NCBI RefSeq assembly: GCF_000372745.1
Contig: NZ_KB889708.1
Location: 124,001-188,000 of the forward strand
Direction: 5' to 3'
DNA: 64,000 nt
From: Embleya scabrispora DSM 41855
GTDB taxonomy: Bacteria > Actinomycetota > Actinomycetes > Streptomycetales > Streptomycetaceae
In this document: in pieces, positions 1 to 64,000 of the stretch
Layout: the number at the start of each line of letters is the position of its first letter
Numbering within the stretch: the stretch's first letter is position 1
The notes under the pieces: generated by a model
The model's database searches: none
What the model was told of the DNA's origin: nothing
The model's input: the letters and a program-made list of their open reading frames with translations, nothing else
Program-made: the position numbers and the translations under genes

Positions 1-582
1 AAGATGGCCGGTGCCGCTCCTGACGTGGTAGACGGTGTGACCGGGCGTGTGGCCCGGTGTCGGGATCGCGGTGGTCCAGTCGTTGATCGCGACCGTCTCC
101 GACACGGGTACGACCCGGTTGCGGATCGGCTCGAGCCGCCCCGTGAACACCGAGGTGTCGCCCGCGCCGATCCACACGCGCTCGAGTTTGGTGAACGCCT
201 CTGAACCGTCCGGCGCGATCAGGCCGCTCACGTGGTCTTCGTGCTTGTGGGTGATGGCCACATCGGTGACATGCGCGCGGTCGATGCCCGCTTCGTCGAG
301 CGCGTCGTAGATCAATCCCATGGTGGGGTCGTGCCAGGCGTTGGACGCGCCGGTGTCGATGAGAACCGACCGTGTGCCGTCGGTGACGAAGAAGGCGTTG
401 ACCGATAGCCGCAAGTTGTCGCCGGCCAGCGGGACGGCGGCCGGCAGCTCATCGAGCGTGCGTCCATCCTCGTCGCGGAGCCGTGTCGGCGGCATGTCGA
501 TGTACCCGTCTCGCAACGAGATCACCTGCAGATCGCCGAATTCGAACGTGGCATGGTGCCGGCCACTCGAGATCAAACGCAT
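1..582 (-). CDS. MBL-fold metallo-hydrolase, 3' end beyond window
   Basis: The reading frame starts at an ATG whose complement is at 580-582, preceded by a good GGAGGGG ribosome site, and runs off the left edge without a stop. The translation carries the metal motif THKHEDH (roughly residues 110-116) and later a PGHTPGHT stretch, both diagnostic of metallo-beta-lactamase-fold hydrolases (lactonase/glyoxalase II-like group). Upstream of the motif, LIDTGASN fits the first beta-sandwich. The substrate cannot be assigned. It is divergent from an XRE-cupin regulator, with a palindromic site between them, so it is probably the target of that regulator (inference). Confidence 0.85.
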   Translation of the reverse strand, partial: MRLISSGRHHATFEFGDLQVISLRDGYIDMPPTRLRDEDGRTLDELPAAVPLAGDNLRLSVNAFFVTDGTRSVLIDTGASNAWHDPTMGLIYDALDEAGIDRAHVTDVAITHKHEDHVSGLIAPDGSEAFTKLERVWIGAGDTSVFTGRLEPIRNRVVPVSETVAINDWTTAIPTPGHTPGHTVYHVRSGTGHL

Positions 583-625
583 GGAACCCCTCCGTCGTGT
601 CGGACGCACATCGTGCGTCTTCGAT

Positions 626-642
626 AGAAGATCATATCTTCT
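626..642. promoter_or_regulatory. Palindromic operator between MBL hydrolase and XRE-cupin gene
   Basis: AGAAGAT-CAT-ATCTTCT is a perfect 7-bp inverted repeat with a 3-nt spacer. It lies 44 nt from the hydrolase start and 55 nt from the regulator start, in AT-richer DNA than its surroundings. The position and symmetry fit binding by a dimeric XRE-family repressor that controls both divergent genes. This is inferred from symmetry only. Confidence 0.55.
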
Positions 643-696
643 TTAGGAGAAACTCTACACTGTGGGCAGCGAGGTACCCATCGATCGAGGAGCACC

Positions 697-1305
697 GTGG
701 CCGAGCAAGACGGAAACGCGGCCGAACCACAGCACGGTGACGACCTGGCCGGCGCGTTCGGCGGTAACGTGCGGCGACGCCGCGAGGAGGCGGGCCTGAC
801 GCTGGAGCAGCTGTCCACACAGTCGTCGGTCAGTCGGGCGATGCTGTCCAAGGTCGAACGCGGCGAGAAGAGCCCGACGATCGGCGTCGCGTCCCGGATC
901 GCCCACGCGCTCGATGTGTCGCTCTCGGACCTGATCGGTGCGCCTGCTGCTGCCGCGTCCGGTGTGGCCGTTGCCATGCGCAAGAACGAGCGCCCCGTTT
1001 TCCGTGACCCGGAAACCGGCTTCGAGCGGCACATCGTGTCAGCGGCCCCGGGCGCGGGACGAGCCGAGATGGTCGTCCACTACCTCCCCGCGCAGGTCTT
1101 CACCGGGCTGCTGCCCGCGTATCCGCCGGGTACGGAGAAACAACTCATGGTGCTCGAAGGCACCCTCACCGTCGCGGTCGGCGGGATCAGCCAGACCCTG
1201 AACACAGGCGACTCCCTGTTCTTCCAAGCCGACGCGGACCACGGCTTCGCCAACCGAACGAACGCTCCCTGCGAATACATCATGGTCATCTCGCGCAGAA
1301 CCTGA
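697..1305 (+). CDS. XRE-family transcriptional regulator with C-terminal cupin
   Basis: This 202-residue protein has an N-terminal helix-turn-helix at about residues 25-80 (VRRRREEAGLTLEQLS, then SRAMLSKVERGEKSPTIG) and a C-terminal cupin fold at about 120-195 (PGTEKQLMVLEGTLTV, then TGDSLFFQADADHGF). This is the usual architecture of small-molecule-sensing XRE-cupin repressors such as the PuuR/SutR type. The GTG start at 697 follows a GAGGAG ribosome site. It is divergent from the metallo-hydrolase, and a perfect inverted repeat lies in the shared promoter region, so autoregulation is likely. The ligand is unknown. Confidence 0.88.
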   Translation: MAEQDGNAAEPQHGDDLAGAFGGNVRRRREEAGLTLEQLSTQSSVSRAMLSKVERGEKSPTIGVASRIAHALDVSLSDLIGAPAAAASGVAVAMRKNERPVFRDPETGFERHIVSAAPGAGRAEMVVHYLPAQVFTGLLPAYPPGTEKQLMVLEGTLTVAVGGISQTLNTGDSLFFQADADHGFANRTNAPCEYIMVISRRT

Positions 1306-1333
1306 TCGGCCGCCTGACGCCGACGATCAGGCG

Positions 1334-1498
1334 ATGCGCCACGCCCTCGGCACCGTCACGCGAGGATTCGCCGCCGCGACGCCGGAAGCCCTCGCCGAAG
1401 GCCGGGAACTCGCACGGTCCATCGAGCAGAAGGCCCGTATGGACAACCTGATGATCGAGCTGGACGTGAGAACCGTGGAAATCCTCGGGAACGCCTGA
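1334..1498 (+). CDS. Small hypothetical protein (54 aa)
   Basis: ATG at 1334 opens a 54-residue frame beginning MRHALGTVTRGF and ending VEILGNA. Its composition is protein-like, with an acidic/basic mix and a predicted helix. The frame continues open upstream into the end of the XRE-cupin gene, so it could also be the surviving 3' end of a longer gene. No family is recognised and no convincing ribosome site precedes the ATG. Confidence 0.35.
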   Translation: MRHALGTVTRGFAAATPEALAEGRELARSIEQKARMDNLMIELDVRTVEILGNA

Positions 1499-1558
1499 GC
1501 ATGTGTCGTGCCCCTGCCTCGACGGGCGACCGGGGCCGCGTGGCACCGGCACCGGCGA

Positions 1559-1590
1559 TCACGCGGTCGGTCACGCGGTCGGTCACGCGA
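1559..1590. repeat. 12-bp tandem repeat, 2.7 copies
   Basis: The unit TCACGCGGTCGG occurs twice exactly, followed by a partial third copy (TCACGCGA), immediately upstream of the small peptide gene at 1627. It could be a regulatory direct-repeat site or simple slippage expansion. Confidence 0.5.
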
Positions 1591-1626
1591 TGATGGCTCG
1601 ACGTCACCGCGAGGAGGGACCTCGAC

Positions 1627-1743
1627 ATGGGTACGCACAACAAGCCCACACCGCCCCCGCGACCCGCTCCGGAGCCCTCCCCCGACGGCGACGACCCGAC
1701 GCTGCGCAACCCCGCTCCGGGCACGCGCAAGAAGCCGAAATGA
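1627..1743 (+). CDS. Pro/Asp-rich small peptide, precursor-like (38 aa)
   Basis: ATG at 1627 follows a strong GAGGAGGG ribosome site. The 38-residue product is rich in proline and lysine, contains the acidic patch PDGDDPT and ends GTRKKPK. Its TGA overlaps the ATG of the following methyltransferase remnant as ATGA. The same arrangement (short Pro-rich peptide containing DDP and DG, ATGA overlap, PIMT-like methyltransferase) occurs intact on the minus strand at 21169-22502. I infer that this is a RiPP-type precursor whose modifying enzyme has decayed. Confidence 0.6.
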   Translation: MGTHNKPTPPPRPAPEPSPDGDDPTLRNPAPGTRKKPK

Positions 1744-2404
1744 GCGTCGAGGACGAGCATCCGGGCGGTCGAAGCCCTGCATGCCTTGGGCGAGTTCGAG
1801 CATCCCTGGATGCGCGGGGCGTTCGCGGGGATTCCGCGGCACCGCTTCGTCCCCGACACCGTGTGGATTCCCGACGCGGGCGGCGGGTACCGCGCCCTGG
1901 AACGGTCCGCGAAGCCAAAACGGTGGGCCGAGGCGGTGTACGCGCCGCACGCCGCGTTGCTGTGCGCACGTGCCGGGCCCGACCGGGTGTGCACGGTCGA
2001 GATCGATCCCGCGCTCGCCGCCCGGGCCCGCGAGGCGCTGGAGGCGGCCGGCCGGCGGGTGGACGTGGTGTGCGGGGACGGCGAACTCGGCCACCGCGAA
2101 CACGTGCCGTTCGCGCGGGTGATCGCCACCGCCGCCGTGAGCCGCCTCCCCCACGCGTGGATCGAACAAGCCTTGCCCGGAGGCGTGTTCGTCGCCCCCC
2201 GCGTCGTCCCCTTCCACCAAGGCGGCCTGCTGCGACTCGTCGTCGCCGACGACGGGACCGCGTCCGGCGGCTTCGACGGCGGGGTGAGCCCACCAGCCCA
2301 GGCTCTGGGACTTCCGCGCCACCGTCACCCCACGCGGAACCACCTACCGGGTCGGCAACACCGATCAACCCTTCGCGCGGGACCCCGGCCCACCCGGCCG
2401 ATAG
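1740..2404 (+). pseudogene. Decayed PIMT-like O-methyltransferase
   Basis: Homologous protein is readable only across frames. The ATG at 1740 opens frame MSVEDEHP. The homologous part (RAVEALHALGEFEHPW, then GIPRHRFVPDTVW, then CTVEIDPALAARAREALE) lies in the next frame, which is also the frame of the upstream peptide. A tail WDFRATVTPRGTTYRV lies in a further frame and ends with TAG at 2402-2404. The pieces resemble protein-L-isoaspartate methyltransferase relatives that modify RiPP precursors, but the SAM loop region is damaged. At least two frameshifts make it a pseudogene unless they are sequencing errors. Confidence 0.6.
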
Positions 2405-2824
2405 GGCCACCGAAGCGTCGACACGGCACAGCGGTGGCGAACGTCGCTACCGTCGCCTCGCCCGCCGATCGGGGACTACGGCCCCGGCACGGGTTGTCAC
2501 GCCGGGGCCGGTTCACGGCGGAAGGGCCCGGCGAGTTCGACGGCCGCCTCCCCCGGCCGGAACACGCCCACCTCCGTCTCGTCGCGCCCGGCCCGATGGG
2601 TCGCCCCGGGAATCGCCACCGTGCCGGCGGTCAGGATCGCGCCCATGCGTTCGCTGTCGTGGCCGCGGTCCCAGCGCAGGCATCGGGTGGTGTTGCTGCG
2701 TCGGGGGCACGTCCGGATCGTCCGTACAACGCGGCGCGACGGTGTCCGGGGCAGAGGCGGAATCGCGAACGCACTCCGACCGCGTGCGTGCCGTCGGAGC
2801 CTCTCCGACACTCCACCCCAACCT
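2405..2824. other. No recognisable gene
   Basis: The stretch is GC-rich with only long overlapping frames lacking motifs. A minus-strand frame around 2500-2700 (with TAGTVAIPGATHRAGRDETE) has protein-like composition, but no family or start could be supported. Confidence 0.3.
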
Positions 2825-2872
2825 GGTTGTCTATTCGAACTGGCCATGGTTGGCTAGTTCGAATAGACAACC
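2825..2872. repeat. 48-nt near-perfect palindrome
   Basis: Arms GGTTGTCTATTCGAACT and AGTTCGAATAGACAACC are a perfect 17-bp inverted repeat around a 14-nt centre that is itself partly symmetric (GGCCATGGTTGGCT). The AT content is much higher than in the flanks. It ends 67 nt before the start of the HTH gene at 2940. It could be a regulator binding site, a cruciform/transcript hairpin or a miniature element. Confidence 0.8.
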
Positions 2873-2939
2873 GGTGCGGGTACCGCCGCCTTCCCGCTCG
2901 ACGGCGCGCCCCGCGTTCCCGAGACGAAGGACCGATCGC

Positions 2940-3395
2940 ATGTCCACGGATGCCCTGTTCGACCAGCCCGACATCACCGACGCCGACCCCGACGGCCCGG
3001 CCCCTCTCCCCTCCTACACCGGACACGCAACCCGCGTCGGCAACACGTGGGTCGTCGAGATCAGGGACCTCCCCGACGGCCGGACCGCCACAGCCCAGGG
3101 CCGAACGTGGCGTGAGGCGAAGGAGGCGACCGGGGCCGGCGTCAGCAAGCACCTTCCGGCCGGACACAGCGGGTTCGGCGTCGACCTCGTCCCCGCCGAC
3201 CCCGACGCCGACGCGGCGATCACCGCCCTGATCGAGGCGCGCGTCGCGCTCGCGTACGCCGAACAGGCCGTGCGCGACGCCGCACGCCACGCCGCCCGCA
3301 CCCTCATCGACCAGGGATGGAACAACCGCGACATCGGCGCCGCCCTGAGTCTGTCCCATCAGCGCGTCTCCCAGATCGCCCCCCGCGACGCGTGA
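2940..3395 (+). CDS. Small HicB-like/HTH protein (151 aa)
   Basis: ATG at 2940. The N-terminal half contains a beta-rich segment (TWVVEIRDLPDGRTAT followed by GRTWREAKEA) resembling the partial RNase H fold of HicB-type antitoxins. The C-terminal 35 residues form a helix-turn-helix (LIDQGWNNRDIGAALSLSHQ, then RVSQIAP) like sigma-70 region 4 or the transposase-type HTH of many actinobacterial small regulators. No toxin partner is adjacent. The 48-nt palindrome just upstream may be its operator. The function is inferred from fold resemblance only. Confidence 0.65.
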   Translation: MSTDALFDQPDITDADPDGPAPLPSYTGHATRVGNTWVVEIRDLPDGRTATAQGRTWREAKEATGAGVSKHLPAGHSGFGVDLVPADPDADAAITALIEARVALAYAEQAVRDAARHAARTLIDQGWNNRDIGAALSLSHQRVSQIAPRDA

Positions 3396-3406
3396 ACTCC
3401 CCCGCC

Positions 3407-3433
3407 CCCGGCGGTCGACGCGTCGGCGCCGGG
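3407..3433. terminator. Bidirectional hairpin between convergent genes
   Basis: CCCGGCG and CGCCGGG form a 7-bp stem around a 13-nt loop that is itself palindromic (TCGACGCGTCG). It sits between the convergent ends of the HTH gene and the SDR gene. It has no T tract, as is common in actinomycetes. Confidence 0.45.
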
Positions 3434-3456
3434 ACTCCCCGAGTTGGTCGTGTCCG

Positions 3457-4245
3457 TCAGGCGCCGGCGGTGGTGATCGCTTCCAGCGACTCGGCGAGCA
3501 CTTGGCCGCCGTCGACGACCAGCCCCTGGCCGGTGATGAACCCGGCGTGTTCGGAGGCCAGGAACAACGCCGCGTGGCCGATCTCCTCGCTCGTCGCGAG
3601 CCTGCCCATCGGAATGGACCGGGCCATGTCGCGGATGTATTCGGAACCGAGTTCCACCACGCCCTCGGTGAGGACGTTGCCGGGGAGCAAAGCGTTGATC
3701 GTGATGCCGTGGGGGGCCAACTCCAGGGCCGCGGCCCGCACAAAGCCCATTTGTCCGGCTTTGCTGGCCGCGTAGTGGCTCCAGCCGGGGTAGCCGGTGA
3801 CGGGTCCGGTGATGGACGAGGTGACCACGACGCGACCGTGCGAGCTGCGCCGCAAGGCGGGCAGGAAGGCCGTCACGGTGAGCATGGTGCCACGCAGGTT
3901 GACGTCGAAGACTTCGTCGATGCGCTCGGCGGTGAGGTCGGTCAGCCGAGCGTTGGGGAAGATGCCCGCATTGCAGCAGACGACGTCGACGCCGCCCAGC
4001 GCCTCGACCGCGTCGTCGGCGAGACGTGAGATTGCCGTCGGGTCGCCGATGTCCGCCGCGATGCCGGTGACTTTCCCGCACGTAGCGGTGAGTTCCGTCG
4101 CGGTCGCGTGGAGGTCGGCGGCGTTGCGGCCGGTGATGACCACGTGGGCTCCGGATCGGGCGAAGACGGCGGCAATTCCTTTGCCGATGCCCTTCGAGCC
4201 GCCGGTGACCACGACACGGCGGCCGTCCATGGATGGGGGTGTCAT
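3457..4245 (-). CDS. SDR oxidoreductase of RMM microcompartment locus (amino-alcohol dehydrogenase)
   Basis: The 262-residue protein is a classical short-chain dehydrogenase. TGGSKGIG is near residue 14, CCNAGIFPN near 90, and the catalytic Ser-Tyr-Lys reads SSITG then YAASKAG near 155. ATG at 4245 is preceded by AGGAG at good spacing, so the longer open frame upstream is not used. In Mycobacterium smegmatis the SDR in the same position of the RMM microcompartment locus is a 1-amino-2-propanol dehydrogenase interconverting aminoacetone and the amino alcohol with NAD(P). By synteny that is the best call here, though substrate specificity is not visible. Confidence 0.85.
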   Translation of the reverse strand: MTPPSMDGRRVVVTGGSKGIGKGIAAVFARSGAHVVITGRNAADLHATATELTATCGKVTGIAADIGDPTAISRLADDAVEALGGVDVVCCNAGIFPNARLTDLTAERIDEVFDVNLRGTMLTVTAFLPALRRSSHGRVVVTSSITGPVTGYPGWSHYAASKAGQMGFVRAAALELAPHGITINALLPGNVLTEGVVELGSEYIRDMARSIPMGRLATSEEIGHAALFLASEHAGFITGQGLVVDGGQVLAESLEAITTAGA

Positions 4246-4550
4246 GAATGCTCCTGGGGTGTTTCGGGTGGGGCCGGTCGGATGGTCTTGTCGTCGGTGG
4301 CTCGCACGGAAGCAGCCCTTCGACTCCCGGCGCGATCGTTCTGGACCGGCCGGCTCACTGCTCTGCGATGGCACGACGTCCGTGACGTCTGTTTCCCCAG
4401 ACGTATCGGCCGGCGACAGTGCGTGCTTCACGCTGTCGGTCGGCTACGTAGGCCGACTGCCGCGCCGCCTGCGATCAGTCGGCGAGGAGGAGAGGGCGGC
4501 GGTGACGCCCGGATGAGAGTCGAGCCCGGGCACCGGCGCCGTGGGCATGA
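4246..4550. other. 305-nt gap inside the BMC gene cluster
   Basis: The gap separates the kinase and SDR genes, unlike the overlapping genes upstream. It contains an inverted repeat TCGGC-TACGTAG-GCCGA at 4440-4456 but no gene. The SDR may have its own promoter here. Confidence 0.35.
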
Positions 4551-5630
4551 TCAATCCGCGGTGCGGAGGTCGATGGCTGTCGACCGGCGGGCGCGCCACC
4601 ATCGGTTCTGTGTACCGAGGTATTTGTCCGCCAGTTCGGCGCTCGCCCGGGTGAACCCCGCGCCCTTGGCCCGCGCGAGGTCGGTATCGGGGTGCGAGCC
4701 CAGCCAGGCGACGACCATCAGGCGTCGCAGCATGATGAAGGTGGGGATCTCGTTCTCGTCTTCGGTGGTGAGTGCGCGGACCCGCCGGTAGCCGGTGAGC
4801 CAACTGTCGATGAGGTCGGGGACTTGCGGGGTGTCTTCGAGGAAGGTGAGGGCGGCGGCCAGGTCGTAGAGGAACCAGCCGGAACCGCAGTCGTCGAAAT
4901 CGATCACGGCGGTCTGGTCGCCGTGCACGAGAAGGTTGGCCAGCCGGAGGTCGGCGTGGATCAACCCGAATCGGCTCGGGCGGGTTCCGTATCGCCGCAA
5001 CCGTTGTTGGATGATCGCTTCCGTGTCCGCGAGCACCCAGCGGACCTCGCCGGTGGCGCCGGGCCCGTCCTGCCACCGTCCCCAGTGCGCGTGCGTGCCG
5101 AGCATCGCGGCGAGGTCCCACCGCATCCGCGTGAACCCGGCGGGGGGCGTCCACGTTTCAGCGTGCCGGTGCAGGCGTGCGGTGATTTCTCCCAGCCGTT
5201 CGAACTGCGGAGCGGGCACGTTCTCGTCCGGAGCGTCACCGGGGATGAGGTGAAAGAGGACGGCATGACGCCGCTGCCCCCCTGCGGTGAGCGGATCGAC
5301 GCTGACAACGAGGCGGCCGTCCAGAGCAGGAATCGGCTCCGGAGTGGCGATCTCGGTGTCGTTGCGGAGTGCCGCGACCCAGGCCAGTTCGGACCGGACC
5401 TCGGCGGCCGTGTGGTAGTCGGGGCGGTGGACCCGCAGGATGCGGGGGGCCGCGCCCTGCCCGACGTGGACGCGATAGGTCGCGTTCTCCGAGAGGTTCA
5501 GCAGTTCGAGTGGGGTGTCGCGGTCGATGCCGTATGCGGGCAGGATGCGGCGTGCCAGGGAGTCGTACGGTTCATCGGGGACGGCACCGGGTGTGTCGTC
5601 GCGGTCGAACCCGGGTCTTTCGGGGGACAT
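4551..5630 (-). CDS. APH-family kinase of RMM microcompartment locus (amino-alcohol kinase)
   Basis: The 359-residue protein has the aminoglycoside phosphotransferase/choline kinase fold. The Brenner motif is LIHADLRLANLL and the metal-binding segment AVIDFDDCG follows about 20 residues later, both in the C-terminal lobe. The start ATG at 5630 has an AGGAGAAGG ribosome site. In RMM-type loci the APH protein is proposed to phosphorylate 1-amino-2-propanol so that the PLP enzyme can eliminate phosphate. It therefore supplies the activated substrate, probably outside or at the shell. Antibiotic resistance is unlikely given the context. Confidence 0.85.
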   Translation of the reverse strand: MSPERPGFDRDDTPGAVPDEPYDSLARRILPAYGIDRDTPLELLNLSENATYRVHVGQGAAPRILRVHRPDYHTAAEVRSELAWVAALRNDTEIATPEPIPALDGRLVVSVDPLTAGGQRRHAVLFHLIPGDAPDENVPAPQFERLGEITARLHRHAETWTPPAGFTRMRWDLAAMLGTHAHWGRWQDGPGATGEVRWVLADTEAIIQQRLRRYGTRPSRFGLIHADLRLANLLVHGDQTAVIDFDDCGSGWFLYDLAAALTFLEDTPQVPDLIDSWLTGYRRVRALTTEDENEIPTFIMLRRLMVVAWLGSHPDTDLARAKGAGFTRASAELADKYLGTQNRWWRARRSTAIDLRTAD

Positions 5631-5692
5631 GCCTTCTCCTGAGGGCGCGGGCAGCCGGAGGGTCGGTGGGGTCGGGGGACTGGACCGTCGGT

Positions 5693-6436
5693 TCAGTGGT
5701 CACGTCCCTCGATGGCCGCCAGTGCCGCGTCAATCGCGTGGCGTGCGGTGGTGACCCCTTCCAGAGTGCCGCTGATGTACACGCGTCCGGCGGCGCCGAT
5801 CATTTGCACGTCGACCAGGGTGTTCTTCGGCGCCGCGCGTTCCGCCTCGTTCGCCGCCAGGGCCGCGTACAGCGCGGGGGTCATCTCCATCACCAGCAGT
5901 GTCTGCCCCGGCAGGATCATGGAGGCTTGGCGGGTGCGGTTCAAGATGACCGCGTGCTGGTCGGTGACGTCCTCGATCACGTCGGTGTACAACACGCGGG
6001 GCTTGAGCTGGTCGGCCGGGCTGCGGTGGATCCCGGCCTGGATGGCGGCGCCGGCGCGCTCCAGATCATCGGTGTTCTTGGTGTGGAGTTCGAGGATGCC
6101 GAACTGGCGTTCCACGAAGAGCAGCCCGGGTTCCGCGGCGGGCACCGCCTTGAGCGCCAGGTCGATGACACGCTCGATGGCGAGTCCGGGGGCCACTTCG
6201 ATGATCAGGGCGTGGTCGCCTTCCAGGGGCGGATAGCCGCGGGCTCGGGTGGGGGTCCCCAAGTACGCGGCGAACTGCCGCTGGAGGCTGCGCAAGGTCA
6301 GGTATACGCGGAGTTCGGTCGGCGGCGCGGCGGACTGCGCCGCGGTGCGGTCCTGCGCCGCAGTGCGATCCTGCGCCGCGGTGCGGGGGCGCCGCCGTGC
6401 GGCGCCCGCCGTCGGCTCGTCGGAGGTCGTTGTCAT
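5693..6436 (-). CDS. BMC-T shell protein with repetitive N-terminal extension
   Basis: The 247-residue protein has two tandem BMC folds (about 42-135 and 145-240). Its core closely resembles the second BMC-T of the cluster: both share IIEVAPGL, VERQFG and a second-domain LPG..L..E.TPA segment. It corresponds in position to MSM0271 of the mycobacterial RMM locus, a trimeric pseudohexamer facet protein. The first 40 residues are an extra Ala/Arg/Gln-rich tail containing the hexapeptide TAAQDR twice plus TAAQSA, encoded by an 18-bp tandem repeat. The function of this tail is unknown. The ATG at 6436 is 5 nt after the BMC-H stop. Confidence 0.88.
   Translation of the reverse strand: MTTTSDEPTAGAARRRPRTAAQDRTAAQDRTAAQSAAPPTELRVYLTLRSLQRQFAAYLGTPTRARGYPPLEGDHALIIEVAPGLAIERVIDLALKAVPAAEPGLLFVERQFGILELHTKNTDDLERAGAAIQAGIHRSPADQLKPRVLYTDVIEDVTDQHAVILNRTRQASMILPGQTLLVMEMTPALYAALAANEAERAAPKNTLVDVQMIGAAGRVYISGTLEGVTTARHAIDAALAAIEGRDH
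6336..6389. repeat. 18-bp tandem repeat (3 copies) inside BMC-T gene
   Basis: Three near-identical 18-bp units, beginning TGCGCCGC on the plus strand, encode the repeated hexapeptide of the BMC-T N-terminal tail. The in-frame length suggests expansion by slippage or unequal exchange without loss of the gene. Confidence 0.8.
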
Positions 6437-6441
6437 GGCGC

Positions 6442-6729
6442 TCAGCCGTTGGTGGTTCCGCCACCATTGAAGTGTCGGTTCACTTCGGGGTGGGGGCGGG
6501 GGATGACGTGGACGGAGACGAGTTCGCCGACCTGGGCGGCGGTGTCCGCACCGGCGTCGGCGGCGGCCTTGACCGCTCCGACGTCGCCGTTGATGACGAC
6601 CGCGACCAGGCCGTCGCCGACCTCCTCGCGACTGATGATGGTCACGTTCGCGGCCTTGACCATGGCGTCTGCGGCGGCGAACGCCGCGACGTAGCCGCGG
6701 GTTTCGATCATTCCGATGGCATCGGACAT
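6442..6729 (-). CDS. BMC-H hexameric shell protein
   Basis: The 95-residue protein is a single Pf00936-type BMC domain. It starts MSDAIGMIETRGYVAAFAAA, continues with DAMVKAANVTIIS and GDVGAVKAAADAGA, and ends with the variable HVIPRPHPEVNRHF tail. Length and motifs match canonical PduA/CcmK-like hexamers that tile the facets and carry the central pore. It corresponds to MSM0272. ATG at 6729 is the natural start; the longer upstream frame has no BMC homology. Confidence 0.93.
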   Translation of the reverse strand: MSDAIGMIETRGYVAAFAAADAMVKAANVTIISREEVGDGLVAVVINGDVGAVKAAADAGADTAAQVGELVSVHVIPRPHPEVNRHFNGGGTTNG

Positions 6730-6749
6730 GAGGGTCCCAACTTTCGTGT

Positions 6750-7010
6750 TCAGGAGTTGCGGTGGGTTGTGGAAGTCTCGTCGACGGAGCCGATGATCAG
6801 GGCGTCGATCGGGGCGTTGTCGGGAAACCGGCGGGCGGCGCTCATGCCTTGGGCCACGAGTACGCGTTCGCCGACGCCGGTTCCCAGGACGTCGAACGCG
6901 ACGATCACCTCCGGCGATGCGTCGAATGCCACAGTCAGGAACGCGCCCGACGGGACGCCGGTGACGCGTCGGGTCGACCAGACGGATCCGGTGACGGTGC
7001 CGATGCGCAT
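6750..7010 (-). CDS. BMC-P pentameric vertex protein (EutN/CcmL family)
   Basis: The 86-residue protein starts MRIGTVTGSVWSTRR and contains VAFDVLGTGVGERVLVAQG and a C-terminal IDALIIGSVDE, the pattern of EutN/CcmL/CsoS4 beta-barrel proteins that form pentamers closing the shell vertices. Its ATG overlaps the stop of the upstream 170-residue gene by one base, which implies translational coupling. It corresponds to MSM0273. Confidence 0.93.
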   Translation of the reverse strand: MRIGTVTGSVWSTRRVTGVPSGAFLTVAFDASPEVIVAFDVLGTGVGERVLVAQGMSAARRFPDNAPIDALIIGSVDETSTTHRNS

Positions 7011-7522
7011 CAGGCCCCCTCCCGGTCGATGCGGATGCCGAGTCGGCGGGCCGTGTCCCGCCCCAAGGGGGTGATGACGGCGCGGGGGCCGGCGACGATG
7101 TGTTGTCCGGCGGCAGCCGCCGCGGTGACCACGGCCTCGCCGACGGCGCCACGCTCGATCCGATGGACGCGCTGTGCCGGTGAAGGCTCGGCACTGCCGC
7201 CGCGGGCAGGGTCACCGTTGTCGAGCCGGAACCGGATCCTGCGGTCGTCGAGGGCTGCCCGTCCCTCGGGTGTTGCGGTGAGATCGAGCAGCAGTCGCAC
7301 GAAACGCGCGAGGTCCGCGTCGTCCCGGAGCACCACAGGGCGGTTGTCCGGCTCGACGGTGGTCGGTGCGGCTGCGGGAGAAGGCGGCGAACTCCCGTGA
7401 TCCGGTGTGGCGGAGGTCAATTCGGCGACCGCTTCGCGAACCGCCTCGGCGACGAGGCCGCGCAGTTGATCCCACGAGGTCCCGCCGGTCGACAAGCCGA
7501 TGGCCGACTGCGTGCTGTTCAT
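7010..7522 (-). CDS. RMM-locus conserved protein with encapsulation-like N-terminal helix
   Basis: The 170-residue protein occupies the MSM0274 position between BMC-T and BMC-P. Residues 16-37 (SWDQLRGLVAEAVREAVAEL) form an amphipathic helix, followed by a Pro/Ala/Ser-rich linker at 38-60. This layout is typical of encapsulation peptides on cargo. The C-terminus ends VITPLGRDTARRLGIRIDRE, a motif seen at the end of several BMC-associated proteins. The biochemical role is unknown; a core scaffold or cargo adaptor role is inferred. The ATG overlaps the upstream BMC-T stop (ATGA), and its own stop overlaps the BMC-P start. Confidence 0.75.
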   Translation of the reverse strand: MNSTQSAIGLSTGGTSWDQLRGLVAEAVREAVAELTSATPDHGSSPPSPAAAPTTVEPDNRPVVLRDDADLARFVRLLLDLTATPEGRAALDDRRIRFRLDNGDPARGGSAEPSPAQRVHRIERGAVGEAVVTAAAAAGQHIVAGPRAVITPLGRDTARRLGIRIDREGA

Positions 7523-8124
7523 GGCCTGGCTCGCACGGCTTCGCGCGCGGCCTCTGCGGCCATGCGGACGTCGGATTCGGTGCCGCTGAGGTAGACGCGC
7601 CCGGTGGCGCCCATCATGCGGTAGTCGACGACTTTGATGTCGGCGGCTTTCTCGGCTTGGTTCGTGGCGAGGATCGCGTATGACGCCGGGGTGACTTCGA
7701 GGGTGAAGAGTGACTCGCCCGGCAGGACCATCGAGCCGGACTTGTTCCGGTTGATCAGGAACGCGTGCCTGGGATCAATACTCGTGATCGTCTTGTCGGC
7801 CAGGATGGTCGGGGTGGGCACGGCGGAGGGATCCGCGCCCAGTGCGTCCAGGATGGCGTCGGCGGCCGAACGCACCGCGTCCGTGGACCGTGAGTGGATT
7901 TCGAGGTAGCCGAACTGCCGCTCGACGACCAGGATGCCGGCCTGAACATCGGCGTATTTCAGCGCCACGTCGGTGAGCGGCTCGATGTCCAGACCCGGCG
8001 CGACTTCGATGATCTGCGCCGACATGTTGGTGCGGGGCAGGCTGCCTCGCACGAATGTGCCGAGGTAGCACATGGTCTGTGGCTGGAGTTGATCGATGAA
8101 GATGAACGAGCGCAGTTCAGCCAT
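7519..8124 (-). CDS. BMC-T shell protein (second)
   Basis: The 201-residue protein starts MAELRSFIFIDQLQPQTMCY and has two BMC domains. IIEVAPGLDIEPLTDVALK and GILVVERQFGYLEIHSR lie in the first, and FTLEVTPASYAILATNQAEK and MMGATGRVYLSGTESD in the second. It matches the MSM0275 position of the mycobacterial RMM locus. The ATG at 8124 lies 8 nt inside the 3' end of the aldehyde dehydrogenase gene, so the two are translationally coupled. Tandem-domain trimers of this kind are thought to gate larger pores. Confidence 0.9.
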   Translation of the reverse strand: MAELRSFIFIDQLQPQTMCYLGTFVRGSLPRTNMSAQIIEVAPGLDIEPLTDVALKYADVQAGILVVERQFGYLEIHSRSTDAVRSAADAILDALGADPSAVPTPTILADKTITSIDPRHAFLINRNKSGSMVLPGESLFTLEVTPASYAILATNQAEKAADIKVVDYRMMGATGRVYLSGTESDVRMAAEAAREAVRARP

Positions 8125-9700
8125 GGTGTGCTCCCAGCGCGTTTTGCAGCTCGGCGCGGACGAGCCGGCGGATCTCTTCGCGCAGCAGGTCGAGTTCCTG
8201 ACGACCCGCCCGGCCGTCGGGGGTCTGGGATGCACCGGCCGGCCGGGCCGTGTCGTGGGGGGCCGGGCGGGCCGCGGGCGGCGTGGGCCGGGCGGTCCAC
8301 GGCTGGAGGCCCGCGAAGTCGTCGAACGCGACGCCGGCATCACGGTTGTACGCCACGCGCGTGTATTGCACGAGGTGGCGGGGTTCCAGGTTCTCGCCGA
8401 GCGAGCTGCGGCCCACGAACCCGGTGCCGATGGTCATCGTGGGTGCGAGGTTGGTCTCGAATCCCGAGCTGCCCAGACTGGCGCCGACGTTGACGCTGAT
8501 GCGCATGGCTTCCACACCCGCCCCGAAGGCCATGATGGCGGCCCGATCGCGGCTGTGGATGGCGGCGGAGTGTCCGCGTCCGCCCCAGCGCAGCAACAGC
8601 CGGGCCAGTCGGATGCCGCGGGTCGCGTCGGCTACCGTGTGGAATCCCAGGACGGGGCAGAGCTTCTCCTGTGTGAGCGGTTCTTCGAACGGCCGCTCGA
8701 ACGGCGCGACGAGCACACGCTTGCCCGGACGGATGCGGAATCCGGCCTGCTCGGCGATCCAGGCGGCGTCCCGGCCGATGGCGGCGGTGCGGAGGCGGCC
8801 CTCGGGGTAGAGCCAGGCCCTCAGGCGGTCGCGCTCGACGGGGTCGCACACATGTGCGCCGGCGTCGTCGAGAGCGCGCAACAGGTCCGCCGCGATGGAG
8901 TCTTCGGCCAGCAGCACCGATTCATTGGTGCACAGGACGGAGTTGTCGAACGCCTTGCTGGCCACGATGCGTTTCGCGGCCGCGACGACGTCGGCTGTGG
9001 CGTCGACGAGCACGGGCACATTGCCGGGTCCGACGCCGAGGGCGGGGTTCCCGGAGCCGTAGGCGGCGCGCACCATGGGGGTTCCCCCGGTCGCCAGCAC
9101 GACGCCGCAGCCGGGGTCGGTGATGAGGGCGTCCACCAGAGGGATGGTCGGTTCGTCGACGACCTGGACGACATCGGCGGGTGCTCCGGCCGCCACGGCC
9201 GCCGCATGGAGCGTGCGGGCGGCGTCCGCGCTGGCGGCCTTGGCTGCGGGGTGCGGGCTGATGACGATGGCGTTCCGTGTCATCAGCGCGAGCATGACCT
9301 TGAAGTAGACGGTCGAGATCGGGTTGGTCGACGGTGTCAGTGCGACGACGACACCGGCGGGGCGGGGGATTTCCAGGATCTTGGCGTCCGCGTCGTAGCG
9401 GGCGCTGACATGGTCCTCGTCTCCGTAGCGGGCCAGGAGACCCAGCGAGCACGCCTGGTTCTTGGTGGTCTTGTCCGCGACCACGCCGAACCCGGTTTCC
9501 CGCACCGCCCACTCCGCGTAGCGGGCGGCGTTGTCATGCCCGGCTTGCGCGACGGCTCGAACGATGCGGTCGACCTGGGCGCGGTCGAATGAGGCGAATT
9601 CGTCGGCTGCCCAACGCGCGCGTTCCAGCAGGGTTCGTGCGCGTGCTGCCGCATCGGGGCCCCAATCGGTCGTGCGGGCCTGGGCCCGCTGGGCGCTCAC
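8117..9700 (-). CDS. CoA-acylating aldehyde dehydrogenase, microcompartment cargo
   Basis: The 527-residue protein belongs to the PduP/EutE-like CoA-acylating aldehyde dehydrogenases. Catalytic Cys257 lies in AFDNSVLCTNE, the cofactor region reads LATGGTPMVRAAYGSGNPA, and the N-terminal part has GVVVALTPSTNPISTVYFK. It converts an aldehyde, here probably propionaldehyde, to acyl-CoA with NAD. After a Pro/Ala-rich linker (about 470-495) the C-terminus ends in an amphipathic helix (QELDLLREEIRRLVRAEL), a likely encapsulation peptide. The GTG start forms a GTGA overlap with the upstream aminotransferase-fold gene. Confidence 0.92.
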   Translation of the reverse strand: MSAQRAQARTTDWGPDAAARARTLLERARWAADEFASFDRAQVDRIVRAVAQAGHDNAARYAEWAVRETGFGVVADKTTKNQACSLGLLARYGDEDHVSARYDADAKILEIPRPAGVVVALTPSTNPISTVYFKVMLALMTRNAIVISPHPAAKAASADAARTLHAAAVAAGAPADVVQVVDEPTIPLVDALITDPGCGVVLATGGTPMVRAAYGSGNPALGVGPGNVPVLVDATADVVAAAKRIVASKAFDNSVLCTNESVLLAEDSIAADLLRALDDAGAHVCDPVERDRLRAWLYPEGRLRTAAIGRDAAWIAEQAGFRIRPGKRVLVAPFERPFEEPLTQEKLCPVLGFHTVADATRGIRLARLLLRWGGRGHSAAIHSRDRAAIMAFGAGVEAMRISVNVGASLGSSGFETNLAPTMTIGTGFVGRSSLGENLEPRHLVQYTRVAYNRDAGVAFDDFAGLQPWTARPTPPAARPAPHDTARPAGASQTPDGRAGRQELDLLREEIRRLVRAELQNALGAHHG

Positions 9701-10983
9701 GCGGCCCGCCCGGACGTCACTCGTGCGGCGTCGCGGGCTTGGCCGACTGCCGTGTGGAGGCGTTCGAGCAGGTCATCGACGAGTTCAGGAGACATCAGCA
9801 ATCCCGGCTTGAACTGGAGGACACGGGTGTCGAGTGTGGAGAAGATGGCCCAGACGCCGTTGTCATACAGCGCCCGCATGACGAGTTGGGCGCCCACGGG
9901 GTGGTCGAATTCCAGGCCGATCACCAAGCCGTTCTGTCGGATGCCGACGAAGAAGTCCGGATGATCGGACCGGATGTCGCCCAGGCCGCGGCTGAGACGG
10001 GCCGCGATCGAGGCGACGGTCGCTTTGGTCTGGGGGCGCCCGGTGATCTCCAGGACCTTCATGGCGACGATGCAGCCGAGTTCGGCCCCGCCGAAGGTCG
10101 AGATGTGGCCGAAGCCGTCCTCGTCCAGCCAGCCCGCGACCTTGTCGGCGACGATGACCGCGCCCAAGGGGTAGAGGCCTCCCGCGGTGCCCTTGCTCGT
10201 GACCAGGATGTCCGGCACGACTCCGGCCTTGTAGATGCCCCACATCTCGCCCGTGCGCATGAGGCCGGTCTGCACCTCGTCGGCGATGTAGACGGTCCCG
10301 TACCGTTCGCACAGATCCTTGACCCCGGCGAGGTATCCGGGTTCGGGCATCACGAAGCCGTAGGTCGCCGGCACCGTCTCCAAAAGGACCGCGGCGACGT
10401 CGCCGCCCCGCAGCGCCGACTCCATCGCGGACAGGTCGTTGAAGTCGACCTGGGGGAACTGGGACGGCTCGTCGACCAGGAACAACCGTGAGAACCGCGG
10501 GTTGCCGGCGTTGACGGCGAGTCCGGTGTGGCCGTGGAACGCGTTCCGGATGGACACGATCTTGCGGCGCTTGGTGGCGTGCCGGGCGGTCTTGAGCGCG
10601 ATGTCGATCGCCTCGCCGCCGCCGGCGGCGAAGATGACCTTGCCCATGCTGCCGTCGCAGGTGGCGAGCAGGCGTTCCGCCAGTGCGGTGCGGGCGACCG
10701 ACGCGAAGTGGTGGTTGCCCACGTCGTAGTGGGTCATCGCCTCGTTCATGGCCGCGACCAGTTCGGGGTGCCGGTGGCCGAGGCTGTAGGTGCCGCCGTT
10801 GAGGTGGGCGTCGATCAACCGTCGGCCGTCGGCGTCCCAGAGGTGATACCCGTCCCGGCGGTCGATGACGAGGTCGACGCCCTGATCCAGCCAGAACTGC
10901 GTCTTGCCGGGGTTCCATGCGGCACGGGAGCGATCGAAGAAGTCGTCTCTCGAGGAGTAGGAGACGAAGCCGTAGTCACGCAT
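9697..10983 (-). CDS. Class III aminotransferase-fold PLP enzyme, RMM phospho-lyase
   Basis: The protein is about 428 residues long and has the class III aminotransferase fold. IADEVQTGLMRTGE marks the PLP-binding Asp and ILVTSKGTAGGLYPLGA the Schiff-base Lys. In RMM loci this enzyme is proposed to act as a lyase on phosphorylated 1-amino-2-propanol, giving propionaldehyde, phosphate and ammonia, analogous to the ethanolamine-phosphate phospho-lyases. GTG/ATG/ATG codons occur in tandem at 10989-10981. The ATG at 10983 has the best spacing to the GGAAGGAG site, so I chose it. It is the first gene of the nine-gene operon. Confidence 0.88.
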   Translation of the reverse strand: MRDYGFVSYSSRDDFFDRSRAAWNPGKTQFWLDQGVDLVIDRRDGYHLWDADGRRLIDAHLNGGTYSLGHRHPELVAAMNEAMTHYDVGNHHFASVARTALAERLLATCDGSMGKVIFAAGGGEAIDIALKTARHATKRRKIVSIRNAFHGHTGLAVNAGNPRFSRLFLVDEPSQFPQVDFNDLSAMESALRGGDVAAVLLETVPATYGFVMPEPGYLAGVKDLCERYGTVYIADEVQTGLMRTGEMWGIYKAGVVPDILVTSKGTAGGLYPLGAVIVADKVAGWLDEDGFGHISTFGGAELGCIVAMKVLEITGRPQTKATVASIAARLSRGLGDIRSDHPDFFVGIRQNGLVIGLEFDHPVGAQLVMRALYDNGVWAIFSTLDTRVLQFKPGLLMSPELVDDLLERLHTAVGQARDAARVTSGRAA

Positions 10984-11027
10984 CATCACTCCTTCCTCGA
11001 CCGGCGGACCACGTCCAGGCCGTCGTT

Positions 11028-11071
11028 TTGGTTCATACCGTATGTGTACCGATTGGCTTAACGGTTGTCAA
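11028..11071 (-). promoter_or_regulatory. Putative promoter and GntR operator of the BMC operon
   Basis: On the minus strand TTGACA (complement 11066-11071) is separated by exactly 17 nt from TACACAT (complement 11042-11048), close to a vegetative -35/-10 pair. Immediately downstream, across the expected start of transcription, is TTGGT-TCAT-ACCGT (11028-11041). This has the same GGT-N4-ACC core as a site just before the GntR gene (12856-12869). A repressor at this position would block initiation. The assignment is inference from sequence. Confidence 0.5.
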
Positions 11072-11239
11072 CAGTCCCAACAACTCAACCGTATGCCGTG
11101 AAGGTCTTGCCTGGCCTCGTTCAGCGGTGACACCATCGCCGATATCCCCCTGATGAATCTTCGCAAAAGCGATATTTTCCAGGGAACCTCCATCGAGGGC
11201 GACCATAATGCCGACCGTAGCCTCTGAAAGGTCGATGCA

Positions 11240-12787
11240 ATGACCGATATTGGTTCGAGAACGACGCCTCCCCCGTCCGAGCATGGCCCGCAAGAACACG
11301 TGCAGCGGCTGCGGCCCAACTCGATCGGTCTCGTGGCCGTGGTGTTCATGGCCGTGGCCACCGCGGCACCCATCAGCGCGATGGTCGGCAACGTGCCGGT
11401 GGCCGTGGGCTTCGGCAACGGCACCGGCGCTCCCGCCGGCTACCTCGTGGCCACCGTCGTGCTCACCGTCTTCGCCGTGGGCTACGTGGCCATGGCGCGG
11501 CACATCACCGCGGCAGGCGCGTTCTACGGCTTCGTCTCGCACGGACTGGGCCAAGTCGCGGGCATGTGCGCCGGACTGCTCGCCACGGTCGCCTACATCG
11601 TGTTCGAGGCGTCGCTGACCGGCCTGTTCGCCTACTTCGCGAAGCAGACCGTGGCCGACCTCTTCGGCGTTTCCCTGCCCTGGCTCCTCTACGCGTTGCT
11701 CATGCTCGCGCTCAACGCCGTGCTGTCGCACTTCGACATCAACCTGACCAGCAAAGTCCTCGGCCTCGCCCTGGTCTCGGAGGTACTCATCCTCACCGCG
11801 CTCGCCGTGGCGATACTCGTGGACGGAGGCGGCCCGGACGGCTTCGTGCCGCAGGTGATCAACCCCCTGAACGCCTTCGACGCCGCCTCGGGTGTCGCCG
11901 GCGCAAGCGTCGGCCTCGGCCTGTTCATGGCCTTCTGGTCATGGGTCGGCTTCGAATCGACCGCGATGTACGGCGAGGAGTCCCGCGACCCCAAGCGCAT
12001 CGTCCCCATCGCCACCATGCTGGTGGTCGTCGGCGTCGGTCTCTTCTACGTCTTCGTCTCCTGGATGGTCGTAGCCGCCAACGGACTCGACCAGTCGGTG
12101 CGCGTAGCCGGCGGCGGCACCCCCGCCGAACTGCTCTTCGGGCCGACCCGCGTCCTGCTCGGCGACTGGGCCGTCACCCTCTTCCAAATCCTGCTCGTCA
12201 CCGGCTCGTTCGCCTGCGGCATGGCGTTCCACAACTGCGCGTCCAGATACCTCTACGCCATCGGCCGAGAAGACGTCGTACCCGGCACCCGACGCACGCT
12301 CGGCGCCACACACCCGAAACACGGCTCACCCCACGTCGCCAGCAACGTCCAGTGCGGGATCGCCACGACGCTGGTCCTGAGCTTCGCGCTGGCCGGCAAG
12401 GACCCCTACCTCGACCTCTTCGTCGTCCTGTCCGTCCTGGGCACGATGGCCATCCTCATCGTCCAGATCCTCAGCTCCGCGGCCGTCATCGGCTACTTCC
12501 ACGTGCGGCGCAAGCACCCCGAGACCGCCCACCCGCTCCGCACGTTCGCGGCGCCGTTGTCGGGCGGCATCGCGATGATCTACGTGGTGATCCTGCTCTT
12601 CCAAAACCTCGACACGGCGGGCGGCGCCGCGTCGCAGACCACGATCTTTCGGCTGATCCCCTACCTGGTGCTCGGCGTCGCCGTGTTCGGTGTCGTCCTC
12701 GCGCTCTACACGAAGGTCCGGGCGCCCCATCGGTTCGCGCTGATCGGCCGCGTGGTGCTGGAGGAATCCACGGAGCGAGCGGCGTGA
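11240..12787 (+). CDS. APC-superfamily amino acid/amine permease
   Basis: The 515-residue integral membrane protein has about 12 hydrophobic segments. The N-terminal signature LVAVVFMAVATAAPISAMVG matches the APC transporter family. It is divergent from the BMC operon and shares its regulatory region, which fits import of the amino-alcohol substrate or a precursor amine. Permeases of this type accompany mycobacterial RMM loci. The ATG at 11240 gives an N-terminal cytoplasmic tail of about 25 residues. The exact substrate is not visible. Confidence 0.85.
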   Translation: MTDIGSRTTPPPSEHGPQEHVQRLRPNSIGLVAVVFMAVATAAPISAMVGNVPVAVGFGNGTGAPAGYLVATVVLTVFAVGYVAMARHITAAGAFYGFVSHGLGQVAGMCAGLLATVAYIVFEASLTGLFAYFAKQTVADLFGVSLPWLLYALLMLALNAVLSHFDINLTSKVLGLALVSEVLILTALAVAILVDGGGPDGFVPQVINPLNAFDAASGVAGASVGLGLFMAFWSWVGFESTAMYGEESRDPKRIVPIATMLVVVGVGLFYVFVSWMVVAANGLDQSVRVAGGGTPAELLFGPTRVLLGDWAVTLFQILLVTGSFACGMAFHNCASRYLYAIGREDVVPGTRRTLGATHPKHGSPHVASNVQCGIATTLVLSFALAGKDPYLDLFVVLSVLGTMAILIVQILSSAAVIGYFHVRRKHPETAHPLRTFAAPLSGGIAMIYVVILLFQNLDTAGGAASQTTIFRLIPYLVLGVAVFGVVLALYTKVRAPHRFALIGRVVLEESTERAA

Positions 12788-12855
12788 CGCTCCGCCTCCG
12801 GTTCCACCGGCGACCGAACGGCCGTTAGGGGTACCGGAGGCAACCGAATCTGGAA

Positions 12856-12869
12856 ATGGTGTAAACCAT
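12856..12869. promoter_or_regulatory. Putative GntR autoregulatory operator
   Basis: ATGGT-GTAA-ACCAT is an inverted repeat 5 nt upstream of the GntR GTG start. Its GGT-N4-ACC core is shared with the site at the BMC operon promoter (11028-11041), consistent with one regulator binding both. GntR/HutC proteins commonly bind such GT-N-AC palindromes. Confidence 0.5.
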
Positions 12870-12873
12870 AGTT

Positions 12874-13671
12874 GTGTCCATGGAACATGACGAAGCCCCA
12901 GCCCCAGCCCCAGCCCCGACGTCCGGCACCGCCGAGGACGTACGCCGCCGCATCCTCGAGCAGATCCGCAGCGGCCGGCTCCGACCCGGAGACAAGCTCG
13001 GCGGCGAACGCGACCTCGCCCAGCAGTACGGCGTCAGCCGCTCCACCCTGCGGCACGCACTCGACGCCCTTCAGCAAAGCGGCATCGTGCGCCGTGTGCC
13101 CGGACGCGGCGGCGGCACGTTCGTCAGCCACGGCAAAGCCGAGCGCGACCTTTCCACGGCCGTCGGCGTACCGGCCTACCTGCGCCGGCAAGGGTTCGAA
13201 GCCGGCACCAACGTCCTGTCCACCGCGATGCGCGCTGCGGACAAGGACACCGCCCGTCGGCTCCGCCTGTCGTCCGGCGACCTCGTGTTCGACCTGGTGC
13301 GGCTTCGACTCGCCGATGGCCGGCCGATCAGCCTCGAGCACGCACAACTCGTCGCCGAACACTTCCCCGGCCTCCTCGAATGCGCCCTCGGCGGATCCGT
13401 GTACGAGCTCATCGCCGAGCACTACGGCACCGCACCCGCCGACGTCACCGAGGAAATCGAGGTCGTGGCCGCCACCGCGGACGAAGCCCGGGTGCTGGAG
13501 GTCGAGCCCGGCGCGCCACTGATCTCCGTCGTCCGTGTGGCGGCGGACCAGCAAGGTCGCGTCTTCGAGTTGTCCCACGACCTGTTCCGTGCGGACCGGA
13601 CCCGCATGACCATCCGCACCCGGTTGCGCGACGCCCAGGACGAAGGCGGGCTGCGGATCCAGGCGACCTGA
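12874..13671 (+). CDS. GntR-family (HutC/UTRA) transcriptional regulator
   Basis: The 265-residue regulator has a winged HTH at about residues 15-80 (VRRRILEQIRSGRLRPGDKL, then RDLAQQYGVSRSTLRHALDA and GIVRRVPGRGGGTFVS). A UTRA ligand-binding domain follows from about 95 to 255. It follows the permease and faces the same direction. Its ligand is probably the amino alcohol or a pathway intermediate (inference). The N-terminus carries an unusual (AP)n run at residues 8-16, encoded by a GCCCCA repeat. GTG at 12874 and ATG at 12880 are both possible starts. Confidence 0.88.
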   Translation: MSMEHDEAPAPAPAPTSGTAEDVRRRILEQIRSGRLRPGDKLGGERDLAQQYGVSRSTLRHALDALQQSGIVRRVPGRGGGTFVSHGKAERDLSTAVGVPAYLRRQGFEAGTNVLSTAMRAADKDTARRLRLSSGDLVFDLVRLRLADGRPISLEHAQLVAEHFPGLLECALGGSVYELIAEHYGTAPADVTEEIEVVAATADEARVLEVEPGAPLISVVRVAADQQGRVFELSHDLFRADRTRMTIRTRLRDAQDEGGLRIQAT

Positions 13672-13682
13672 CCATCCACCCC

Positions 13683-13699
13683 GCGCGGCAGCGCCGCGC
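13683..13699 (+). terminator. Hairpin after GntR gene
   Basis: GCGCGGC-AGC-GCCGCGC forms a 7-bp stem 11 nt after the GntR stop codon. It is a plausible intrinsic terminator without a T tract. Confidence 0.4.
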
Positions 13700-13755
13700 C
13701 CTTCGAAACGACCGAGTTGGCTCGCCAAGCGCCATCGCGACCCAGGAGTACGGCC

Positions 13756-14544
13756 ATGACCGAGTTCGTCCGATACGAGTGCGTGGACGCCATAGCCACG
13801 GTGACCATTGATCGACCAGCCGCCCTCAACGCCTTGGACAACGCGACGAAGGTGGCATTGCGCAATGCCCTGACCCGGGCTGCCGGCGATGCGAACGTGC
13901 GGGCGGTGGTGCTCACCGGCGCGGGGCGTGCCTTCTGTGTGGGCCAGGACCTCCGGCAACACCGCGAACAGCTGGCACGCAGCGCCCAGACGGCCTTCGC
14001 CACCGTCGCCGAGCACTACAACCCCCTGGTCATGGCCCTGACCACAATGCGAAAGCCGGTGATCGCGGCCGTCAACGGTGTGGCGGCAGGCGCCGGCGCG
14101 GCACTCGCGTTCGCTTGCGACTTCCGCATCCTCGCCGAGACTGCGACGTTGAACCTGGCGTTCGCGGGCATCGGGCTCGCCGCCGACTCGGGAGCGTCAT
14201 GGACCCTGCCGAGGCTTGTGGGGCACGCTCGGGCGACCGAGTTGTTGATGCTGCCCGAGACGATTTCGGCGTCGCGGGCGTTGGAGCTGGGACTCGCCAA
14301 CCGGATGGTGCCGGCCGAAGACATCGCAGTGGCGGCAAACGACCTCGCACGACGCCTGGCTACGGGGCCGACCGTGGCGTTCGCCGCGATCAAGGAGGCG
14401 CTGGCGTGCTCGGCCACGCTACCGATTTCGAGGGCGCTCGGTAAGGAGAGCGCCCTTCAGCTCCGTGTCGGCAAGTCCGCGGACCACCGAGAAGCGGTGG
14501 ACGCATTCCTGAACAAGACGCAGCCCCGGTTCACAGGGCGTTGA
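13756..14544 (+). CDS. Enoyl-CoA hydratase/isomerase family protein (PaaG-like)
   Basis: The 262-residue crotonase-fold protein shows IDRPAALNALDNATKVALRN at about 19-38, the first oxyanion segment GAGRAFCVGQDLRQH, the second KPVIAAVNGVAAGAGAAL near 103-120, and FAGIGLAADSGASWTLPRLV with an Asp at the position used by PaaG-type isomerases. Length and signatures are closest to 2-(1,2-epoxyphenyl)acetyl-CoA isomerase-like enzymes, but a fatty-acid enoyl-CoA substrate is equally possible. ATG at 13756 follows CAGGAG. Whether it belongs functionally to the BMC pathway is unclear. Confidence 0.82.
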   Translation: MTEFVRYECVDAIATVTIDRPAALNALDNATKVALRNALTRAAGDANVRAVVLTGAGRAFCVGQDLRQHREQLARSAQTAFATVAEHYNPLVMALTTMRKPVIAAVNGVAAGAGAALAFACDFRILAETATLNLAFAGIGLAADSGASWTLPRLVGHARATELLMLPETISASRALELGLANRMVPAEDIAVAANDLARRLATGPTVAFAAIKEALACSATLPISRALGKESALQLRVGKSADHREAVDAFLNKTQPRFTGR

Positions 14545-14600
14545 CGGGCCTGTCCCGGGCCCTCGCCGCGACAGCGCCGAGGGCCCGGGACACGCCCGTC
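14543..14600. terminator. Strong bidirectional terminator stem
   Basis: A 58-nt segment between two convergent genes folds into a 7-bp outer stem (GACGGGC/GCCCGTC), a symmetrical 2-nt interior mismatch and a perfect 14-bp inner stem (GTCCCGGGCCCTCG and its complement) with a 12-nt loop. It begins within the stop of the hydratase gene and ends at the stop of the ATPase gene, serving both strands. Confidence 0.8.
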
Positions 14601-15093
14601 ACGAGCAGCCTGCCGCGACCGCACCCATACACACCGCGCGCGCCGCCCACACGACCTTGCCGCCCTCCGGGGTGCGGTGGTAGCCGACTTGTTCGGCCTC
14701 CGCGGCGACCAGGAAGAGCCCCCGCCCGTGCTCATCGTCCTGTGCTCCAAGGCCCACAACGGGCGGCTTCGGGCTGTCGTCGCCGACCTGCACGATCAAA
14801 AGCCCGTCGACGGTCCACATGGAGACACGGATGCCCGGCGAAATCCCACCGGACTGTTCGCCTCGACCGCGGCCGCCGCACTCGCACGCGTGCCGGACCG
14901 CGTTCCCGACGAGTTCGGAAACCATGATGCGAACGGCCTCGACATCGTCGTCGGCCATGCCCCAATTCCGTGCCACCTCCGCGGCGCGCCGACGTGCATA
15001 CGGCACGGAACCCAAGCCCGCAGCGAGCGGGATCATGACAAGACGCCCATCGCGCGGAGCGGGTGCCGGGCGGGCGGCAAGACGGGTGTTCAT
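14599..15093 (-). CDS. ATP-binding protein, RsbW-type anti-sigma/serine kinase-like
   Basis: The 164-residue protein has an HATPase_c_2 (RsbW/SpoIIAB-like) GHKL domain. The N box reads VRIMVSELVGNAVRHA, a G1 box VQVGDDSPKPP, and a G2 region EHGRGLFLVAAEAEQVGYHR. Such small orphan proteins are very numerous in streptomycetes and are thought to regulate sigma factors or bald/conservon-type signalling. The ATG at 15093 with GGAGG upstream gives the usual length; the longer upstream frame lacks homology. It is convergent with the hydratase gene. Confidence 0.85.
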   Translation of the reverse strand: MNTRLAARPAPAPRDGRLVMIPLAAGLGSVPYARRRAAEVARNWGMADDDVEAVRIMVSELVGNAVRHACECGGRGRGEQSGGISPGIRVSMWTVDGLLIVQVGDDSPKPPVVGLGAQDDEHGRGLFLVAAEAEQVGYHRTPEGGKVVWAARAVCMGAVAAGCS

Positions 15094-15576
15094 GGGAAGA
15101 ACCTCCAGACCGTGATCCCCACAGAACGCTGCGTAGGATCCGGGACCGTTTTCAGGTTTTCGGTATGCCATTTGAGCGTCCGGCAGGTCCCGAGTTTGAT
15201 CCCGCCGCTCCCCGAGGTCCTGTGCCGTTACGATCCACGCACCAGGTCCATCGAACCAAGAGGATCGACCTATACGGTTCAGACCCTTGGGTTCAGTGTG
15301 AACCATTTTTTTAATGGTTGCAAACGGTCTATAGCGGACTGGATGCCCGTGGACCCCGGGACTCCGCAGCCCGCCTGCGAACCCGAGGACGAGAGCGACG
15401 CCCGGGGCCGGACAACGTCACGGCATGGGGCCACGGTGCACCCGAGGGAGCAACCCATCGCCGGCCCGACGCCGTGATCCACTGCCGACCGCCTGTCACC
15501 GCACGGCCGACCAACTCCGCCTCCCACCGACCCAAGGCGGCGTGGACACCCGCCTGCGACGCCGACGGTCTTCCGC
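15094..15576. promoter_or_regulatory. Intergenic region with two adjacent inverted repeats
   Basis: No gene is supported here. GGTTCA-GTG-TGAACC (15290-15304) is a perfect 6-bp inverted repeat. It overlaps a second repeat, AACCATT and AATGGTT, flanking a T-rich centre at 15301-15319. The GGTT/AACC half sites resemble the GntR-type sites seen upstream of the GntR gene, but no target start is close enough to be sure. Confidence 0.35.
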
Positions 15577-15588
15577 GTGAGGGCGCGT

Positions 15589-16130
15589 GAGGGCGCGTGG
15601 GTCGCGGAGGTCACCGACACGGTCGACCTCACCGGGTGGCCGAGGGGCGTGCGGGTGATCGTGTGCAAGGAACGCCCGTACCCCGGCGCACAGTTGTGGA
15701 TCACCGACGTCGACGGCAACCGCTGCGTCTGCTTCGTCACGAACACGGCGGGCGGGCAGCTCGCGGACCTCGAACTCCGCCACCGCCGACGCGCCCGCGC
15801 CGAGGACCGCATCCGCCGGGCCCCGCGACCGGCCTGCGGAAGCTGCCCCTGCGCGGCCTCGCGCAGAACCGGGTGCGGCGCGAACTCGTCGCCCTTGTCA
15901 GCGAGTTGGTCGCGTGGACGCAGATGCTCGCCCCGACCGGCGAAGCGAGGCGACGGGAGATCAGGAAGCTCTGCTTCCGCGTCTTCGGAACCGCCCCTGG
16001 TCCGCACCGGCCGGCGGACCATCGTCCGCGCGGCCGAACGATGGCCCTGGTTGACCCGGTCCCGAATGATCGGGCATCCCGAACGCGTCCTTCGTCACCC
16101 GTCCGGACATTCAGGGCGTCGGCTCATCGA
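15589..16130 (+). pseudogene. IS1380-family transposase remnant
   Basis: The readable protein matches the C-terminal third of IS1380-type transposases: VAEVTDTVDLTGWPRGVRVI, VIVCKERPYPGAQLWITDVD and LRHRRRARAEDRI. Then, after a frameshift, LRKLPLRGLAQNRV and VSELVAWTQMLAPTGEARR follow, and after another shift RRTIVRAAERWPW. The N-terminal catalytic part is missing. It is a dead fragment marking a past insertion between the ATPase gene and the beta-oxidation genes. Confidence 0.75.
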
Positions 16131-16228
16131 CCTCTGAGCCGCCCGGCCGCCTTTCATCCGGTTCCTGCGCCCGCACATCGCCCATCGGTCCCGTCCTGGG
16201 ACACGTAGCCCGCCGGGTCGCAAACAGG

Positions 16229-17152
16229 TCAGGCTGCCGTCCCGGTCTTGGTGCTGTGGTAGTGGTAGAAGCCGCGGCCGGACTTACGGCCCAGGTGGCG
16301 GGCCTGAACCATGCGGGAGAGCAGGGGCGGCGGGATGAAGTGCGGTTCCTTGAACTCCTGGTACAGCGACTCGGCGATGGCCAGCGTCGTGTCCAGGCCG
16401 ATGTGGTCGGCGAGCGCCAGCGGCCCCATGGGGTGGGCGCAGCCGCGCACCAGTCCCGCGTCGATGTCGTCGGCCTCCGCGAACCCCGACTCGTACATCC
16501 GGATCGCGGACAGGATGTACGGGATGAGCAGCGCGTTGACGACGAAGCCCGCGCGGTCCTGGGACACGATCGAGTGCCGACCGAGCGTGTCGCGGACGAA
16601 GTAGCGTACCCGGTTCCAGGTGTCGTCGCTGGTGACCAGGGTCGGGACCAGTTCCACCAGGTCCAGAACGGGCACGGGGTTGAAGAAGTGCACGCCCATC
16701 ACCCGGCCGGGGCGGCTGGTGGCCGCGCCCAGCTTCATGATCGGGATCGCGGAGGTGTTGGACGCCAGGACGGCGTGCGGGCTCGTCACGAACTTGTCGA
16801 GGGTGGCGAAGATCTCCAGCTTCACCGCCTCGTCCTCAGTGGCCGCCTCGATCACCAGATCACGGTCGGCGAAGTCCTCCAGCGTGGTGGTGAAACGGAT
16901 CCGGCCGAGCGCGGCCGCCCGTTCGTCCGGGCCGATCTTCCCGCGGGCAACGGCCCGTTCGAGGGAGTTCTCGATACGGCCGCGGCCGGCGGCGGCCGCG
17001 GCCTCGTCGATCTCCTGCACCACCGTGTCCAGGCCGGCCCGGGCGCAGATCTCGGCGATGCCCGAGCCCATGAGGCCGCACCCGACGACGCCGACGCGCT
17101 CCGTCGTCCCTTCCCTGCCTTGTGCCTTGCTGCGGTCCGTGCGGGTGCTCAT
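16229..17152 (-). CDS. 3-hydroxybutyryl-CoA dehydrogenase
   Basis: The 307-residue protein begins with an NAD-binding Rossmann motif (RVGVVGCGLMGSGIAEICAR at about 19-38) and contains the catalytic His region GVHFFNPVPVLDLVEL, followed by the C-terminal dimerisation domain (GFVVNALLIPYILSAIRMYE, then ADDIDAGLVRGCAHPMGPL). The length is typical for FadB2/Hbd enzymes that oxidise (S)-3-hydroxyacyl-CoA. ATG at 17152 has a GGAAGGA site upstream. It lies 70 nt downstream of the acyl-CoA dehydrogenase gene and is probably co-transcribed with it in a short beta-oxidation operon. Confidence 0.92.
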   Translation of the reverse strand: MSTRTDRSKAQGREGTTERVGVVGCGLMGSGIAEICARAGLDTVVQEIDEAAAAAGRGRIENSLERAVARGKIGPDERAAALGRIRFTTTLEDFADRDLVIEAATEDEAVKLEIFATLDKFVTSPHAVLASNTSAIPIMKLGAATSRPGRVMGVHFFNPVPVLDLVELVPTLVTSDDTWNRVRYFVRDTLGRHSIVSQDRAGFVVNALLIPYILSAIRMYESGFAEADDIDAGLVRGCAHPMGPLALADHIGLDTTLAIAESLYQEFKEPHFIPPPLLSRMVQARHLGRKSGRGFYHYHSTKTGTAA

Positions 17153-17222
17153 CTGGGTCGGTTCCTTCCGCTCAGGTATCACAAGTTCGGAAATCGCAAG
17201 TGCACGGGTCAGGGCTTCGCCC

Positions 17223-18374
17223 CTACGGAAGGTTGCGGGCCATGACGATGCGCTGGACCTGGTTGGTGCCTTCGTAGATCTGGGTGATCTTGGCATCGCG
17301 CATCATGCGTTCCAGGGGATAGTCGCGGGTGTAGCCGTAGCCGCCGAGGAGTTGCACGGCATCGGTGGTGATCTCCATGGCGGCGTCGGAGGCATAGCAC
17401 TTGGCGGCGGCGCCGAAGAACCTCAGGTCGTTGTCGTCTCGTTCGGATCTGGCGGCGGCGGCGTAGGTGAGTTGGCGTGCGGCTTCGAGTTTCATGGCCA
17501 TGTCGGCGAGCATGAACTGGATGCCCTGGAACTCGGCGATGGCCTTGCCGAACTGCTTGCGTTCCCTCACGTAGCCCTTGGCGTAGTCCAGCGCGCCCTG
17601 CGCGATGCCGAGCGCCTGGGCGGCGATGGTGATGCGGGTGTGGTCCAGGGTCCTCATCGCGGTGCTGAACCCCGTGCCCGGCTCGCCGATCATCCGCTCC
17701 GCGGGGATACGGACGTTGTCGAAGTACACCTCACGCGTCGGGGAGCCCTTGATACCCAGCTTCTTCTCCGGCGCCCCGAACGAGACCCCCTCGTCGTCCT
17801 TGTCGACCACGAACGCCGAGATGCCGCGCGAGCGCTGCCCGGGATCGGTGACAGCCATGACGGTGTAGTACTGCGAGATCCCCGCGTTGGTGATCCACCG
17901 CTTCACACCGTTCAAGACATAGGTGTCGCCGTCGCGCACCGCGCGGGTCTTCATCCCCGCCGCGTCGGAGCCTGCCTCGGGTTCGGTCAGGCAGTACGAG
18001 AACATGCCCTCGCCGCGCGCCAGCGCACCCAAATACTTGACTTTGAGTTCTTCGGACCCCGACAGCTGCACCGGCAGGGAGCCGAGTTTGTTGACCGCGG
18101 GGATCAGGGAGGACGAGGCGCACACTCGGGCGACTTCCTCGATGACGATCACCGTGGACAGCGCGTCCGCGCCCGAGCCGTCGTAGGTCTCCGGGACGTG
18201 CACGGCGTGCAGGTCGTTGGCCTCCAGCACCTCACGGGCCTCGACCGGGAACCGGCCCAGCTCGTCGACCTCGGCCGCCCATGGGGCGATCTTCGCCTCC
18301 GCCAACGAACGCACCGCGTCCCGGAGCATGTCGTGCTCCTCCGAGAGACGGAACAGATCGAAGTCCGATGACAT
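17223..18374 (-). CDS. Acyl-CoA dehydrogenase
   Basis: The 383-residue flavoprotein has the full short-chain acyl-CoA dehydrogenase layout. The FAD/substrate loop is YCLTEPEAGSDAAGMKTRAV, followed by WITNAGISQYYTVMAV, a RKQFGKAIAEFQGIQFMLAD helix, and the catalytic Glu in QIYEGTNQVQRIV near the C-terminus. It introduces the alpha-beta double bond in acyl-CoA. It is divergent from a TetR gene and has the operator GGTACTGAGTACC directly upstream, so repression by that TetR is likely. It is the first gene of the operon with the hydroxyacyl-CoA dehydrogenase. Confidence 0.93.
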   Translation of the reverse strand: MSSDFDLFRLSEEHDMLRDAVRSLAEAKIAPWAAEVDELGRFPVEAREVLEANDLHAVHVPETYDGSGADALSTVIVIEEVARVCASSSLIPAVNKLGSLPVQLSGSEELKVKYLGALARGEGMFSYCLTEPEAGSDAAGMKTRAVRDGDTYVLNGVKRWITNAGISQYYTVMAVTDPGQRSRGISAFVVDKDDEGVSFGAPEKKLGIKGSPTREVYFDNVRIPAERMIGEPGTGFSTAMRTLDHTRITIAAQALGIAQGALDYAKGYVRERKQFGKAIAEFQGIQFMLADMAMKLEAARQLTYAAAARSERDDNDLRFFGAAAKCYASDAAMEITTDAVQLLGGYGYTRDYPLERMMRDAKITQIYEGTNQVQRIVMARNLP

Positions 18375-18392
18375 ACGGCACTCCTCTAGAGA

Positions 18393-18427
18393 GGTACTGA
18401 GTACCCTATTTTATGCACACTGAGTGC
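18393..18427. promoter_or_regulatory. Double TetR operator in the acdh/tetR divergent promoter
   Basis: GGTAC-TGA-GTACC (18393-18405) is a perfect palindrome. A related site with core CACTGAGTG follows at 18414-18427. Two further copies of the same motif lie downstream of the TetR gene at 19166-19179 and 19189-19201. The repeated consensus GG(T/C)ACT-N-AGT-NCC strongly suggests a common binding site for the adjacent TetR protein. Confidence 0.65.
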
Positions 18428-18458
18428 CAGAAGCCAAAGACTGCGGTGTAATAGGGTG

Positions 18459-19154
18459 ATGAACAAGACGGAGGAACCGGGTACGGACGACAGGCCCCCC
18501 ATTCGTGACCTGCTCGTATCGGCGGCGTTCGAGCTGTTCACGGAGCGCGGATACGAGAACACCACGATCGACGACATCGTGCGGCTCGCCGGAGTCGGGC
18601 GCCGGTCCTTCTTTCGGTACTTCCCGACCAAGGAGGACGTGGTCTTTCCCGACCACGAACACGCCCTGGCCGAGATGGTCGCCTACCTCCAGGCCGACCA
18701 CTCCGGCCAGGACCCGGTCACCACGGCTTGCGGCGCCGCCCGCGTCGTCATGCGCATGTACGCCGAAAATCCCACGTTCTCGGCCCGCCGGTACGCCCTC
18801 ACCCGGCGTGTGCCGGCGCTCAAGACGTACGAGATCTCGGTCGTCTGGCAGTACGAACGCACGCTGGCCGCCTACCTCGGACGCAGCTTCTCCCATCTCC
18901 CCGACGGTGGCGTCCGTGCCTACACCGTCGCCGCGGCCGTCGTGGCCGCCCACAACTACGGCCTGCGCACCTGGCTCCGCTCCGGTGCCACCGGCGACGC
19001 CGCCGCGTCCGTCGACCCGGCCCTGGACATGGTCCGCCGCACTTTCCACGAACCGGAGGACGCTGTCGTCCTGATCGCTCGCACCGGTACGCCGCTGTGG
19101 CAGGTAGTCCAGAAGGTGGAGACCGCACTCAAGCAGGACAACAGTGGCTCGTGA
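18459..19154 (+). CDS. TetR-family regulator of acyl-CoA metabolism
   Basis: The 231-residue protein has an N-terminal TetR HTH (LLVSAAFELFTERGYENTTI, then VGRRSFFRYFPTKEDVVFPD) at about residues 18-65. A C-terminal helical ligand domain of the MftR/YxaF-like type follows (ARVVMRMYAENPTFSARRYA). GTG at 18456 and ATG at 18459 are adjacent; I chose the ATG. The double palindrome in the promoter it shares with the acyl-CoA dehydrogenase gene makes autoregulation plus control of that operon likely, with an acyl-CoA as probable effector. Confidence 0.88.
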   Translation: MNKTEEPGTDDRPPIRDLLVSAAFELFTERGYENTTIDDIVRLAGVGRRSFFRYFPTKEDVVFPDHEHALAEMVAYLQADHSGQDPVTTACGAARVVMRMYAENPTFSARRYALTRRVPALKTYEISVVWQYERTLAAYLGRSFSHLPDGGVRAYTVAAAVVAAHNYGLRTWLRSGATGDAAASVDPALDMVRRTFHEPEDAVVLIARTGTPLWQVVQKVETALKQDNSGS

Positions 19155-19165
19155 GGCTCCCGCGA

Positions 19166-19201
19166 GGTACTCAGGTGCCATTGAATACGGTACTGAGTTC
19201 C
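19166..19201. promoter_or_regulatory. Two further TetR-type operator copies downstream of tetR
   Basis: GGTACTCAGGTGCC (19166-19179) and GGTACTGAGTTCC (19189-19201) repeat the operator motif found upstream of the acyl-CoA dehydrogenase. They lie after the TetR stop, facing decayed DNA, so they may have belonged to a gene now lost. Confidence 0.5.
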
Positions 19202-19247
19202 GCACTATCCGAGCGGGTCGACACGGTTGCAGGCGCAAGGACCACGC

Positions 19248-19502
19248 TCACGGGAAATGCCGCCCCCATCGAACTTCGCGCGCGGATGGGTCGCTTCCTT
19301 CCCCGTAGCGGAGGATGACGTGCGCCGGCCGGAAGCAGAGCCCACGGAGCGCGGGGGCCATAATGCTGAAGAGCGCGTCCGCATCCGGCCCGCATGCGTA
19401 GAGGGTGGCCTCACTCCCGCCGAACTCGTTGCCGTCGAGGTCGCCGACGCCGGCGTGTTCGACCGGGCCGCCGAGGGCTCGCTCCACCTGCCGAACCGGC
19501 AT
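19248..19502 (-). CDS. Small conserved hypothetical protein (84 aa), possibly 5'-truncated
   Basis: The frame from ATG at 19502 encodes a protein with GGSEATLYACGPDADALFSI and FRPAHVILRYGEGSDPSARE. This pattern is familiar from small conserved actinomycete proteins of unknown function. Those usually have a longer N-terminus, so this copy may have lost its 5' end. No ribosome site stands out. It lies between the TetR gene and other gene fragments. Confidence 0.5.
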   Translation of the reverse strand: MPVRQVERALGGPVEHAGVGDLDGNEFGGSEATLYACGPDADALFSIMAPALRGLCFRPAHVILRYGEGSDPSAREVRWGRHFP

Positions 19503-19739
19503 GCCCGCCTACGCCGAACCCGCGATGAGGAGTGCGCGGTGTCCACCGGGCGGAGGTGGTGCCACCCGGATGGCCCGTCCCCTCACCGACGACACCGTCC
19601 GGGCCCTGACGATGACTGGGACGCCTACAAGAGGGCCAGGATGAACGGCACCGCCGAGGACTGACGCCCCCGGCCCGGCGATCGGCGGCGGGAGCGTGCT
19701 TCGAGGAGTGCGCGTCGACCGGCCTCGACCCGGCGGCGC

Positions 19740-20024
19740 CGGCTCGCGAGGCTGCCGCGAGTTCCTGGGCGGTCTGGATCTGGGGCCGGGCAAGCCGGAG
19801 CACATCTTCGCCCACACCGGCCGACTGCCCGCCTTCGCGGGCGGCAACGCCGACGTCGACATCGAGATGCTCCGGAGCGCCGCGTTCGCACTGCTGGTCC
19901 GCCACGACGACGACCGGCGCGAGTACGCCTACACCAAGGGCGCCGATGCCTCGCTCGCCACGGCCCGGCAACTCGGCTGGACCGTCGTGAGCATGAAGAG
20001 CGACTGGACGACCCTGTTCCGACC
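19740..20024 (+). pseudogene. HAD-superfamily phosphatase C-terminal fragment
   Basis: The frame reads ADVDIEMLRSAAFALLVRHD, then REYAYTKGADASLATA and GWTVVSMKSDW. This matches the C-terminal end of phosphoserine-phosphatase-like HAD hydrolases, including the Gly-Asn-x-x-x-Asp segment (GGNADVDIEML). The N-terminal catalytic Asp motif is absent and no proper stop follows, so this is a remnant. Confidence 0.55.
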
Positions 20025-20035
20025 AGGAGGACGCG

Positions 20036-20215
20036 TTGAATGGCCTGACCGCTGTCGACGTGCTCGTCAACCCGGACGAGAGCACCCTGCGGCACGCCCA
20101 CGCCTGGAGCGCCCGGATGCGCGCGAGCGTCCCGGACGGCTTCGCACTGAAGCCTGGTCCCCGGCCTGCGGAGTTCGGCCACGGCCTCCTCACCCGCGCC
20201 CGGATGCGAACCACC
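20036..20215 (+). pseudogene. Fragment resembling 2'-5' RNA ligase-like protein N-terminus
   Basis: TTG at 20036 follows an AGGAGG site and opens with LTAVDVLVNPDESTLRHAHA and SVPDGFALKPG. This resembles the start of small actinomycete 2'-5' RNA ligase-superfamily proteins. The homology ends before the HxT motifs and the frame continues into unrelated sequence. It is probably a truncated gene downstream of the phosphatase fragment. Confidence 0.35.
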
Positions 20216-20296
20216 CGGGCGGATCGCGAGGACCCGAGGCCGCCCGGACGCATCCGCCCGGGCCCGCCCTGTCGGGACCGTCGGTGTGCGGCGTGC

Positions 20297-20728
20297 TCAG
20301 GCCGTACGGGCGGGGTGGTCGAACCAAGCCGTCACGGACCGCTTGTAACCGTCGGGCATGCACAGGTCGGGGACCTCGGCGCGGGTGAACAGGCCGATCT
20401 CGCAGTGCTCGTGGCTGAGGACCGGGGCGGCGTCGGCGTCCGGGAGATGGATGCCGTAGGTGACGATCAGGACGTGGCGCCCGGGCAGGGGTTCGTAGAC
20501 CCACGTGTCCAACAGGGGCCCGGTCCGGGCCTTCCAGGCGGTCTCCTCCTCGATCTCGCGGACCACGCACTCGGCCGGCTCCTCGCCCGACTCCAGTCGG
20601 CCGCCCGGCAGTTCCCACTCCCGCCGCTCGTTCCGCAGCAAAAGCACGCGGTCCCGGTGGTCGAGGACGACGCCCTTGACGGAGACCGGCCACGTACGGG
20701 AAGCGGGTGTGTTCACGAAATCCTCCAT
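20297..20728 (-). CDS. NUDIX hydrolase
   Basis: The 143-residue protein carries a Nudix box, GGRLESGEEPAECVVREIEE followed by ET, at about residues 41-63. It has the metal-binding REIEEE core, with the final conserved Gly replaced by Thr. The preceding strand VKGVVLDHRDRVLLLRNERR is typical. It should hydrolyse a nucleoside diphosphate-X compound; the substrate is unknown. It stands alone between decayed sequence and the peptide/methyltransferase pair. Confidence 0.85.
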   Translation of the reverse strand: MEDFVNTPASRTWPVSVKGVVLDHRDRVLLLRNERREWELPGGRLESGEEPAECVVREIEEETAWKARTGPLLDTWVYEPLPGRHVLIVTYGIHLPDADAAPVLSHEHCEIGLFTRAEVPDLCMPDGYKRSVTAWFDHPARTA

Positions 20729-21168
20729 GTGCTCGGCCGCCGAAGCTCGGGAACTGCCGGTGCGACCAAAGGCCGTTTCAGTCTCCCGTACGACACCCAG
20801 GCCCGGGGCGGGTTCGACGTTCGCGGGGGACGAACGGCGGCAACGCGAAGCCGAGGACGCCGAACCCTTCGCCGATCCCCACTACCGCACCGTCGGAGGC
20901 AACATCCCGGACGTCAAGCCGCGTACCGTGCCCCCGGCGCATCGGCGCCACGAGACCGCGCAACGGGATCCGGCGTGGTTGGTCTTGCCTGTCGGAGATC
21001 GTCCAAGACCATTGCTCGTCACCCCCACGAGACGGCGCGTGCCTCCGCGCTGCCCCGTTCAGGCGGGCATGTGCAGCTGCCGGGACATGGTTCGGGAACC
21101 GGCACCCGCCTCGGGCGGCGGTCGCACCCGGGACAGACGGTTTCGGACTCGAGGCGGGCGCTGGAGGT
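20729..21168. other. No recognisable gene
   Basis: About 440 nt between the Nudix gene and the methyltransferase 3' end. A plus-strand stretch near 20820-20950 (AEPFADPHYRTVGGNIPDVK) has protein-like composition but no start or family, and may be a remnant. Confidence 0.3.
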
Positions 21169-22398
21169 TCAAGGACACATGTCGGAGTGCGTTGCGGGGA
21201 GGGGGTTCGAGGGGTCGTCCAGCCACGCGGTCTGTCCGCTCGCCGTGGCGGTGAGGCCGAAACGAGTGCGTTCTGGGCGGCCGTGGGCGCCCCACCAGGC
21301 GAGTGCGGCTTCGACTTCGGCGAGGATCGGCCGGGGGCCGTGCACCGCGCTCTCGAACACGGTCCCGCCCGGGGTGTGGTCCACGCAGGCCCAGGAGCGG
21401 GATTGCGCGTCGACCAGCCACAGCGTGAACTCGCCGCCGCCTTCTCGTGTCGCGTCCGGGGGTCGGCCGATCGAGCGGCGCACCCCGGGGGCGAACAGGC
21501 CCGTGCAGAACGTGGCGTCGCGGTCGTCGACCAGGAGCCGGGCGTCCAAGGTGGTGGTGCCCGGTGTACCGGGGTCCTGGTCGCGGACGGTGTCCATGAC
21601 GCCGCCGCGCACGCCCTGGCCGCGTTCCCACATGAACGCCGCGTCCCCCACCACTCGCCCGCACGCTCGCGGCCCGGTGGTGTCGGTGTCGATGTCCAGG
21701 GCGAGCAGGACGCCGTTGTACAGGGCGCTGCCCCACGGGGTGACGATCCGGCCCCCGGGGCGGGACTGGGCGACCCACGCCGGCGGGATGGTGTGCACGG
21801 AGAACGTCGACAACACCCGGTCGTACGGGGCGTGTTCGACGCTGCCGCAGGTGCCGTCGCCGATCAGCAGGTGGGGGTGGTGGCCCGCGCGGTGCAGTGC
21901 GCCCCGGGCGTCGGCGGCCACGCGCGGGTCGAGTTCGATCGAGACGACCGCGTCGTCGCCGAGGCGGGTGGCGAGCAGCGCGGCGGTGATGCCCACGCCC
22001 GTGCCGATCTCCAGGACCCGGTGCCCCTCGCGCACGTCGAGGTGGGCGAGCATGGCGGCGACCATGCGCGGCATGCTCGCGCTGCTCGTCGGGCGCAGCG
22101 AGAACTCCGGCGCGTGGGTGCCGTCCTCGACCTGGGTGATCAGTGCGGTGTCGGTGTGGACGAGGGCGTGCCAGCGTGCGGGGTCGTCGGCACGGTCCAG
22201 GCGGTGGTAGCCGTCGGGGGCCGGAACCCGGACACGGTCGGGCACGAACGCGGCGCGGTCCACCCGGGCCCAGGCGTCGGCCCAGTCCGGGGCGAGCCGG
22301 CCGGCGGCGGCGAGCTCGGCAGCCAACGCGGCGGCGTCGGGCACGGTCGCGGGGCTGCCCGAAGCCGCGGGGGTGTCGATGCCGGGAGGAGAGCTCAT
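21169..22398 (-). CDS. PIMT-like O-methyltransferase with C-terminal extension (imiditide-type)
   Basis: The 409-residue protein has a protein-L-isoaspartate methyltransferase domain at about 40-250. It includes the substrate-side segment PTSSASMPRMVAAMLAHL (103-120), SAM motif I RVLEIGTGVGITAALLATRL (127-146) and motif II VVSIELDPRVAA. About 160 extra C-terminal residues are beta-rich and end in an aromatic AALAWWGAHGRPERTRFGL segment. Stand-alone PIMT homologues next to a short charged peptide define imiditides, where the enzyme converts an Asp to aspartimide. The gene overlaps the 35-residue peptide gene by ATGA, so coupled expression and peptide modification are inferred. Confidence 0.8.
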   Translation of the reverse strand: MSSPPGIDTPAASGSPATVPDAAALAAELAAAGRLAPDWADAWARVDRAAFVPDRVRVPAPDGYHRLDRADDPARWHALVHTDTALITQVEDGTHAPEFSLRPTSSASMPRMVAAMLAHLDVREGHRVLEIGTGVGITAALLATRLGDDAVVSIELDPRVAADARGALHRAGHHPHLLIGDGTCGSVEHAPYDRVLSTFSVHTIPPAWVAQSRPGGRIVTPWGSALYNGVLLALDIDTDTTGPRACGRVVGDAAFMWERGQGVRGGVMDTVRDQDPGTPGTTTLDARLLVDDRDATFCTGLFAPGVRRSIGRPPDATREGGGEFTLWLVDAQSRSWACVDHTPGGTVFESAVHGPRPILAEVEAALAWWGAHGRPERTRFGLTATASGQTAWLDDPSNPLPATHSDMCP

Positions 22399-22502
22399 TT
22401 CTCGGGCGGGGCGGGCGGGTTCGGGTCCGGCGGGATCGGTCGTCCGGGCTGCCGACCGTCGCCCTCGACCGGATCGTCCTTACCGCGATGACGTCCGGCC
22501 AT
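22395..22502 (-). CDS. 35-aa putative RiPP precursor peptide
   Basis: ATG at 22502 follows a GAGGGGAG ribosome site. The peptide starts MAGRHRGKDDPVEGDGRQ and ends in a proline-rich tail (PIPPDPNPPAPPEK). It has an acidic cluster with DDP and an Asp-Gly pair, the residue pair most prone to aspartimide formation. Its TGA overlaps the methyltransferase ATG. The decayed pair at 1627-2404 has the same architecture and shares DDP and DG. I infer it is the substrate of the methyltransferase; there is no protease or transporter nearby. Confidence 0.65.
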   Translation of the reverse strand: MAGRHRGKDDPVEGDGRQPGRPIPPDPNPPAPPEK

Positions 22503-23084
22503 GGACGTCTCCCCTCGTGCCGGCCCGATGAACACCACCCACCGTAGGCGCACACACGCACACACGGCGGGGAAGCGTGCGAACCGGGCCGGCCGTCGCC
22601 TGTCGATCGTTCGGCCGGATCGGTGACGCGGTGGCGTGCTCGAACTCGCGTGCCGCGCGGGGTTGTCGCCCGGTGCCCGTAGCCTCCTCGCGGTCGTGTG
22701 CGGATCGGCCGCGCGGCCGGGAATCGTCGCACGAGCAGCGGAGGCCGGCGTGGGAGCGGACGTGTGGGCCGTGGCGGAGGAGTCGGAGCGCACCGTGTGG
22801 TCGTTCGCGCCGTTCGAGCACGTGGGCCCGTCGAGGTTCGGCATGTTTCGAAATGGCCGCGCTGCGGCACGAGAAGGCAACCTGACCCGACCTGCTCCGA
22901 CGACCCACTCGGCTCGGCCACACCGGGCTGGTCAACGGCCTCCAGGTCACCGCTGGCCGTGTCGTAGACCGCGACGGGCGGGGCGTGTCGTTGACGACCG
23001 AACGGATCGGGACACCGCGTTCCGCCTGCGGTTCCGCCTGGTTCGGCCCATGTCGTCCGGGGCCCGTTCATGCATGATGACGGG
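22503..23084. other. No confident gene; possible remnant
   Basis: A plus-strand frame at about 22636-22900 (LELACRAGLSPGARSLLAVV, then GADVWAVAEESERTVWSFAP) has coding-like composition but no recognised family and no natural end, so it may be a fragment. CA-rich simple sequence occurs at 22552-22566. Confidence 0.3.
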
Positions 23085-24425
23085 ATGAACCATAGCGACC
23101 AGCGCTTCCACGTCATCGTGCTGTCGAACTTCGCGAAGGGCTTCGACAAGTATGCGTTCGCCTACGGTAAGGCGGGGATTCCGGAAAGTACCCATCCCGA
23201 CCGGTTCCACCTGCTGACCCGTGCGGAGTTGGGAATCGGCATCGGCAAGGCACGACGCTTGCTGGACCGTCTGGCCATTCCGGGCGATCGGCTGCTGGTG
23301 CTGGAAACCACGGTGGACCCCGACGAGCTGGTGCCCAACGTGTCGACCGGCCTCGGCATGGAACTGCACGAGGCTCGCATCCGGTTGTCAGCGGTCCACG
23401 AACTCGACCAAGTAGGCGACGAGTTCACTCTGCGCCCGACAACCGTCGAGGATGCGATGGCGGCCTCCCTGTACCTGCACGAATCGGCACAGCGTCGCTA
23501 CGCCGACACGCGACCGCGCTCGGTTTCGCTTCTGCCGGTCGCCTCCGCCTGCCAAGCCCGGTGTTCGTTCTGCTTCTCCTCGGCTTCGATCTCCAGCGAC
23601 CAAGCGCCGGCACGGGTCCCGTGGGACGCGGTCGCCCACTGGCTGGAGCGCGCCCGTGCGGCGGGTGCCGAGCGCGCGGTGATCACCGGCGGCGGGGAGC
23701 CCACGCTCATACCGTTCGAACAGCAGCTGCGACTGGTGTCCGCCTGCTCGGCGGCCTTCCCGAAGGTCGTCCTGATCACCAACGCGCACACCCTGGCGAA
23801 GGGCCGGCACGCTGACCGGGCCGGCCGCCTCGCAGCCCTGAGCGCCGCGGGCCTGAGCGTGCTGGCGGTCTCCCGGCACCATCAGGACGACGCCGTCAGC
23901 GAGCGGCTGATGATGCTGCGCACGCCGGTGAGCTCTGTGATCGACACCTGGCGCGTGGGACGTGACCGCTGGCCGGGGCTGCGGATGAGGCTGATCTGCG
24001 TACTCCAGCACGGCGGCGTCGCCGACGCGGCCGAGGTCGCCGACTACCTTTCGTGGGCTGCGGCTCTCGGTGTCGAGGAAGTCTGCTTCAAAGAGCTCTA
24101 CGTATCCACCAGCACCGAGTCGCTCTACTTCGACCGCGCCGCCAACGTCTGGAGCCGAGAGCACCAGGTTTCGCTGTCCATCGTCACCCGATTCGCCGAG
24201 GAGCACGGCCTCGAACCGGCGAGCCGCCTGCCCTGGGGCGCGCCGGTCTACCACGGCAGCTGGGACGGACGGCCGATGCGGATCGCCGCTTACACCGAAC
24301 CCAGCCTGCTCTGGGAACGCACCAACGGGATCGCACGCAGCTGGAACGTCATGGCCGACGGACGCTGCTACGCCTCCCTGGAAGACCGGGCCAGCGAGAT
24401 CGTGCCGGAAGGTGCAACGGCATGA
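23085..24425 (+). CDS. Radical SAM enzyme of unknown function
   Basis: The 446-residue protein has a radical SAM core starting near residue 145. The [4Fe-4S] ligands are Cys156, Cys160 and Cys163 in ASACQARCSFCF, and the SAM-binding GGGEPTL is at 202-208. About 140 N-terminal residues (HVIVLSNFAKGFDKYAFAYG) form a separate domain I do not recognise. A C-terminal Cys in DGRCYAS is single, so a second auxiliary cluster is unlikely. Its stop overlaps the start of a PLP enzyme gene (ATGA), forming a tight two-gene cassette. The substrate and product are unknown. ATG at 23085 is chosen over a GTG/ATG slightly upstream because of the N-terminal composition. Confidence 0.8.
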   Translation: MNHSDQRFHVIVLSNFAKGFDKYAFAYGKAGIPESTHPDRFHLLTRAELGIGIGKARRLLDRLAIPGDRLLVLETTVDPDELVPNVSTGLGMELHEARIRLSAVHELDQVGDEFTLRPTTVEDAMAASLYLHESAQRRYADTRPRSVSLLPVASACQARCSFCFSSASISSDQAPARVPWDAVAHWLERARAAGAERAVITGGGEPTLIPFEQQLRLVSACSAAFPKVVLITNAHTLAKGRHADRAGRLAALSAAGLSVLAVSRHHQDDAVSERLMMLRTPVSSVIDTWRVGRDRWPGLRMRLICVLQHGGVADAAEVADYLSWAAALGVEEVCFKELYVSTSTESLYFDRAANVWSREHQVSLSIVTRFAEEHGLEPASRLPWGAPVYHGSWDGRPMRIAAYTEPSLLWERTNGIARSWNVMADGRCYASLEDRASEIVPEGATA

Positions 24426-25438
24426 GGTTCGACGAGTTCCAGGAATTCCGGCAGCAGCAACTCCGTGCTTCCTCGTCGCTTCTGGACGCCGCCGAGACCA
24501 ACGTGTACCGGGCGCTTGCTCCAATGCGACCGGAACCGCCGACCGGCATGAGTACGGTGCACCGGTGCGATCTCGCCCGTGCCTGGCTGCGGCGCTTCGA
24601 GCTGCCGGAAGAGTGGTCCGGCCACGCCATGGTCTGTCGAGGGGTCCGTCACGGGCTCGGCGTGGTGTTCCACCGGCTGCGCGCCGTGCAAGCGCGGTTG
24701 TGGCTGCCCAGCGACGTGTACCCGGTCTACCTCGAGTTGGCCCGCGCTGCGGGCCTGGCGCCCGCGTCCTACCCGACGCTGCCGGCGCCGGCCCTGCCGA
24801 CGTCGCCGGCGGACCACCGGCCCGAATACCTGCTGCTCGCCAACCCCAGCAAGCCGCTCGGCCGATACCTGTCCGATGCCGAGTGCGCCGCGGTGATTTC
24901 GTGGTTGCGGGTATCACCACGCCGCCGCCTGCTGATCGACAGCGTCTACGACCTGGGAGCCCCGTTCGCTGCCGGCACACGGCGATTGCTGGACACCGGT
25001 TGTGCGGTCCTGCTGCATTCGGTCACCAAGGGATGGCTGTGGCCACGCACGTTCGGCGTGGTCCTGCTGGGTCCGGCACAAGCCGAATTGGCCGAAGCGT
25101 TCCGGGCGGATCCGCCGACGTCGGCACAGCTGAGGCTCGCCGACCATCTGCTGACCGAGCACAGCGACGTGCCCCGGCAGGTCGTCGACGAACTGGCCGC
25201 ACGGGCCGAGCGACTGTTCGAACGGTTGCCGGACGAAGTGCTCGGGACGATTCCCACGGCGAGCCGGACTTGTCCCGGCAACTACTACTTCCCGGTTGAA
25301 ATCCCAGCGGAGACGCTCCAGCGCGAGTGCGGCGTGCTCGCCATGCCGGTCAGCGTGTTCGGGGAGAGCGGTTGGTCCGGCTCCGTCCTGACCAGCCTTG
25401 CCGACGCTTTCGGCCCGACGCCGGCGGTGACACGATGA
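24422..25438 (+). CDS. Fold-type I PLP-dependent aminotransferase-like enzyme
   Basis: The 338-residue protein shows aspartate aminotransferase-fold landmarks: NPSKPLG at 141-147, DSVYD at 173-177 (PLP pyridine-binding Asp and Tyr), and the Schiff-base Lys203 in HSVTKGW. It is shorter than usual class I/II enzymes (about 390 residues) because the N-terminal arm is reduced. It is translationally coupled to the radical SAM gene. Together they probably modify one small substrate, with one enzyme acting on a carbon centre and the other adding or removing an amino group. This is inference, with no known pathway match. Confidence 0.75.
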   Translation: MRFDEFQEFRQQQLRASSSLLDAAETNVYRALAPMRPEPPTGMSTVHRCDLARAWLRRFELPEEWSGHAMVCRGVRHGLGVVFHRLRAVQARLWLPSDVYPVYLELARAAGLAPASYPTLPAPALPTSPADHRPEYLLLANPSKPLGRYLSDAECAAVISWLRVSPRRRLLIDSVYDLGAPFAAGTRRLLDTGCAVLLHSVTKGWLWPRTFGVVLLGPAQAELAEAFRADPPTSAQLRLADHLLTEHSDVPRQVVDELAARAERLFERLPDEVLGTIPTASRTCPGNYYFPVEIPAETLQRECGVLAMPVSVFGESGWSGSVLTSLADAFGPTPAVTR

Positions 25439-25447
25439 AACCACACC

Positions 25448-25468
25448 GGCGGTGCCGCCCTCACCGCC
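25448..25468 (+). terminator. Hairpin after the radical SAM/PLP cassette
   Basis: GGCGGTG-CCGCCCT-CACCGCC forms a 7-bp stem starting 10 nt after the stop of the PLP gene. It suggests that the two-gene transcript ends here. Confidence 0.45.
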
Positions 25469-25700
25469 CTCGCGACCCTGGACGACATACCTGGGTTCGG
25501 GTGGTCGTGGTGAGGACTGCCGCGGTGGCGGCGATCAGCAGGGAGACGCCTGCGGAGATCCACCAGACCGTTCCGTAGGCGGTTTCGGTGGGGAACCGGC
25601 CGCCTTTGGGGGTCATGCCGGTGCGGATGTCGACGACGGGGTGTTCGACGCGTAGTTCGACCAGTACCCACGCGGCCATTCCCGGTCGGTCACCGCCGGA
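25461..25700 (-). pseudogene. MFS drug-transporter fragment
   Basis: The minus-strand frame includes AAWVLVELRVEHPVVDIRTG, typical of the mid-region of DHA2-type exporters, joined directly to a C-terminal-like transmembrane segment (YGTVWWISAGVSLLIAATAA). Most of the transporter is missing, so this is an internally deleted remnant. Confidence 0.5.
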
Positions 25701-26020
25701 CACTCCTCCGCGGGCCGCAGGGCAAGGTGTCGGTCGGGCTCGCCCGTCCGACACCCCCCCCGCACGGTCCTGCCGCCGGGCAAGCTCGTTGCCTGCGCGC
25801 AGCCGTCGACGCCCCACTCACGTAACGGCCACCTCTGCCGTCGGCGGGCGGCGTCACGCGAATTCGTCTGCCGGGCGGTTTCCGATCCTTGCCGGGCGTT
25901 CGCAACGTGCGAAGCGCGTCCTGGTCGAGTACGGCCCGGGAAGGCGCGTCCCACGATCCTGCCGGCGGATGGTCGGCGCTTCGGCAGGCCGCCGGTCTCG
26001 GGTTCTGCGTCGGGGCCGGA
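25701..26020. other. No recognisable gene
   Basis: About 320 nt of GC-rich sequence downstream of the secreted protein gene, with no supported frame or repeat. Confidence 0.3.
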
Positions 26021-26536
26021 TCAATACGCGAGCGAGACCGGCGGGCCCGTCAGAGCGCAATAGACGTAGTGCCCAGGCATGCCGGAGACCGCCGAGAAGT
26101 CGATCCGCAGGCTCCAGTTGGTCGGCCCGGGAATCGTCGGCGTCGGGCCCGTGGCGTACGGGGTGGAGAGGATTGCCCCCGGGGAGATCGTGCCCGAGGT
26201 CTTGGGCAACGGCCCCATCTCGACGGGTGAATTGCTGTTCAACCCGCCGGCGAACGTCACCGGACCACCTGCCGAGTTCAGCGTGGCGGTGGTGTAGAGC
26301 AGGTTCTGAACGAAGACGGGGACGTTCCAGTTGGTCTGGATTCGGAGTTTGTGGGTTACCGAGGTCGACAGGGTGCCGGAGACACCGGGATACGAGGTGC
26401 CCAATGTCGTGTCGAGGCAGTTGTAGGTCGCGGTCACGGGGCCGCCCGCGGAGGCGGTGCCGGCGAAGGCGAGAACGGCGGTGGCTGCCGTCGCCGCGCC
26501 GAGCGCGCCGAGGGCTCGAAGTCTGGTCGCGGACAA
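26021..26536 (-). CDS. Secreted protein of unknown function (171 aa)
   Basis: The N-terminus is a clear Sec signal peptide: a basic start (MSATRLRALG), a hydrophobic Ala-rich core and cleavage after TASA at residue 30. The mature protein is small, beta-rich and polar (ATYNCLDTTLGTSYPGVSGT, then THKLRIQTNWNVPVFVQ), with two cysteines that could form a disulfide. It resembles the small secreted DUF6801-like proteins of actinomycetes, but I cannot assign a function. It is monocistronic, with low-GC DNA upstream. Confidence 0.75.
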   Translation of the reverse strand: MSATRLRALGALGAATAATAVLAFAGTASAGGPVTATYNCLDTTLGTSYPGVSGTLSTSVTHKLRIQTNWNVPVFVQNLLYTTATLNSAGGPVTFAGGLNSNSPVEMGPLPKTSGTISPGAILSTPYATGPTPTIPGPTNWSLRIDFSAVSGMPGHYVYCALTGPPVSLAY

Positions 26537-27301
26537 GACGTACCTCCTGTGAGTCGGTGCGAAGTGCCTGTGTGGGTCATCTGTGGGTCACGCGTTCGGG
26601 GGTGGACGGCCGGACGGCGTCGTCGAACGGCAAGAGAGCACGGCAGGCGAGGACGACGGTCGCCGCGTGTGCGCTCGTTGCTCGCAGCCTTGATCTCGGC
26701 ATGCGAAACCGCATACCGCGTCGAAACGACACGCGAATCCCGCGCGCGCGGCGATCTGATGTGCCGAACGAGATCCTCCGAGCGGACGCTTTCATCACGG
26801 AAGCCGCCTCTCCGCCGGAGGGAATATCGATGCGGTTCGCTTCCGGACAACCTGCCGTTACGGTCGGGGATCAGGAATCAGGGAACAGGGATCAGGGCCG
26901 GATCAAGGGCTGGGGATTCCTGCGCTTTTCAATAAGAGAACGAGGTGCCGGAGTATCGAGGAATTTTCGGTCACCGCATAGGTTCCACCATCGAACGTGC
27001 GTCACATCGAATAGGCGGCCACGTGTTCCGCTGCCGCAGCCAGAGTGAACCAAGTCTCTCGGCGATAGTCAATGCCGATTCGATGGTTCTTTTTCCAATC
27101 GAACAGCTGTCGATATCGCCTGGCCAGGCGATCTTCGAACTCCCGACAATCGAGATCAAGAATTCGATCATGGCAGATCGCAGTGACACGTGTCGGATAT
27201 TCAGCGCGGCCTCTGGCGCAAGTCGCGTGATATCCGCCCGACCTTGGGTTTTGCGACGTACACCCGCGATCGGGCACGTCGGGCCTGGTCGATACCGCAC
27301 G
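26537..27301. other. AT-richer intergenic island
   Basis: Base composition is visibly less GC-rich than the rest of the window, especially 26860-27260, and includes GATCAGG-type short repeats at 26868-26905. A minus-strand frame ending at 27002 (ILDLDCREFEDRLARRYRQL, then FDWKKNHRIGIDYRRETWF) reads like real protein but lacks a convincing start. It may be a fragment of horizontally acquired DNA. Confidence 0.4.
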
Positions 27302-27577
27302 ATGTCGTCGGCCCATCGCGACCACGCGCCGAGCCGACACCTCGCGCCCGCCGAGTTCCTGGACGCCCTCGCGACCTTCCTCGCCGACCGCGCCACACGC
27401 TCAACACGGCAGCGGCAACGGCACAACCGGGCGCTGCACTCGAGAGAGACGGCCGAGCGCCTGGCCGCGGACAAGGAGGCCCTGGTCCGCCGACTGCGAC
27501 GCGGACACGGATCTCACCGGGTCCGGGGTGGGGGTCGGGGGCCTGCTCATACGGAATCATTCGGGCACCCAAAGTGA
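27302..27577 (+). CDS. Possible small basic protein (91 aa)
   Basis: ATG at 27302 opens a 91-residue frame with a helix-rich basic middle (RQRQRHNRALHSRETAERLA). Neither a ribosome site nor a family could be recognised, so it may not be a gene. Confidence 0.25.
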   Translation: MSSAHRDHAPSRHLAPAEFLDALATFLADRATRSTRQRQRHNRALHSRETAERLAADKEALVRRLRRGHGSHRVRGGGRGPAHTESFGHPK

Positions 27578-27738
27578 TCATGCTGCCCGCCGCCACGGCC
27601 CGTTCGCACGGTCGGCGTGCCTCCCGGTGAACCCGCGCCCACCCGCCCGTGCCCGTGCCCGTGGAACGAGTCGATCCCTTCCGCGCCGCCGACGTGTACA
27701 GCGCACCCCCTGTGGGCCCACTGGGCGTCCGACGCCGG

Positions 27739-28045
27739 TCAACCCTGCGGCGTGAAGCGTTCCAGGAGGCGGACGAGTTGATGAGCACCGACGCCGCGAC
27801 CGCGGGCTCTCCAAGATCGCCGGTTCGGCGAGAGGCCGGTCGGCGCGCACCTTCCCCATGCCGGGGAAGGATTCGAGCAGGATTCGGGCGGCATCTTGCG
27901 GACGGCCCGGCGGTCGGCGGGCCGGCACCTCGCGCAGCGGCAGGTGGCCGCGTTCGAGTGCCTCCTTCACCTCGGCTCGTTCCCTCCGGACGACCGCGGC
28001 CGCCTCGACCACGGCCCGGCGTTGTTCGGGGATGAGCGGGGGCAC
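27739..28045 (-). pseudogene. Frameshifted integration host factor (actinobacterial IHF)
   Basis: Across frames the minus strand reads PPLIPEQRRAVVEAAAVVRR, then ERAEVKEALERGHLPLREV. VRKM follows in one frame, then ARILLESFPGMGKVRADR and finally VGAHQLVRLLERFTPQG before a TGA. This is the order and spacing of the about 105-residue actinobacterial IHF (LLESLPGVGKVRA being its helix-two-turn-helix signature). The total length is not a multiple of three and at least two shifts are needed, so it is a decayed paralogue; the chromosomal copy is presumably elsewhere. Confidence 0.65.
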
Positions 28046-28385
28046 AGCCGCGGGTGTCTCCTCGCGTCGTGTCCCCGGAACGGCGCACCCGAACTCGGCC
28101 TCACCATCCGCGTCCGACGCGCCGACGACCACGACCTCACCCGCAGAATCTCCGAGAACACCCGGGTCACCCCCGCCTCGACGAGCCAGTCAAGTTGGGT
28201 GTCCAGCGATTGGCGGGCGCCGGACGCTCGTCCTTACACGAGGCGGATGCGCACAACCGGTCCGGCGTCCGCGCCCGCCGAGCACGGCAGTTCGGTCCAG
28301 GCGGAGCCGGGCCGGCTCACGGCCGAATCGCCACCGCGAGGGCCTGTGCAGTCCCAAGACTTGCTTGACGCGGAAGTCGCTGGAC
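28046..28385. other. No recognisable gene
   Basis: GC-rich DNA up to the left end of the IS481-like element. No frame with recognisable homology was found. Confidence 0.3.
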
Positions 28386-29776
28386 ATGGTTGACGGTCGC
28401 AGGAGATCTTCGCCGGTCCGGGGACGTTCTTCGCAGGCGTGTCGTTGCCTTGAGCGTAATCGAAATACCCGAGTCCCCGGCGGCGGATGACGAAGACTGG
28501 ACGGTGGAGCATCGGTTCCGTGCGGTGGCGGAGGTGCTGGACGGGGCGCCGGTGGCCGAAGTCGCCCGCCGGTACGGCACGTCGCGCCAGTCCGTGCACA
28601 CCTGGCTGCGACGGTTCCGCGAGGGCGGACGGGACGGCCTGAAGGACCGCTCGCGGCGTCCGCACTCGTCACCGTCGCGGGTGCCGGTGGAGGTCGAACT
28701 CGCCGTCTGCCAACTGCGGGAGACATACCCGAGATGGGGAGCGCGTCGCATCGCCCACGCACTGGCGGTCCGCGGCGTCGCGAACGCGCCGGGCCGCTCG
28801 GCCGTGCACCGCATCCTGGTCCGCAACGGCCTGGTCAACCACCAACTCCAGGTCCATCGCCGCGTCTACAAGCGGTGGCAGCGCGACGCGCCGATGCAAC
28901 TGTGGCAGATGGACCTGATGGGCGGCGTGTTCCTCGCGGACGGACGCGAGTGCAAGCTCGTCACCGGAATCGACGACCACTCGCGGTTCATCGTGATCGC
29001 CACAGTGCTGCTGCAGCCCACCGGACGGGCGGTCTGCGAGGCGTTCATCGACGCGATGCGCCATTTCGGCATGCCGTCGGAGGTGCTGACCGACAACGGG
29101 AAGCAGTTCACCGGCCGGTTCTCCAAACCGCTGCCCAACGAGGTGATGTTCGAGCGAGTATGTCGCGAGAACGGCGTCAATCAGCGCCTGACCAAGCCCA
29201 GGTCACCGACCACGACCGGGAAGATCGAACGGTTCCACAAGACGCTGCGACGCGAAATGCTGGACCATTCCGGTCCGTTCGCGAACCCGGCCGCCGCCCA
29301 GGCCGCGATCGACGCGTGGGTCCACGCCTACATCCACACCCGCCCGCACCAGTCGCTGGAGATGGCCACCCCGGCCCAGGTCTTCCGCCCGCACACACTC
29401 ACGACCGGCCCCTCGACGCCCCCGACGCCCTCGCCGGCCGCGGTGGCGCAGCCGGCAGCGGAACCGTCCGAGCCCATGCGCCTTCCGGTGCTTCCTCCGC
29501 CCCGGTCCTCCGAAGAGAACCACCCCGTCCGGGCGGTGGAGCGCGACGGGCCATCCGGCGCGTCGGAGCCGACGGCACCTTCGCCGTCGCCCGCCACAAG
29601 CTCCGCCCCGGCATCGCACACGCCGGCAAGACCGTCACCGTCGTCATCGAGGAGACCTGCTTCCGGGCCTCGACCGCGAGGTCGAGATCTCCACCCACCC
29701 ACGCAAGGACCGGCCCGTGATCCGCTTCATCGCCTCGCGCTGACCGTCAACCATCACGCGAGACACCGTCAACCGG
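28386..29776 (+). mobile_element. IS481-like insertion element with short inverted ends
   Basis: ATGGTTGACGGT at 28386-28397 is repeated in inverted orientation at 29743-29754 (ACCGTCAACCAT), flanking the transposase. A second right-hand copy, ACCGTCAACC, lies at 29765-29774. The internal gene is an IS481-type DDE transposase with a damaged 3' end. Target duplications could not be identified. Confidence 0.65.
28450..29743 (+). pseudogene. IS481-family transposase, 3' frameshifted
   Basis: The N-terminal HTH (VAEVARRYGTSRQSVHTWLR) and the rve DDE core are intact: WQMDLMGGVFLADGRECKL, then VLTDNGKQFTG and PRSPTTTGKIERFHKTLRRE, followed by INAW-type AAIDAWVHAYIHTRPHQSLE. After about residue 330 the frame breaks. 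The natural C-terminal beta domain is readable in other frames as RRVGADGTFAVARHKLRPG, then TVTVVIEETCF and EISTHPRKDRPVIRFIASR, ending at 29741-29743. The best start is the TTG at 28450. Catalytic residues remain, so activity cannot be excluded. Confidence 0.75.
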
Positions 29777-29941
29777 TTCCCGGCTCACGACGGGCACTTT
29801 CGGGCCCGTCGTGGACGCCGGGCCCGTCGTGGGCGACGAGGTCGGTCGGTCGCCCGCGTGCCGATGCGGCGCCGGTCGCCGGGAGTGTCGCACGAGCGGC
29901 GGGTCCGGCCCGCCGCGATGTGTCGCGGGCGCGGTGTGCCG

Positions 29942-30556
29942 TCAGAGGCGGGCGATGACCTCGGCGGACGTCATGGGCAGCGAGAACATGGGGTAGTCGT
30001 AGGTGATCGCGTTCTCGTGCTCCTCCTGGGAGGTGGCGGCGACGCAGTCCGGCAGGGTGATGACGCGGAAGCCATTCTCGTACCCGGTGCGCATCGTCGA
30101 CTCGACACAGCAGTTGGTGAGGAAACCGCCGAGGATGATCGTGTCGATCCCCCTGTTCCTCAGGATGAAGTCGAGATTCGTGCTCGCGAAGGTGTCGAGG
30201 CCGCGTTTGCCCTCGATCACGATGTCGCCTTCGGCCGGGGCGAGTTCGTCCACGATCGCGGCCCCCCAGGTGTCCTTGACGAAGGCCGTGCCTTCCACGA
30301 CCCCCTTGAGGATGCCGTACGGGTGACGGGACAGTTCGCCGTAGCCGGCGGCGAAGGCGATGGGCGCGTGCATGATGGTGACGCCCGCGGCACGGGCGGC
30401 TTCGACCAGGGCCACGGTGTTCGCGAGCATGCCGGTCTTCGCCATCACCCCGGCGACGGCGCTGTTGAGCGCCCCGCCCTCGCTGGTGAAATCGTTTTGA
30501 TACTCGATCAGGACGAGTGCGGTCCTCGCCGGATCGAAGCGGAGGGTCTCGGACAT
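29942..30556 (-). CDS. Isochorismatase-family cysteine hydrolase
   Basis: The 204-residue protein has the cysteine hydrolase triad: Asp in LVLIEYQNDFTSEGG (near residue 21), Lys in IVIEGKRGLDTFASTNLDF, and Cys in GGFLTNCCVESTMRT. The family includes isochorismatases, nicotinamidases and N-carbamoyl amidases. The NCCVEST signature fits the broad YcaC/isochorismatase-like subgroup, and the substrate is not predictable. ATG at 30556 has GAGGAGC upstream. It stands alone. Confidence 0.88.
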   Translation of the reverse strand: MSETLRFDPARTALVLIEYQNDFTSEGGALNSAVAGVMAKTGMLANTVALVEAARAAGVTIMHAPIAFAAGYGELSRHPYGILKGVVEGTAFVKDTWGAAIVDELAPAEGDIVIEGKRGLDTFASTNLDFILRNRGIDTIILGGFLTNCCVESTMRTGYENGFRVITLPDCVAATSQEEHENAITYDYPMFSLPMTSAEVIARL

Positions 30557-30790
30557 GGCGGCTCCTCGGTGACCTGGACCGCCAACGACATCGGCCAGTC
30601 TGCCGAAAGCGGACGCGGAACATCGGCACAACGACAAACTCGGCCCGTGGGCCGGTCGGGCCCAGGCCGACGCGCACCCGTGAGCAGGCACTCGGGACCC
30701 CGACGCCCGCGGGCCGTAGCTCTGAGGATTCCGATTCCGGCGTACGTTCAAACCTGCTGCTCGGGCGGGCCGTCGGGGAGAGGTGGCGCG

Positions 30791-31290
30791 ATGGGGAATG
30801 GGCTGGGCGGGGCTCCGATGCGGGGGGCGAGTCGGGCGTCGTCACCCCCACGACCGCTGCGCGCAACGACGTGGTGGGCGGCCGTGACGGTGGTTGCGTT
30901 GGCCGTGGCAGCCGGTGATCACTTGCGGTTGCGCCGCGATCGTGCTGGTCGTCACGCTGACCCGAGCCCGACACGCGCGTCGCGCGGAGCCCGTGGCCGA
31001 GCGGACGTGGGCGGAACTGCGCCGTAACGGACTCGACTTCGCGAGTCGCACCTCCGTTGCGGTGTGTCTGCCGACCGCGCTCCCGGTGTGCTGGATCGGC
31101 TCGACGTACCTGGACTCCGGGCCGCTTTCGGTCGCGCTCTCCCGCGACGAACTCGTCGGCACCTGGCACGCCCCGGCCGGCGCCAGGGTGCCACTCACCG
31201 CGGACGGGCTGTTCGCCGCCGGCGGCCTGCCCGGCTCGCAGTGGCAGCACCGCAATCCGGACCACCTGCCCGCACCGACCTCCGAGGACA
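30791..31290 (+). pseudogene. Frameshifted small membrane protein remnant
   Basis: ATG at 30791 opens a frame with a transmembrane start (TTWWAAVTVVALAVAAG). It then shifts into another frame that continues with a second hydrophobic segment (AAIVLVVTLTRARHARRAEP) and a lipocalin-like domain start (DELVGTWHAPAGARVPLTAD, then GLFAAGGLP). Proteins with that layout are common in streptomycetes and have no assigned function. The frame loses homology after about 31260. Confidence 0.45.
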
Positions 31291-31918
31291 GGCAACCGAG
31301 GGGCACCGCAGGTCAATCGTCCTCCAGCCGGCGCGGCGGCGGGCGACCCACGCAGCGGACCGGAACACGGCTCCCGCACTGCAGGAACCGAGCCGGCACG
31401 ACGCGGCCGGCGGAATCGGGGCCACGGCGGGGACGGGGCCGGCCGGCACGACGAACGAGAAGCCGACGGCGCAGCACCGCTTCTTGCCGGGCCCGGCCGG
31501 TGGCCGGGACCGTGTGCTTGTCCGGGCGGCTTGCATGCGGTGGGCGGCGCAGCGTGGGGTGGGTGGTCGGGCCACCAGTCCCGCATGAACTTCCGTGTGG
31601 GCTGGTGCGCGGGGTACTGGTAGGCGGTGTAGGCGAGCAGGAGCGGCAGCCTCTGCGCCGCCGTCGAGCAGAGTAAGCGGGCGGCGAGCGTACCCATACG
31701 GCCGCGCTCGCCGCGGCTCTGCACACCTCGGTCGACCGGGTCCGCCGGGCGCTGCCGCCGTCGCCGGCCTGCCGGCTCAGCCGCCGCCGGGCCCGAGGAA
31801 GAGCGTTGACGCGGAGTCCGAAGTGGTCGGGGCCGGCGGCCCGAGCGTGGGCCCCCGGCCCCTCCACCGTTCGAGCGCGAGAAGTACAGAGGTTTTGGCC
31901 TGTCCGGTGCAACGCAGG
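31291..31918. other. GC-rich stretch without a supportable gene
   Basis: A minus-strand piece near 31560-31650 (LLLAYTAYQYPAHQPTRKFM, then RDWWPDHPP) reads like real protein, but it is isolated and frameless at both ends. Otherwise only low-complexity Arg/Pro/Ala frames are present. Confidence 0.3.
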
Positions 31919-32584
31919 TCAGCGGCGGGGTAGCACGCCCAGGAGGGTTGCGGTCAGGGCCAGCTTCAAGGAGTCCTTCAGCTCCAAGTGGAAGCGGGCC
32001 AGGTCGGGCTCGGCCTGGTAGGCCGCCTGCAGGCTGGGTGGAGGTGTGCTGTACGCCGACAACGCGCCGGCCATGACCACGGTTTGCAGGCTGAACAGTG
32101 TTGCGTTCTCGCCCAGCTCCGGCAGGTACTTCCGGATCAGGGCGGTCATGCTTGTCAGGCGGTCCAGGGAGGCGCGCTTGTAGCGTGCTACGACCTCGAC
32201 GGAGACGTTGTGTTCCAGGACGCTGCCCTGTGCCCCGAAGAGGTCGCACAGCACCACTCGGCCGGAGAGTGAGCGGCTGAGGATCTCGGCCACCGCTGCC
32301 GCTCGCTCGGCCATGGGTAGATCTTCGTCGATGCCGGCGGCCAACTCGCCTGCCAGTTCCGTCAGCCACTCCTGCAGGAAGTGGTCCAGCAGTTCCAGCA
32401 GCACCGCCTCGCGAGACTCGAAGTAGCGCAGCACGTTCGGCTTCGCCAGGCCTACCCGGCGGCTCAGCTCGTTCAGGGTGACCGCGGCCACGGGCATCTC
32501 GTCGAGCATCGCCGACGCCATGTCGAGGATCGCCCGTCGGCGGATCTCCCGCTGCTCTTCGGTTCGCGCCCGCTGGAAAGTCAC
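31919..32584 (-). CDS. TetR-family regulator
   Basis: The 221-residue protein starts with GTG at 32584. Its TetR HTH lies at about 15-60 (RRAILDMASAMLDEMPVAAV, then LSRRVGLAKPNVLRYFESRE). The C-terminal domain is of the TetR_C type with WLTELAGELAAGIDED. It is divergent from an SDR gene. Two direct repeats and a perfect palindrome in the 109-nt shared promoter region are its likely operators. It probably represses itself and the SDR gene. Confidence 0.9.
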   Translation of the reverse strand: MTFQRARTEEQREIRRRAILDMASAMLDEMPVAAVTLNELSRRVGLAKPNVLRYFESREAVLLELLDHFLQEWLTELAGELAAGIDEDLPMAERAAAVAEILSRSLSGRVVLCDLFGAQGSVLEHNVSVEVVARYKRASLDRLTSMTALIRKYLPELGENATLFSLQTVVMAGALSAYSTPPPSLQAAYQAEPDLARFHLELKDSLKLALTATLLGVLPRR

Positions 32585-32604
32585 GACTGCCAGCCTAGCT
32601 TAGG

Positions 32605-32674
32605 TACCTGCGGTACGTTGACAACGTACCGAAAGTACTTTAACGTCGTCGACACAAGATACCTGCGGTACGTT
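32605..32674. promoter_or_regulatory. TetR operators: direct repeats and palindrome
   Basis: TACCTGCGGTACGTT occurs at 32605-32619 and again exactly at 32660-32674, 55 nt apart. The first copy also forms the perfect palindrome GGTACGTTG-A-CAACGTACC (32612-32630). One site is close to the TetR start and one close to the SDR start, so each promoter has its own copy. Confidence 0.7.
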
Positions 32675-32693
32675 AGTTGATTGGGAGCCTGAC

Positions 32694-33638
32694 ATGAGCG
32701 AGAAGTGGACAGCGGCGAACATTCCGGACCAGTGCGGGCGGGTGGCCGTGGTGACCGGGGCCAACACCGGACTGGGGTACGAGACCGCCAAGGCGCTCGC
32801 CGAGCGCGGGGCGTCCGTGGTGCTCGCCGTGCGCAACGTCGAGAAGGGCGAGCAGGCCGCGGCCCGCATGACTGGCGACGTGACCGTGCAGGCGCTGGAC
32901 CTGACCTCGCTCGACTCCGTCCGGACCGCGGCGGCGGCGCTGCGGTCCCGGTTCGACCGGATCGACCTGCTGATCAACAACGCCGGCGTGATGTACACCC
33001 CGAAGCAGACCACCCGGGACGGCTTCGAGATGCAGTTCGGCACCAACCACATCGGCCACTTCGCGCTCACCGGGCTGCTGCTGGACCTGATGCTGCCGGT
33101 GCCCGACTCGCGCGTGGTGACGGTCAGCAGCACCGGCCACCGCATCCGGGCCGCGATCCGCTTCGACGACCTGCAGTGGGAGCGGTCGTACAGCCGGGTC
33201 GCCGCCTATGGTCAGTCCAAGCTGGCCAACCTGATGTTCACGTACGAGTTGCAGCGCCGGCTCGCCACGCACGGCACCACCGTCGCGATGGCCGCGCACC
33301 CCGGCATGTCCAGCACCGAGCTCGCCCGCAACACCCCCGCGGCCCTCCGGCTTCCGCTCACCTGGCTCGCGCCGCTGATCACCCAGACGCCGGCGATGGG
33401 CGCGCTGCCGACCCTGCGCGCCGCCACCGACCCCGCCGCGCTCGGCGGCCAGTACTACGGTCCCGGCGGACGCAACGAGGTCATGGGCCACCCCCGGCTG
33501 GTCACCTCCAGCCCGGAGTCGTACGAGGTAGCCGTCCAGCAGCGGCTGTGGGCCGTCTCCGAAGACCTCACCGGGGTGAAGTTCCCCGTCGCCATCGCGC
33601 CGCAACCGAGCCCGACCGCCGCGCCGACCGCCGGTTGA
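32694..33638 (+). CDS. SDR-family oxidoreductase (retinol dehydrogenase-like)
   Basis: The 314-residue classical SDR has VAVVTGANTGLGYETAKALA at about 17-36, a LLINNAGVM segment near 95 and the catalytic SSTGHR, then YGQSKLANLMF. The length and the NAGVMYTP and GTNHIGHFALTGLL patterns place it with the RDH/WWOX-like extended group common in actinomycetes. The ATG at 32694 is 20 nt beyond the second TetR operator copy. The function is probably reduction or oxidation of a hydrophobic alcohol or aldehyde; the substrate is unknown. Confidence 0.88.
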   Translation: MSEKWTAANIPDQCGRVAVVTGANTGLGYETAKALAERGASVVLAVRNVEKGEQAAARMTGDVTVQALDLTSLDSVRTAAAALRSRFDRIDLLINNAGVMYTPKQTTRDGFEMQFGTNHIGHFALTGLLLDLMLPVPDSRVVTVSSTGHRIRAAIRFDDLQWERSYSRVAAYGQSKLANLMFTYELQRRLATHGTTVAMAAHPGMSSTELARNTPAALRLPLTWLAPLITQTPAMGALPTLRAATDPAALGGQYYGPGGRNEVMGHPRLVTSSPESYEVAVQQRLWAVSEDLTGVKFPVAIAPQPSPTAAPTAG

Positions 33639-33700
33639 TACAGCACCTCGACGGCGACGTGCCCCGCGCTCGGCCCGCCCTCCGCGGTGGCGTCACGGCG

Positions 33701-34621
33701 TCACGGCGTCAGCACGATCTTGCCACGGGTGTGGCCTGTCCGGCTGGCGTCCCAAGCTGCGCCGACCTCCTCCAAGGGGTACGTGGCGGCGACTTCGACG
33801 GTCAGCCTTCCCTGGTCGGCCAACTCGACCAGTTCCGCGAGCTTTGCGCCGTCCGGGCGTACCCAGATCCAGTGGCCTTCGTGCTGTTCCACACTGCTAT
33901 CGGCGATTGACGCATGTCGCCCGCCCGGGGCCAGCACTGCCAGGGTCGTGTGCAACTGCCCGCCGACGAAGTCGGCAACGGCGGTGACCCCGTCCGGCGC
34001 CAGTTCGCGGACCCTCTCGACCAGGCCATCCCCATACGTGACGGGCTCGGCCCCCAGCCCGCGCACGAAGTCGTGGTTGCGCTCGGACGCCGTCCCGATG
34101 ACTCGTGCCCCGCGTTCGCGCGCGATCTGGACCGCGAGGCTCCCGACCCCGCCCGCCGCGGCGTGGACCAGCAGCGTCTTTCCGCCGCCGACGTCGAGAC
34201 GCTCCAGCGTACGCAGCGCGGTCAGCCCCGCCAGCGGCAAGCCTGCCGCGCCCGCCCAGTCCAGTGCCGCCGACTTGCGTGCCACGGAGCAGGCTGCGAC
34301 AGCCACGAGTTCGGCGTATGTGCCGCCATGCACCATGTCCTTGCGGGCGTACGACATGACCTCGTCGCCGATCTCGAACTCCGGGGTGTCGGGTCCACGC
34401 GCGACGACGACCCCGGCTACGTCCCAGCCGGGAATCACCGGGAACACGGCATCCATCATGCCGTCGAGCCCGCCGGTCATGAGCTTCCAGTCCACCGGGT
34501 TGACGCCGGCCGCCCGCACCGCGATCAGGACCTGCCCCGGACCGCACTTCGGGTCGGGCACCTCCCGGACCGACAAGCCCGAGTTGTCGGTGCCATAGGC
34601 GTCGTACGTCACCGCTCGCAT
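33701..34621 (-). CDS. NADP-dependent zinc-less alcohol dehydrogenase/quinone oxidoreductase
   Basis: The 306-residue MDR protein has a GroES-like N-terminus (MRAVTYDAYG, then VLIAVRAAGVNPVDWKLMTG) and a Rossmann domain with LLVHAAAGGVGSLAVQIARE near 145. Catalytic zinc ligands (GHE..) are replaced, as in quinone oxidoreductases and enoyl reductases. ATG at 34621 follows a GGGGAGG site. It is convergent with the SDR gene. The function is broad-specificity reduction of quinones or enones (inference). Confidence 0.88.
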   Translation of the reverse strand: MRAVTYDAYGTDNSGLSVREVPDPKCGPGQVLIAVRAAGVNPVDWKLMTGGLDGMMDAVFPVIPGWDVAGVVVARGPDTPEFEIGDEVMSYARKDMVHGGTYAELVAVAACSVARKSAALDWAGAAGLPLAGLTALRTLERLDVGGGKTLLVHAAAGGVGSLAVQIARERGARVIGTASERNHDFVRGLGAEPVTYGDGLVERVRELAPDGVTAVADFVGGQLHTTLAVLAPGGRHASIADSSVEQHEGHWIWVRPDGAKLAELVELADQGRLTVEVAATYPLEEVGAAWDASRTGHTRGKIVLTP

Positions 34622-34825
34622 GCGAAGGGCCTCCCCTGTCGAAAGTCGCGGGGCGCCGCGGTCGACGCCCTCGGTGGCCGGAGCAATCACCGGACGATCA
34701 CCGGGCAGTCCGCTGCCGATCGCCCGACCGTCACCGAACAATTCACGCCTAGGGCGCCGCCGGTCGCGACGGTGATCACCACCCGCTCGAACCGCCTCCG
34801 GATACCCGCGTCTTCGTCCGCGCAA

Positions 34826-35210
34826 TCACGCCTTCCCCGATCCCCTGCGGCGCATTCGCTCTCCGGGCGAGTCCCTTTTCCGCCCGGGCGCGTACTTGGA
34901 AGGACCAACTCGAGGTGTCGATCCCGCTGATGCTTGAACGGCGGCCCGTGCGCGACCCGGTACTCCCACACGACATTCCGACGTCGGAGGCGCGCCGTCG
35001 AGCGTGGCCGAGACGTGGATCTTCCAACCCTGCCGGGGCGGTTCCACGTCCTCGGGCCGCAGCACCACCCCCACGCCCTCGGTGTCGCGTCGCCAGTCGG
35101 CAGGCAACGCCGGCGTGGTGGCCGCGAATTCGTCGCCCGGCTCGATCACGGCTGGGAGTGTCGTAAGAGATCGGATCCGACCAGCCGGACAGGTGATGGT
35201 TGCCCTCCAT
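34826..35210 (-). pseudogene. Class III lanthipeptide synthetase (LanKC) N-terminal remnant
   Basis: Segments readable in three frames follow the N-terminus of LanKC enzymes in order: GWSDPISYDTPSR, then IEPGDEFAATTPALPADWRR, RQGWKIHVSATLDGAPP, then GPPFKHQRDRHLELVLPS and PSKYAPGR. The W-K-x-H-V-S-A and the FK..R..HLE.. PSKY motifs are characteristic of the phosphoserine lyase domain start. The kinase and cyclase domains are absent. At least two frameshifts and the truncation make it a dead fragment. Confidence 0.6.
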
Positions 35211-35486
35211 GGCGCCCCGCCCTCCGCTCGGCTTCCGCTGCCGTGGAACAGCCTCGGTGCCACCGCTTTACCGGCGGTAGCAGGTGTAGACGCTGCCTGC
35301 GGTGCGCCCGGGGGGTCGAATCCGTGGCGTCGGATCCGACGATCCCGGAGGCAGCCGGGATCGGCGTCGGCGATTCGCACAGGATCGGGGATCGTTCTTC
35401 GTGCGCGGCGACGATCCCCCGGTTTCCGGCCACTGCCTACCGTGATCGTCCGCAGCGGCGCAGGCCGCACTCCGAGGAGGTTTCCC
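35211..35486. other. No recognisable gene
   Basis: The stretch upstream of the LanKC remnant could once have held a lanthipeptide precursor, but no Ser/Cys-rich core peptide with a ribosome site could be supported. Confidence 0.3.
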
Positions 35487-35615
35487 GTGACGGGACGATC
35501 CGAATTGCCGGGTACACCGCCCGCATACCGCCGATGGGCACCGGGCGCCGAGTCGGGCGCGGTGCGCGGCACCGGGCACGCCGTGGCCGGGCGTTTCCCG
35601 GGAGGCGCGCGATGA
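35487..35615 (+). CDS. Short upstream ORF coupled to the solute-binding protein
   Basis: GTG at 35487 follows a perfect GAGGAGG site. The 42-residue frame ends in a TGA that overlaps the ATG of the lipoprotein gene (ATGA). It contains no family signature and is rich in Gly, Ala, Arg and Pro. It may be a translational leader for the downstream gene rather than a functional protein. Confidence 0.4.
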   Translation: MTGRSELPGTPPAYRRWAPGAESGAVRGTGHAVAGRFPGGAR

Positions 35616-37183
35616 GACGCGTCTCGCGTAGGGTCGTGGGGACCCTCGTCCTGGGTCTGGTCGCCGCCGGATGCGGTGGGAGCGGTGGGGGTGGCGCCGC
35701 CGGCGACGGCGATACGCTGACCGTCGGGGTCGTCGCCGATCCCGGTGGCCTGAATCCGCTCACCGCGCTGAACGCGAGCGCGTTCATGCTGAACCGCTTC
35801 TCCTACGACGGGCTGCTCAACATCCAGCCCGACGGGCGCGTCGTCTCCGGTGTCGCCGAGAAGTGGACGTCCGATCTGACCACCGCGAGCTTCACCCTCA
35901 AGCGCGGCGTGACCTGCGACGACGGTACGCCGCTGACCGCCTCCGCGATCGCGGCGCAGTACGCCTACATCGCCGAGCCCGCCAACGCGTCGCCCATGCT
36001 CGGCATGATCGTGCCCACCGGCCTCACCGTCTCCGCCGACGACGCCGCCGGCACCTTGACGTTCAAGACGCCGGAGCCCACTCCCTTCCTGCTGCGCAAT
36101 GCCGCGACGCTGCAACTGGTGTGCCCCTCCGGCATGCGCGCACAGGGCAGGCTGGACCATGCCTCGGACGGCACCGGGCCCTACCGGCTGACCGAGGCGG
36201 TACCGGGCGACCACTTCACCTTCACCAAGCGGCAGGGCTACACCTGGGGTCCGGACGGCGTGGACAACGCCCGCACCCCGGACCGGGTGGTCTTCAAGGT
36301 GATCGGCAACGAGTCCACCAGGACCAATTTGCTCCTGGGCGGCCAGTTGGACGTCACGACGGTGGTAGGCCCCGACCGGTCCCGGCTGGCCGCGGCCGGG
36401 ATCAAGTCCACGGCCATGCAGGACCCGCTCGGCCAGTTGTTGTTCAACGAGGATCCGAACCGGGTCACCGCCGATCCGCAGGTGCGTCGGGCGCTGGTCA
36501 CGGCGATCGACCTCCGGCAGCTCGGCGCGGTCGCCACCGGCGGCAAGGGCGTGCGGCCGACCCGGCTGGGCACCGCGATGTCCCCGCCGTGTCCGACCGA
36601 CTCGGTCACCGCCAACCTGCCGACCCACGACGTGGACCGCGCCGCCGAGATGCTGCGCACCGCCGGGTGGAAGAAGTCCGGTGGGTACTGGACCAAGGAC
36701 GGGCGGCAACTGTCCATCGCCGTGCCCTACCCGGGCCTGTCCGGCACCCAGGTCGTCGCGGCGGCCGAGCTGGCCGTCAAGCAGTGGAAGTCGTTCGGCG
36801 TGAAGGTGACCCTCCAGCCGACCACGCCGGCGACGAAGGTGTCCACGCTGATGACCGGCCAGTGGGACGTGGCGTGGGCGTCGCTGTCACTGAGCACGCC
36901 CGACCAGATGCTCCCCTTCTACTCCGGGACCAAGCCGCCCGAGGGCCTCAACTTCGGTTCCGTGCAGAACCCGGAGTACGAGCGCCTGACCGCGCTCGCG
37001 ATGGCCAAGCCGGACACCTCGGGCTGTGCCGAATGGACCGCGGCGGAGGAGGAGTTGATGAAGCGGATCGATGTGATCACCTTCATGGACAGCAACGTCC
37101 CCTACTTCACCCGAGGCTACGCGTTCGAGGTCGACGGCGGCGGTTTCCTGCCCACATCCCTGCGCCGCACCGACGCGCGCTGA
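35612..37183 (+). CDS. ABC transporter solute-binding lipoprotein (family 5, peptide/nickel type)
   Basis: The 523-residue protein starts with a lipoprotein signal: a basic N-terminus and lipobox LVAAGC with Cys21. A SBP_bac_5 domain follows (DPGGLNPLTALNASAFMLNR, then YDGLLNIQPDGRVVSGVAEK and DGTGPYRLTEAVPGDHFTF). Such proteins bind oligopeptides, glycosides or other bulky solutes for DppBCDF-type importers. No permease or ATPase genes are adjacent, so it is an orphan. The short upstream ORF overlaps its start codon. Confidence 0.9.
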   Translation: MRRVSRRVVGTLVLGLVAAGCGGSGGGGAAGDGDTLTVGVVADPGGLNPLTALNASAFMLNRFSYDGLLNIQPDGRVVSGVAEKWTSDLTTASFTLKRGVTCDDGTPLTASAIAAQYAYIAEPANASPMLGMIVPTGLTVSADDAAGTLTFKTPEPTPFLLRNAATLQLVCPSGMRAQGRLDHASDGTGPYRLTEAVPGDHFTFTKRQGYTWGPDGVDNARTPDRVVFKVIGNESTRTNLLLGGQLDVTTVVGPDRSRLAAAGIKSTAMQDPLGQLLFNEDPNRVTADPQVRRALVTAIDLRQLGAVATGGKGVRPTRLGTAMSPPCPTDSVTANLPTHDVDRAAEMLRTAGWKKSGGYWTKDGRQLSIAVPYPGLSGTQVVAAAELAVKQWKSFGVKVTLQPTTPATKVSTLMTGQWDVAWASLSLSTPDQMLPFYSGTKPPEGLNFGSVQNPEYERLTALAMAKPDTSGCAEWTAAEEELMKRIDVITFMDSNVPYFTRGYAFEVDGGGFLPTSLRRTDAR

Positions 37184-37490
37184 CCGCTCGCGCGGAAGCG
37201 CAGGTGCCGGCGGGCGCGGTAGTGGGCAGCGGTGTTCGCCAGGGCGGTCGCGGCACCGGACGCCACCCCGGAGTCGTCGGTGTTTCCCGCAGACACGCTG
37301 CGGCCGGCCGCCCCGCCGCTCGGGCACCGGCCGCGCCGTGGGCCCGCGTTGTGGAAGAACCGCAGGAGTGGGTTCGCGTCATGGCAGGTCCAGGGCTTTG
37401 AGCGCTTGTTCGAGGGAACGCCCTGCGGCATGCGCCGCGGGCACCCGAGTTTGCTGCTGCGGCCGCTCGGCGTAGCGACGCGGTTGATAG
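37184..37490. other. No recognisable gene
   Basis: About 300 nt between two converging genes, with no gene or clear terminator. Confidence 0.3.
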
Positions 37491-37946
37491 TCAATTGCGC
37501 CTGTACCGGCTGGGCCGTCGCGGAAGCGTCCACGGCGCGGACCGCTGCGTGATGCAGAGGAGGGCGCAGGGCAGCGCCACAGTCAGCGCGAGTGCGATGG
37601 TCTGGGTAACCGCTTGGGCGGTCGGGAAGTGGTCGAGGTGTGAGCTGTGAAACACAAGATGCGGCACGGTGAACACCAGGTTCGCGGCGAGTGCAGTGCG
37701 GACCATGGTGGGTTCCAAGGTGACCGCCGCGACGCCGAGGACGAGCACGTAGGCGAGGGTCAGGGCTCCGACGTCGCGCATGAGGTGTTCGTTGTACGGG
37801 GGAAGCAGGGACACCCAGGGGTGCGTGCGGCTCGGAAAGTCCTCGTAGAACGCTTTGGGCAGCAGCAGTTGGACCGCACCCACCAGACCTTGCGCGGCGG
37901 CAAGGGCAACGAGTCCGGCGCGAAGCCAGAAGCGGGCATTCGTCAT
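37491..37946 (-). CDS. Small four-helix integral membrane protein (151 aa)
   Basis: Hydrophobic segments lie at about 8-28 (LRAGLVALAAAQGLVGAVQL), 58-80 (VGALTLAYVLVLGVAAVTL), 84-100 (TALAANLVFTVPHLVFH) and 112-135 (QTIALALTVALPCALLCI), with FYEDFPSRTHPWVSLLPPYN in the first loop. This pattern is common among uncharacterised actinomycete membrane proteins. The first ATG at 37946 gives a short cytoplasmic N-terminus. The function is unknown. Confidence 0.75.
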   Translation of the reverse strand: MTNARFWLRAGLVALAAAQGLVGAVQLLLPKAFYEDFPSRTHPWVSLLPPYNEHLMRDVGALTLAYVLVLGVAAVTLEPTMVRTALAANLVFTVPHLVFHSSHLDHFPTAQAVTQTIALALTVALPCALLCITQRSAPWTLPRRPSRYRRN

Positions 37947-38241
37947 GGCGTGCCTCGGTAAACGGGTACGGACCGGCAAAGGTTGCCGGTGCTTGTTCGC
38001 GGATTTGGCGCTCTCATCGGCTCCTCCTTCAGGGCTGTCCCTGGCAGGAACCGGGCAGGGCCGCGAAATGTGACAGGATCCCGTCGGCAGTTCCACAAGT
38101 GCGGATCGCACGTCGATCACACCCGTACGAGCATGTCCGCCGATACGCGCTCGCGATCTGCGGCTGGTACGACCTGTGGAGGATGGCCGGTGCGACTCCC
38201 GTACGATTCGGGGCCGTTCGGTACCGGGTGATCCTTCGGGT

Positions 38242-38370
38242 ATGACAACGACAGCAGTCACGGCGGGCGTGGCGGAGCCTTCGCGCGGGATTCGACTGGC
38301 GGCACACGCGGCGGCGTTGTGCGCGGTGCCGTCCGGTACCTGCCGATCCTGGCCTGGGCGCCGCTGCTGA
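38242..38370 (+). pseudogene. N-terminal fragment of a membrane protein gene
   Basis: The 42-codon frame (GIRLAAHAAALCAVPSG, then RSWPGRRC) resembles the first helix of small actinomycete membrane proteins that normally continue for about 150 residues. It stops early after a probable frameshift. Confidence 0.35.
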
Positions 38371-38499
38371 GCGTAGTCACGTGGGATTAGCATCGGCGAC
38401 AGCACCCGTGGCAGCGTAACCATCGCGCGTCGTGACAGCGGACGAAACAGTGGCGAGTCCCATCACCGCCCGCACACCAACCGCCACCGCGAAATCACA

Positions 38500-39040
38500 G
38501 GCGTGCGCCGTCGGACCGGCGTGGTCGCGGGCGCCATCCGTTTCGTGGCTCCGTCGACGGTGAACGACTTCAGGTGGATGGGCGTGCTGTCCGGATCGGT
38601 GCGGTCGGCGATCTTGTACCAGTCCATCTGCACGCGTGCGGCGGTCACGTCCAGCACGCCGCAGCCGTGGGATTCGGCTTCGCCCCATTGCAGGTGCGGG
38701 TTCAGCTCGAGGATCGCGGCACGGAGCCGGCGATCAGGTTCCAGGTGGCGGTGCCGCGCGCGAGGCCGTCCTTGAGCCGGCCCATCTGTTCGCGGCCGGT
38801 GAGGGTGCGCGCTCGGTCGTCGAGGCCGGGCGGTGTCGGTCGGCGCGACCTGCCGGGAACGGTGGCTGCGCAGGTCGAGCATGGTCAGGTCGGCGAGGGT
38901 GCCGAAGGACAGGCGACGCTGTGTGGAGCCGGGCACCGCCCGGCGTGCCGGGAGCCATTCGAAGTACGCCTGTTTCGCCGCCGCGACGCGGTCCGCCCAA
39001 CTCCCCTCGGACGCCGGGTCGTGCTCGTCCGCGCCCCCGG
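38500..39040 (-). pseudogene. Alkaline phosphatase D (PhoD) remnant
   Basis: Pieces in several frames follow PhoD order: [51 protein letters not shown], then [28 protein letters not shown], a jump to [20 protein letters not shown] and [12 protein letters not shown]. The catalytic N-terminal half is missing, there is an internal deletion and several frameshifts are needed. It is a decayed secreted phosphodiesterase/phosphatase gene. Confidence 0.65.
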
Positions 39041-39650
39041 ATGACCGCAGCGCTCGCCGCGTCCCGATCCGAAGGCATCCTCGACGCGGGCACGCTCGCG
39101 TGGTTCGACGTACTCGTACTCGCCGTCGCCATCGGGGACACCACCCGTTCACGCCGCGCCTACCCGGCCACGCTGCACGACCGCGCCGAGCACGCCGAAC
39201 GCACCCGCGAGGACGAAGCCGCACGCCGGGTTGCCGCCGAGCGCGTGCGCATCGCCCGTGACCTGCACGATGTCGTCGCCCACCACATCACCCAGGTCAA
39301 CGCCCAAACCGGCGTCGCCCGGCATCTGGTGCTGACCGACCCCGAAGCCGCCCACCAGGCGCTGGGACAACCGAAGGACACCAGCCGGGCCGCGCTGGAC
39401 GAACTACGCGCCACCGTGGGCCTGTTGCGGAAAGAGGGGGGCGCCCATCCACGCACCCCCTCGCCGACCCCGGCCGATCTCGACGACCTCGCCGAGTCGT
39501 TTCGCCGCACGGGGCTGCCGATCGAAATCACCGTCACCGGCACGCCGCGGCCGGCGACGCCGTCCGTCGAACTCGCCGCGTTCCGCATCACCCAGGAAGC
39601 GCTCACCAACACGGCCGAGCACGCCGGACCCGCCACCGCCCACCCGGCGC
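39041..39650 (+). pseudogene. Sensor histidine kinase remnant (NarL-type, HisKA_3)
   Basis: The frame has the dimerisation/phosphoacceptor helix [20 protein letters not shown] and continues DELRATVGLLRKEGG and LPIEITVTGTPRPATPSVEL, then AAFRITQEALTNTAEHAGPA, where the N box of the ATPase domain should follow. Homology then stops, and the N-terminal membrane domain is also cut to a single helix. The kinase cannot be functional. No response regulator is adjacent. Confidence 0.65.
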
Positions 39651-39794
39651 CGGTCGGTGCGGGCCGGCGTGAATCGCGTAGCCGAGCCGGTAGCTGCGTC
39701 TCGGCGGTCCCGGGCCGGCGGCCACCTCGCGCAGCGGCGAAGGCCCCACGTGCCGGACAGCCGGTTCCGAAAGCCCGAGCAAAACCCCTTGCCC

Positions 39795-39818
39795 AATGGT
39801 CAAGAAGTGTTGACCATT
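39795..39818. promoter_or_regulatory. Operator of ArsR-type regulator
   Basis: AATGGTCAA-GAAGTG-TTGACCATT is a perfect 9-bp inverted repeat ending 5 nt before the ATG at 39824. There is no ribosome site between operator and start, so the transcript may be leaderless and the repressor would sit directly on the promoter. Confidence 0.65.
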
Positions 39819-39823
39819 AGTCC

Positions 39824-40363
39824 ATGCCTACCGATGATCTTCCCGAGACGTTTCACGTCACCACTGAAGAACAGCTACGCGCCGTCTCCAGCCTCACGCG
39901 CCACCGGATCATGGCGGTGCTCCGCTTCGAACCGGCGACCATTACGCAGATCGCCGAGCGGATGGGCCTCGCGAAAGGCAGTTCCAGCTATCACGTGCGG
40001 CTGCTCGAGCGGGCCGGCCTGGTGAAGGTGGTACGGACGCGGAAGGTGCGGGGGGTTACCGAGCGGTACTACGCGATGGCCGCGCGGTCGATCATGCTGC
40101 CGGATCCGGGCGAGGGAGGGCCGGATGTGCTGATGCGGCATGCGGTGGCCGACCTGGAGGCGGCGCCCGTGGAGAGCGAGCGGCACGTACGGATGGCGCA
40201 TCTGCGGCTCACCGGGGAGCAGTTCACGGAGCTGGGGGCGCGGCTGCAGGCGCTGGCGGACGAGTACCGGGAGCTGTCCGATCCGTCGCTGCCGGACGCG
40301 TCGCTCGTCTTCGCACTGTTCCGGCCGGCATCGCACCGGGAGGCCGAGGGGGACGCCAAGTGA
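39824..40363 (+). CDS. ArsR-family winged-helix regulator
   Basis: The 179-residue protein has an ArsR/HTH_20-type winged helix at about 12-85 (LTRHRIMAVLRFEPATITQI, then LAKGSSSYHVRLLERAGLVK and KVRGVTERYYAM). A C-terminal helical effector region follows. No cysteine metal site is visible. It is followed, with a GTGA overlap, by an MFS exporter, and it carries a perfect inverted repeat just upstream of its start. It is likely to repress its own two-gene operon and respond to an exported compound. Confidence 0.88.
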   Translation: MPTDDLPETFHVTTEEQLRAVSSLTRHRIMAVLRFEPATITQIAERMGLAKGSSSYHVRLLERAGLVKVVRTRKVRGVTERYYAMAARSIMLPDPGEGGPDVLMRHAVADLEAAPVESERHVRMAHLRLTGEQFTELGARLQALADEYRELSDPSLPDASLVFALFRPASHREAEGDAK

Positions 40364-41679
40364 CCGCAGATGCAAGGAAGTTTCCGCCCGGGTTCGGACG
40401 GCTGTGGAGCGCGCAGACGGTGTCCTCGCTCGGTGACGGGGTGATCCATGCCGCGCTGCCGCTGCTCGCGTTGACGTTGACGCGGGATCCGATGGCGCTC
40501 GCCGTCGTCACGGCCGCCGGGACGCTGCCGTGGCTGCTCTTCGGGGTGCTCGGCGGTGCGCTGGTGGACCGCTGGGACCGCCGACGCACGATGTGGGTCG
40601 CGGATGCGGCGCGGGCGGTGCTGCTCGCAATACCGGTGGCCGCGGCCGCACTCGACACGCTGAGCATCCCGCTGCTCGCGGCCGTCGCCTTCCTGCTCGG
40701 CCTCGGCGGGCTCTTCTTCGACACGGCGGCCACGGCCTACCTGCCGGATCTGCTCGGCCGCGACCCCGCGCTCCTGGAGCGCGCCAACTCCCGCCTGCGC
40801 GGTGCTCAGACCGCCATGTCCGGCTTCGCGGGGCCGCCCGCCGGCAGTGCCCTGCTCGCGCTCGGGCGGGCAATTCCGCTGCTCACCGACGCGGTGTCGT
40901 TCGCGTTGTCCGCACTGCTCGTACGGTCGCTGCCCGCCGCGCCCCGGCCCGTACCGCAGGCCCGCGAATCACTGCTGCGGCAGGCCCGGGCCGGAGCCTC
41001 GTACGTCTTCCGGGATCGGCTGCTGCTCGGGCTCGCGCTCCGTCCGGCCGTCGGGAACATCGCCTTCCTCGCCGTGGAGACCGTACTCGCCCTCTTCGCG
41101 CACGACCGTCTCGGCATCGACACCTTCGGCTTCGGCCTGCTTCTCACCGCGGAGGCCACCGGCGGCCTGCTCGGCGCAGCCATCGCCTCCTTCCTCGGCC
41201 GACGACTCGGCACCGGCACCGCGCTGACCTGCACGGCCGCGGTCGAGGGGCTGGCCATCCTGGGGCTTGCCGCCGCCCCGAACCCGTACGTGGCCGGGCT
41301 CGCGCTCGCCGTCTGCGGAGCGGGCATGGGCGCCACGATGGTGCTCGGGCCCTCCCTGCGGCAGGCGATCGTCCCGGCGCATCTGATGGGCCGGGTCACC
41401 TCCACCTCCCGCATGCTCGCCATGTGCGCCGCCCCGTTCGGCGCCTTCCTCGGCGGCCGGCTGGCCACCACGTACGACATCCGCACCCCGCTCTACACCG
41501 CCGCCGGCCTCCTCCTCACCATGACCGCCGTCACGGCGACCATGACCAGCAACCGCCGGGTCGAGGCGGCCCTGCGCGGCACCGCCCCGACCGAGCGTCC
41601 AGGTCACCCGGAGTCCACGGCGCCCGTCCGGGCCGGTGCACCCGAACCGCCACAGCCCACCGCGGTTTCGGAGCGTTGA
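40360..41679 (+). CDS. MFS transporter, DHA3/enterobactin-exporter type
   Basis: The 439-residue protein has about 12 membrane segments and the motifs of the EntS/MefA-like MFS group (FGRLWSAQTVSSLGDGVIHA, then LVDRWDRRRTMWVADAARA as the A-loop and a second FDTAATAYLPDLLGRD). GTG at 40360 overlaps the regulator stop (GTGA), so expression is coupled. It is a probable drug or metabolite exporter. The hydrophilic C-terminal tail is Pro/Glu-rich. Confidence 0.9.
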   Translation: MTADARKFPPGFGRLWSAQTVSSLGDGVIHAALPLLALTLTRDPMALAVVTAAGTLPWLLFGVLGGALVDRWDRRRTMWVADAARAVLLAIPVAAAALDTLSIPLLAAVAFLLGLGGLFFDTAATAYLPDLLGRDPALLERANSRLRGAQTAMSGFAGPPAGSALLALGRAIPLLTDAVSFALSALLVRSLPAAPRPVPQARESLLRQARAGASYVFRDRLLLGLALRPAVGNIAFLAVETVLALFAHDRLGIDTFGFGLLLTAEATGGLLGAAIASFLGRRLGTGTALTCTAAVEGLAILGLAAAPNPYVAGLALAVCGAGMGATMVLGPSLRQAIVPAHLMGRVTSTSRMLAMCAAPFGAFLGGRLATTYDIRTPLYTAAGLLLTMTAVTATMTSNRRVEAALRGTAPTERPGHPESTAPVRAGAPEPPQPTAVSER

Positions 41680-42286
41680 ACCATCCGAGTCGAGCGGCGA
41701 ACCGGATGACGCCGGGGCGTGTTGGCCGCCGATACCGCCGGACCCGAACGGGCAAGCCACTGCCGGCCGCTGTCCCGAGCGCCCGTCGGTCGGCATCGAT
41801 GAGCCGCGTACAAAGCGAACCTCCACATTCCCGGCCGCGTGGTCGACCGCGCGGCCGACGGCTACCGCGGCGAGGGCAAGACGGACGGGGAGGATCATCG
41901 TGGTCGGGGCGTTCCCCGACGGGTCGGACCCGAAGCCGGATCGGCTTCGTGCCTTGTCGGCGACGCGTCGACCGGCCGGAGGACACCGCTTCGCGGTGCC
42001 GGGCGGGTGCGCTGTGGCCCGATAGGGGCATGAGACATGCCATCGCGGTCCTGCCCGCGTCGCCGCGGCCGGCGCCACCTTCCCGACGGCACGGCACAAG
42101 GAGCGAGGCTGGACAACGCCGCGACGGCAGGGGTCGAGGAAGTCCCGGCGACGGTGGGCATCGACACGCATGTGGACGTGCACGTCACCGTCGCGTCGGA
42201 CCGGTTCGGCCGCCACTCGACATGCTGAGCATCCCGACCACAGGCCATGGGCACCGTCGCCTGCCGAATTCGCACGGACGGGTTGG
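41680..42286. other. Region of IS110-family transposase scraps
   Basis: A plus-strand piece at 41830-41905 (GRVVDRAADGYRGEGKTDGE) matches the IS110 segment that reads PGRTVNRMTGAYRGEGKTD in the intact copy at 48290-49492. A second piece at 42115-42228 (TVGIDTHVDVHVTVASDRF) matches the IS110 N-terminal DEDD start. Both are short, so at least one old IS110 insertion has decayed here. No intact gene is present. Confidence 0.55.
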
Positions 42287-42970
42287 TCAACGGCTCGCGT
42301 TTCGTCGTTGTCGGTGAATGAGATCGGCGACAGCCGCGGACCGGCTCAGGTATGGCGAGTGGCTGGTCTCCCACGTCTCCGAGGCCGAGCAACGGGCCGC
42401 GAAGCGGCTGACCAGTGGAGCTGCGATGGCACGGTCGTCGCGGGCGGCAACATAGACGGAGGGTGTGTCGCGCCAGCTCACGTGGCTCGGTATGGCCCCG
42501 AAGATCGAGGGCGGTTCCGGACGCAGCAGCTCGATGGCGCGAGTGGCCGCTGGTTCGTCGACGTCGCCGTAGAGGTTCTTTCGAGCATCCGCGGGATCGA
42601 GTCGAAGCCGCCCATTGTCGTCGAGGGCAGCGAGCAGCCCTTCGGCGGGGGCACCGGTTTCCTTCGCGACTTCTTCGAGGAGCTGTGCGGGTGATTCACC
42701 GACATCGAGAAGCCAGCCGGCCAGGAAGATCAATCCTGCCGCGCCACGGACCGTTCCGGCGGTCACACCTCCGAAAGAGTGCCCGAGCACCAGCGGAGGC
42801 TGCTCGGAGGCGGTGACGATGTCCTCGACCAGAGCGGTGCTGTCGACCAGCGACAGCTCGTGGAGGTCGGGCACTTCCACGCTCAGACTTCGGGAGCGCA
42901 GCAGCCCGACCAGGTCATCGTAGTGTGCCGGTTGATGCCAGGCACCGTGCAGGATGATCACGTCGGTCAT
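42287..42970 (-). CDS. Alpha/beta hydrolase
   Basis: The 227-residue protein has the alpha/beta-hydrolase fold: oxyanion region ILHGAWHQPAHYDDLVGLL, nucleophile elbow LVLGHSFGG (Ser near 65) and a C-terminal His in ETSHSPYLSRSAAVADLI. It resembles small salicylate/nitrile esterase-like hydrolases (MenH/EstC type). The ATG at 42970 opens MTDVIILHG directly. The substrate is unknown, and it is not in an evident operon. Confidence 0.88.
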   Translation of the reverse strand: MTDVIILHGAWHQPAHYDDLVGLLRSRSLSVEVPDLHELSLVDSTALVEDIVTASEQPPLVLGHSFGGVTAGTVRGAAGLIFLAGWLLDVGESPAQLLEEVAKETGAPAEGLLAALDDNGRLRLDPADARKNLYGDVDEPAATRAIELLRPEPPSIFGAIPSHVSWRDTPSVYVAARDDRAIAAPLVSRFAARCSASETWETSHSPYLSRSAAVADLIHRQRRNASR

Positions 42971-43212
42971 GCCCGCAGGCTACTCCAGGCCAACCGGCAC
43001 CGTTCGCCTCCGTGCCACCCGGCCGCGGTCTTGTCCGTCGTCGTATTGGTCCGGTCCGCACGGTGGTTCACACGAATCGACGCAGCGGCGACCAGCGTCG
43101 ACACCGACGCGCACACCGAATCGAATTCCGGTACGAGTGCCGAGACCAACGCCGACAGGCGCGGACGCGGCGACCGCGAACGGCCGCCGCGCCCAAGCTC
43201 GTCCGCCTCACC

Positions 43213-44931
43213 TCACGCGGTCGGGCACGTACCTCCCGGCAGCGTCAACGCCACCCGCGCATGCGACACCACGACGCTCACGCCGGACAACAGTGTGATC
43301 CGCAGCGCGTTGACCGTGATCCCCCGACCACCGGGGTCGACCACCCGCTCGTTCACACGCACCGTCGCCACCAGCGGGATCGTGATATCCACGTTGACGT
43401 TCGGGTTCACCACCGGCGCCCCGGCCACCCGCAGGTTCGCCAACGTCACCGAACCGCTCGGCGTCGCCCCGCCGTTCGCGTCACCCTGCACCGTGGCCAC
43501 CGCTTCGACGACGTCCGCCGTGACCAGTCCGCCGAGCAGGTTCACCCCGGCCGTCTCGGCACGCGCGTTCGCCCGCTGCAGGCCGTTCGCGTCGAACGTG
43601 CCCTCCGCGCGGGTGGTGACCACGCCCGCGTTGCCGACGACGCCCAGCGACACCGTCGCGACGTTGTCGGTGTCGACCGCCGCGACGTTCGAGCACGTCA
43701 CGTCGGACGCGGCGATCGGGCCGATGTTCGCGAGCGGGGACTTCAGTGCGGCTCCGTACGCGTGCGCGTCGAAGCGCATCGTGTCGAACACGACGCTCGC
43801 GCACCCGGGCAGGCTCACCCCGACCACATTCGTGAAGCCGGCCGCGCAGTTCGTGTACGTCCCGCGTGCCGCCGAGGTCACCTGGACCTGCGCCGTGCAG
43901 GATTCCTGACCCGCCGTCAGGTTGCCGGATACGTCGATCGAGCCCCCACCCGCCGGCGCGACGACCGAACCGGCATCGCACGTCGTCGTGGTCACCCCGG
44001 TCGCCTTGAGCCCTGCCGGCAGCGCGTCCGAGAACGACCAACCGGGCTTGGCGCCAAGCTCGTTCGTGTTCGTGATCGTGAAGGTCAGGGTCGAGGTGCC
44101 ACCGGTGAGCACCGGCGTCGGCGCGAAGCCGATGTCGACCTGCGGGCTCGCGTCGACGAGCTTGACGTTGTCGAAGGCCACGTCGTTGCCGGTGCCGCTC
44201 GGCTGCTCGTTCACCAACCGGATGCCGGCCCGGTTGCCGGCGAACAGCACGGCGCCGTTGCTGGTGAAGGTGCCGACCCGAGCCCCGCCGATGGTCGTCG
44301 TGGCATCCACGCACGCCTCGATCGGGCGCGTGAACGCGGGCCTGGCCTGGTCGCCGTCGAGCAGGTAGAAGCTGAACTTGGAGTGGTTGGCGAAGCAGTT
44401 GACTTCGGCGATGTCGACCGAGAACGCGATGAAGCGCCGCCCAGCGGGCAACGGGATCGGGGCCGCCGTCTCCAACTGCACTTTGCCGGCGCCCGGGTTG
44501 CCCGCGGTGTACGCCGTCACGGCGTGGTTCGTGGTCGAGGAACCGCCCGACCACTGACCGAGTACGCCCGCGAGGTTCTTGACCTGGGCCCAGTCGCCCG
44601 GGACGCACCCGCTGCCGGCGGGAGGCGTGGTCGACGCGGCCGGCGACGTGAGCCAGCCGTTGCACGCGGTCAACCAGGCCGGGTCGGCGGTGTACGTCTC
44701 GCCCACCGGCGGACCGCCGATGTAGTTCGTGAGCAGGGTCGGCGTCGCACCCTGGCCGTTCTCGAAACCCTCGGCGAAGATCGCCGCGGGCGCCTGCGGC
44801 ACACCCGGTGTCCCGGGCGCGGCCTGCGCGCCGCCGACGGCGAACGGTGCGGTCAGACCCGCAACGGCCACCGCGATCGATATACCGACGCTGCCGAAGC
44901 GTCCGGTGAGCCGTTTTCTCATCGTGGACAT
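43213..44931 (-). CDS. Large secreted protein with DUF11-like domain (572 aa)
   Basis: A Sec signal peptide (basic MSTMRKRLTGRFGS, hydrophobic core, cleavage at AQA|A near residue 37) is followed by a lectin/jelly-roll-like region (AIFAEGFENGQGATPTLLTN, then NNVAFDNVKL-type NDVAFDNVKLVDASPQVDIG). A DUF11-type beta-sandwich comes next (TSTLTFTITNTNELGAKPGW, then SDALPAGLKATGV), and the C-terminal beta-rich half carries repeated NANVxxxITIPLVATV-like strands. There is no LPXTG anchor or transmembrane tail, so it is probably released or held non-covalently. The function is unknown; a surface or adhesion-like role is possible. Confidence 0.82.
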   Translation of the reverse strand: MSTMRKRLTGRFGSVGISIAVAVAGLTAPFAVGGAQAAPGTPGVPQAPAAIFAEGFENGQGATPTLLTNYIGGPPVGETYTADPAWLTACNGWLTSPAASTTPPAGSGCVPGDWAQVKNLAGVLGQWSGGSSTTNHAVTAYTAGNPGAGKVQLETAAPIPLPAGRRFIAFSVDIAEVNCFANHSKFSFYLLDGDQARPAFTRPIEACVDATTTIGGARVGTFTSNGAVLFAGNRAGIRLVNEQPSGTGNDVAFDNVKLVDASPQVDIGFAPTPVLTGGTSTLTFTITNTNELGAKPGWSFSDALPAGLKATGVTTTTCDAGSVVAPAGGGSIDVSGNLTAGQESCTAQVQVTSAARGTYTNCAAGFTNVVGVSLPGCASVVFDTMRFDAHAYGAALKSPLANIGPIAASDVTCSNVAAVDTDNVATVSLGVVGNAGVVTTRAEGTFDANGLQRANARAETAGVNLLGGLVTADVVEAVATVQGDANGGATPSGSVTLANLRVAGAPVVNPNVNVDITIPLVATVRVNERVVDPGGRGITVNALRITLLSGVSVVVSHARVALTLPGGTCPTA

Positions 44932-45426
44932 GACGAAACCCCTTACGTCGCAAGGTGTCTGACCCCACGACCCGCCCCACAGGGCAGGCCGAGGACGGCG
45001 AGGTCGCACCGAGCGATCGCGGGCACCACGACCGGTCCGGCACGTCGCCTTGAGCAGCACAGCACCCACAGCGCCGGACGACTGCCTCTCGGCGGCCAAA
45101 CCACACCTACAGGTGACACCGTCGCACGCCGGTGCGCGCACCGAACCGCGCCGCGCACCGAACCGCGTTGCGCACCCCACCGCCGGAGCCGCGCCGCACG
45201 CTCGACCTGTGCCCCACCACCCTCGGCGTGGGTGAAGGTTGTCTCAGCGGAGGTTCGCGGGTTCTCGTGAGCAAAGCCGGCGACGGGAAAGTGGTTCGCC
45301 CGCGGAGGTCCGGCTGCCCGGGAAGGCCCGCCCGGGCCCCGGCCGAGGTTCGGCCGTGAGTCGTCGGATGTCCCGGCAAGGGGCCTGGTGCACCGAGGTG
45401 GTGGCCGAGCAGGCTAGTTTGCTCGG
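44932..45426. other. Intergenic region with short tandem repeat
   Basis: A 17-bp unit beginning GCGCACCGAACCGCG occurs twice, followed by a partial third copy, at 45136-45176. The rest has no supported gene; it includes the promoter region of the secreted protein gene. Confidence 0.4.
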
Positions 45427-45867
45427 ATGAGTCTCCTTGATGATGTGGCCGAGCGCGACGGCTGGCGGTGCTGGGTGTGCGACGAACCGGTCGACCCCGA
45501 CGAGTCGGTGAACGACCCGCGGGGGCCCAGTGTCGACAGCCGGACCGCCGACCGGAAGGCCAAGGTCGCCGAGCGGCTCGCGCACCGCGGGTGCAACACC
45601 CGCAAGGGCGCGGTCAAGGTGGTCATCGCCTGGCCGGACCGCCTGTGCGTAGTCGAACCCGCGCCGCTGATCACCGTTGCCGGGAGGCTGGAGCGCAAGG
45701 GCGGCCGCGAGATGGTGGGCCGTTGTCCGACCAGGAAGGACGCCCAGGAGGCGGCGGATTGGTTGGTGGACCGGTTCTCCCGACTCGTACCGGGGCTGCC
45801 GGTGACCGCCGACATCGAGGCGGGCGGCGGTCAGTTCCTCGTCATCCTGGCCACCGGCCGCCGCTGA
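45427..45867 (+). CDS. Small zinc-ribbon/HNH-like hypothetical protein (146 aa)
   Basis: The N-terminus has a WRCWVCDEPVDPDE zinc knuckle (Cys-x2-Cys) and about 40 residues later AERLAHRGCNTRKGAV, which supplies a second His/Cys pair as in HNH or zinc-ribbon proteins. The intervening DPRGPSVD also fits an HNH beta-hairpin. The C-terminal half is a separate alpha/beta domain (PTRKDAQEAADWLVDRFSRL). Close relatives are conserved hypothetical proteins in streptomycetes. DNA or RNA binding is possible but unproven. Confidence 0.75.
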   Translation: MSLLDDVAERDGWRCWVCDEPVDPDESVNDPRGPSVDSRTADRKAKVAERLAHRGCNTRKGAVKVVIAWPDRLCVVEPAPLITVAGRLERKGGREMVGRCPTRKDAQEAADWLVDRFSRLVPGLPVTADIEAGGGQFLVILATGRR

Positions 45868-46150
45868 CCGCGTACCGCCCCGGCCACCTTGAAGCGGGTG
45901 GCGCGGCGAGGTCGAGACGAAGCCGGCGCCGTCGGGGTGTTCGCGGGGATCGCCGGCGCGTTGGAGCCCCGGTGCGGATCGGCCGCGAGGCGATCGCCAT
46001 GGCCGACGACGAGAAGCCGGACGCCTGTTTCGCGCACGATTTCGTATTCCACGGGCCGGACGGCGACATGACGTACGCGCGACTCCGACTCGGCGTCGAC
46101 CTCACCGAAGGGCACCGACCGGATGCACGGCCCGTCGAGGCGGGGAGTTG
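45868..46150. other. Possible gene fragment, otherwise empty
   Basis: ATG at 46000 opens a frame ADDEKPDACFAHDFVFHGPD, then MTYARLRLGVDL, which is protein-like but short. It runs into the end of the next gene on the opposite strand. No family is recognised. Confidence 0.3.
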
Positions 46151-47020
46151 TCAGCGTGTCGGGCCGGTGACCTCCTGGGTGCCGAGCACGGCGAGCAGGT
46201 CGAGGAGGGCGGCGCTGTCGGTGCCGAGGGCGGGGGTGAACCAGAGCAGCCGCTGACGACCGTCCTCGCTGAACAGGTTGAGACAGTTGACCTCGATCAG
46301 GCCGAGCGTGGGGTGGTTGAGGCGTTTGCGGTCGTCGCGCCGGAACGCGACGTCGTGGTCGGCCCACAGGGCGGCGAACTCGGGCGAGGTGTCGAGCAGC
46401 GAGCCGATCATCGAGCCGGCTTCGCCGTCCTTGGCATCTCGTCGGGCGGCGGCGGCCCGCAGGTCGGCGACGAAGGCCCGGGACTGCGCCGCGTGGTCGG
46501 CTTCGGGATACAGCCGCCGGGCGTCGGGCTCGGTGAACCACCGGTGGACGAAGCTTGCCCGCGCGCCCCGAAGGCCGGAGTGGTCCCCGAGCAGCGCCAC
46601 CGCGAGCGGGTTCTGGACGAGGGTGACGTGCAGGTCGGTGATGACCTGTGCGGGGGTCGAGGTCAGGCGGGTGAGCAGGTCGAGCATGCCGGGGTGGACG
46701 TGCGAGGCCGGTCCGCCGGACGCGGGCACCGGGCGGTCGGCCAGGTGGTACAGGTACTCGCGCTCGTCGCCGGTCAGGCGCAGCGCTCTCGCCAGCGCGG
46801 CGATCATCTGTTCGGAGGGCTGGGATCCGGCGCCGCGTTCGAGTTCGTTGTAGTAGTCCACCGACGCGCCGGCGAGCTGGGCGACCTCGTCACGGCGCAG
46901 CCCGGGCACGCGGCGGCGGGGCCCGTGCGGAAGTCCCACGTCGGCCGGGCGGATGCGGGCGCGGCGCGAGCGCAGGAACGCTCCCAGCTCGGTGTATTTC
47001 ACGGAACCCATGTCCGCCAT
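46151..47020 (-). CDS. Helix-turn-helix regulator, MmyB-like ligand domain
   Basis: The 289-residue protein begins with an XRE-type HTH (LGAFLRSRRARIRPADVGLP, then RRVPGLRRDEVAQLAGASVD and YYNELERGAG). It continues with the MmyB-like C-terminal fatty-acid/ligand pocket (VHPGMLDLLTRL, then VTLVQNPLAVALLGDHSGL and RRLYPEADHAAQSRAFVADL). Such proteins are common repressors or activators of divergent oxidoreductase genes in streptomycetes. A perfect inverted repeat lies between it and the divergent SDR gene. ATG at 47020 or 47011 could be used; neither has a clear ribosome site. Confidence 0.88.
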   Translation of the reverse strand: MADMGSVKYTELGAFLRSRRARIRPADVGLPHGPRRRVPGLRRDEVAQLAGASVDYYNELERGAGSQPSEQMIAALARALRLTGDEREYLYHLADRPVPASGGPASHVHPGMLDLLTRLTSTPAQVITDLHVTLVQNPLAVALLGDHSGLRGARASFVHRWFTEPDARRLYPEADHAAQSRAFVADLRAAAARRDAKDGEAGSMIGSLLDTSPEFAALWADHDVAFRRDDRKRLNHPTLGLIEVNCLNLFSEDGRQRLLWFTPALGTDSAALLDLLAVLGTQEVTGPTR

Positions 47021-47044
47021 TGTGCGTCCGGCCGGGCCGGTGAC

Positions 47045-47065
47045 CCAGGGGATGAGGTCCCCTGG
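47045..47065. promoter_or_regulatory. Inverted repeat in the regulator/SDR divergent promoter
   Basis: CCAGGGGA-TGAGG-TCCCCTGG is a perfect 8-bp inverted repeat midway between the start codons of the MmyB-like regulator and the SDR gene. It is the obvious candidate operator. Confidence 0.6.
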
Positions 47066-47098
47066 TTCCGCCGGTCGGTGCCGCGCATGGTGGAGGAC

Positions 47099-47866
47099 AT
47101 GACTACGAACCACTCCACAACCTCCCCCCCGCGGGCGTCCGGCCGGGTTGCCGTCGTCACCGGCGGATCACGCGGCATCGGCCAGGCGGTCTCCCTCGAA
47201 CTCGCCCGGGACGGCCTTGCCGTCGCGGTGAACTACGCCCGCGACGCGGTCGCCGCCGAGGAGACGGTGTCGGCGATCACCGCCGCCGGCGGGCGGGCGA
47301 TCTCCGCGCGGGCGGACGTGGCGGACGAGCACGCGGTCGCCGCGTTGTTCGATCGGGCGGAGCGGGAGTTCGGCGGCGTGGACGTCGTGGTGAACTGCGC
47401 CGGCCGACTCGCTCTGTCGCCCATCGCCGACCTCGACCTGGCGGTGCTCGATGCCGTGCACCGCACCAACATCCGCGGCACCTTCGTCGTGGCACAACAG
47501 GCGGCCCGGCGACTGCGCGCGGGCGGCTCGTTCGTGGGGTTCTCGACCTCCGTGGTCGGCACCCGGTTCCCCGCCTACGGCGCGTACGCGGCGAGCAAGG
47601 CGGCCGTCGAGTCGCTCACGCTGATCCTCGCCCGCGAATTGCGCGGACGGGACGTCACCGTGAACACCGTCGCCCCCGGCCCCACCGCCACGGACCTGTT
47701 CCTCGACGGCAAGACTCCCGAGCAGATCGACCAGCTGGCCGTGGCCCCGCCGCTGGAGCGGCTGGGCACCCCCGAGGACATCGCCCGGGTGGTCGCCTTC
47801 CTCACGAGCCCGGCGGGGCACTGGATCAACGGCCAGGTCCTGCGCGCCAACGGGGGCGTGGTGTGA
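47099..47866 (+). CDS. SDR-family oxidoreductase (FabG-like)
   Basis: The 255-residue classical SDR has VAVVTGGSRGIGQAVSLELA at about 17-36, VVVNCAGRLALSPIADLD near 95 (NCAG in place of NNAG) and the active site FSTSVVGTRFPAYGAYAASK, followed by the cofactor-side NTVAPGPTATDLF. The length and C-terminal GHWINGQVLRANGG are typical of 3-ketoacyl reductase-like enzymes. ATG at 47099 follows GGTGGAGG. It is divergent from, and probably controlled by, the MmyB-like regulator. Confidence 0.9.
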   Translation: MTTNHSTTSPPRASGRVAVVTGGSRGIGQAVSLELARDGLAVAVNYARDAVAAEETVSAITAAGGRAISARADVADEHAVAALFDRAEREFGGVDVVVNCAGRLALSPIADLDLAVLDAVHRTNIRGTFVVAQQAARRLRAGGSFVGFSTSVVGTRFPAYGAYAASKAAVESLTLILARELRGRDVTVNTVAPGPTATDLFLDGKTPEQIDQLAVAPPLERLGTPEDIARVVAFLTSPAGHWINGQVLRANGGVV

Positions 47867-48186
47867 CGACGCAGCCCAACGTCGTGGTGGTGCACAACGC
47901 CGGTCACATGATCCTCGGCCCGGCCGAGGCGTTCGACGTCGTGCAGCCCGCCGAGGTCTACGAACGTCAACGTGCTGTCCACGCAGCGGGTGAACCGTGC
48001 AGTGCTGCCGCTGATGCGCGGCCGAGAGCTACGCCGCCGAGCTGATCAAGCTCGGCGCCGAGACCACCCTCGTGGTTCCCGGCGCCTATCCGAGTGGCAC
48101 CAACCACTTACGACCGGATCCGCGCGGAGTTCTTCCACCGCATCGGCATCGACGAACTGCCGACCCCCCCCCACGCCGGCCGCTGA
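47863..48186 (+). pseudogene. Second SDR gene, internally deleted and frameshifted
   Basis: GTG at 47863 overlaps the stop of the intact SDR (GTGA). The remnant reads NVVVVHNAGHMILGPAEAF, then, in another frame, VNVLSTQRVNRAVLPLMRG, then SYAAELIKLGAETTLVVPGA and YPSGTNH, ending RIGIDELPTPPHAGR. This is an SDR lacking the N-terminal Rossmann half and the catalytic Tyr-Lys region. Confidence 0.6.
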
Positions 48187-48289
48187 CCACGCCGGTACCG
48201 GTCGGGAAACGGCCCCCTGGCCACGCTTTCCCGGACACATGCTTCCGCGGCACGGAAGAACCCACTCAAGGAGAATCTCAATGACCGTG

Positions 48290-49492
48290 TCAACCCGCCC
48301 GCGTGACCGGCGGGACGGAGGTGAAGAGCCTCTTGTCGCGCAGCATCGCCCACAGCACGTCGACACGTCGGCGGGCGAGAGCGAGAAGCGCCTGAGTGTG
48401 TATTTGTCCCTCGGCGCGCTTCTTGAGGTAGTAGTCCCTGGACGGGCCCGGTCGCATCATCGCGGACTGAGCCGACATGTAGAACAGCCAGCGCAAGCGC
48501 CGGTTGTAGCGTTTGGGCCGGTGGTGGTTGCCGGTGCGGCGGCCGGAGTCGCGGGGCACCGGGGCCAGGCCGGCATGCGAGGCGAGCCGCCCCGCGTCAC
48601 GGTAGCCGGACAGGTCGCCGACGATCGCGACGAACTCCGCTCCGAGGATGGGACCCATGCCGGGCATGGATTCGATGATCTCGGCGCGGTCGTCGGCACG
48701 GAAGGTCTCATGGATCTCCCGGTCGTTGTCCTTGATCCGCTCGTCCAGGGCCAAGAGCTGGTGGGCCAGGTCGCGCACCAGCCTTGCCGCCCGGCTCTCG
48801 CCCGGCAGGGCGATGTCCTGGGACTGTGCGGCCTCGACGGCCTTGGTCGCGATGGTGCCGGCACCGCGGACCTTGCGGCGTTCCAGCCAGGTGGTCAGCC
48901 GCTTGACACCGATCCGGCGCAGGGCGGCCGGAGTCTGGTACGCGGTCAGCATCACAACCGGACCCTTGGCCGCCGAGTAGTCGAAGGCCCGCTCAAGGGC
49001 CGGGCAGATGCCGACGAGCAGGTCACGGAGCCGGTTGATGAGCCGGACCCGGTCGGCGATCAGGTCGGCCCGGTAGTGGGTCAGCACCTGGAGGGTGCCG
49101 ACCAGTTCCGGGGGTGTGTCCAGTGGGGCGAAGTCCCGCCGCATGCGTGCCTGGTCGGCGATGACCCGGGCGTCCTTGGCATCGGTCTTGCCCTCCCCCC
49201 GGTAGGCGCCGGTCATCCGGTTGACCGTGCGGCCGGGCACGTAGACCACCCGCTGGCCGTGGGCGATCAACAGGGCCAACAGCAGCGTGGAGGCGCGGCC
49301 GGAGATGTCCACCGCCCACCGCACCTCATCCGCCCGCTCACGGGCGGTCTCGATGAGCGTGAGGATCTGCGCTTCGTCGTTGATCACCCTCGTCGAGAAC
49401 AGCGTCTGCCCGTCGGCGTCGACAGCGACCGCCCAGTGGTGCCCTTTGCCGGCGTCGATGCCGACCCATATGCGCGCGTGAGGCGTGCCCAC
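48290..49492 (-). CDS. IS110-family transposase (intact)
   Basis: The 400-residue protein has the DEDD RuvC-like N-terminal domain (IWVGIDAGKGHHWAVAVDAD, then VDISGRASTLLLALL and GRTVNRMTGAYRGEGKTDAK, DARVIADQARM) and the C-terminal transposase_20 domain with the serine recombinase-like region (ESMPGMGPILGAEFVAIVGD, then SHAGLAPVPRDSGRRTG). No stop or shift interrupts it, so the element may be active. IS110 transposases act with a bridge RNA encoded in the element's non-coding end. Confidence 0.92.
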   Translation of the reverse strand: MGTPHARIWVGIDAGKGHHWAVAVDADGQTLFSTRVINDEAQILTLIETARERADEVRWAVDISGRASTLLLALLIAHGQRVVYVPGRTVNRMTGAYRGEGKTDAKDARVIADQARMRRDFAPLDTPPELVGTLQVLTHYRADLIADRVRLINRLRDLLVGICPALERAFDYSAAKGPVVMLTAYQTPAALRRIGVKRLTTWLERRKVRGAGTIATKAVEAAQSQDIALPGESRAARLVRDLAHQLLALDERIKDNDREIHETFRADDRAEIIESMPGMGPILGAEFVAIVGDLSGYRDAGRLASHAGLAPVPRDSGRRTGNHHRPKRYNRRLRWLFYMSAQSAMMRPGPSRDYYLKKRAEGQIHTQALLALARRRVDVLWAMLRDKRLFTSVPPVTRAG

Positions 49493-49597
49493 CGTTGCTC
49501 CGTTCCTTCACGACCAGCACTCCATGGCCCGAAGAACACTCCGCCGACAGGTCCCTAACCAGCGATGACCGCAGTTCTCAATCAGCAGTCGGAGCGT

Positions 49598-49671
49598 CCC
49601 GGAGGACCGGGCGGCCATTCTCCGGAAGCCATCAACGGCAGACACCCATCAGCCACACCCGGTCCTCCCGG
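49598..49671. ncRNA. Possible IS110 bridge-RNA stem (non-coding end)
   Basis: CCCGGAGGACCGGG (49598-49611) can pair with CCCGGTCCTCCCGG (49658-49671), with one bulge, enclosing a 46-nt loop. The pair lies in the non-coding DNA upstream of the transposase start, where IS110 elements encode their bridge RNA. No target/donor loop assignment was attempted. Confidence 0.35.
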
Positions 49672-49699
49672 ACCGCTTCACATTCTTAGGGAAACACCC

Positions 49700-49909
49700 A
49701 TGCCTTTCGCCAACTTCAAGGTGCCCGCAGGCACCGTCACCGCCGAGGACAAGAAGACGATCGTCGAGCGCACCACCGACCTGTTCGCGGAGATCTACGG
49801 TGAGCGGGCCCGCCCCACCACCGTCGTGCTGATCGACGAGGTCGTCGACGGCGGCTGGGGCGTCGCCGGCAACGTCTTGACCGCCGCCATGCTCGACGGC
49901 GACGCCTGA
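49700..49909 (+). CDS. 4-oxalocrotonate tautomerase-like protein
   Basis: The 69-residue protein begins MPFANFKVPAGTVTAEDKKT, with the Pro immediately after the initiator Met that acts as the catalytic base after processing. The rest (VERTTDLFAEIYGERARPTT, then VVLIDEVVDGGWGVAG) fits the 4-OT/MIF fold. Small tautomerases of this type often accompany SDR genes. The gene lies directly beside the IS110 element, which separates it from an upstream ribosome site. A weaker site (TTAGGGA) remains in front of it. Confidence 0.88.
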   Translation: MPFANFKVPAGTVTAEDKKTIVERTTDLFAEIYGERARPTTVVLIDEVVDGGWGVAGNVLTAAMLDGDA

Positions 49910-50209
49910 CCTCCACCGCGCGTGTGGGGCTCGGGGCCACGGCGCCGGGCCTCACACGGCCGCGACCCCCACAAACCACTTTCGGACTCGCGGGTACGGG
50001 TCACAACGGACTCTCCGTCGTCTGCCTCGCCCGTGCGGCGCGGCGGTCCCGGAGCTCGGCGCCGACCGCGGCGTCGTCGAACTCCCCCCGGAATGGGCCC
50101 GGTTCCGGAGCAGACCAAGGTGTCGCCCTCCTGGTGCGTGGCCGTGGGCATGGCCGACCGGTGCGCTGCCGCCTCGTATCCGCGCACCCCCGTGCCGCCC
50201 GGCAGCGGC
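49910..50209. other. No recognisable gene
   Basis: About 300 nt of GC-rich sequence between the tautomerase gene and the end of the NAD-binding protein gene. Confidence 0.3.
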
Positions 50210-50833
50210 TCAGCGGGTGTCGAACAGGGCGATGGTGTCCGCGTCGGCGAAGTGGGGGGTTTCCACTTCCGCGACCATGAGGGCGGCGATGCCGGCGCGT
50301 GGCGCCATGGGCGGGATCATTCGCGGCTTGAACTCCTCGGCGCGGACGAGTCGCCCGTTGCCCTGGTAGGGCTTTGTGGTCAGTGGCCCGGAGTAGACGG
50401 TGGTTCCGCCCGCCGCGCGGATGGCGCGGCCGGCGACGTCCTTGGCGTCCCACTCGTGGCGCAGGACGCGCTTGAGGAGGGTTCCGGTGAAGGTGCCGAG
50501 CGCTCCTTCGGTGGCCCCCATGCCCAGGGAGGTGAGCCAGACGACGCGGGGCGCGGCCGAGACGATCTCGCGCGCGCCTTCGACGAGGATCGCCGGGTCC
50601 TGCTCCTTGGTGATGCCCAGGGCGCTCACGACGACGTCGGCGCCCTCGACGGCGGCGGTGACACTGCCGGCGTCGGTCACGTCGGCCCGGACCACCCTCA
50701 GGTTCGCGGCGGCGGGCGCCTCGATCCGTTCCGGCCGGCGGGCCAGGGCCATCACCTCGTGCCCGCGCTCCAACGCGTGCGCGATCACCAGGCGGCCGGT
50801 CTGTCCGGTGGAACCGAGTACTGCGATCTTCAC
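50210..50833 (-). CDS. NAD(P)-binding NmrA/SDR-like protein
   Basis: The 207-residue atypical SDR begins MKIAVLGSTGQTGRLVIAHA, an NAD(P)-binding GxxGxxG loop. It contains VRADVTDAGSVTAAVEGADV and VVWLTSLGMG, but lacks a Tyr-x3-Lys pair in the usual position. It belongs to the biliverdin reductase/NmrA-like group that acts as a redox sensor or reductase. The first ATG at 50833 is used. It is downstream of, and in the same direction as, the IMPase-like gene. Confidence 0.85.
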   Translation of the reverse strand: MKIAVLGSTGQTGRLVIAHALERGHEVMALARRPERIEAPAAANLRVVRADVTDAGSVTAAVEGADVVVSALGITKEQDPAILVEGAREIVSAAPRVVWLTSLGMGATEGALGTFTGTLLKRVLRHEWDAKDVAGRAIRAAGGTTVYSGPLTTKPYQGNGRLVRAEEFKPRMIPPMAPRAGIAALMVAEVETPHFADADTIALFDTR

Positions 50834-50944
50834 GATGATCTCCGGTGGCGGCGCAGGGGGATGAGCGGGGTGCGCGGCAGAGCACTCGCCGGGCGGGGGT
50901 CGGCTCGGGGCGGATCCGGACCGGGCGGTGCGGGTCAGCGCGGG

Positions 50945-51787
50945 TCAGCGCGGGTCGGACAGGACGTCGACGGCTTGGGCGTGCAGCCCGGGAGCGCAGG
51001 CCAGGAAGTCGTCGCCGGCCAGGCTCCACGGCTCTCCCCGGGTGTCGGTGACCGTGCCACCGGCCTCGGCGACCAGCAGCGCGCCGGGCAGGAGGCCCGA
51101 GCGCACGTCGGACAACTGCCAGAAGGCGTCCATGCGGCCGGACGCGACGTGGACGAGCTGCAGCGTGGCCGGCACCGAGACCCGCACGACCAGGGCGTTG
51201 ATCAGCATGGCGGTCACCGTGGCGCCCATCCGACGCAGGGCTGCCTCGTCCTCACCGGGCTTGGCCTGGCCGGTGCCCACCAGAGCGGCCCGCAGGTCGG
51301 TCTTGGCTGAGGAGCGCAGCGGCTCGCCGTCGAGGAAGGCCCCCCTGCCCCGGAGAGCGGTGTACGTGTCGCCGGTGAGCGGCAGGTGGACCACGGTCAG
51401 CAGCGGGGCGTTGTCGCGTACCAGCGTGGCGGTCACCGCCCACTCGCCCATGCCGTGGATGTGGTTGATGTTGCCCTCGGCCGTGTCCACCACCCACCAC
51501 TCGCCCCCGGGCAGCACGCCGCCGGCCAGCTCGTCCTCGACCCACCGGGACCCGGGACGCATATCGAGCAGCGGCTGCTTGACCAACGCCAGGATCGCCT
51601 CGTCGTTGGCGTGAATGGCGCGGACGATCTCGTCGAGGTCACCGGGGCGCGCACCCACGTCGTGGCGCTCCCGCAGATGCTCTCCGGCTGTCTTCACCAC
51701 GGTCACGGCGCGCTCCAGGACCGCTTCGAGTTCGGAGGTCTCGGTGCTTTCGGTGGCGGCGGTACGGGGCTCGGGGAAGGCGTTCAT
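50945..51787 (-). CDS. Inositol monophosphatase-family protein with altered metal site
   Basis: The 280-residue protein aligns with the IMPase/3'-phosphoadenosine phosphatase family: SRWVEDELAGG supplies the first acidic pair and EWWVVDTAEGNINHIHGMGE matches the family WxxDPxDGTxNFxHG motif. Asp101 is kept, but the second Asp is Glu104 and Thr is replaced by Asn. The later WDxAAG motif reads LSDVRSGLLPGALLVAEAGG. Metal-dependent phosphatase activity may be changed or lost. It is divergent from a LysR gene and may be its target. Confidence 0.85.
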   Translation of the reverse strand: MNAFPEPRTAATESTETSELEAVLERAVTVVKTAGEHLRERHDVGARPGDLDEIVRAIHANDEAILALVKQPLLDMRPGSRWVEDELAGGVLPGGEWWVVDTAEGNINHIHGMGEWAVTATLVRDNAPLLTVVHLPLTGDTYTALRGRGAFLDGEPLRSSAKTDLRAALVGTGQAKPGEDEAALRRMGATVTAMLINALVVRVSVPATLQLVHVASGRMDAFWQLSDVRSGLLPGALLVAEAGGTVTDTRGEPWSLAGDDFLACAPGLHAQAVDVLSDPR

Positions 51788-51905
51788 GGTCGCTCCTGAC
51801 GCGGAGAGGGATGGGGTTCACGGCCTGTCGGCCGTTCGCTTTTCGACGTTAGGACCGGGCATCATTAACTTCAAATGCAACCTTGTTACGTCTGGATTTA
51901 CCGTC

Positions 51906-52853
51906 ATGCAACTTGATCTGAATCTGCTCACCGCGCTCGACGCCCTGCTGGAGGAAGGCAGCGTGACGGACGCCGCCGCCCGTCTCCACGTCTCGACCCC
52001 TGCGATGAGCCGAACCCTGGGCCGCATCCGCCGGGCCACCGGAGACCGGATCCTCGTCCGCACCGGCCGAACCATGACTCCCACCCCCCGCGCCCTGGCC
52101 CTGCGCGCGACGGTGCACGACCTGGTCCAGCAGGCCCGGTCGGTCCTGTCCCCCCACACGGACGTCGACCCGGCGACGCTGGACCGGATCTTCGTCCTGA
52201 AATGGCACGACGCCCTGGCCGCGGCGGCCGGCCCCGCCCTGCTCCACTCGTTGCGCGCCCAGGCACCCGGCGTGCGGCTGCGCTTCCTGGCCGAGGCAGC
52301 CACCGACACCCACGACCCGCGGCGAGGAGACGTCGACCTCGAGGCCGGATCCGGCGCACCCGCCTCGCCCGAGATCCGCCACGAGATCGTGGGACACGAC
52401 CGGCTCGTCCTCGCCCTGCGCCCCGCCCATCCGCTGTACCGTGGCCCGCTCACCCTGGAGAGCTATGCGGCGGCCGAACACATCACCGTCTCCCGCCGAG
52501 GACGGTTGCGCGATCCCGTGGACGACGCGCTGGAGGCTCGGGGCCTGAGCCGGCGGGTGGTGGTCGCCGCCCCCACGAACGCCACCGCCCTGCAGTTCGT
52601 CCGCGGGCAGGACCTCGTCGCGGCGGTCCCGCGCCTCGTCAGCCGTGCGCTCCTGGACGACCTCGGCCTCCGTACCCGACCCCTGCCGCTGCCCATGCCG
52701 ACCATCCCCGTCCACCTCGCATGGCACCAGCGCTACGACAACGACCCCGCCCACGCCTGGCTGCGCGCACAGGTCCGCATCGCGCTGCACGACGCCTGCG
52801 ACCCCACCGACGACGACACCGCGGAACACGCGGACTCCCCGAGCCCGGACTGA
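51906..52853 (+). CDS. LysR-family transcriptional regulator
   Basis: The 315-residue protein has the LysR HTH (LDLNLLTALDALLEEGSVTD, then AAARLHVSTPAMSRTLGRIR) at residues 3-63 and a periplasmic-binding-protein-like effector domain from about 90. ATG at 51906 is in an AT-rich 118-nt region shared with the IMPase-like gene, with TTAACTTCAAATGCAACC-type sequence at 51867-51884 that could hold a T-N11-A site. It probably regulates the divergent gene pair. Confidence 0.9.
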   Translation: MQLDLNLLTALDALLEEGSVTDAAARLHVSTPAMSRTLGRIRRATGDRILVRTGRTMTPTPRALALRATVHDLVQQARSVLSPHTDVDPATLDRIFVLKWHDALAAAAGPALLHSLRAQAPGVRLRFLAEAATDTHDPRRGDVDLEAGSGAPASPEIRHEIVGHDRLVLALRPAHPLYRGPLTLESYAAAEHITVSRRGRLRDPVDDALEARGLSRRVVVAAPTNATALQFVRGQDLVAAVPRLVSRALLDDLGLRTRPLPLPMPTIPVHLAWHQRYDNDPAHAWLRAQVRIALHDACDPTDDDTAEHADSPSPD

Positions 52854-52875
52854 GCGAGGCGGCCCGGCTCCGGTC

Positions 52876-52919
52876 GTTCCGCGGTGGTCCCGCGGTGGTT
52901 CCGCGGTGGTTCCGCCCCT
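52876..52919. repeat. 11-bp tandem repeat after LysR gene
   Basis: The unit GTTCCGCGGTG occurs three times (one copy with a single change), followed by a degenerate fourth copy, just after the LysR stop. It is too short and regular for a CRISPR array. Confidence 0.75.
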
Positions 52920-52975
52920 CGACACACGAAGACCCGCAGCGGGGGCGCGGCAGGGTCGTTCGTGTTCGCGGGCGG

Positions 52976-53683
52976 CTATCGGGTCGCGGCTGCCGCGTTT
53001 CGGATCCAACTGCGGAATTCGATCGCCAGGTGTTGGCAGTGTCCCTCGATCATCGAGTCCGGAGCCGCGGACGGGTAGACGACGCGTACCACCACATCGG
53101 CGCCGCCGGCGGTGTCGCGCGCCTGGTGCAGGCAGTACGCGAAGGGGGTGCCGTCGTCCAGGCTCAGCAGCGCGTTCATCAGCGTCACCGGGAAGGACCC
53201 GTCGAGGAACGCGCCGACCGACGGGGGCAGTTCGTCGGCCACCGACACCTTGAACCGGGTGAGGTGACCACCGATCGTCTCCACCATGCCTCCCGTGTAG
53301 ATCGGCGGCTCGACGTAGTGCTCGGGATGGGCGTCGAGGAGCAGCGTCTTGTCCCGGAAGCGGCCGGTGCCGGCCTGCGACCGGAACCAGTCGGCCAGTT
53401 CGGTGCCGCCGAGGCCGCGTACGGTGAACTCGGTGCGCGACTCGCGGTACGTGCCGCCCGAAGCCTCGACGAGCCCCTTGTGGAAACGATCGCCGGCGTC
53501 TATCCGTTCGGCGAGGAGATCCATCATCACCTGGCCGGCGGCCACGGTCTTGAGGTTCCGCAGGGCACGCCGCGCGGCTTCGAGCTCCCAGCGGTCCACC
53601 GCGGACTCGTCGAACGTGCGGCCCATGGTGTGCACGTCGACCGTCACCGGGCCGGACGGCTGTACATCGACTTCGTTGCTCAT
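52976..53683 (-). CDS. Conserved hypothetical protein (235 aa), function unknown
   Basis: ATG at 53683 with GAAGGGGAA upstream. The protein is soluble, with a helical N-terminal half (WELEAARRALRNLKTVAAGQ, then VMMDLLAERIDAGDRFHKGL) and an alpha/beta C-terminal half containing LLLDAHPEHYVEPPIYTGGM and FAYCLHQARDTAGGADVVVR. No signal peptide or membrane segment is present. I do not recognise the family. It is divergent from a TetR gene whose operator overlaps the TetR start, so it may be the regulated target. Confidence 0.7.
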   Translation of the reverse strand: MSNEVDVQPSGPVTVDVHTMGRTFDESAVDRWELEAARRALRNLKTVAAGQVMMDLLAERIDAGDRFHKGLVEASGGTYRESRTEFTVRGLGGTELADWFRSQAGTGRFRDKTLLLDAHPEHYVEPPIYTGGMVETIGGHLTRFKVSVADELPPSVGAFLDGSFPVTLMNALLSLDDGTPFAYCLHQARDTAGGADVVVRVVYPSAAPDSMIEGHCQHLAIEFRSWIRNAAAATR

Positions 53684-53793
53684 CGTGTGTTCCCCTTCGT
53701 GATTCGACGGACTGCGTCGGGGCCGTAGGGCCGTCGGGGCGACCGGCATACGAGGTGCGTCGACCCGTGTGGCGCAGCCTTCGCCATCACTGT

Positions 53794-53813
53794 AAGATGC
53801 ACTCATGCATCTT
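53794..53813. promoter_or_regulatory. TetR operator overlapping the start codon
   Basis: AAGATGCA-CTCA-TGCATCTT is a perfect 8-bp inverted repeat that extends imperfectly by 3 bp on each side (TGT/GCA). The TetR ATG at 53805 lies inside it, and there is no ribosome site upstream. Autorepression of a leaderless transcript is the simplest reading. Confidence 0.7.
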
Positions 53814-54413
53814 GCAAACACGGAACCCGGCCCCAAACGCCGCCGACACGGCGCGGAGCTGAAGGCCGCGCTGCTCGACGCCACGTGGGCCGAACTGATG
53901 GAACACGGGTATGCCGCGCTCACCTTCGCGGGCGTCGCGCAACGCGCCGGCACCAGCCGACCGGTCGTCAATCGCCACTGGGACACCAGGGAAACCCTCG
54001 TTCGTGACGCCATCACCCGCGCCAGTGACCGCTTCTCCCTCGTCGATCCCGACACCGGGTCCCTCGCCGAGGACACCGTCGCGCTCCTCGAACAACTCAA
54101 CGGGGCCTTCACCGTGTTCGCCGTGACCATGACCGCGCACCTGGCCGCCTACTTCGAGGAGACCGGGACGACGCCCGCCGAACTGCGCACCTCCGTGATC
54201 GACCGGAGGTGGGCACTGATCGAGTCCGTGACGCACCGGGCCGTCGAGCGGGGAGAGATCGACGGTTCGAAACTGACCCCACGCATCGCGCGGTTGCCCT
54301 ACGACCTGCTCAGACACGAAGTACTCATGAACCTGAAACCGATGTCGTCGCCGGCCATCCGCGAGATCGTCGAGACCATCTTCATCCCGCTGGTCGCCCG
54401 AGCCGGCCTTTGA
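53805..54413 (+). CDS. TetR-family regulator
   Basis: The 202-residue protein has an N-terminal HTH ([20 protein letters not shown], then [20 protein letters not shown]) at about 18-70 and a TetR_C ligand domain ending [18 protein letters not shown], typical of the AcrR/RutR group. Its start codon lies within its own putative operator, and it is divergent from the 235-residue unknown protein, 121 nt away. Confidence 0.88.
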
Positions 54414-54439
54414 CGGGGGCGGCACGGGAGCGGCGAGCG

Positions 54440-54950
54440 AGGGTCGCGCGGTGGGGGTCGAGCGTGCCGTAGCGGCGGCAGGTCGGCGGGGCCTCGCGCT
54501 CGATGGCGTGGTTGAGGATGGAGCAGGTGGGCCGTTCGGTGCGTAGGCGGTGCAGGGCGCGTTGCTCGGACACCCACTGGGCCTCGACGATCTCCGAGGC
54601 CGGCAGGTCGGAGGAGCCGACCGCGCGGACCGTCCCGGCGCGTACGAGGTCGGTGAGCGCGGAGAGGGCGGAGGGGATCTCCTCGATGTCGGTGTCCGGG
54701 TCGGGGTGGTGGATCTGTCGATGTGGTCGGTCCGCAGACGGCGCAGCGAGTCCTCGACCGCCGTGACGATCCAGCGGCGTGAGCTGCCGCGGCGGTTGGG
54801 GCCCTTGCCCATGGGGCCGTTGAACTTGGTGGCCGGTACGACGTCGTCGCGGCGCCCCTTGGGGGCCTTGCCGACGATCTCCTCGGCCTCGCCGTAGCCG
54901 TACACGTCGGCGGTGTCGACGAAGTTGATACCGCCGTCCGGCGCGCGGTG
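54440..54950 (-). pseudogene. Aldo/keto reductase remnant
   Basis: The frame reads [20 protein letters not shown], then [20 protein letters not shown] and [18 protein letters not shown], as in AKR proteins. After a frameshift, [20 protein letters not shown] and [11 protein letters not shown] follow. The C-terminal third, which would carry the cofactor-binding loops, is missing. It is decayed and not expected to be functional. Confidence 0.65.
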
Positions 54951-55049
54951 GACCATGCGCACGGCTACGACTTCGGCATCACCGTCGAACCCCCTCACCA
55001 GTGGGCCTGGGCCGAACGACCCGACCGGCGCTGGGAACTGTGGCGGGTT

Positions 55050-55484
55050 TCAACCCCGCAGGGTGGTGATGGCCTTCTCGATGCGCCGTTGGCGCGTGTC
55101 GGGTCTCTTCGCGCTCTCGATGGCGCGCACGTGCTCGCGCTTGTGGCTATAGGCAAGGTTGTCGTATGCGGCGCGGGCGACGGGGTCCTCGTCCAGGGCT
55201 CGGGCGAAGTCCGGTGGCTCGACGACGACGCGCGGCTGGGTGTCGAGCTCCACCTCGACCTCGACCTCGTCACCGATCGCGACACCTGCGGCCTGCCGGT
55301 TGGCGTTGCTGAGGCCGAGCAGGTGGCGGCCGCGCAGGATGGCGACCCGGCTCTTCCAGGAATGCCCGTTGACCGTGATGGTCACCGGCGGCCGCGCGCC
55401 TCCGCCGAGCGCTGCTACCACCTCGGGCGGAACTTCCAGGCCCCGCATGGGCTCGGGTGGCTCGACGTGGGACAAAAACTTCAT
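55050..55484 (-). CDS. DUF1905/YdeI-type small protein
   Basis: The 144-residue protein begins MKFLSHVEPPEPMRGLEVPP and matches the YdeI/OmpD-associated (DUF1905 plus Bacteriocin-protection) pattern: VTITVNGHSWKSRVAILRGR, then IGDEVEVEVELDTQPRVVVE, ending SHKREHVRAIESAKRPDTRQ and RIEKAITTLR. These proteins are associated with resistance to antimicrobial peptides in some bacteria; the actinomycete role is unproven. ATG at 55484 has AGGAGAAGG upstream. Confidence 0.85.
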   Translation of the reverse strand: MKFLSHVEPPEPMRGLEVPPEVVAALGGGARPPVTITVNGHSWKSRVAILRGRHLLGLSNANRQAAGVAIGDEVEVEVELDTQPRVVVEPPDFARALDEDPVARAAYDNLAYSHKREHVRAIESAKRPDTRQRRIEKAITTLRG

Positions 55485-55578
55485 GATCCTTCTCCTGTTG
55501 TTCTGCCGGCTCACCGCGGATCCGGCCTGCCCGGCTCCGACAGCCGCTCCGACGTCCCATACCGGGACCATCGCCGTG

Positions 55579-55612
55579 CCGGGACGGCGCGGCGCGTGCC
55601 GCGCCGTCCCGG
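55579..55612 (-). terminator. Perfect 15-bp hairpin downstream of the VOC gene
   Basis: CCGGGACGGCGCGGC-GCGT-GCCGCGCCGTCCCGG is a perfect stem with a tetraloop, located 26-59 nt past the VOC gene stop on the minus strand. It probably terminates that transcript before the YdeI-type gene. Confidence 0.75.
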
Positions 55613-55637
55613 ACGTCTGTGCGGCAAGGGATCGCGG

Positions 55638-56051
55638 CTACTCCGCGTAGGGCTGGTCGGTTCCCGGGGCGCTGTAGCCGAGACTCCAGATGTAGCCATC
55701 CGGGTCGGCGAAGGTGCCGCCGTAGCCGCCCCACGGCAGAGCACCGGCGGGGTTGAGGATCGTGGCGCCGGCCTTCCGGGCCTCCGCCATGATCTCCTCG
55801 ACCCGTGCCTCACTGCGGACGACGTAGGTCAGCACCAGCCCGCTGAAGCCGCTGCCTTCCGGGTCCGTGCCCACCTGGCCGGCCAGACCCTCGCGAGCGT
55901 AGAAGCCGACCGGCGAGGCGCCGTCCGAGTCGAAGAACACCGAGATGCCGTAGTCGTTCTTGATCTTCCAGCCGAGCCCCTCGGTGTAGAACCGCTTGGC
56001 CCGGTCCATGTCCCGGACACCGAGGAGGATCGAGCTGACGTGCGCCTTCAT
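55638..56051 (-). CDS. VOC/glyoxalase-family protein
   Basis: The 137-residue protein has one VOC unit: SSILLGVRDMDRAKRFYTEG, then LGWKIKNDYGISVFFDSDG and a C-terminal GYGGTFADPDGYIWSLGY with the metal-binding Glu/His region only partly conserved. It fits the glyoxalase/bleomycin-resistance/dioxygenase superfamily, probably a binding or resistance protein. ATG at 56051 with a CAAGGAG-type site. It precedes, but is terminated before, the YdeI-like gene. Confidence 0.87.
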   Translation of the reverse strand: MKAHVSSILLGVRDMDRAKRFYTEGLGWKIKNDYGISVFFDSDGASPVGFYAREGLAGQVGTDPEGSGFSGLVLTYVVRSEARVEEIMAEARKAGATILNPAGALPWGGYGGTFADPDGYIWSLGYSAPGTDQPYAE

Positions 56052-56559
56052 GCCTTGCTCCTTGCACAGTGGATGTATACCTGCCGGACATCCGGGCCAG
56101 GGCCCGGATGTCCGGCGGTTGCCATGACCATCACGCTAGGGGCCGCGCGGCGGCCGGGGCTTCTCGAATCCTGCTCGGTCTTGAGAGATCGTCTTCGAAC
56201 TGCCCCGCCCCACTTCGCGGGGCGGTTCAGCGGTGGTGCGGTTCAAAAGACGATCTGACCCGCCAACGGATGGCAGCCTCCTGCTCCTGCTCCCGCCCAA
56301 CCGGGCCCGGGTCGTGATCGAACGCACTGCGCCGCCCCCGCACCCGACAGGCTGAACCTCGAAGGGGCGTAGTCGGGGACCGGTTCCCGGCCGGTCCAGG
56401 AGATGACGAAGGCGCCGTCGCGAGCCGGCGGGCGTTCGGTGCGCGGTGGGGTCGTGATCGGGGACCGTGGGGCGGTGACAAACTGAGCGCCGGCGGCGCG
56501 GCGGGTGGCGGGGTCGGCAGTACGGTGGCGGCCGGGTGGCGATCGCTCGGGAGAACGGT
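56052..56559. other. Intergenic region with a nested hairpin
   Basis: Outer arms AGATCGTCTTCGAAC (56187-56201) and GTTCAAAAGACGATCT (56241-56256) pair, with a one-base difference. Inside lies a second stem CCCCGC/GCGGGG at about 56202-56221. The remaining sequence has no supported gene. The structure looks like a miniature element or a complex terminator rather than a simple intrinsic one. Confidence 0.4.
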
Positions 56560-57444
56560 TCAGTCGACGGCGTCGCGCAGCAGATCCCGCAGTTTCAGGG
56601 CCGCCGGTAGCGGGACGGCGGGCAGTGCCACATGGACGGTCCGACGCAGGCCCGGGTCGGTGAGGCGGCACAGGACGAGTTCGTCGGGGACCGCCCACGC
56701 GGCCAGCGAGGGGACCAGCGCCACCCCCAGCCCGGCCGCCACATAGCCGAACTTCCCGGTCCACTCCGCGATCCGGATGACCTTCCTCGGGGTGAAGCCC
56801 GCCCGCGCGCAGGCGTCGGCGAGCATGGTCGGGCGGTCGCCGTACGCGTCCTGGAGCCATGCCTCCTCGCGCAGTTCGGACAGGTCGAGCGTCCCGGATC
56901 CGGCCAGTCGGTGCCCGGACGGGAGAGCGACGCACAGGTCGTCCTGGCACAGCACGCTCGTCGTGACCCCGTCGGCCGACGGCAGGCCGGAGGGGTAGTC
57001 GCTGACGACGGCGAGGTCCAGCGCCCCGTCCCCGAGGCGCTCCATCAGGGTGCCGGTCCGGCCCTCGACCGCGACGACCTCGACATCGGGCCGGGCGTCC
57101 TGGAGTGCCCGCAGGGCGGTGGGCACCAGCGAGATGTTGGCGGTGGAGAACGCGCCCATGTGCAACAGGCCGCCCTGCCCCGCTTGCAGCACCGCCAGTT
57201 CCCGCCGGGCCCGGGACAGCCGGTCGAGCACCTCCAGCGCGTGGCGGTGCAGCGTACGGCCGGCGGGATTGAGCCGTACGCCCCGAGGAAGCCGCTCGAA
57301 GAGCGGTCCGCCCGCCTGGTGTTCCAACGTGGCGATCCGCCGGGACACCGCGGACTGCGTGTAGTTGAGCCGGACCGCCGCCTTGGTGAACGACCCGGTC
57401 TCGGCCACGGTCACGAGCAGCCGCAGCGCGTCGATCTCGAACAC
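56560..57444 (-). CDS. LysR-family transcriptional regulator
   Basis: The 294-residue protein has the LysR HTH at residues 1-60 (FEIDALRLLVTVAETGSFTK, then AAVRLNYTQSAVSRRIATLE) and an effector domain. GTG at 57444 follows GGGAAG. The divergent M20 peptidase gene starts 237 nt away, with the palindrome TGGGAT-N6-ATCCCA at 57506-57523 between them, a plausible LysR-type site. It probably activates the peptidase gene in response to an amino acid or peptide. Confidence 0.88.
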   Translation of the reverse strand: MFEIDALRLLVTVAETGSFTKAAVRLNYTQSAVSRRIATLEHQAGGPLFERLPRGVRLNPAGRTLHRHALEVLDRLSRARRELAVLQAGQGGLLHMGAFSTANISLVPTALRALQDARPDVEVVAVEGRTGTLMERLGDGALDLAVVSDYPSGLPSADGVTTSVLCQDDLCVALPSGHRLAGSGTLDLSELREEAWLQDAYGDRPTMLADACARAGFTPRKVIRIAEWTGKFGYVAAGLGVALVPSLAAWAVPDELVLCRLTDPGLRRTVHVALPAVPLPAALKLRDLLRDAVD

Positions 57445-57505
57445 GTTCTTCCCGCCTTCCCGATCCTGTTGTCCTGTCCCGCGCCATCCTCTCTCAACAC
57501 ATTCC

Positions 57506-57523
57506 TGGGATGCATAGATCCCA
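57506..57523. promoter_or_regulatory. Palindrome in the lysR/M20 divergent promoter
   Basis: TGGGAT-GCATAG-ATCCCA is a perfect 6-bp inverted repeat in the shared upstream region of the LysR and M20 peptidase genes. It resembles the dyads bound by LysR-type regulators. Confidence 0.5.
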
Positions 57524-57680
57524 TGCAATCCGGTCGCTGGTGGAATGCCTTTCCCCGCCTCTAACGTCGTCCACGCGGCGGTGCCCCGGAGGGGGAACGG
57601 GCTCCGCCGCTCCGCCGGCCCATGCGATCCGAGGGGGTAACTGTGCTGTCGTATACGGGAATTGAGACGGGGCCGGACCG

Positions 57681-58817
57681 GTGACCCGGTCGTCAGCGCT
57701 CGCGTTGCCGGCGATGCTGGCCGATCTGGAGGAACTCGTGCTCTGCGAGTCCTTCTCGGCCGATCACGCGGCGGTGGCGCGCAGCGCCGAAGTGGTCGGC
57801 GCCCTCGGGTCAAGGCTGCTGGGGGCCGAGCCGGAGACGATCGTGATCGACGGTGTGACCCATCTGCGGTGGGCCTTCGGCACCCCGCGAGTGCTGCTGG
57901 TGGGACACCACGACACGGTGTGGCCCATGGGCTCGCTGCGGACCCACCCCTGGTCGGTGGCCGACGGGATCGCCCGCGGCCCCGGGGTCCTGGACATGAA
58001 GGCGGGCCTGGTGCAGATGCTCCATGCGCTGGCCTCGCTGCCCTCCCCGGACGGGGTGTGCGTACTGGTCAACGGGGACGAGGAGGTGGGCTCAGGGACT
58101 TCCCGGGAGCTGATCGAGGAGTCCGCGCGGGGATCCGCGGCCGCCTTCGTACTGGAGGCGTCCGCCGACGAGGAGGGTGCGCTCAAGACCGCGCGCAAGG
58201 GCACTTCGCGGTACGAGGTCGTGGTGCACGGCCGGGCCGCGCACGCGGGTCAGGAACCGCGGAAGGGGGTCAACGCCGCGGTCGAGGCCGCTCACCAGGT
58301 GCTGTCCATCGCCGGCCTCGGGGACTCTATGGGGGCCGTCGGTGTCGCCCGCTCCCCCCTGGGCTTCGCGACCGTCACGCCCACCCTGCTGTCGGCCGGC
58401 AGTACGCGCAACACGGTGCCCGCGTCGGCGAGGGTGTCGGTGGACGTGCGCGTGCCGACCCCAGCCGCGCAGGACCGGGTCGATGAGCTCATGCGGGGGC
58501 TCACCGCCCGGACACCCGGAGCCCGGCTGGAGGTGCTGGGCGGCAGGCAACGGCCGCCCATGGAACCGGAGTCCTCCGCCGGACTGTTCGCCCTCGCGTC
58601 CCGCCTCGCTGCGGAACTGGGCCAGGAACCGCTGCGGGGGATCGCCGTCGGCGGCGCCTCGGACGGCAACTACACCGCGGCGGCGGGCTGTCCGACGCTG
58701 GACGGCTTGGGCGCCGTGGGCGCCGGCGCGCACGCGGACACCGAATACGTCGAGGTCGCGCGGATGGTCCCGCGCGCCCGGCTGCTCGCTCGACTCATCG
58801 ATCACACGACCGGTTGA
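57681..58817 (+). CDS. M20-family metallopeptidase (CPG2-like)
   Basis: The 378-residue protein is an M20 di-zinc peptidase. Metal and catalytic residues are readable in GHHDTVWPMG, GVLDMKAGLVQML, LVNGDEEVGSGTS (Glu base and metal ligand), the LEASADE region and GAGAHADTEYVEV near the C-terminus. The lid domain lies between (GAAHAGQEP-type GRAAHAGQEPRKGVNAAVEA). Without a signal peptide it is probably intracellular and cleaves a C-terminal amino acid or deacylates an N-acyl amino acid. GTG at 57681 is the start. Confidence 0.88.
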   Translation: MTRSSALALPAMLADLEELVLCESFSADHAAVARSAEVVGALGSRLLGAEPETIVIDGVTHLRWAFGTPRVLLVGHHDTVWPMGSLRTHPWSVADGIARGPGVLDMKAGLVQMLHALASLPSPDGVCVLVNGDEEVGSGTSRELIEESARGSAAAFVLEASADEEGALKTARKGTSRYEVVVHGRAAHAGQEPRKGVNAAVEAAHQVLSIAGLGDSMGAVGVARSPLGFATVTPTLLSAGSTRNTVPASARVSVDVRVPTPAAQDRVDELMRGLTARTPGARLEVLGGRQRPPMEPESSAGLFALASRLAAELGQEPLRGIAVGGASDGNYTAAAGCPTLDGLGAVGAGAHADTEYVEVARMVPRARLLARLIDHTTG

Positions 58818-58862
58818 AGCGGCCTCGACGAGGTCGCTCCGACACGAAACCGAGGCCCCTTC

Positions 58863-59666
58863 ATGAGCGTGCCGGGTTCCCCGTCCCCCGAAGTTGCCGC
58901 ACTGGCTTCCCGTAAGGGCTTCGGCCGCTTGGAACACACCTTCCTGCCGAGGAAGGAGGTCGACGTGCCGGACAAGTTCCGGGCACTGTTCGTCGTCGGT
59001 TCCCTGGCGGGCGTCGCCTCCCTGGTGACCGGAGGCGTCCTGCTGGGGGTCTTCGTGGCCTGGTGGGTCGCGTTTTACCCCCTCCTCATCTCCGCAATGG
59101 CCTCCGCTGTCCTGCTCGAAAGCCCGAACTTCCGGAGGAGACTCGGCGGCCGGCGTCTACACCTCTTCGAGAAGGGGCTGCTCGTGGACAGGGGCGCCGG
59201 CCGGCTGTTCGCGGTTCGCTGGGACCAGGCGATCCATTACCAGGCAACAGTCCGGGAAGTGATCGACTACAAGGGCACGAAGACCAGTGTCAGCAACGCG
59301 CACACCTCCACCCTGGTGGCGCCCGACGGCGCCAAGGTCCACGTCTCGGATTTCTTCGCCGACTTCGGGACCTGGGCGCCCCTGATCACCGAGGCGATCG
59401 CCCGCGCCCAGGTCCAGCAGATGTGGGAGGCGGTCCGGGCGGGGCGGCGGGCGGGTTACGGCCCGTTCGACCTGGACGCCACCGGCATCACCGCCAAACG
59501 CAAAGGGACGCTGCCCTGGTCGGCCGTCGAGACGATCGATGTCCGCGGCGGCTTCGTGGTCGTCCGACAGCGCGAAGAGCCCAAAGCCTGGGCGCTCACC
59601 AAGGTCAAGACCGTGCCGAACCTCCTCGTCTTCCTGACCATCGCCTCGAACCTCCACGGCGGGTGA
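58863..59666 (+). CDS. DUF6585-like membrane protein (267 aa)
   Basis: The protein has a short cytoplasmic N-terminus, a hydrophobic hairpin at about 41-85 (ALFVVGSLAGVASLVTGGVL and VFVAWWVAFYPLLISAMASA) and a cytoplasmic PH-like domain (RLHLFEKGLLVDRGAGRLFA, then FAVRWDQAIHYQATVREVID). The C-terminal domain ends LPWSAVETIDVRGGFVVVRQ, with EEPKAWALTKVKTVPNLLV. This is the layout of the uncharacterised DUF6585 family of actinomycetes. ATG at 58863 is 45 nt after the peptidase stop, so co-transcription is likely. Confidence 0.78.
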   Translation: MSVPGSPSPEVAALASRKGFGRLEHTFLPRKEVDVPDKFRALFVVGSLAGVASLVTGGVLLGVFVAWWVAFYPLLISAMASAVLLESPNFRRRLGGRRLHLFEKGLLVDRGAGRLFAVRWDQAIHYQATVREVIDYKGTKTSVSNAHTSTLVAPDGAKVHVSDFFADFGTWAPLITEAIARAQVQQMWEAVRAGRRAGYGPFDLDATGITAKRKGTLPWSAVETIDVRGGFVVVRQREEPKAWALTKVKTVPNLLVFLTIASNLHGG

Positions 59667-60525
59667 CGCACACGCGGCCTGCCGTCCGTGCGTGGACCGG
59701 TGGAGCATCCCGCCCACCCGAGTTCGGGGTGGACCTCCGTCCGTACTCGCCGGGCTCCGGCGCGAGCCGATCGTGGCGAACAGCAACGGCGGGCTCACCT
59801 GCGCGCGGGCCCGCAGCCACGTCGGCGGGCGCCGACCCAAGCCGACTCCGGACCAGGCCGACCCGGCCCACGCTCGCAACGGTTCAGAGGTCCGTTCAGG
59901 TCCTGGCGGCGGGCATTCCCTACGATCAGTACGCCAGGTTCCAGATCCTCACGCCGGCTATCTCCTATCGCGAGGGTCGGCCGCGCGCCCGGATCACCCA
60001 ATTTCAGCAGGAGCGGTCGCACGACGACTACCTCTTCTGCCGGCAGTTCGTGGTGATGGCTGCTCTGCAACTCAGGCCGGCCGAAGACCGACAACACGGC
60101 AAACCCGTCGCGGAAGGCATCCGCCCCATCGTCGCCCGCATCGACGGCCCTGCCTTCGCCCCGGACGCCGCCGCCCGACTCCACCGGCTCGCCCTCGCCA
60201 AATCGAGAACGCCCGTGACGCCGGCGCCAGTTGGGCGGACACCGTCGGCATCGGGCACGTCGAGGACGTCGGCCGCTTCGACATCATCGGAATCAACGCC
60301 GCGCCGCCGACCGTACGGCGCGCCTACGACCACCTGGCCGGCCGGATCGACCCGGGGAAGTGACGACACCTTCACCCTCGCGGCCCCGGGTGCCCCGGTC
60401 GCCGGGCGGGTGGACCTTCTGCGTTCTCCCATGGTTCCCCCAAATGTGAATGTGTTCGGAACACACGCCGTTAACGTGATTTCCGCCGACAGAGCGGGAG
60501 TTCGCGAAGGGGAACAGGGGGGACT
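59667..60525. other. Coding-like remnant without a supportable gene
   Basis: A plus-strand frame around 59888-60210 (AGIPYDQYARFQILTPAISY, then RSHDDYLFCRQFVVMAALQL) and, after a shift, ENARDAGASWADTVGIGHVE then FDIIGINAAPPTVRRAYDHL, ending at 60361, reads like one decayed protein. I do not recognise it. GTGTTC-G-GAACAC (60452-60464) is a perfect palindrome near the next gene start. Confidence 0.35.
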
Positions 60526-61059
60526 GTGCCGACCGATCGAATGTCCGGGGTGATCGTGGTGGCGAGCGGTGTGCTGATGGCCGCGGCGCTCACCGGGTGC
60601 GACGGGTCGTCGTCGAACCACAGGACCGCAGACGCCCCGACGACAACGGCGCAACCGAGCGCCGCCGTCCCGAGTGCGACCTCCGCGGGCACGTCGGGCG
60701 GCGCGACCAACGGTGGCTCCGGCCCCGGTTCGGGTGTGCCGACGGCACGGCCCCCTTCTGCCTCCACGTCGGTCGGAGGCGGCTCGGGCGACAACGCGGC
60801 CTTCTGCGCCGACGCGGTCAAGGCCATGGCGACCGACGACAAGCTCGACAACGGCCTACCCGACGCGCAGACGATCGAGGTGTGGGACCGCATGGACAAG
60901 GAGGCGCCCGCCGGCATCGAGAGCAGCGTCGACAACGTCGACCGCCAACTGCACCAACGGGCCGACCACGGCACGATGGACGACATCAGTGGCTTCGCCA
61001 TCGCCTACCAGTTGGTTCTGCAGTGGGTGGGCGGGAACTGCGGTCTGACACCGTCGTAG
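60526..61059 (+). CDS. Secreted lipoprotein of unknown function (177 aa)
   Basis: GTG at 60526 starts a lipoprotein signal peptide (VIVVASGVLMAAALTGC, lipobox ALTGC with Cys25). A long Ser/Thr/Gly/Pro-rich spacer (about 26-85) follows, and then a small helical domain with Cys at AAFCADAVKAMATDD and VGGNCGLTPS that could form a disulfide. Such proteins are common surface lipoproteins of actinomycetes. A perfect palindrome lies 62 nt upstream of the start. The function is unknown. Confidence 0.75.
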   Translation: MPTDRMSGVIVVASGVLMAAALTGCDGSSSNHRTADAPTTTAQPSAAVPSATSAGTSGGATNGGSGPGSGVPTARPPSASTSVGGGSGDNAAFCADAVKAMATDDKLDNGLPDAQTIEVWDRMDKEAPAGIESSVDNVDRQLHQRADHGTMDDISGFAIAYQLVLQWVGGNCGLTPS

Positions 61060-61601
61060 AGCGGCCACGGAACCGCAGAAGCCGCGCTCTCCGCGTCTGT
61101 TCTCCGTTCGACGCCGATGCGCTGACCCGTGCCCTGGCCGAGCTGGTCGCTGCCGCCGAGCCCTTCGCGGACCCCGCCCAGGCGGTCCCGCACCCGGCGC
61201 CGCGCCCGTGAACGAGCGTTTCCGGGGTCTGAACCCGCGACATCCTGCACACGGTGCGCCGGTCCGGCGCACTCGGCCTCGTCGTCCAGCTCAGCCGCGT
61301 CGACTTGGAGGACGACCCCGAGATCACCGAGGCGTCGGAAGCCGACCTGGCCCGCCGAACGGCAACCGACACCACCCCAACACCTGAAGATCACTCGTCG
61401 GCACCGGCCGCGCCTGGGCCGGGACGCGCCAACACAACCTTGTCACCGCGGCCCGCCACGCCCTGGGCCACAACCCGGGCCCGGCCCCGACATCTCGCCG
61501 GACGCCACCCGACGGCACTCCATCGACACCTTCACCGGACCGGCCGACAACACCTTCAACGTCGCGTAGTCGTCACACATATCAGCACTCACCTGCGAAG
61601 G
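61060..61601. other. Decayed DNA between lipoprotein gene and transposase remnant
   Basis: Short coding-like pieces occur (ILHTVRRSGALGLVVQLSRV at about 61240-61300), but there is no frame with a start, stop and recognisable family. It is part of the IS-rich decayed zone that continues to 61838. Confidence 0.3.
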
Positions 61602-61838
61602 CACATTGGTCCGCCTGCGGGTGGACCGCGCCAGGATCCGCACGCCGCAGGCGGCCGACCGCTGGACGCGGCTCCGGGTCGCATGCCACACCCATCTGCG
61701 GCTCGCCCGCTCGCTCGCTGCGGATCCGCGTCGCCCCTGGGAGCAACCCGTGCACCGGCACGGCCGACCCCCGCCCGGGTCCGCCGTGGGTTCAGGCACA
61801 TTGGGCACACCGACACGACGGCACAGTCCCGACCGGTG
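61602..61838 (+). pseudogene. Transposase C-terminal remnant
   Basis: VRLRVDRARIRTPQAADRWT, then RLRVACHTHLRLARSLAAD and RRPWEQP match the C-terminal RTPEAADRWTWLVIAAHTQL-type segment of a transposase family abundant in streptomycetes. After a shift, RPTPARVRRGFRHIGHTDTT continues the homology. The catalytic N-terminal domains are absent. Confidence 0.6.
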
Positions 61839-61936
61839 ACCACCCGGCAGGGCCGACAGGACTTCGCCGCCACACCGCCCCCGAGACCTCCCGAGACCGG
61901 CGCACCGCCGCGCGGTCGGGAAGAACGCCTGGGCCA

Positions 61937-62504
61937 TCACTCCGCGTTCATGACCGTCCGTACCCCGGCCATCGACACCTTGGCCACGAACGTGCGCACG
62001 CTGATGATCCTGGCGTGCCACCAACAGAGCACCGCCCGCCCGGCGTTGATCGCCGGCTTCTGGGCGCCGACGATCAGGATCACGCGGGCGGCGCCGCCGG
62101 AGTAGGCGGGTACTTGGCTGCCGCTGCCCGAGGCGATCACGAGGGAGCCGGTTTCGGTGAGCGCGGCGACGCTGCCGACGACGACGTCGGGACTGGCGAG
62201 AAGCTGCCGGATCTCATCGGCCTGGGTGGCGCGGTCCATCCCGAGAACGCGTGGCTTGACGGCTCGGTACCGGCCGTTGGAGTTGATGTCGGCGTCGATG
62301 CCCGACAAGCGGAGGCTTTCGCCGGCCGAGGTGAACACGCTCGCATCCTCGGGGATCAGGTCGGGGATGCGCGTACGCGCGGCGGCGACGTCGTCGAGGA
62401 TCTCGACGGCGAACCCGTTCGCAGTCAGCGCGGTGGCCGTCCGCTCCAGGCGGTCCGACGGATGCCGGATCGGTGAACGGGGTGGTCGAAGGTCGGGTGG
62501 TCAT
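61937..62504 (-). pseudogene. LUD-domain (LutC/YkgG-like) protein, N-terminal frameshift and altered C-terminus
   Basis: ATG at 62504 opens MTTRPSTTPFTDP. A shift is then needed to reach DRLERTATALTANGFAVEIL, then EDASVFTSAGESLRLSGIDA, VKPRVLGMDRATQADEIRQL and VVGSVAALTETGSLVIASGS, the LUD-domain order. After VGAQK the C-terminus diverges into PAINAGRAVLCWWHARIISV, which is not LUD-like. The frameshift and chimeric end make it a probable pseudogene. It begins 2 nt after the SnoaL-like stop. Confidence 0.55.
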
Positions 62505-62506
62505 GG

Positions 62507-62962
62507 TCAGTGCTGTCCTTCCGCCGAGTGGGGGGCCGAGCCGGTCAGTGGGGTGGTGTCGAGGTACCTGACCTCGTAGACGCGCTCGCTGAACTTCCAG
62601 CCGTCCGGAGTGCGCTGGTAACGGTCGTGGTAGATCGCGTAGTTCAGGCCCTGGCGGCCGTCGAGCGCGCGGGCGACTTCGTGCATGTAGGCACGGCCGG
62701 TCGCGGTGCCGCCGTCCAGGTGGACCGTGCCCGGGTGCGTGTTCTGTACGAAGAAGTCCCACTGGGCCTGCAGTTGCTCGCGGCCGGTGCGGATCTCGTC
62801 CCGACCGACCAACTCGACGGGGATATTGGGCATGCGCAGCGCGCCGTCCGGCGTGAACAGCGATGCCAGGCGGGCGCAGTCGCGCATCATCACCGCGTCG
62901 GTGAACTCGGCACGCAGCGCGTCGATTTCCACACGATCTGCGATGGCCTGCAAGTCGGTCAC
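62507..62962 (-). CDS. SnoaL-like/NTF2-fold protein
   Basis: The 151-residue protein has the NTF2-like cone fold pattern. A start helix (LQAIADRVEIDALRAEFTDA, then VMMRDCARLASLFTPDGALR) and the C-terminal strands (YAIYHDRYQRTPDGWKFSER, then VYEVRYLDTTPL) match SnoaL-4 type polyketide cyclase or dehydratase-like proteins. The GTG start at 62962 lies on the far side of a perfect 30-bp inverted repeat from the decayed SigJ gene. It is immediately upstream of the LUD gene. The substrate is unknown. Confidence 0.82.
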   Translation of the reverse strand: MTDLQAIADRVEIDALRAEFTDAVMMRDCARLASLFTPDGALRMPNIPVELVGRDEIRTGREQLQAQWDFFVQNTHPGTVHLDGGTATGRAYMHEVARALDGRQGLNYAIYHDRYQRTPDGWKFSERVYEVRYLDTTPLTGSAPHSAEGQH

Positions 62963-63001
62963 TGGTCTCTCCTCGTCGGGTCACCGTGGGTGTCTCAGCT
63001 G

Positions 63002-63072
63002 TTCGACAAGACAGCACCGCGAAATGTGAGGCGAACCGATAACCTCACATTTCGCGGTGCTGTCTTGTCGAA
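63002..63072. repeat. Perfect 30-bp inverted repeat (71-nt stem-loop)
   Basis: Two 30-nt arms (63002-63031 and 63043-63072) are exact reverse complements around an 11-nt loop. The inner arm edges read TGTGAGG/CCTCACA and the outer edges TTCGAC/GTCGAA, with further imperfect pairing outside. It lies between the divergent starts of the SnoaL-like gene and the SigJ remnant. It could be a miniature element, an unusual double operator or a remnant of a larger IS. Confidence 0.9.
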
Positions 63073-63110
63073 ACAGATGGAGGACCGCCGCGATCGAGGA
63101 GCCGAGCACC

Positions 63111-63510
63111 ATGACCACCCCCGCCGAGCCAGGCCACGACCGACACGAGCCGAGCCTGAGCGCGGTCACGAACGAGCGGCGCCGGCTGATCAGCCTCGCC
63201 TACCGGATGCCGGGCTCCAGGGCCGACGCGGAGGACGTGGTTCAGGAGACCTACGCCCGCTGGTATGCCATGTCCCGGCGGGAGTAGGAGGCCATCGAAG
63301 CCCCCGGCGCCTGGCTGACGACCGTCGCCAGCCGTAACGATGCCCTGCTCGGCCTGCTCGATCCCGACGCGGTCGTGACCGGCGACGGCGGCGGGCCGGC
63401 CAACGCCAAGCTGCACCCCATCGAAGGCGGCGAGCGGATCGCCCGCTACCTGGTCGAGCTCGCCGGCCTGGCACGCGGCGATTTGGCATTCAACCACCGG
63501 CATCCCTCCG
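63111..63510 (+). pseudogene. sigJ: SigJ-type (ECF41) sigma factor remnant
   Basis: ATG at 63111 starts a frame with the sigma region 2 signature (NERRRLISLAYRMPGSRADA, then EDVVQETYARWYAMSRR) that meets an in-frame TAG at 63285. The same frame then continues EAPGAWLTTVASRN and jumps to DALLGLLDPDAVVTGDGGGP and LHPIEGGERIARYLVEL, the SnoaL-like C-terminal part of ECF41 sigma factors. Region 4 and the middle are deleted. It is decayed, and no target oxidoreductase pair follows it. Confidence 0.72.
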
Positions 63511-63781
63511 TGAGCCCCCACCGCGCACGCGCGCGACGGACACCACGTACACGTGTTACTCCCGCCACCCAACGACGTCCTGGCGGCGTGGGATGAAAAC
63601 CGCCGGCTGAGCGTGCTCGCAGCCGAAAACTCGGCCACGCCCGGTGGTCAGGTCGCCCTGGCCCGAGTTCCACCACAAACCGGACGCGGGCGTCACCGCC
63701 CACCTCTTCAACCGCGTGCTCGGACAGCTCCACCACTGCCTCCGGCAACACGAACTGTTCGACGTTCCCAACAGCCGTGGG
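63511..63781. other. Degenerate DNA with a possible transposase scrap
   Basis: A plus-strand piece at about 63663-63770 (EFHHKPDAGVTAHLFNRVLG, then LHHCLRQHELF) resembles the C-terminus of IS4/IS1634-type transposases, but it is too short to be certain. Nothing else is supportable. Confidence 0.3.
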
Positions 63782-64000
63782 TCACGTCGTTTCGAGGCCG
63801 GCGGCGCGGTCGCGGTCGGCTTCGGCACTGGCGCGTTGCTCGGCGGTGAGGCGGGTGCCCAGGTGTCCGTTCTCGACGAGTGTGGCGAGGGTGTCCATGA
63901 CGACGCGGGCGCCGAGCTGCGAGGTGGTGTCGGCGACGTCGTACGGCGGGGCGATCTCGACGAGGTCCATGCCGATCAGTCCTTCCTGCGCCACCGTTCG
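63782..64000 (-). CDS. Agmatinase/ureohydrolase-family protein, C-terminal part (runs off right edge)
   Basis: The minus-strand frame enters from beyond the window and ends at 63782. It reads LIGMDLVEIAPPYDVADTTS, then QLGARVVMDTLATLV, which is the C-terminal manganese-binding and helix region of the arginase/agmatinase family (the MDLVEIAPPYD pattern is diagnostic). An extra charged tail (AEQRASAEADRDRAAGLETT) follows. The N-terminal active-site motifs are outside the window, so the substrate (agmatine, guanidinobutyrate or other) cannot be chosen. Confidence 0.8.
   Translation of the reverse strand, partial: RTVAQEGLIGMDLVEIAPPYDVADTTSQLGARVVMDTLATLVENGHLGTRLTAEQRASAEADRDRAAGLETT

What the first reader, a model, noticed from the sequence alone, without database searches (positions are those of the whole stretch)
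21169..22502. Intact short peptide plus PIMT-like methyltransferase, an imiditide-type RiPP candidate
A 35-residue peptide gene with its own ribosome site overlaps (ATGA) a 409-residue protein that has a PIMT core and an extra C-terminal domain. Known imiditides are RiPPs in which a stand-alone PIMT homologue converts an Asp of a neighbouring peptide to aspartimide. The peptide here has an Asp-Gly and a DDP cluster, and no ATP-grasp or lanthionine enzyme is nearby. The sequence shows the architecture directly; the modification is inference.
Basis: partly seen in the sequence, partly recalled or inferred. Interest (0 to 1): 0.8.

Follow-up and report, generated by a model that had tools for sequence, protein, structure and literature searches.

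The report
Imiditide (type I pamtide) gene pair
A short peptide gene and the methyltransferase gene beside it form a conserved pair of a recently described kind, which probably turns one chosen aspartate of the peptide into a reactive ring; it is a clear new member of a known family rather than a new kind of system.

Summary
A 35-residue peptide gene (22395-22502, minus strand) with a ribosome site overlaps by ATGA a 409-residue PIMT-fold methyltransferase (21169-22398). The enzyme has the extra C-terminal domain and a WxxxGxP motif, as RiPP-type aspartyl methyltransferases do, and scores below the NCBIfam cut-offs for repair PIMTs and for graspetide and FxLD methyltransferases. The peptide is a real gene: in 17 loci seven residues are invariant, including a single Asp, D15 of Asp-Gly, and its own frame alone shows constraint (pN 0.16, pS 0.63). 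The enzyme tree puts the window beside Yinghuangia, next to a Streptomyces clade with DGHKP-type peptides. No ATP-grasp gene was found in the window. It meets most of the sequence features of imiditides (= type I pamtides, 1,414 listed) that I could test; the weak basic tail is inconclusive, and the modification itself is inferred. Extras: the genome carries seven such pairs and a decayed eighth (also in this window). XRE/DUF397 regulators lie within 5 kb of 11 of 24 imiditide-type pairs in related genomes against 1 of 40 matched controls; the window pair lacks them.

The parts
22395..22502 (-). imiditide (type I pamtide) precursor gene, 35 aa
   Evidence: conserved in 16 other loci; in-frame constraint
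22458..22460 (-). codon of Asp15, predicted site of methylation and aspartimide formation (followed by Gly16)
   Evidence: the one Asp invariant in 17 of 17 peptides; modification itself inferred
22510..22516 (-). GAGGGGA, probable ribosome site of the peptide gene
   Evidence: sequence
21169..22398 (-). peptide L-aspartyl O-methyltransferase (PIMT homologue), 409 aa, start overlaps the peptide's stop by ATGA
21991..22017 (-). SAM motif I VLEIGTGVG (residues 128-136)
   Evidence: sequence and alignment
21274..21294 (-). WGAHGRP, the WxxxGxP motif of the C-terminal domain (residues 369-375)
   Evidence: sequence; motif described in PMC13001092 (passages)
1627..1743 (+). second, separate imiditide-type peptide (38 aa), the decayed pair of this window
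1777..2259 (+). decayed methyltransferase of the second pair: similarity to query residues 29-241 in 161 codons, the stretch that should hold SAM motif I missing
   Evidence: (L019 13778-14260)

Best explanation
A two-gene imiditide (type I pamtide) unit. The ribosome makes the linear 35-residue peptide and, through the ATGA overlap, probably by coupled translation, the methyltransferase. The enzyme uses SAM to methylate the side chain of Asp15; the amide of Gly16 attacks the ester to give an aspartimide (-18 Da), which hydrolyses in time to a mixture of isoaspartate and aspartate. Shown here: the genes, their joint conservation, the enzyme family and fold, the invariant Asp15-Gly16, no ATP-grasp gene found in the window. 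Inferred from the characterised relatives NmaA/NmaM and SpaA/SpaM: methylation, ring closure, hydrolysis, and that the substrate is linear. Unknown: which form is active and what it does. No exporter or protease was recognised among the five neighbouring genes scanned, so a role inside the cell is only a guess.
For: Enzyme: best NCBIfam model is TIGR04188 over residues 25-390 (282 bits), Pfam PCMT, C-terminal domain and fold as in T. maritima PIMT 1DL5 (Z 26.6, rmsd 6.6, 310 residues aligned, model 21-398), WxxxGxP present. Peptide: 35 aa, Pro 28.6%, Gly 14.3%, Asp 11.4%, one invariant Asp in 17 of 17, constraint in its own frame only. Enzyme tree: window with Yinghuangia 100/100, then 15 Streptomyces enzymes, 12 of them with DGHKP-type peptides (97/91). 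An upstream peptide of the kind was found in 23 of 31 named loci. No ATP-grasp match in the window.
Against: No modification measured. No peptide was found in 8 of 31 named loci, among them L049, one of the two nearest enzymes. SpaA needs its last five residues and charge-charge contacts are thought to matter, but this peptide ends PPAPPEK with a weak basic tail and carries about as many acidic as basic residues. D10 is present in 16 of 17, so a second site is not excluded. Enzyme score 282 is nearest to the graspetide model, though under its cut-off.
Confidence: 0.87

Rival explanations
1. The enzyme is a tailoring methyltransferase for a cyclised peptide (graspetide or lanthipeptide type) and acts on this peptide, or another, only after a ring-forming enzyme encoded elsewhere has worked.
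For: The best NCBIfam model is the graspetide-associated TIGR04188; three own-genome methyltransferase loci, L014, L015 and L016, do lie by ATP-grasp genes.
Against: Score 282 under the cut-off of 380; L014 reaches 423, but L015 only 318, so the cut-off separates in part. No ATP-grasp match in the window or in the 31 named loci. The peptide adjoins the enzyme and is conserved with it; it has no Ser, Thr or Cys.
Confidence: 0.05
2. The enzyme is a repair PIMT and the peptide is an unrelated small protein.
For: PIMT core and fold.
Against: Four repair-enzyme models score 71-91 bits against cut-offs of 159-359; the peptide is conserved together with the enzyme.
Confidence: 0.02
3. An imiditide pair as above, but the modified residue is not D15 alone (D10, or D10 and D15).
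For: D10 is present in 16 of 17 peptides.
Against: D15 alone is invariant and precedes Gly, the usual n+1 residue in RiPP substrates of this enzyme family (passages and text).
Confidence: 0.06

Closest known systems
Imiditides / type I pamtides (NmaA-NmaM of Nonomuraea maritima, SpaA-SpaM of Streptomyces sparsogenes)
   Same: Two-gene unit, Gly/Pro/Asp-rich short precursor with a conserved Asp beside Gly and Pro, PIMT homologue with extra C-terminal domain and WxxxGxP
   Different: Shorter (35 against about 45 aa), weak basic C-terminus, Gly rather than the His of NmaA after the Asp.
Type II pamtides / cysimiditides (FcaA-FcaM)
   Same: Related methyltransferase, two-gene unit
   Different: No CxxCxGxG motif; the peptide has no Cys
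Group 13 graspetides with PIMT (graspimiditides, e.g. SsfA-SsfB-SsfM)
   Same: Homologous methyltransferase
   Different: No ATP-grasp gene found in the window; score under the TIGR04188 cut-off
Thermotoga maritima PIMT (PDB 1DL5)
   Same: Core and C-terminal domain align over model residues 21-398
   Different: Described as a repair enzyme; 22% identity

Membership tests
imiditide / type I pamtide | PIMT homologue with an extra C-terminal domain of 100 residues or more | tested here: met
   model and 1DL5 alignment to residue 398
imiditide / type I pamtide | WxxxGxP motif in that domain | tested here: met
   WGAHGRP, residues 369-375
imiditide / type I pamtide | adjacent short precursor rich in Gly, Pro, Asp | tested here: met
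   35 aa, Pro 28.6, Gly 14.3, Asp 11.4%
[quoted passage not shown]
   D15, 17 of 17, in D-G-x-x-P
imiditide / type I pamtide | no class-defining enzyme of another RiPP class in the cluster | tested here: inconclusive
   no ATP-grasp match in 64 kb; five neighbours scanned are others; no dedicated search for lanthionine, lasso or LAP enzymes
imiditide / type I pamtide | charged termini used in recognition (basic C-terminus in SpaA) | tested here: inconclusive
   window peptide ends PPAPPEK; several homologues end in KK, KR or KKD
imiditide / type I pamtide | methylation of the linear precursor's Asp and aspartimide formation | not testable with these tools
   needs co-expression and mass spectrometry
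type II pamtide / cysimiditide | two CxxCxGxG motifs in the precursor | tested here: not met
   no Cys in the peptide
graspetide with PIMT (group 13) | ATP-grasp enzyme in the cluster | tested here: not met
   none in the 64 kb at E <= 1e-3; the model finds 9 of 40 other PAMT loci
graspetide with PIMT (group 13) | TIGR04188 score over 380 | tested here: not met
   282; L014 by an ATP-grasp gene 423, L015 by one 318
FxLD-type lanthipeptide methyltransferase | TIGR04364 score over 320 | tested here: not met
   112, core only
repair PIMT | repair-enzyme equivalog score (TIGR00080 over 159) | tested here: not met
   81

The most novel reading that the evidence does not exclude
Imiditide pairs are in part output genes of XRE-DUF397 regulatory units: small peptides acting inside the cell whose Asp / aspartimide / isoAsp state is a slow chemical switch or timer, multiplied in some genomes (13, 8 and 14 methyltransferases in three genomes of this genus) as parallel channels. 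The window pair would be one channel without a local regulator.
Probability: 0.12. Interest if true: 0.75.

Novelty: new member of a known kind. Interest (0 to 1): 0.36.

Why it matters
What aspartimide peptides do is an open question (PMC13001092, conclusion, passage). This locus offers a compact pair with one predicted site, in a genome that carries several different pairs. The association of imiditide-type pairs with XRE/DUF397 regulators, which the literature seen here reports for graspetide groups 11 and 13 (PMC13097080, passage), gives a concrete lead on regulation.

Tried and rejected
Radical SAM gene 23070-24425 as a partner: 249 rSAM-PAMT pairs are described, but this gene is divergent, and phmmer (E <= 1e-4) found no counterpart in 40 PAMT loci, 40 controls, 31 named loci and 8 own-genome loci.

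S. sparsogenes locus L056 (= L079) as SpaM: its N-terminal frame is broken and I saw no peptide. That genome has nine matches; which is SpaM was not resolved.

A 46-residue form of the peptide from an upstream GTG was rejected, because the homologues align from the ATG (or GTG) used here; those starts were chosen by me.

Fixed neighbours of the window's clade: clustering 7-kb flanks of 31 named loci and the window gave an XRE-type family in 9 of 31 (10 of 31 by HMM) and no other family in more than 4 loci apart from the methyltransferase.

An own-genome count by eye (DUF397 within 5 kb of 4 of 15 PAMT loci, the latter's list truncated) was replaced by the matched-control test.

Not checked: whether this locus is in the published tables (no look-ups of supplements allowed; the imiditide paper is not held). 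The Embleya paper was seen in the listing only.

Full report
Observation. Searches show the 35-residue frame at 22502-22395 and the 409-residue frame at 22398-21169, both on the minus strand, sharing ATGA. GAGGGGA lies seven bases before the peptide's ATG.

Enzyme. Pfam PCMT scores 94 bits on residues 105-224. The best NCBIfam model is the graspetide-associated methyltransferase TIGR04188, 282 bits along residues 25-390 but under its cut-off of 380. Four repair-enzyme models score 71-91 bits against cut-offs of 159-359, and the FxLD model 112 against 320. As a yardstick, own-genome L014, beside an ATP-grasp gene, scores 423, while L015, also beside one, scores 318, so the cut-off separates only in part. 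The AlphaFold model (27-row alignment, mean pLDDT 87.5) aligns to T. maritima PIMT 1DL5 over model residues 21-398 (Z 26.6, rmsd 6.6, 310 residues, 22% identity), C-terminal domain included. WGAHGRP at 369-375 fits the WxxxGxP described for lassimiditide, graspimiditide and imiditide enzymes (PMC13001092, passages).

Peptide. The scan of genome contigs with the enzyme alignment A2 gave 31 loci. A Gly/Pro/Asp-rich peptide was found upstream of the enzyme in 23 of 31. Of these, 14 belong to the window's own peptide family (E-or-G, S-or-G, then D-G-x-x-P-x-x-P-x-P-P); 8 of 31 showed none. With two unnamed loci (L033, L034) and the window this makes 17 peptides. G7, D15, G16, P19, P22, P24 and P25 (window numbering) are invariant; D10 is present in 16 of 17. 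Over the 23-codon core pooled pS is 0.63 and pN 0.16; shifting the frame gives pS 0.18-0.19 and pN 0.30. The pairs are pooled over related loci, so this is a contrast, not a test on independent samples.

Phylogeny. In a 40-row tree the window enzyme groups with two Yinghuangia soli enzymes (100/100), one with the peptide and one (L049) without, and these with 15 Streptomyces enzymes (97/91), 12 with the DGHKP-type peptide and 3 with none seen. The DGHKP label needs 4 changes against 10.4 on average for shuffles. The other three genomes of the genus have no close counterpart (best 44-46% identity). In the family sample 16 of 297 genomes, the own one included, have a match at E <= 1e-75, so the pair is patchily distributed.

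What it works like, and membership. From PMC10787088 (parts 1-4 of 5 read) and PMC13001092 (part 1 of 5, section 10 and passages): enzymes of this class methylate an Asp of a linear precursor; the ester closes to an aspartimide, which hydrolyses to isoAsp and Asp. Type I precursors have about 45 residues and are rich in Gly, Pro and Asp; 1,414 are listed. Four defining features tested by sequence or model are met; two are inconclusive (no dedicated search for lanthionine, lasso or LAP enzymes; weak basic C-terminus); the chemistry is not testable here. Type II pamtide, graspetide, FxLD and repair-PIMT criteria that I tested are not met.

Genome setting. The own genome has 16 matches at E <= 1e-25. 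Seven have an upstream peptide of this kind: the window pair and those on contigs 2, 122, 169, 5, 112 and 105, the last with its enzyme cut by the contig end. An eighth, at 1627-2259 of this same window, has an intact peptide and a decayed enzyme. At E <= 1e-50 the three genomes of the genus have 13, 8 and 14 matches; of the 22 other family genomes 21 have 0-7 and one (G020) has 13. Only the best 78 candidates per genome were scored there.

Regulator lead. For 40 PAMT loci in eight genomes of the family (G001, G002, G007, G010, G015, G017, G018, G020) I fetched about 5 kb on each side, and 40 control stretches 60 kb away on the same contigs. DUF397 was found in 14 of 40 against 1 of 40, XRE-DUF5753 in 14 of 40 against 1 of 40. 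By type, either gene was found in 11 of 24 imiditide-type, 3 of 9 graspetide and 2 of 7 orphan loci against 1 of 40 controls (one-sided Fisher 3e-5, 0.016, 0.054). The loci are not all independent. Carter et al. (PMC13097080, passages) report DUF397/DUF5753 with graspetide groups 11 and 13. The words DUF397, DUF5753 and XRE do not occur in the main text of the two imiditide/pamtide papers held, and a library search for DUF397 with aspartimide gave only PMC13097080. The founding imiditide paper is not held, so I cannot say that the link is unpublished. The window itself has no DUF397 or XRE-DUF5753 match in its 64 kb.

Verdict. A well-supported new member of a known, recent RiPP class. The class is known and its function is not; the regulator association and the many different pairs per genome are the useful leads.

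Noticed in passing
window 1627-2259 (+): A second imiditide-type pair: intact 38-aa peptide MGTHNKPTPPPRPAPEPSPDGDDPTLRNPAPGTRKKPK followed by a decayed methyltransferase that lacks the SAM motif I stretch; an XRE-cupin-like gene lies upstream at 697-1305.
   Followed up: partly
window 23070-25438 (+): Radical SAM gene followed by an aminotransferase-like gene, divergent from the pair; no counterpart in the loci searched.
   Followed up: partly
L124, L134, L158, L160, L168, L055: An XRE-DUF5753 regulator gene lies directly upstream of and in the same direction as the imiditide-type peptide and methyltransferase.
   Followed up: partly
L026 / L099 (own genome contig 169): Peptide MGEHKSPIPSDGNQPGRPIPPPILPDKPPNPGTPKKDK shares DGxQPGRPIPP with the window peptide, though the two enzymes are only about 40% identical.
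   Followed up: no
L027 and L028 (own genome contigs 5 and 112): Two related pairs (peptides starting MPGDHGG) each lie near a large gene that resembles a component of ABC-three-component defence systems; the resemblance is recalled, not tested.
   Followed up: no
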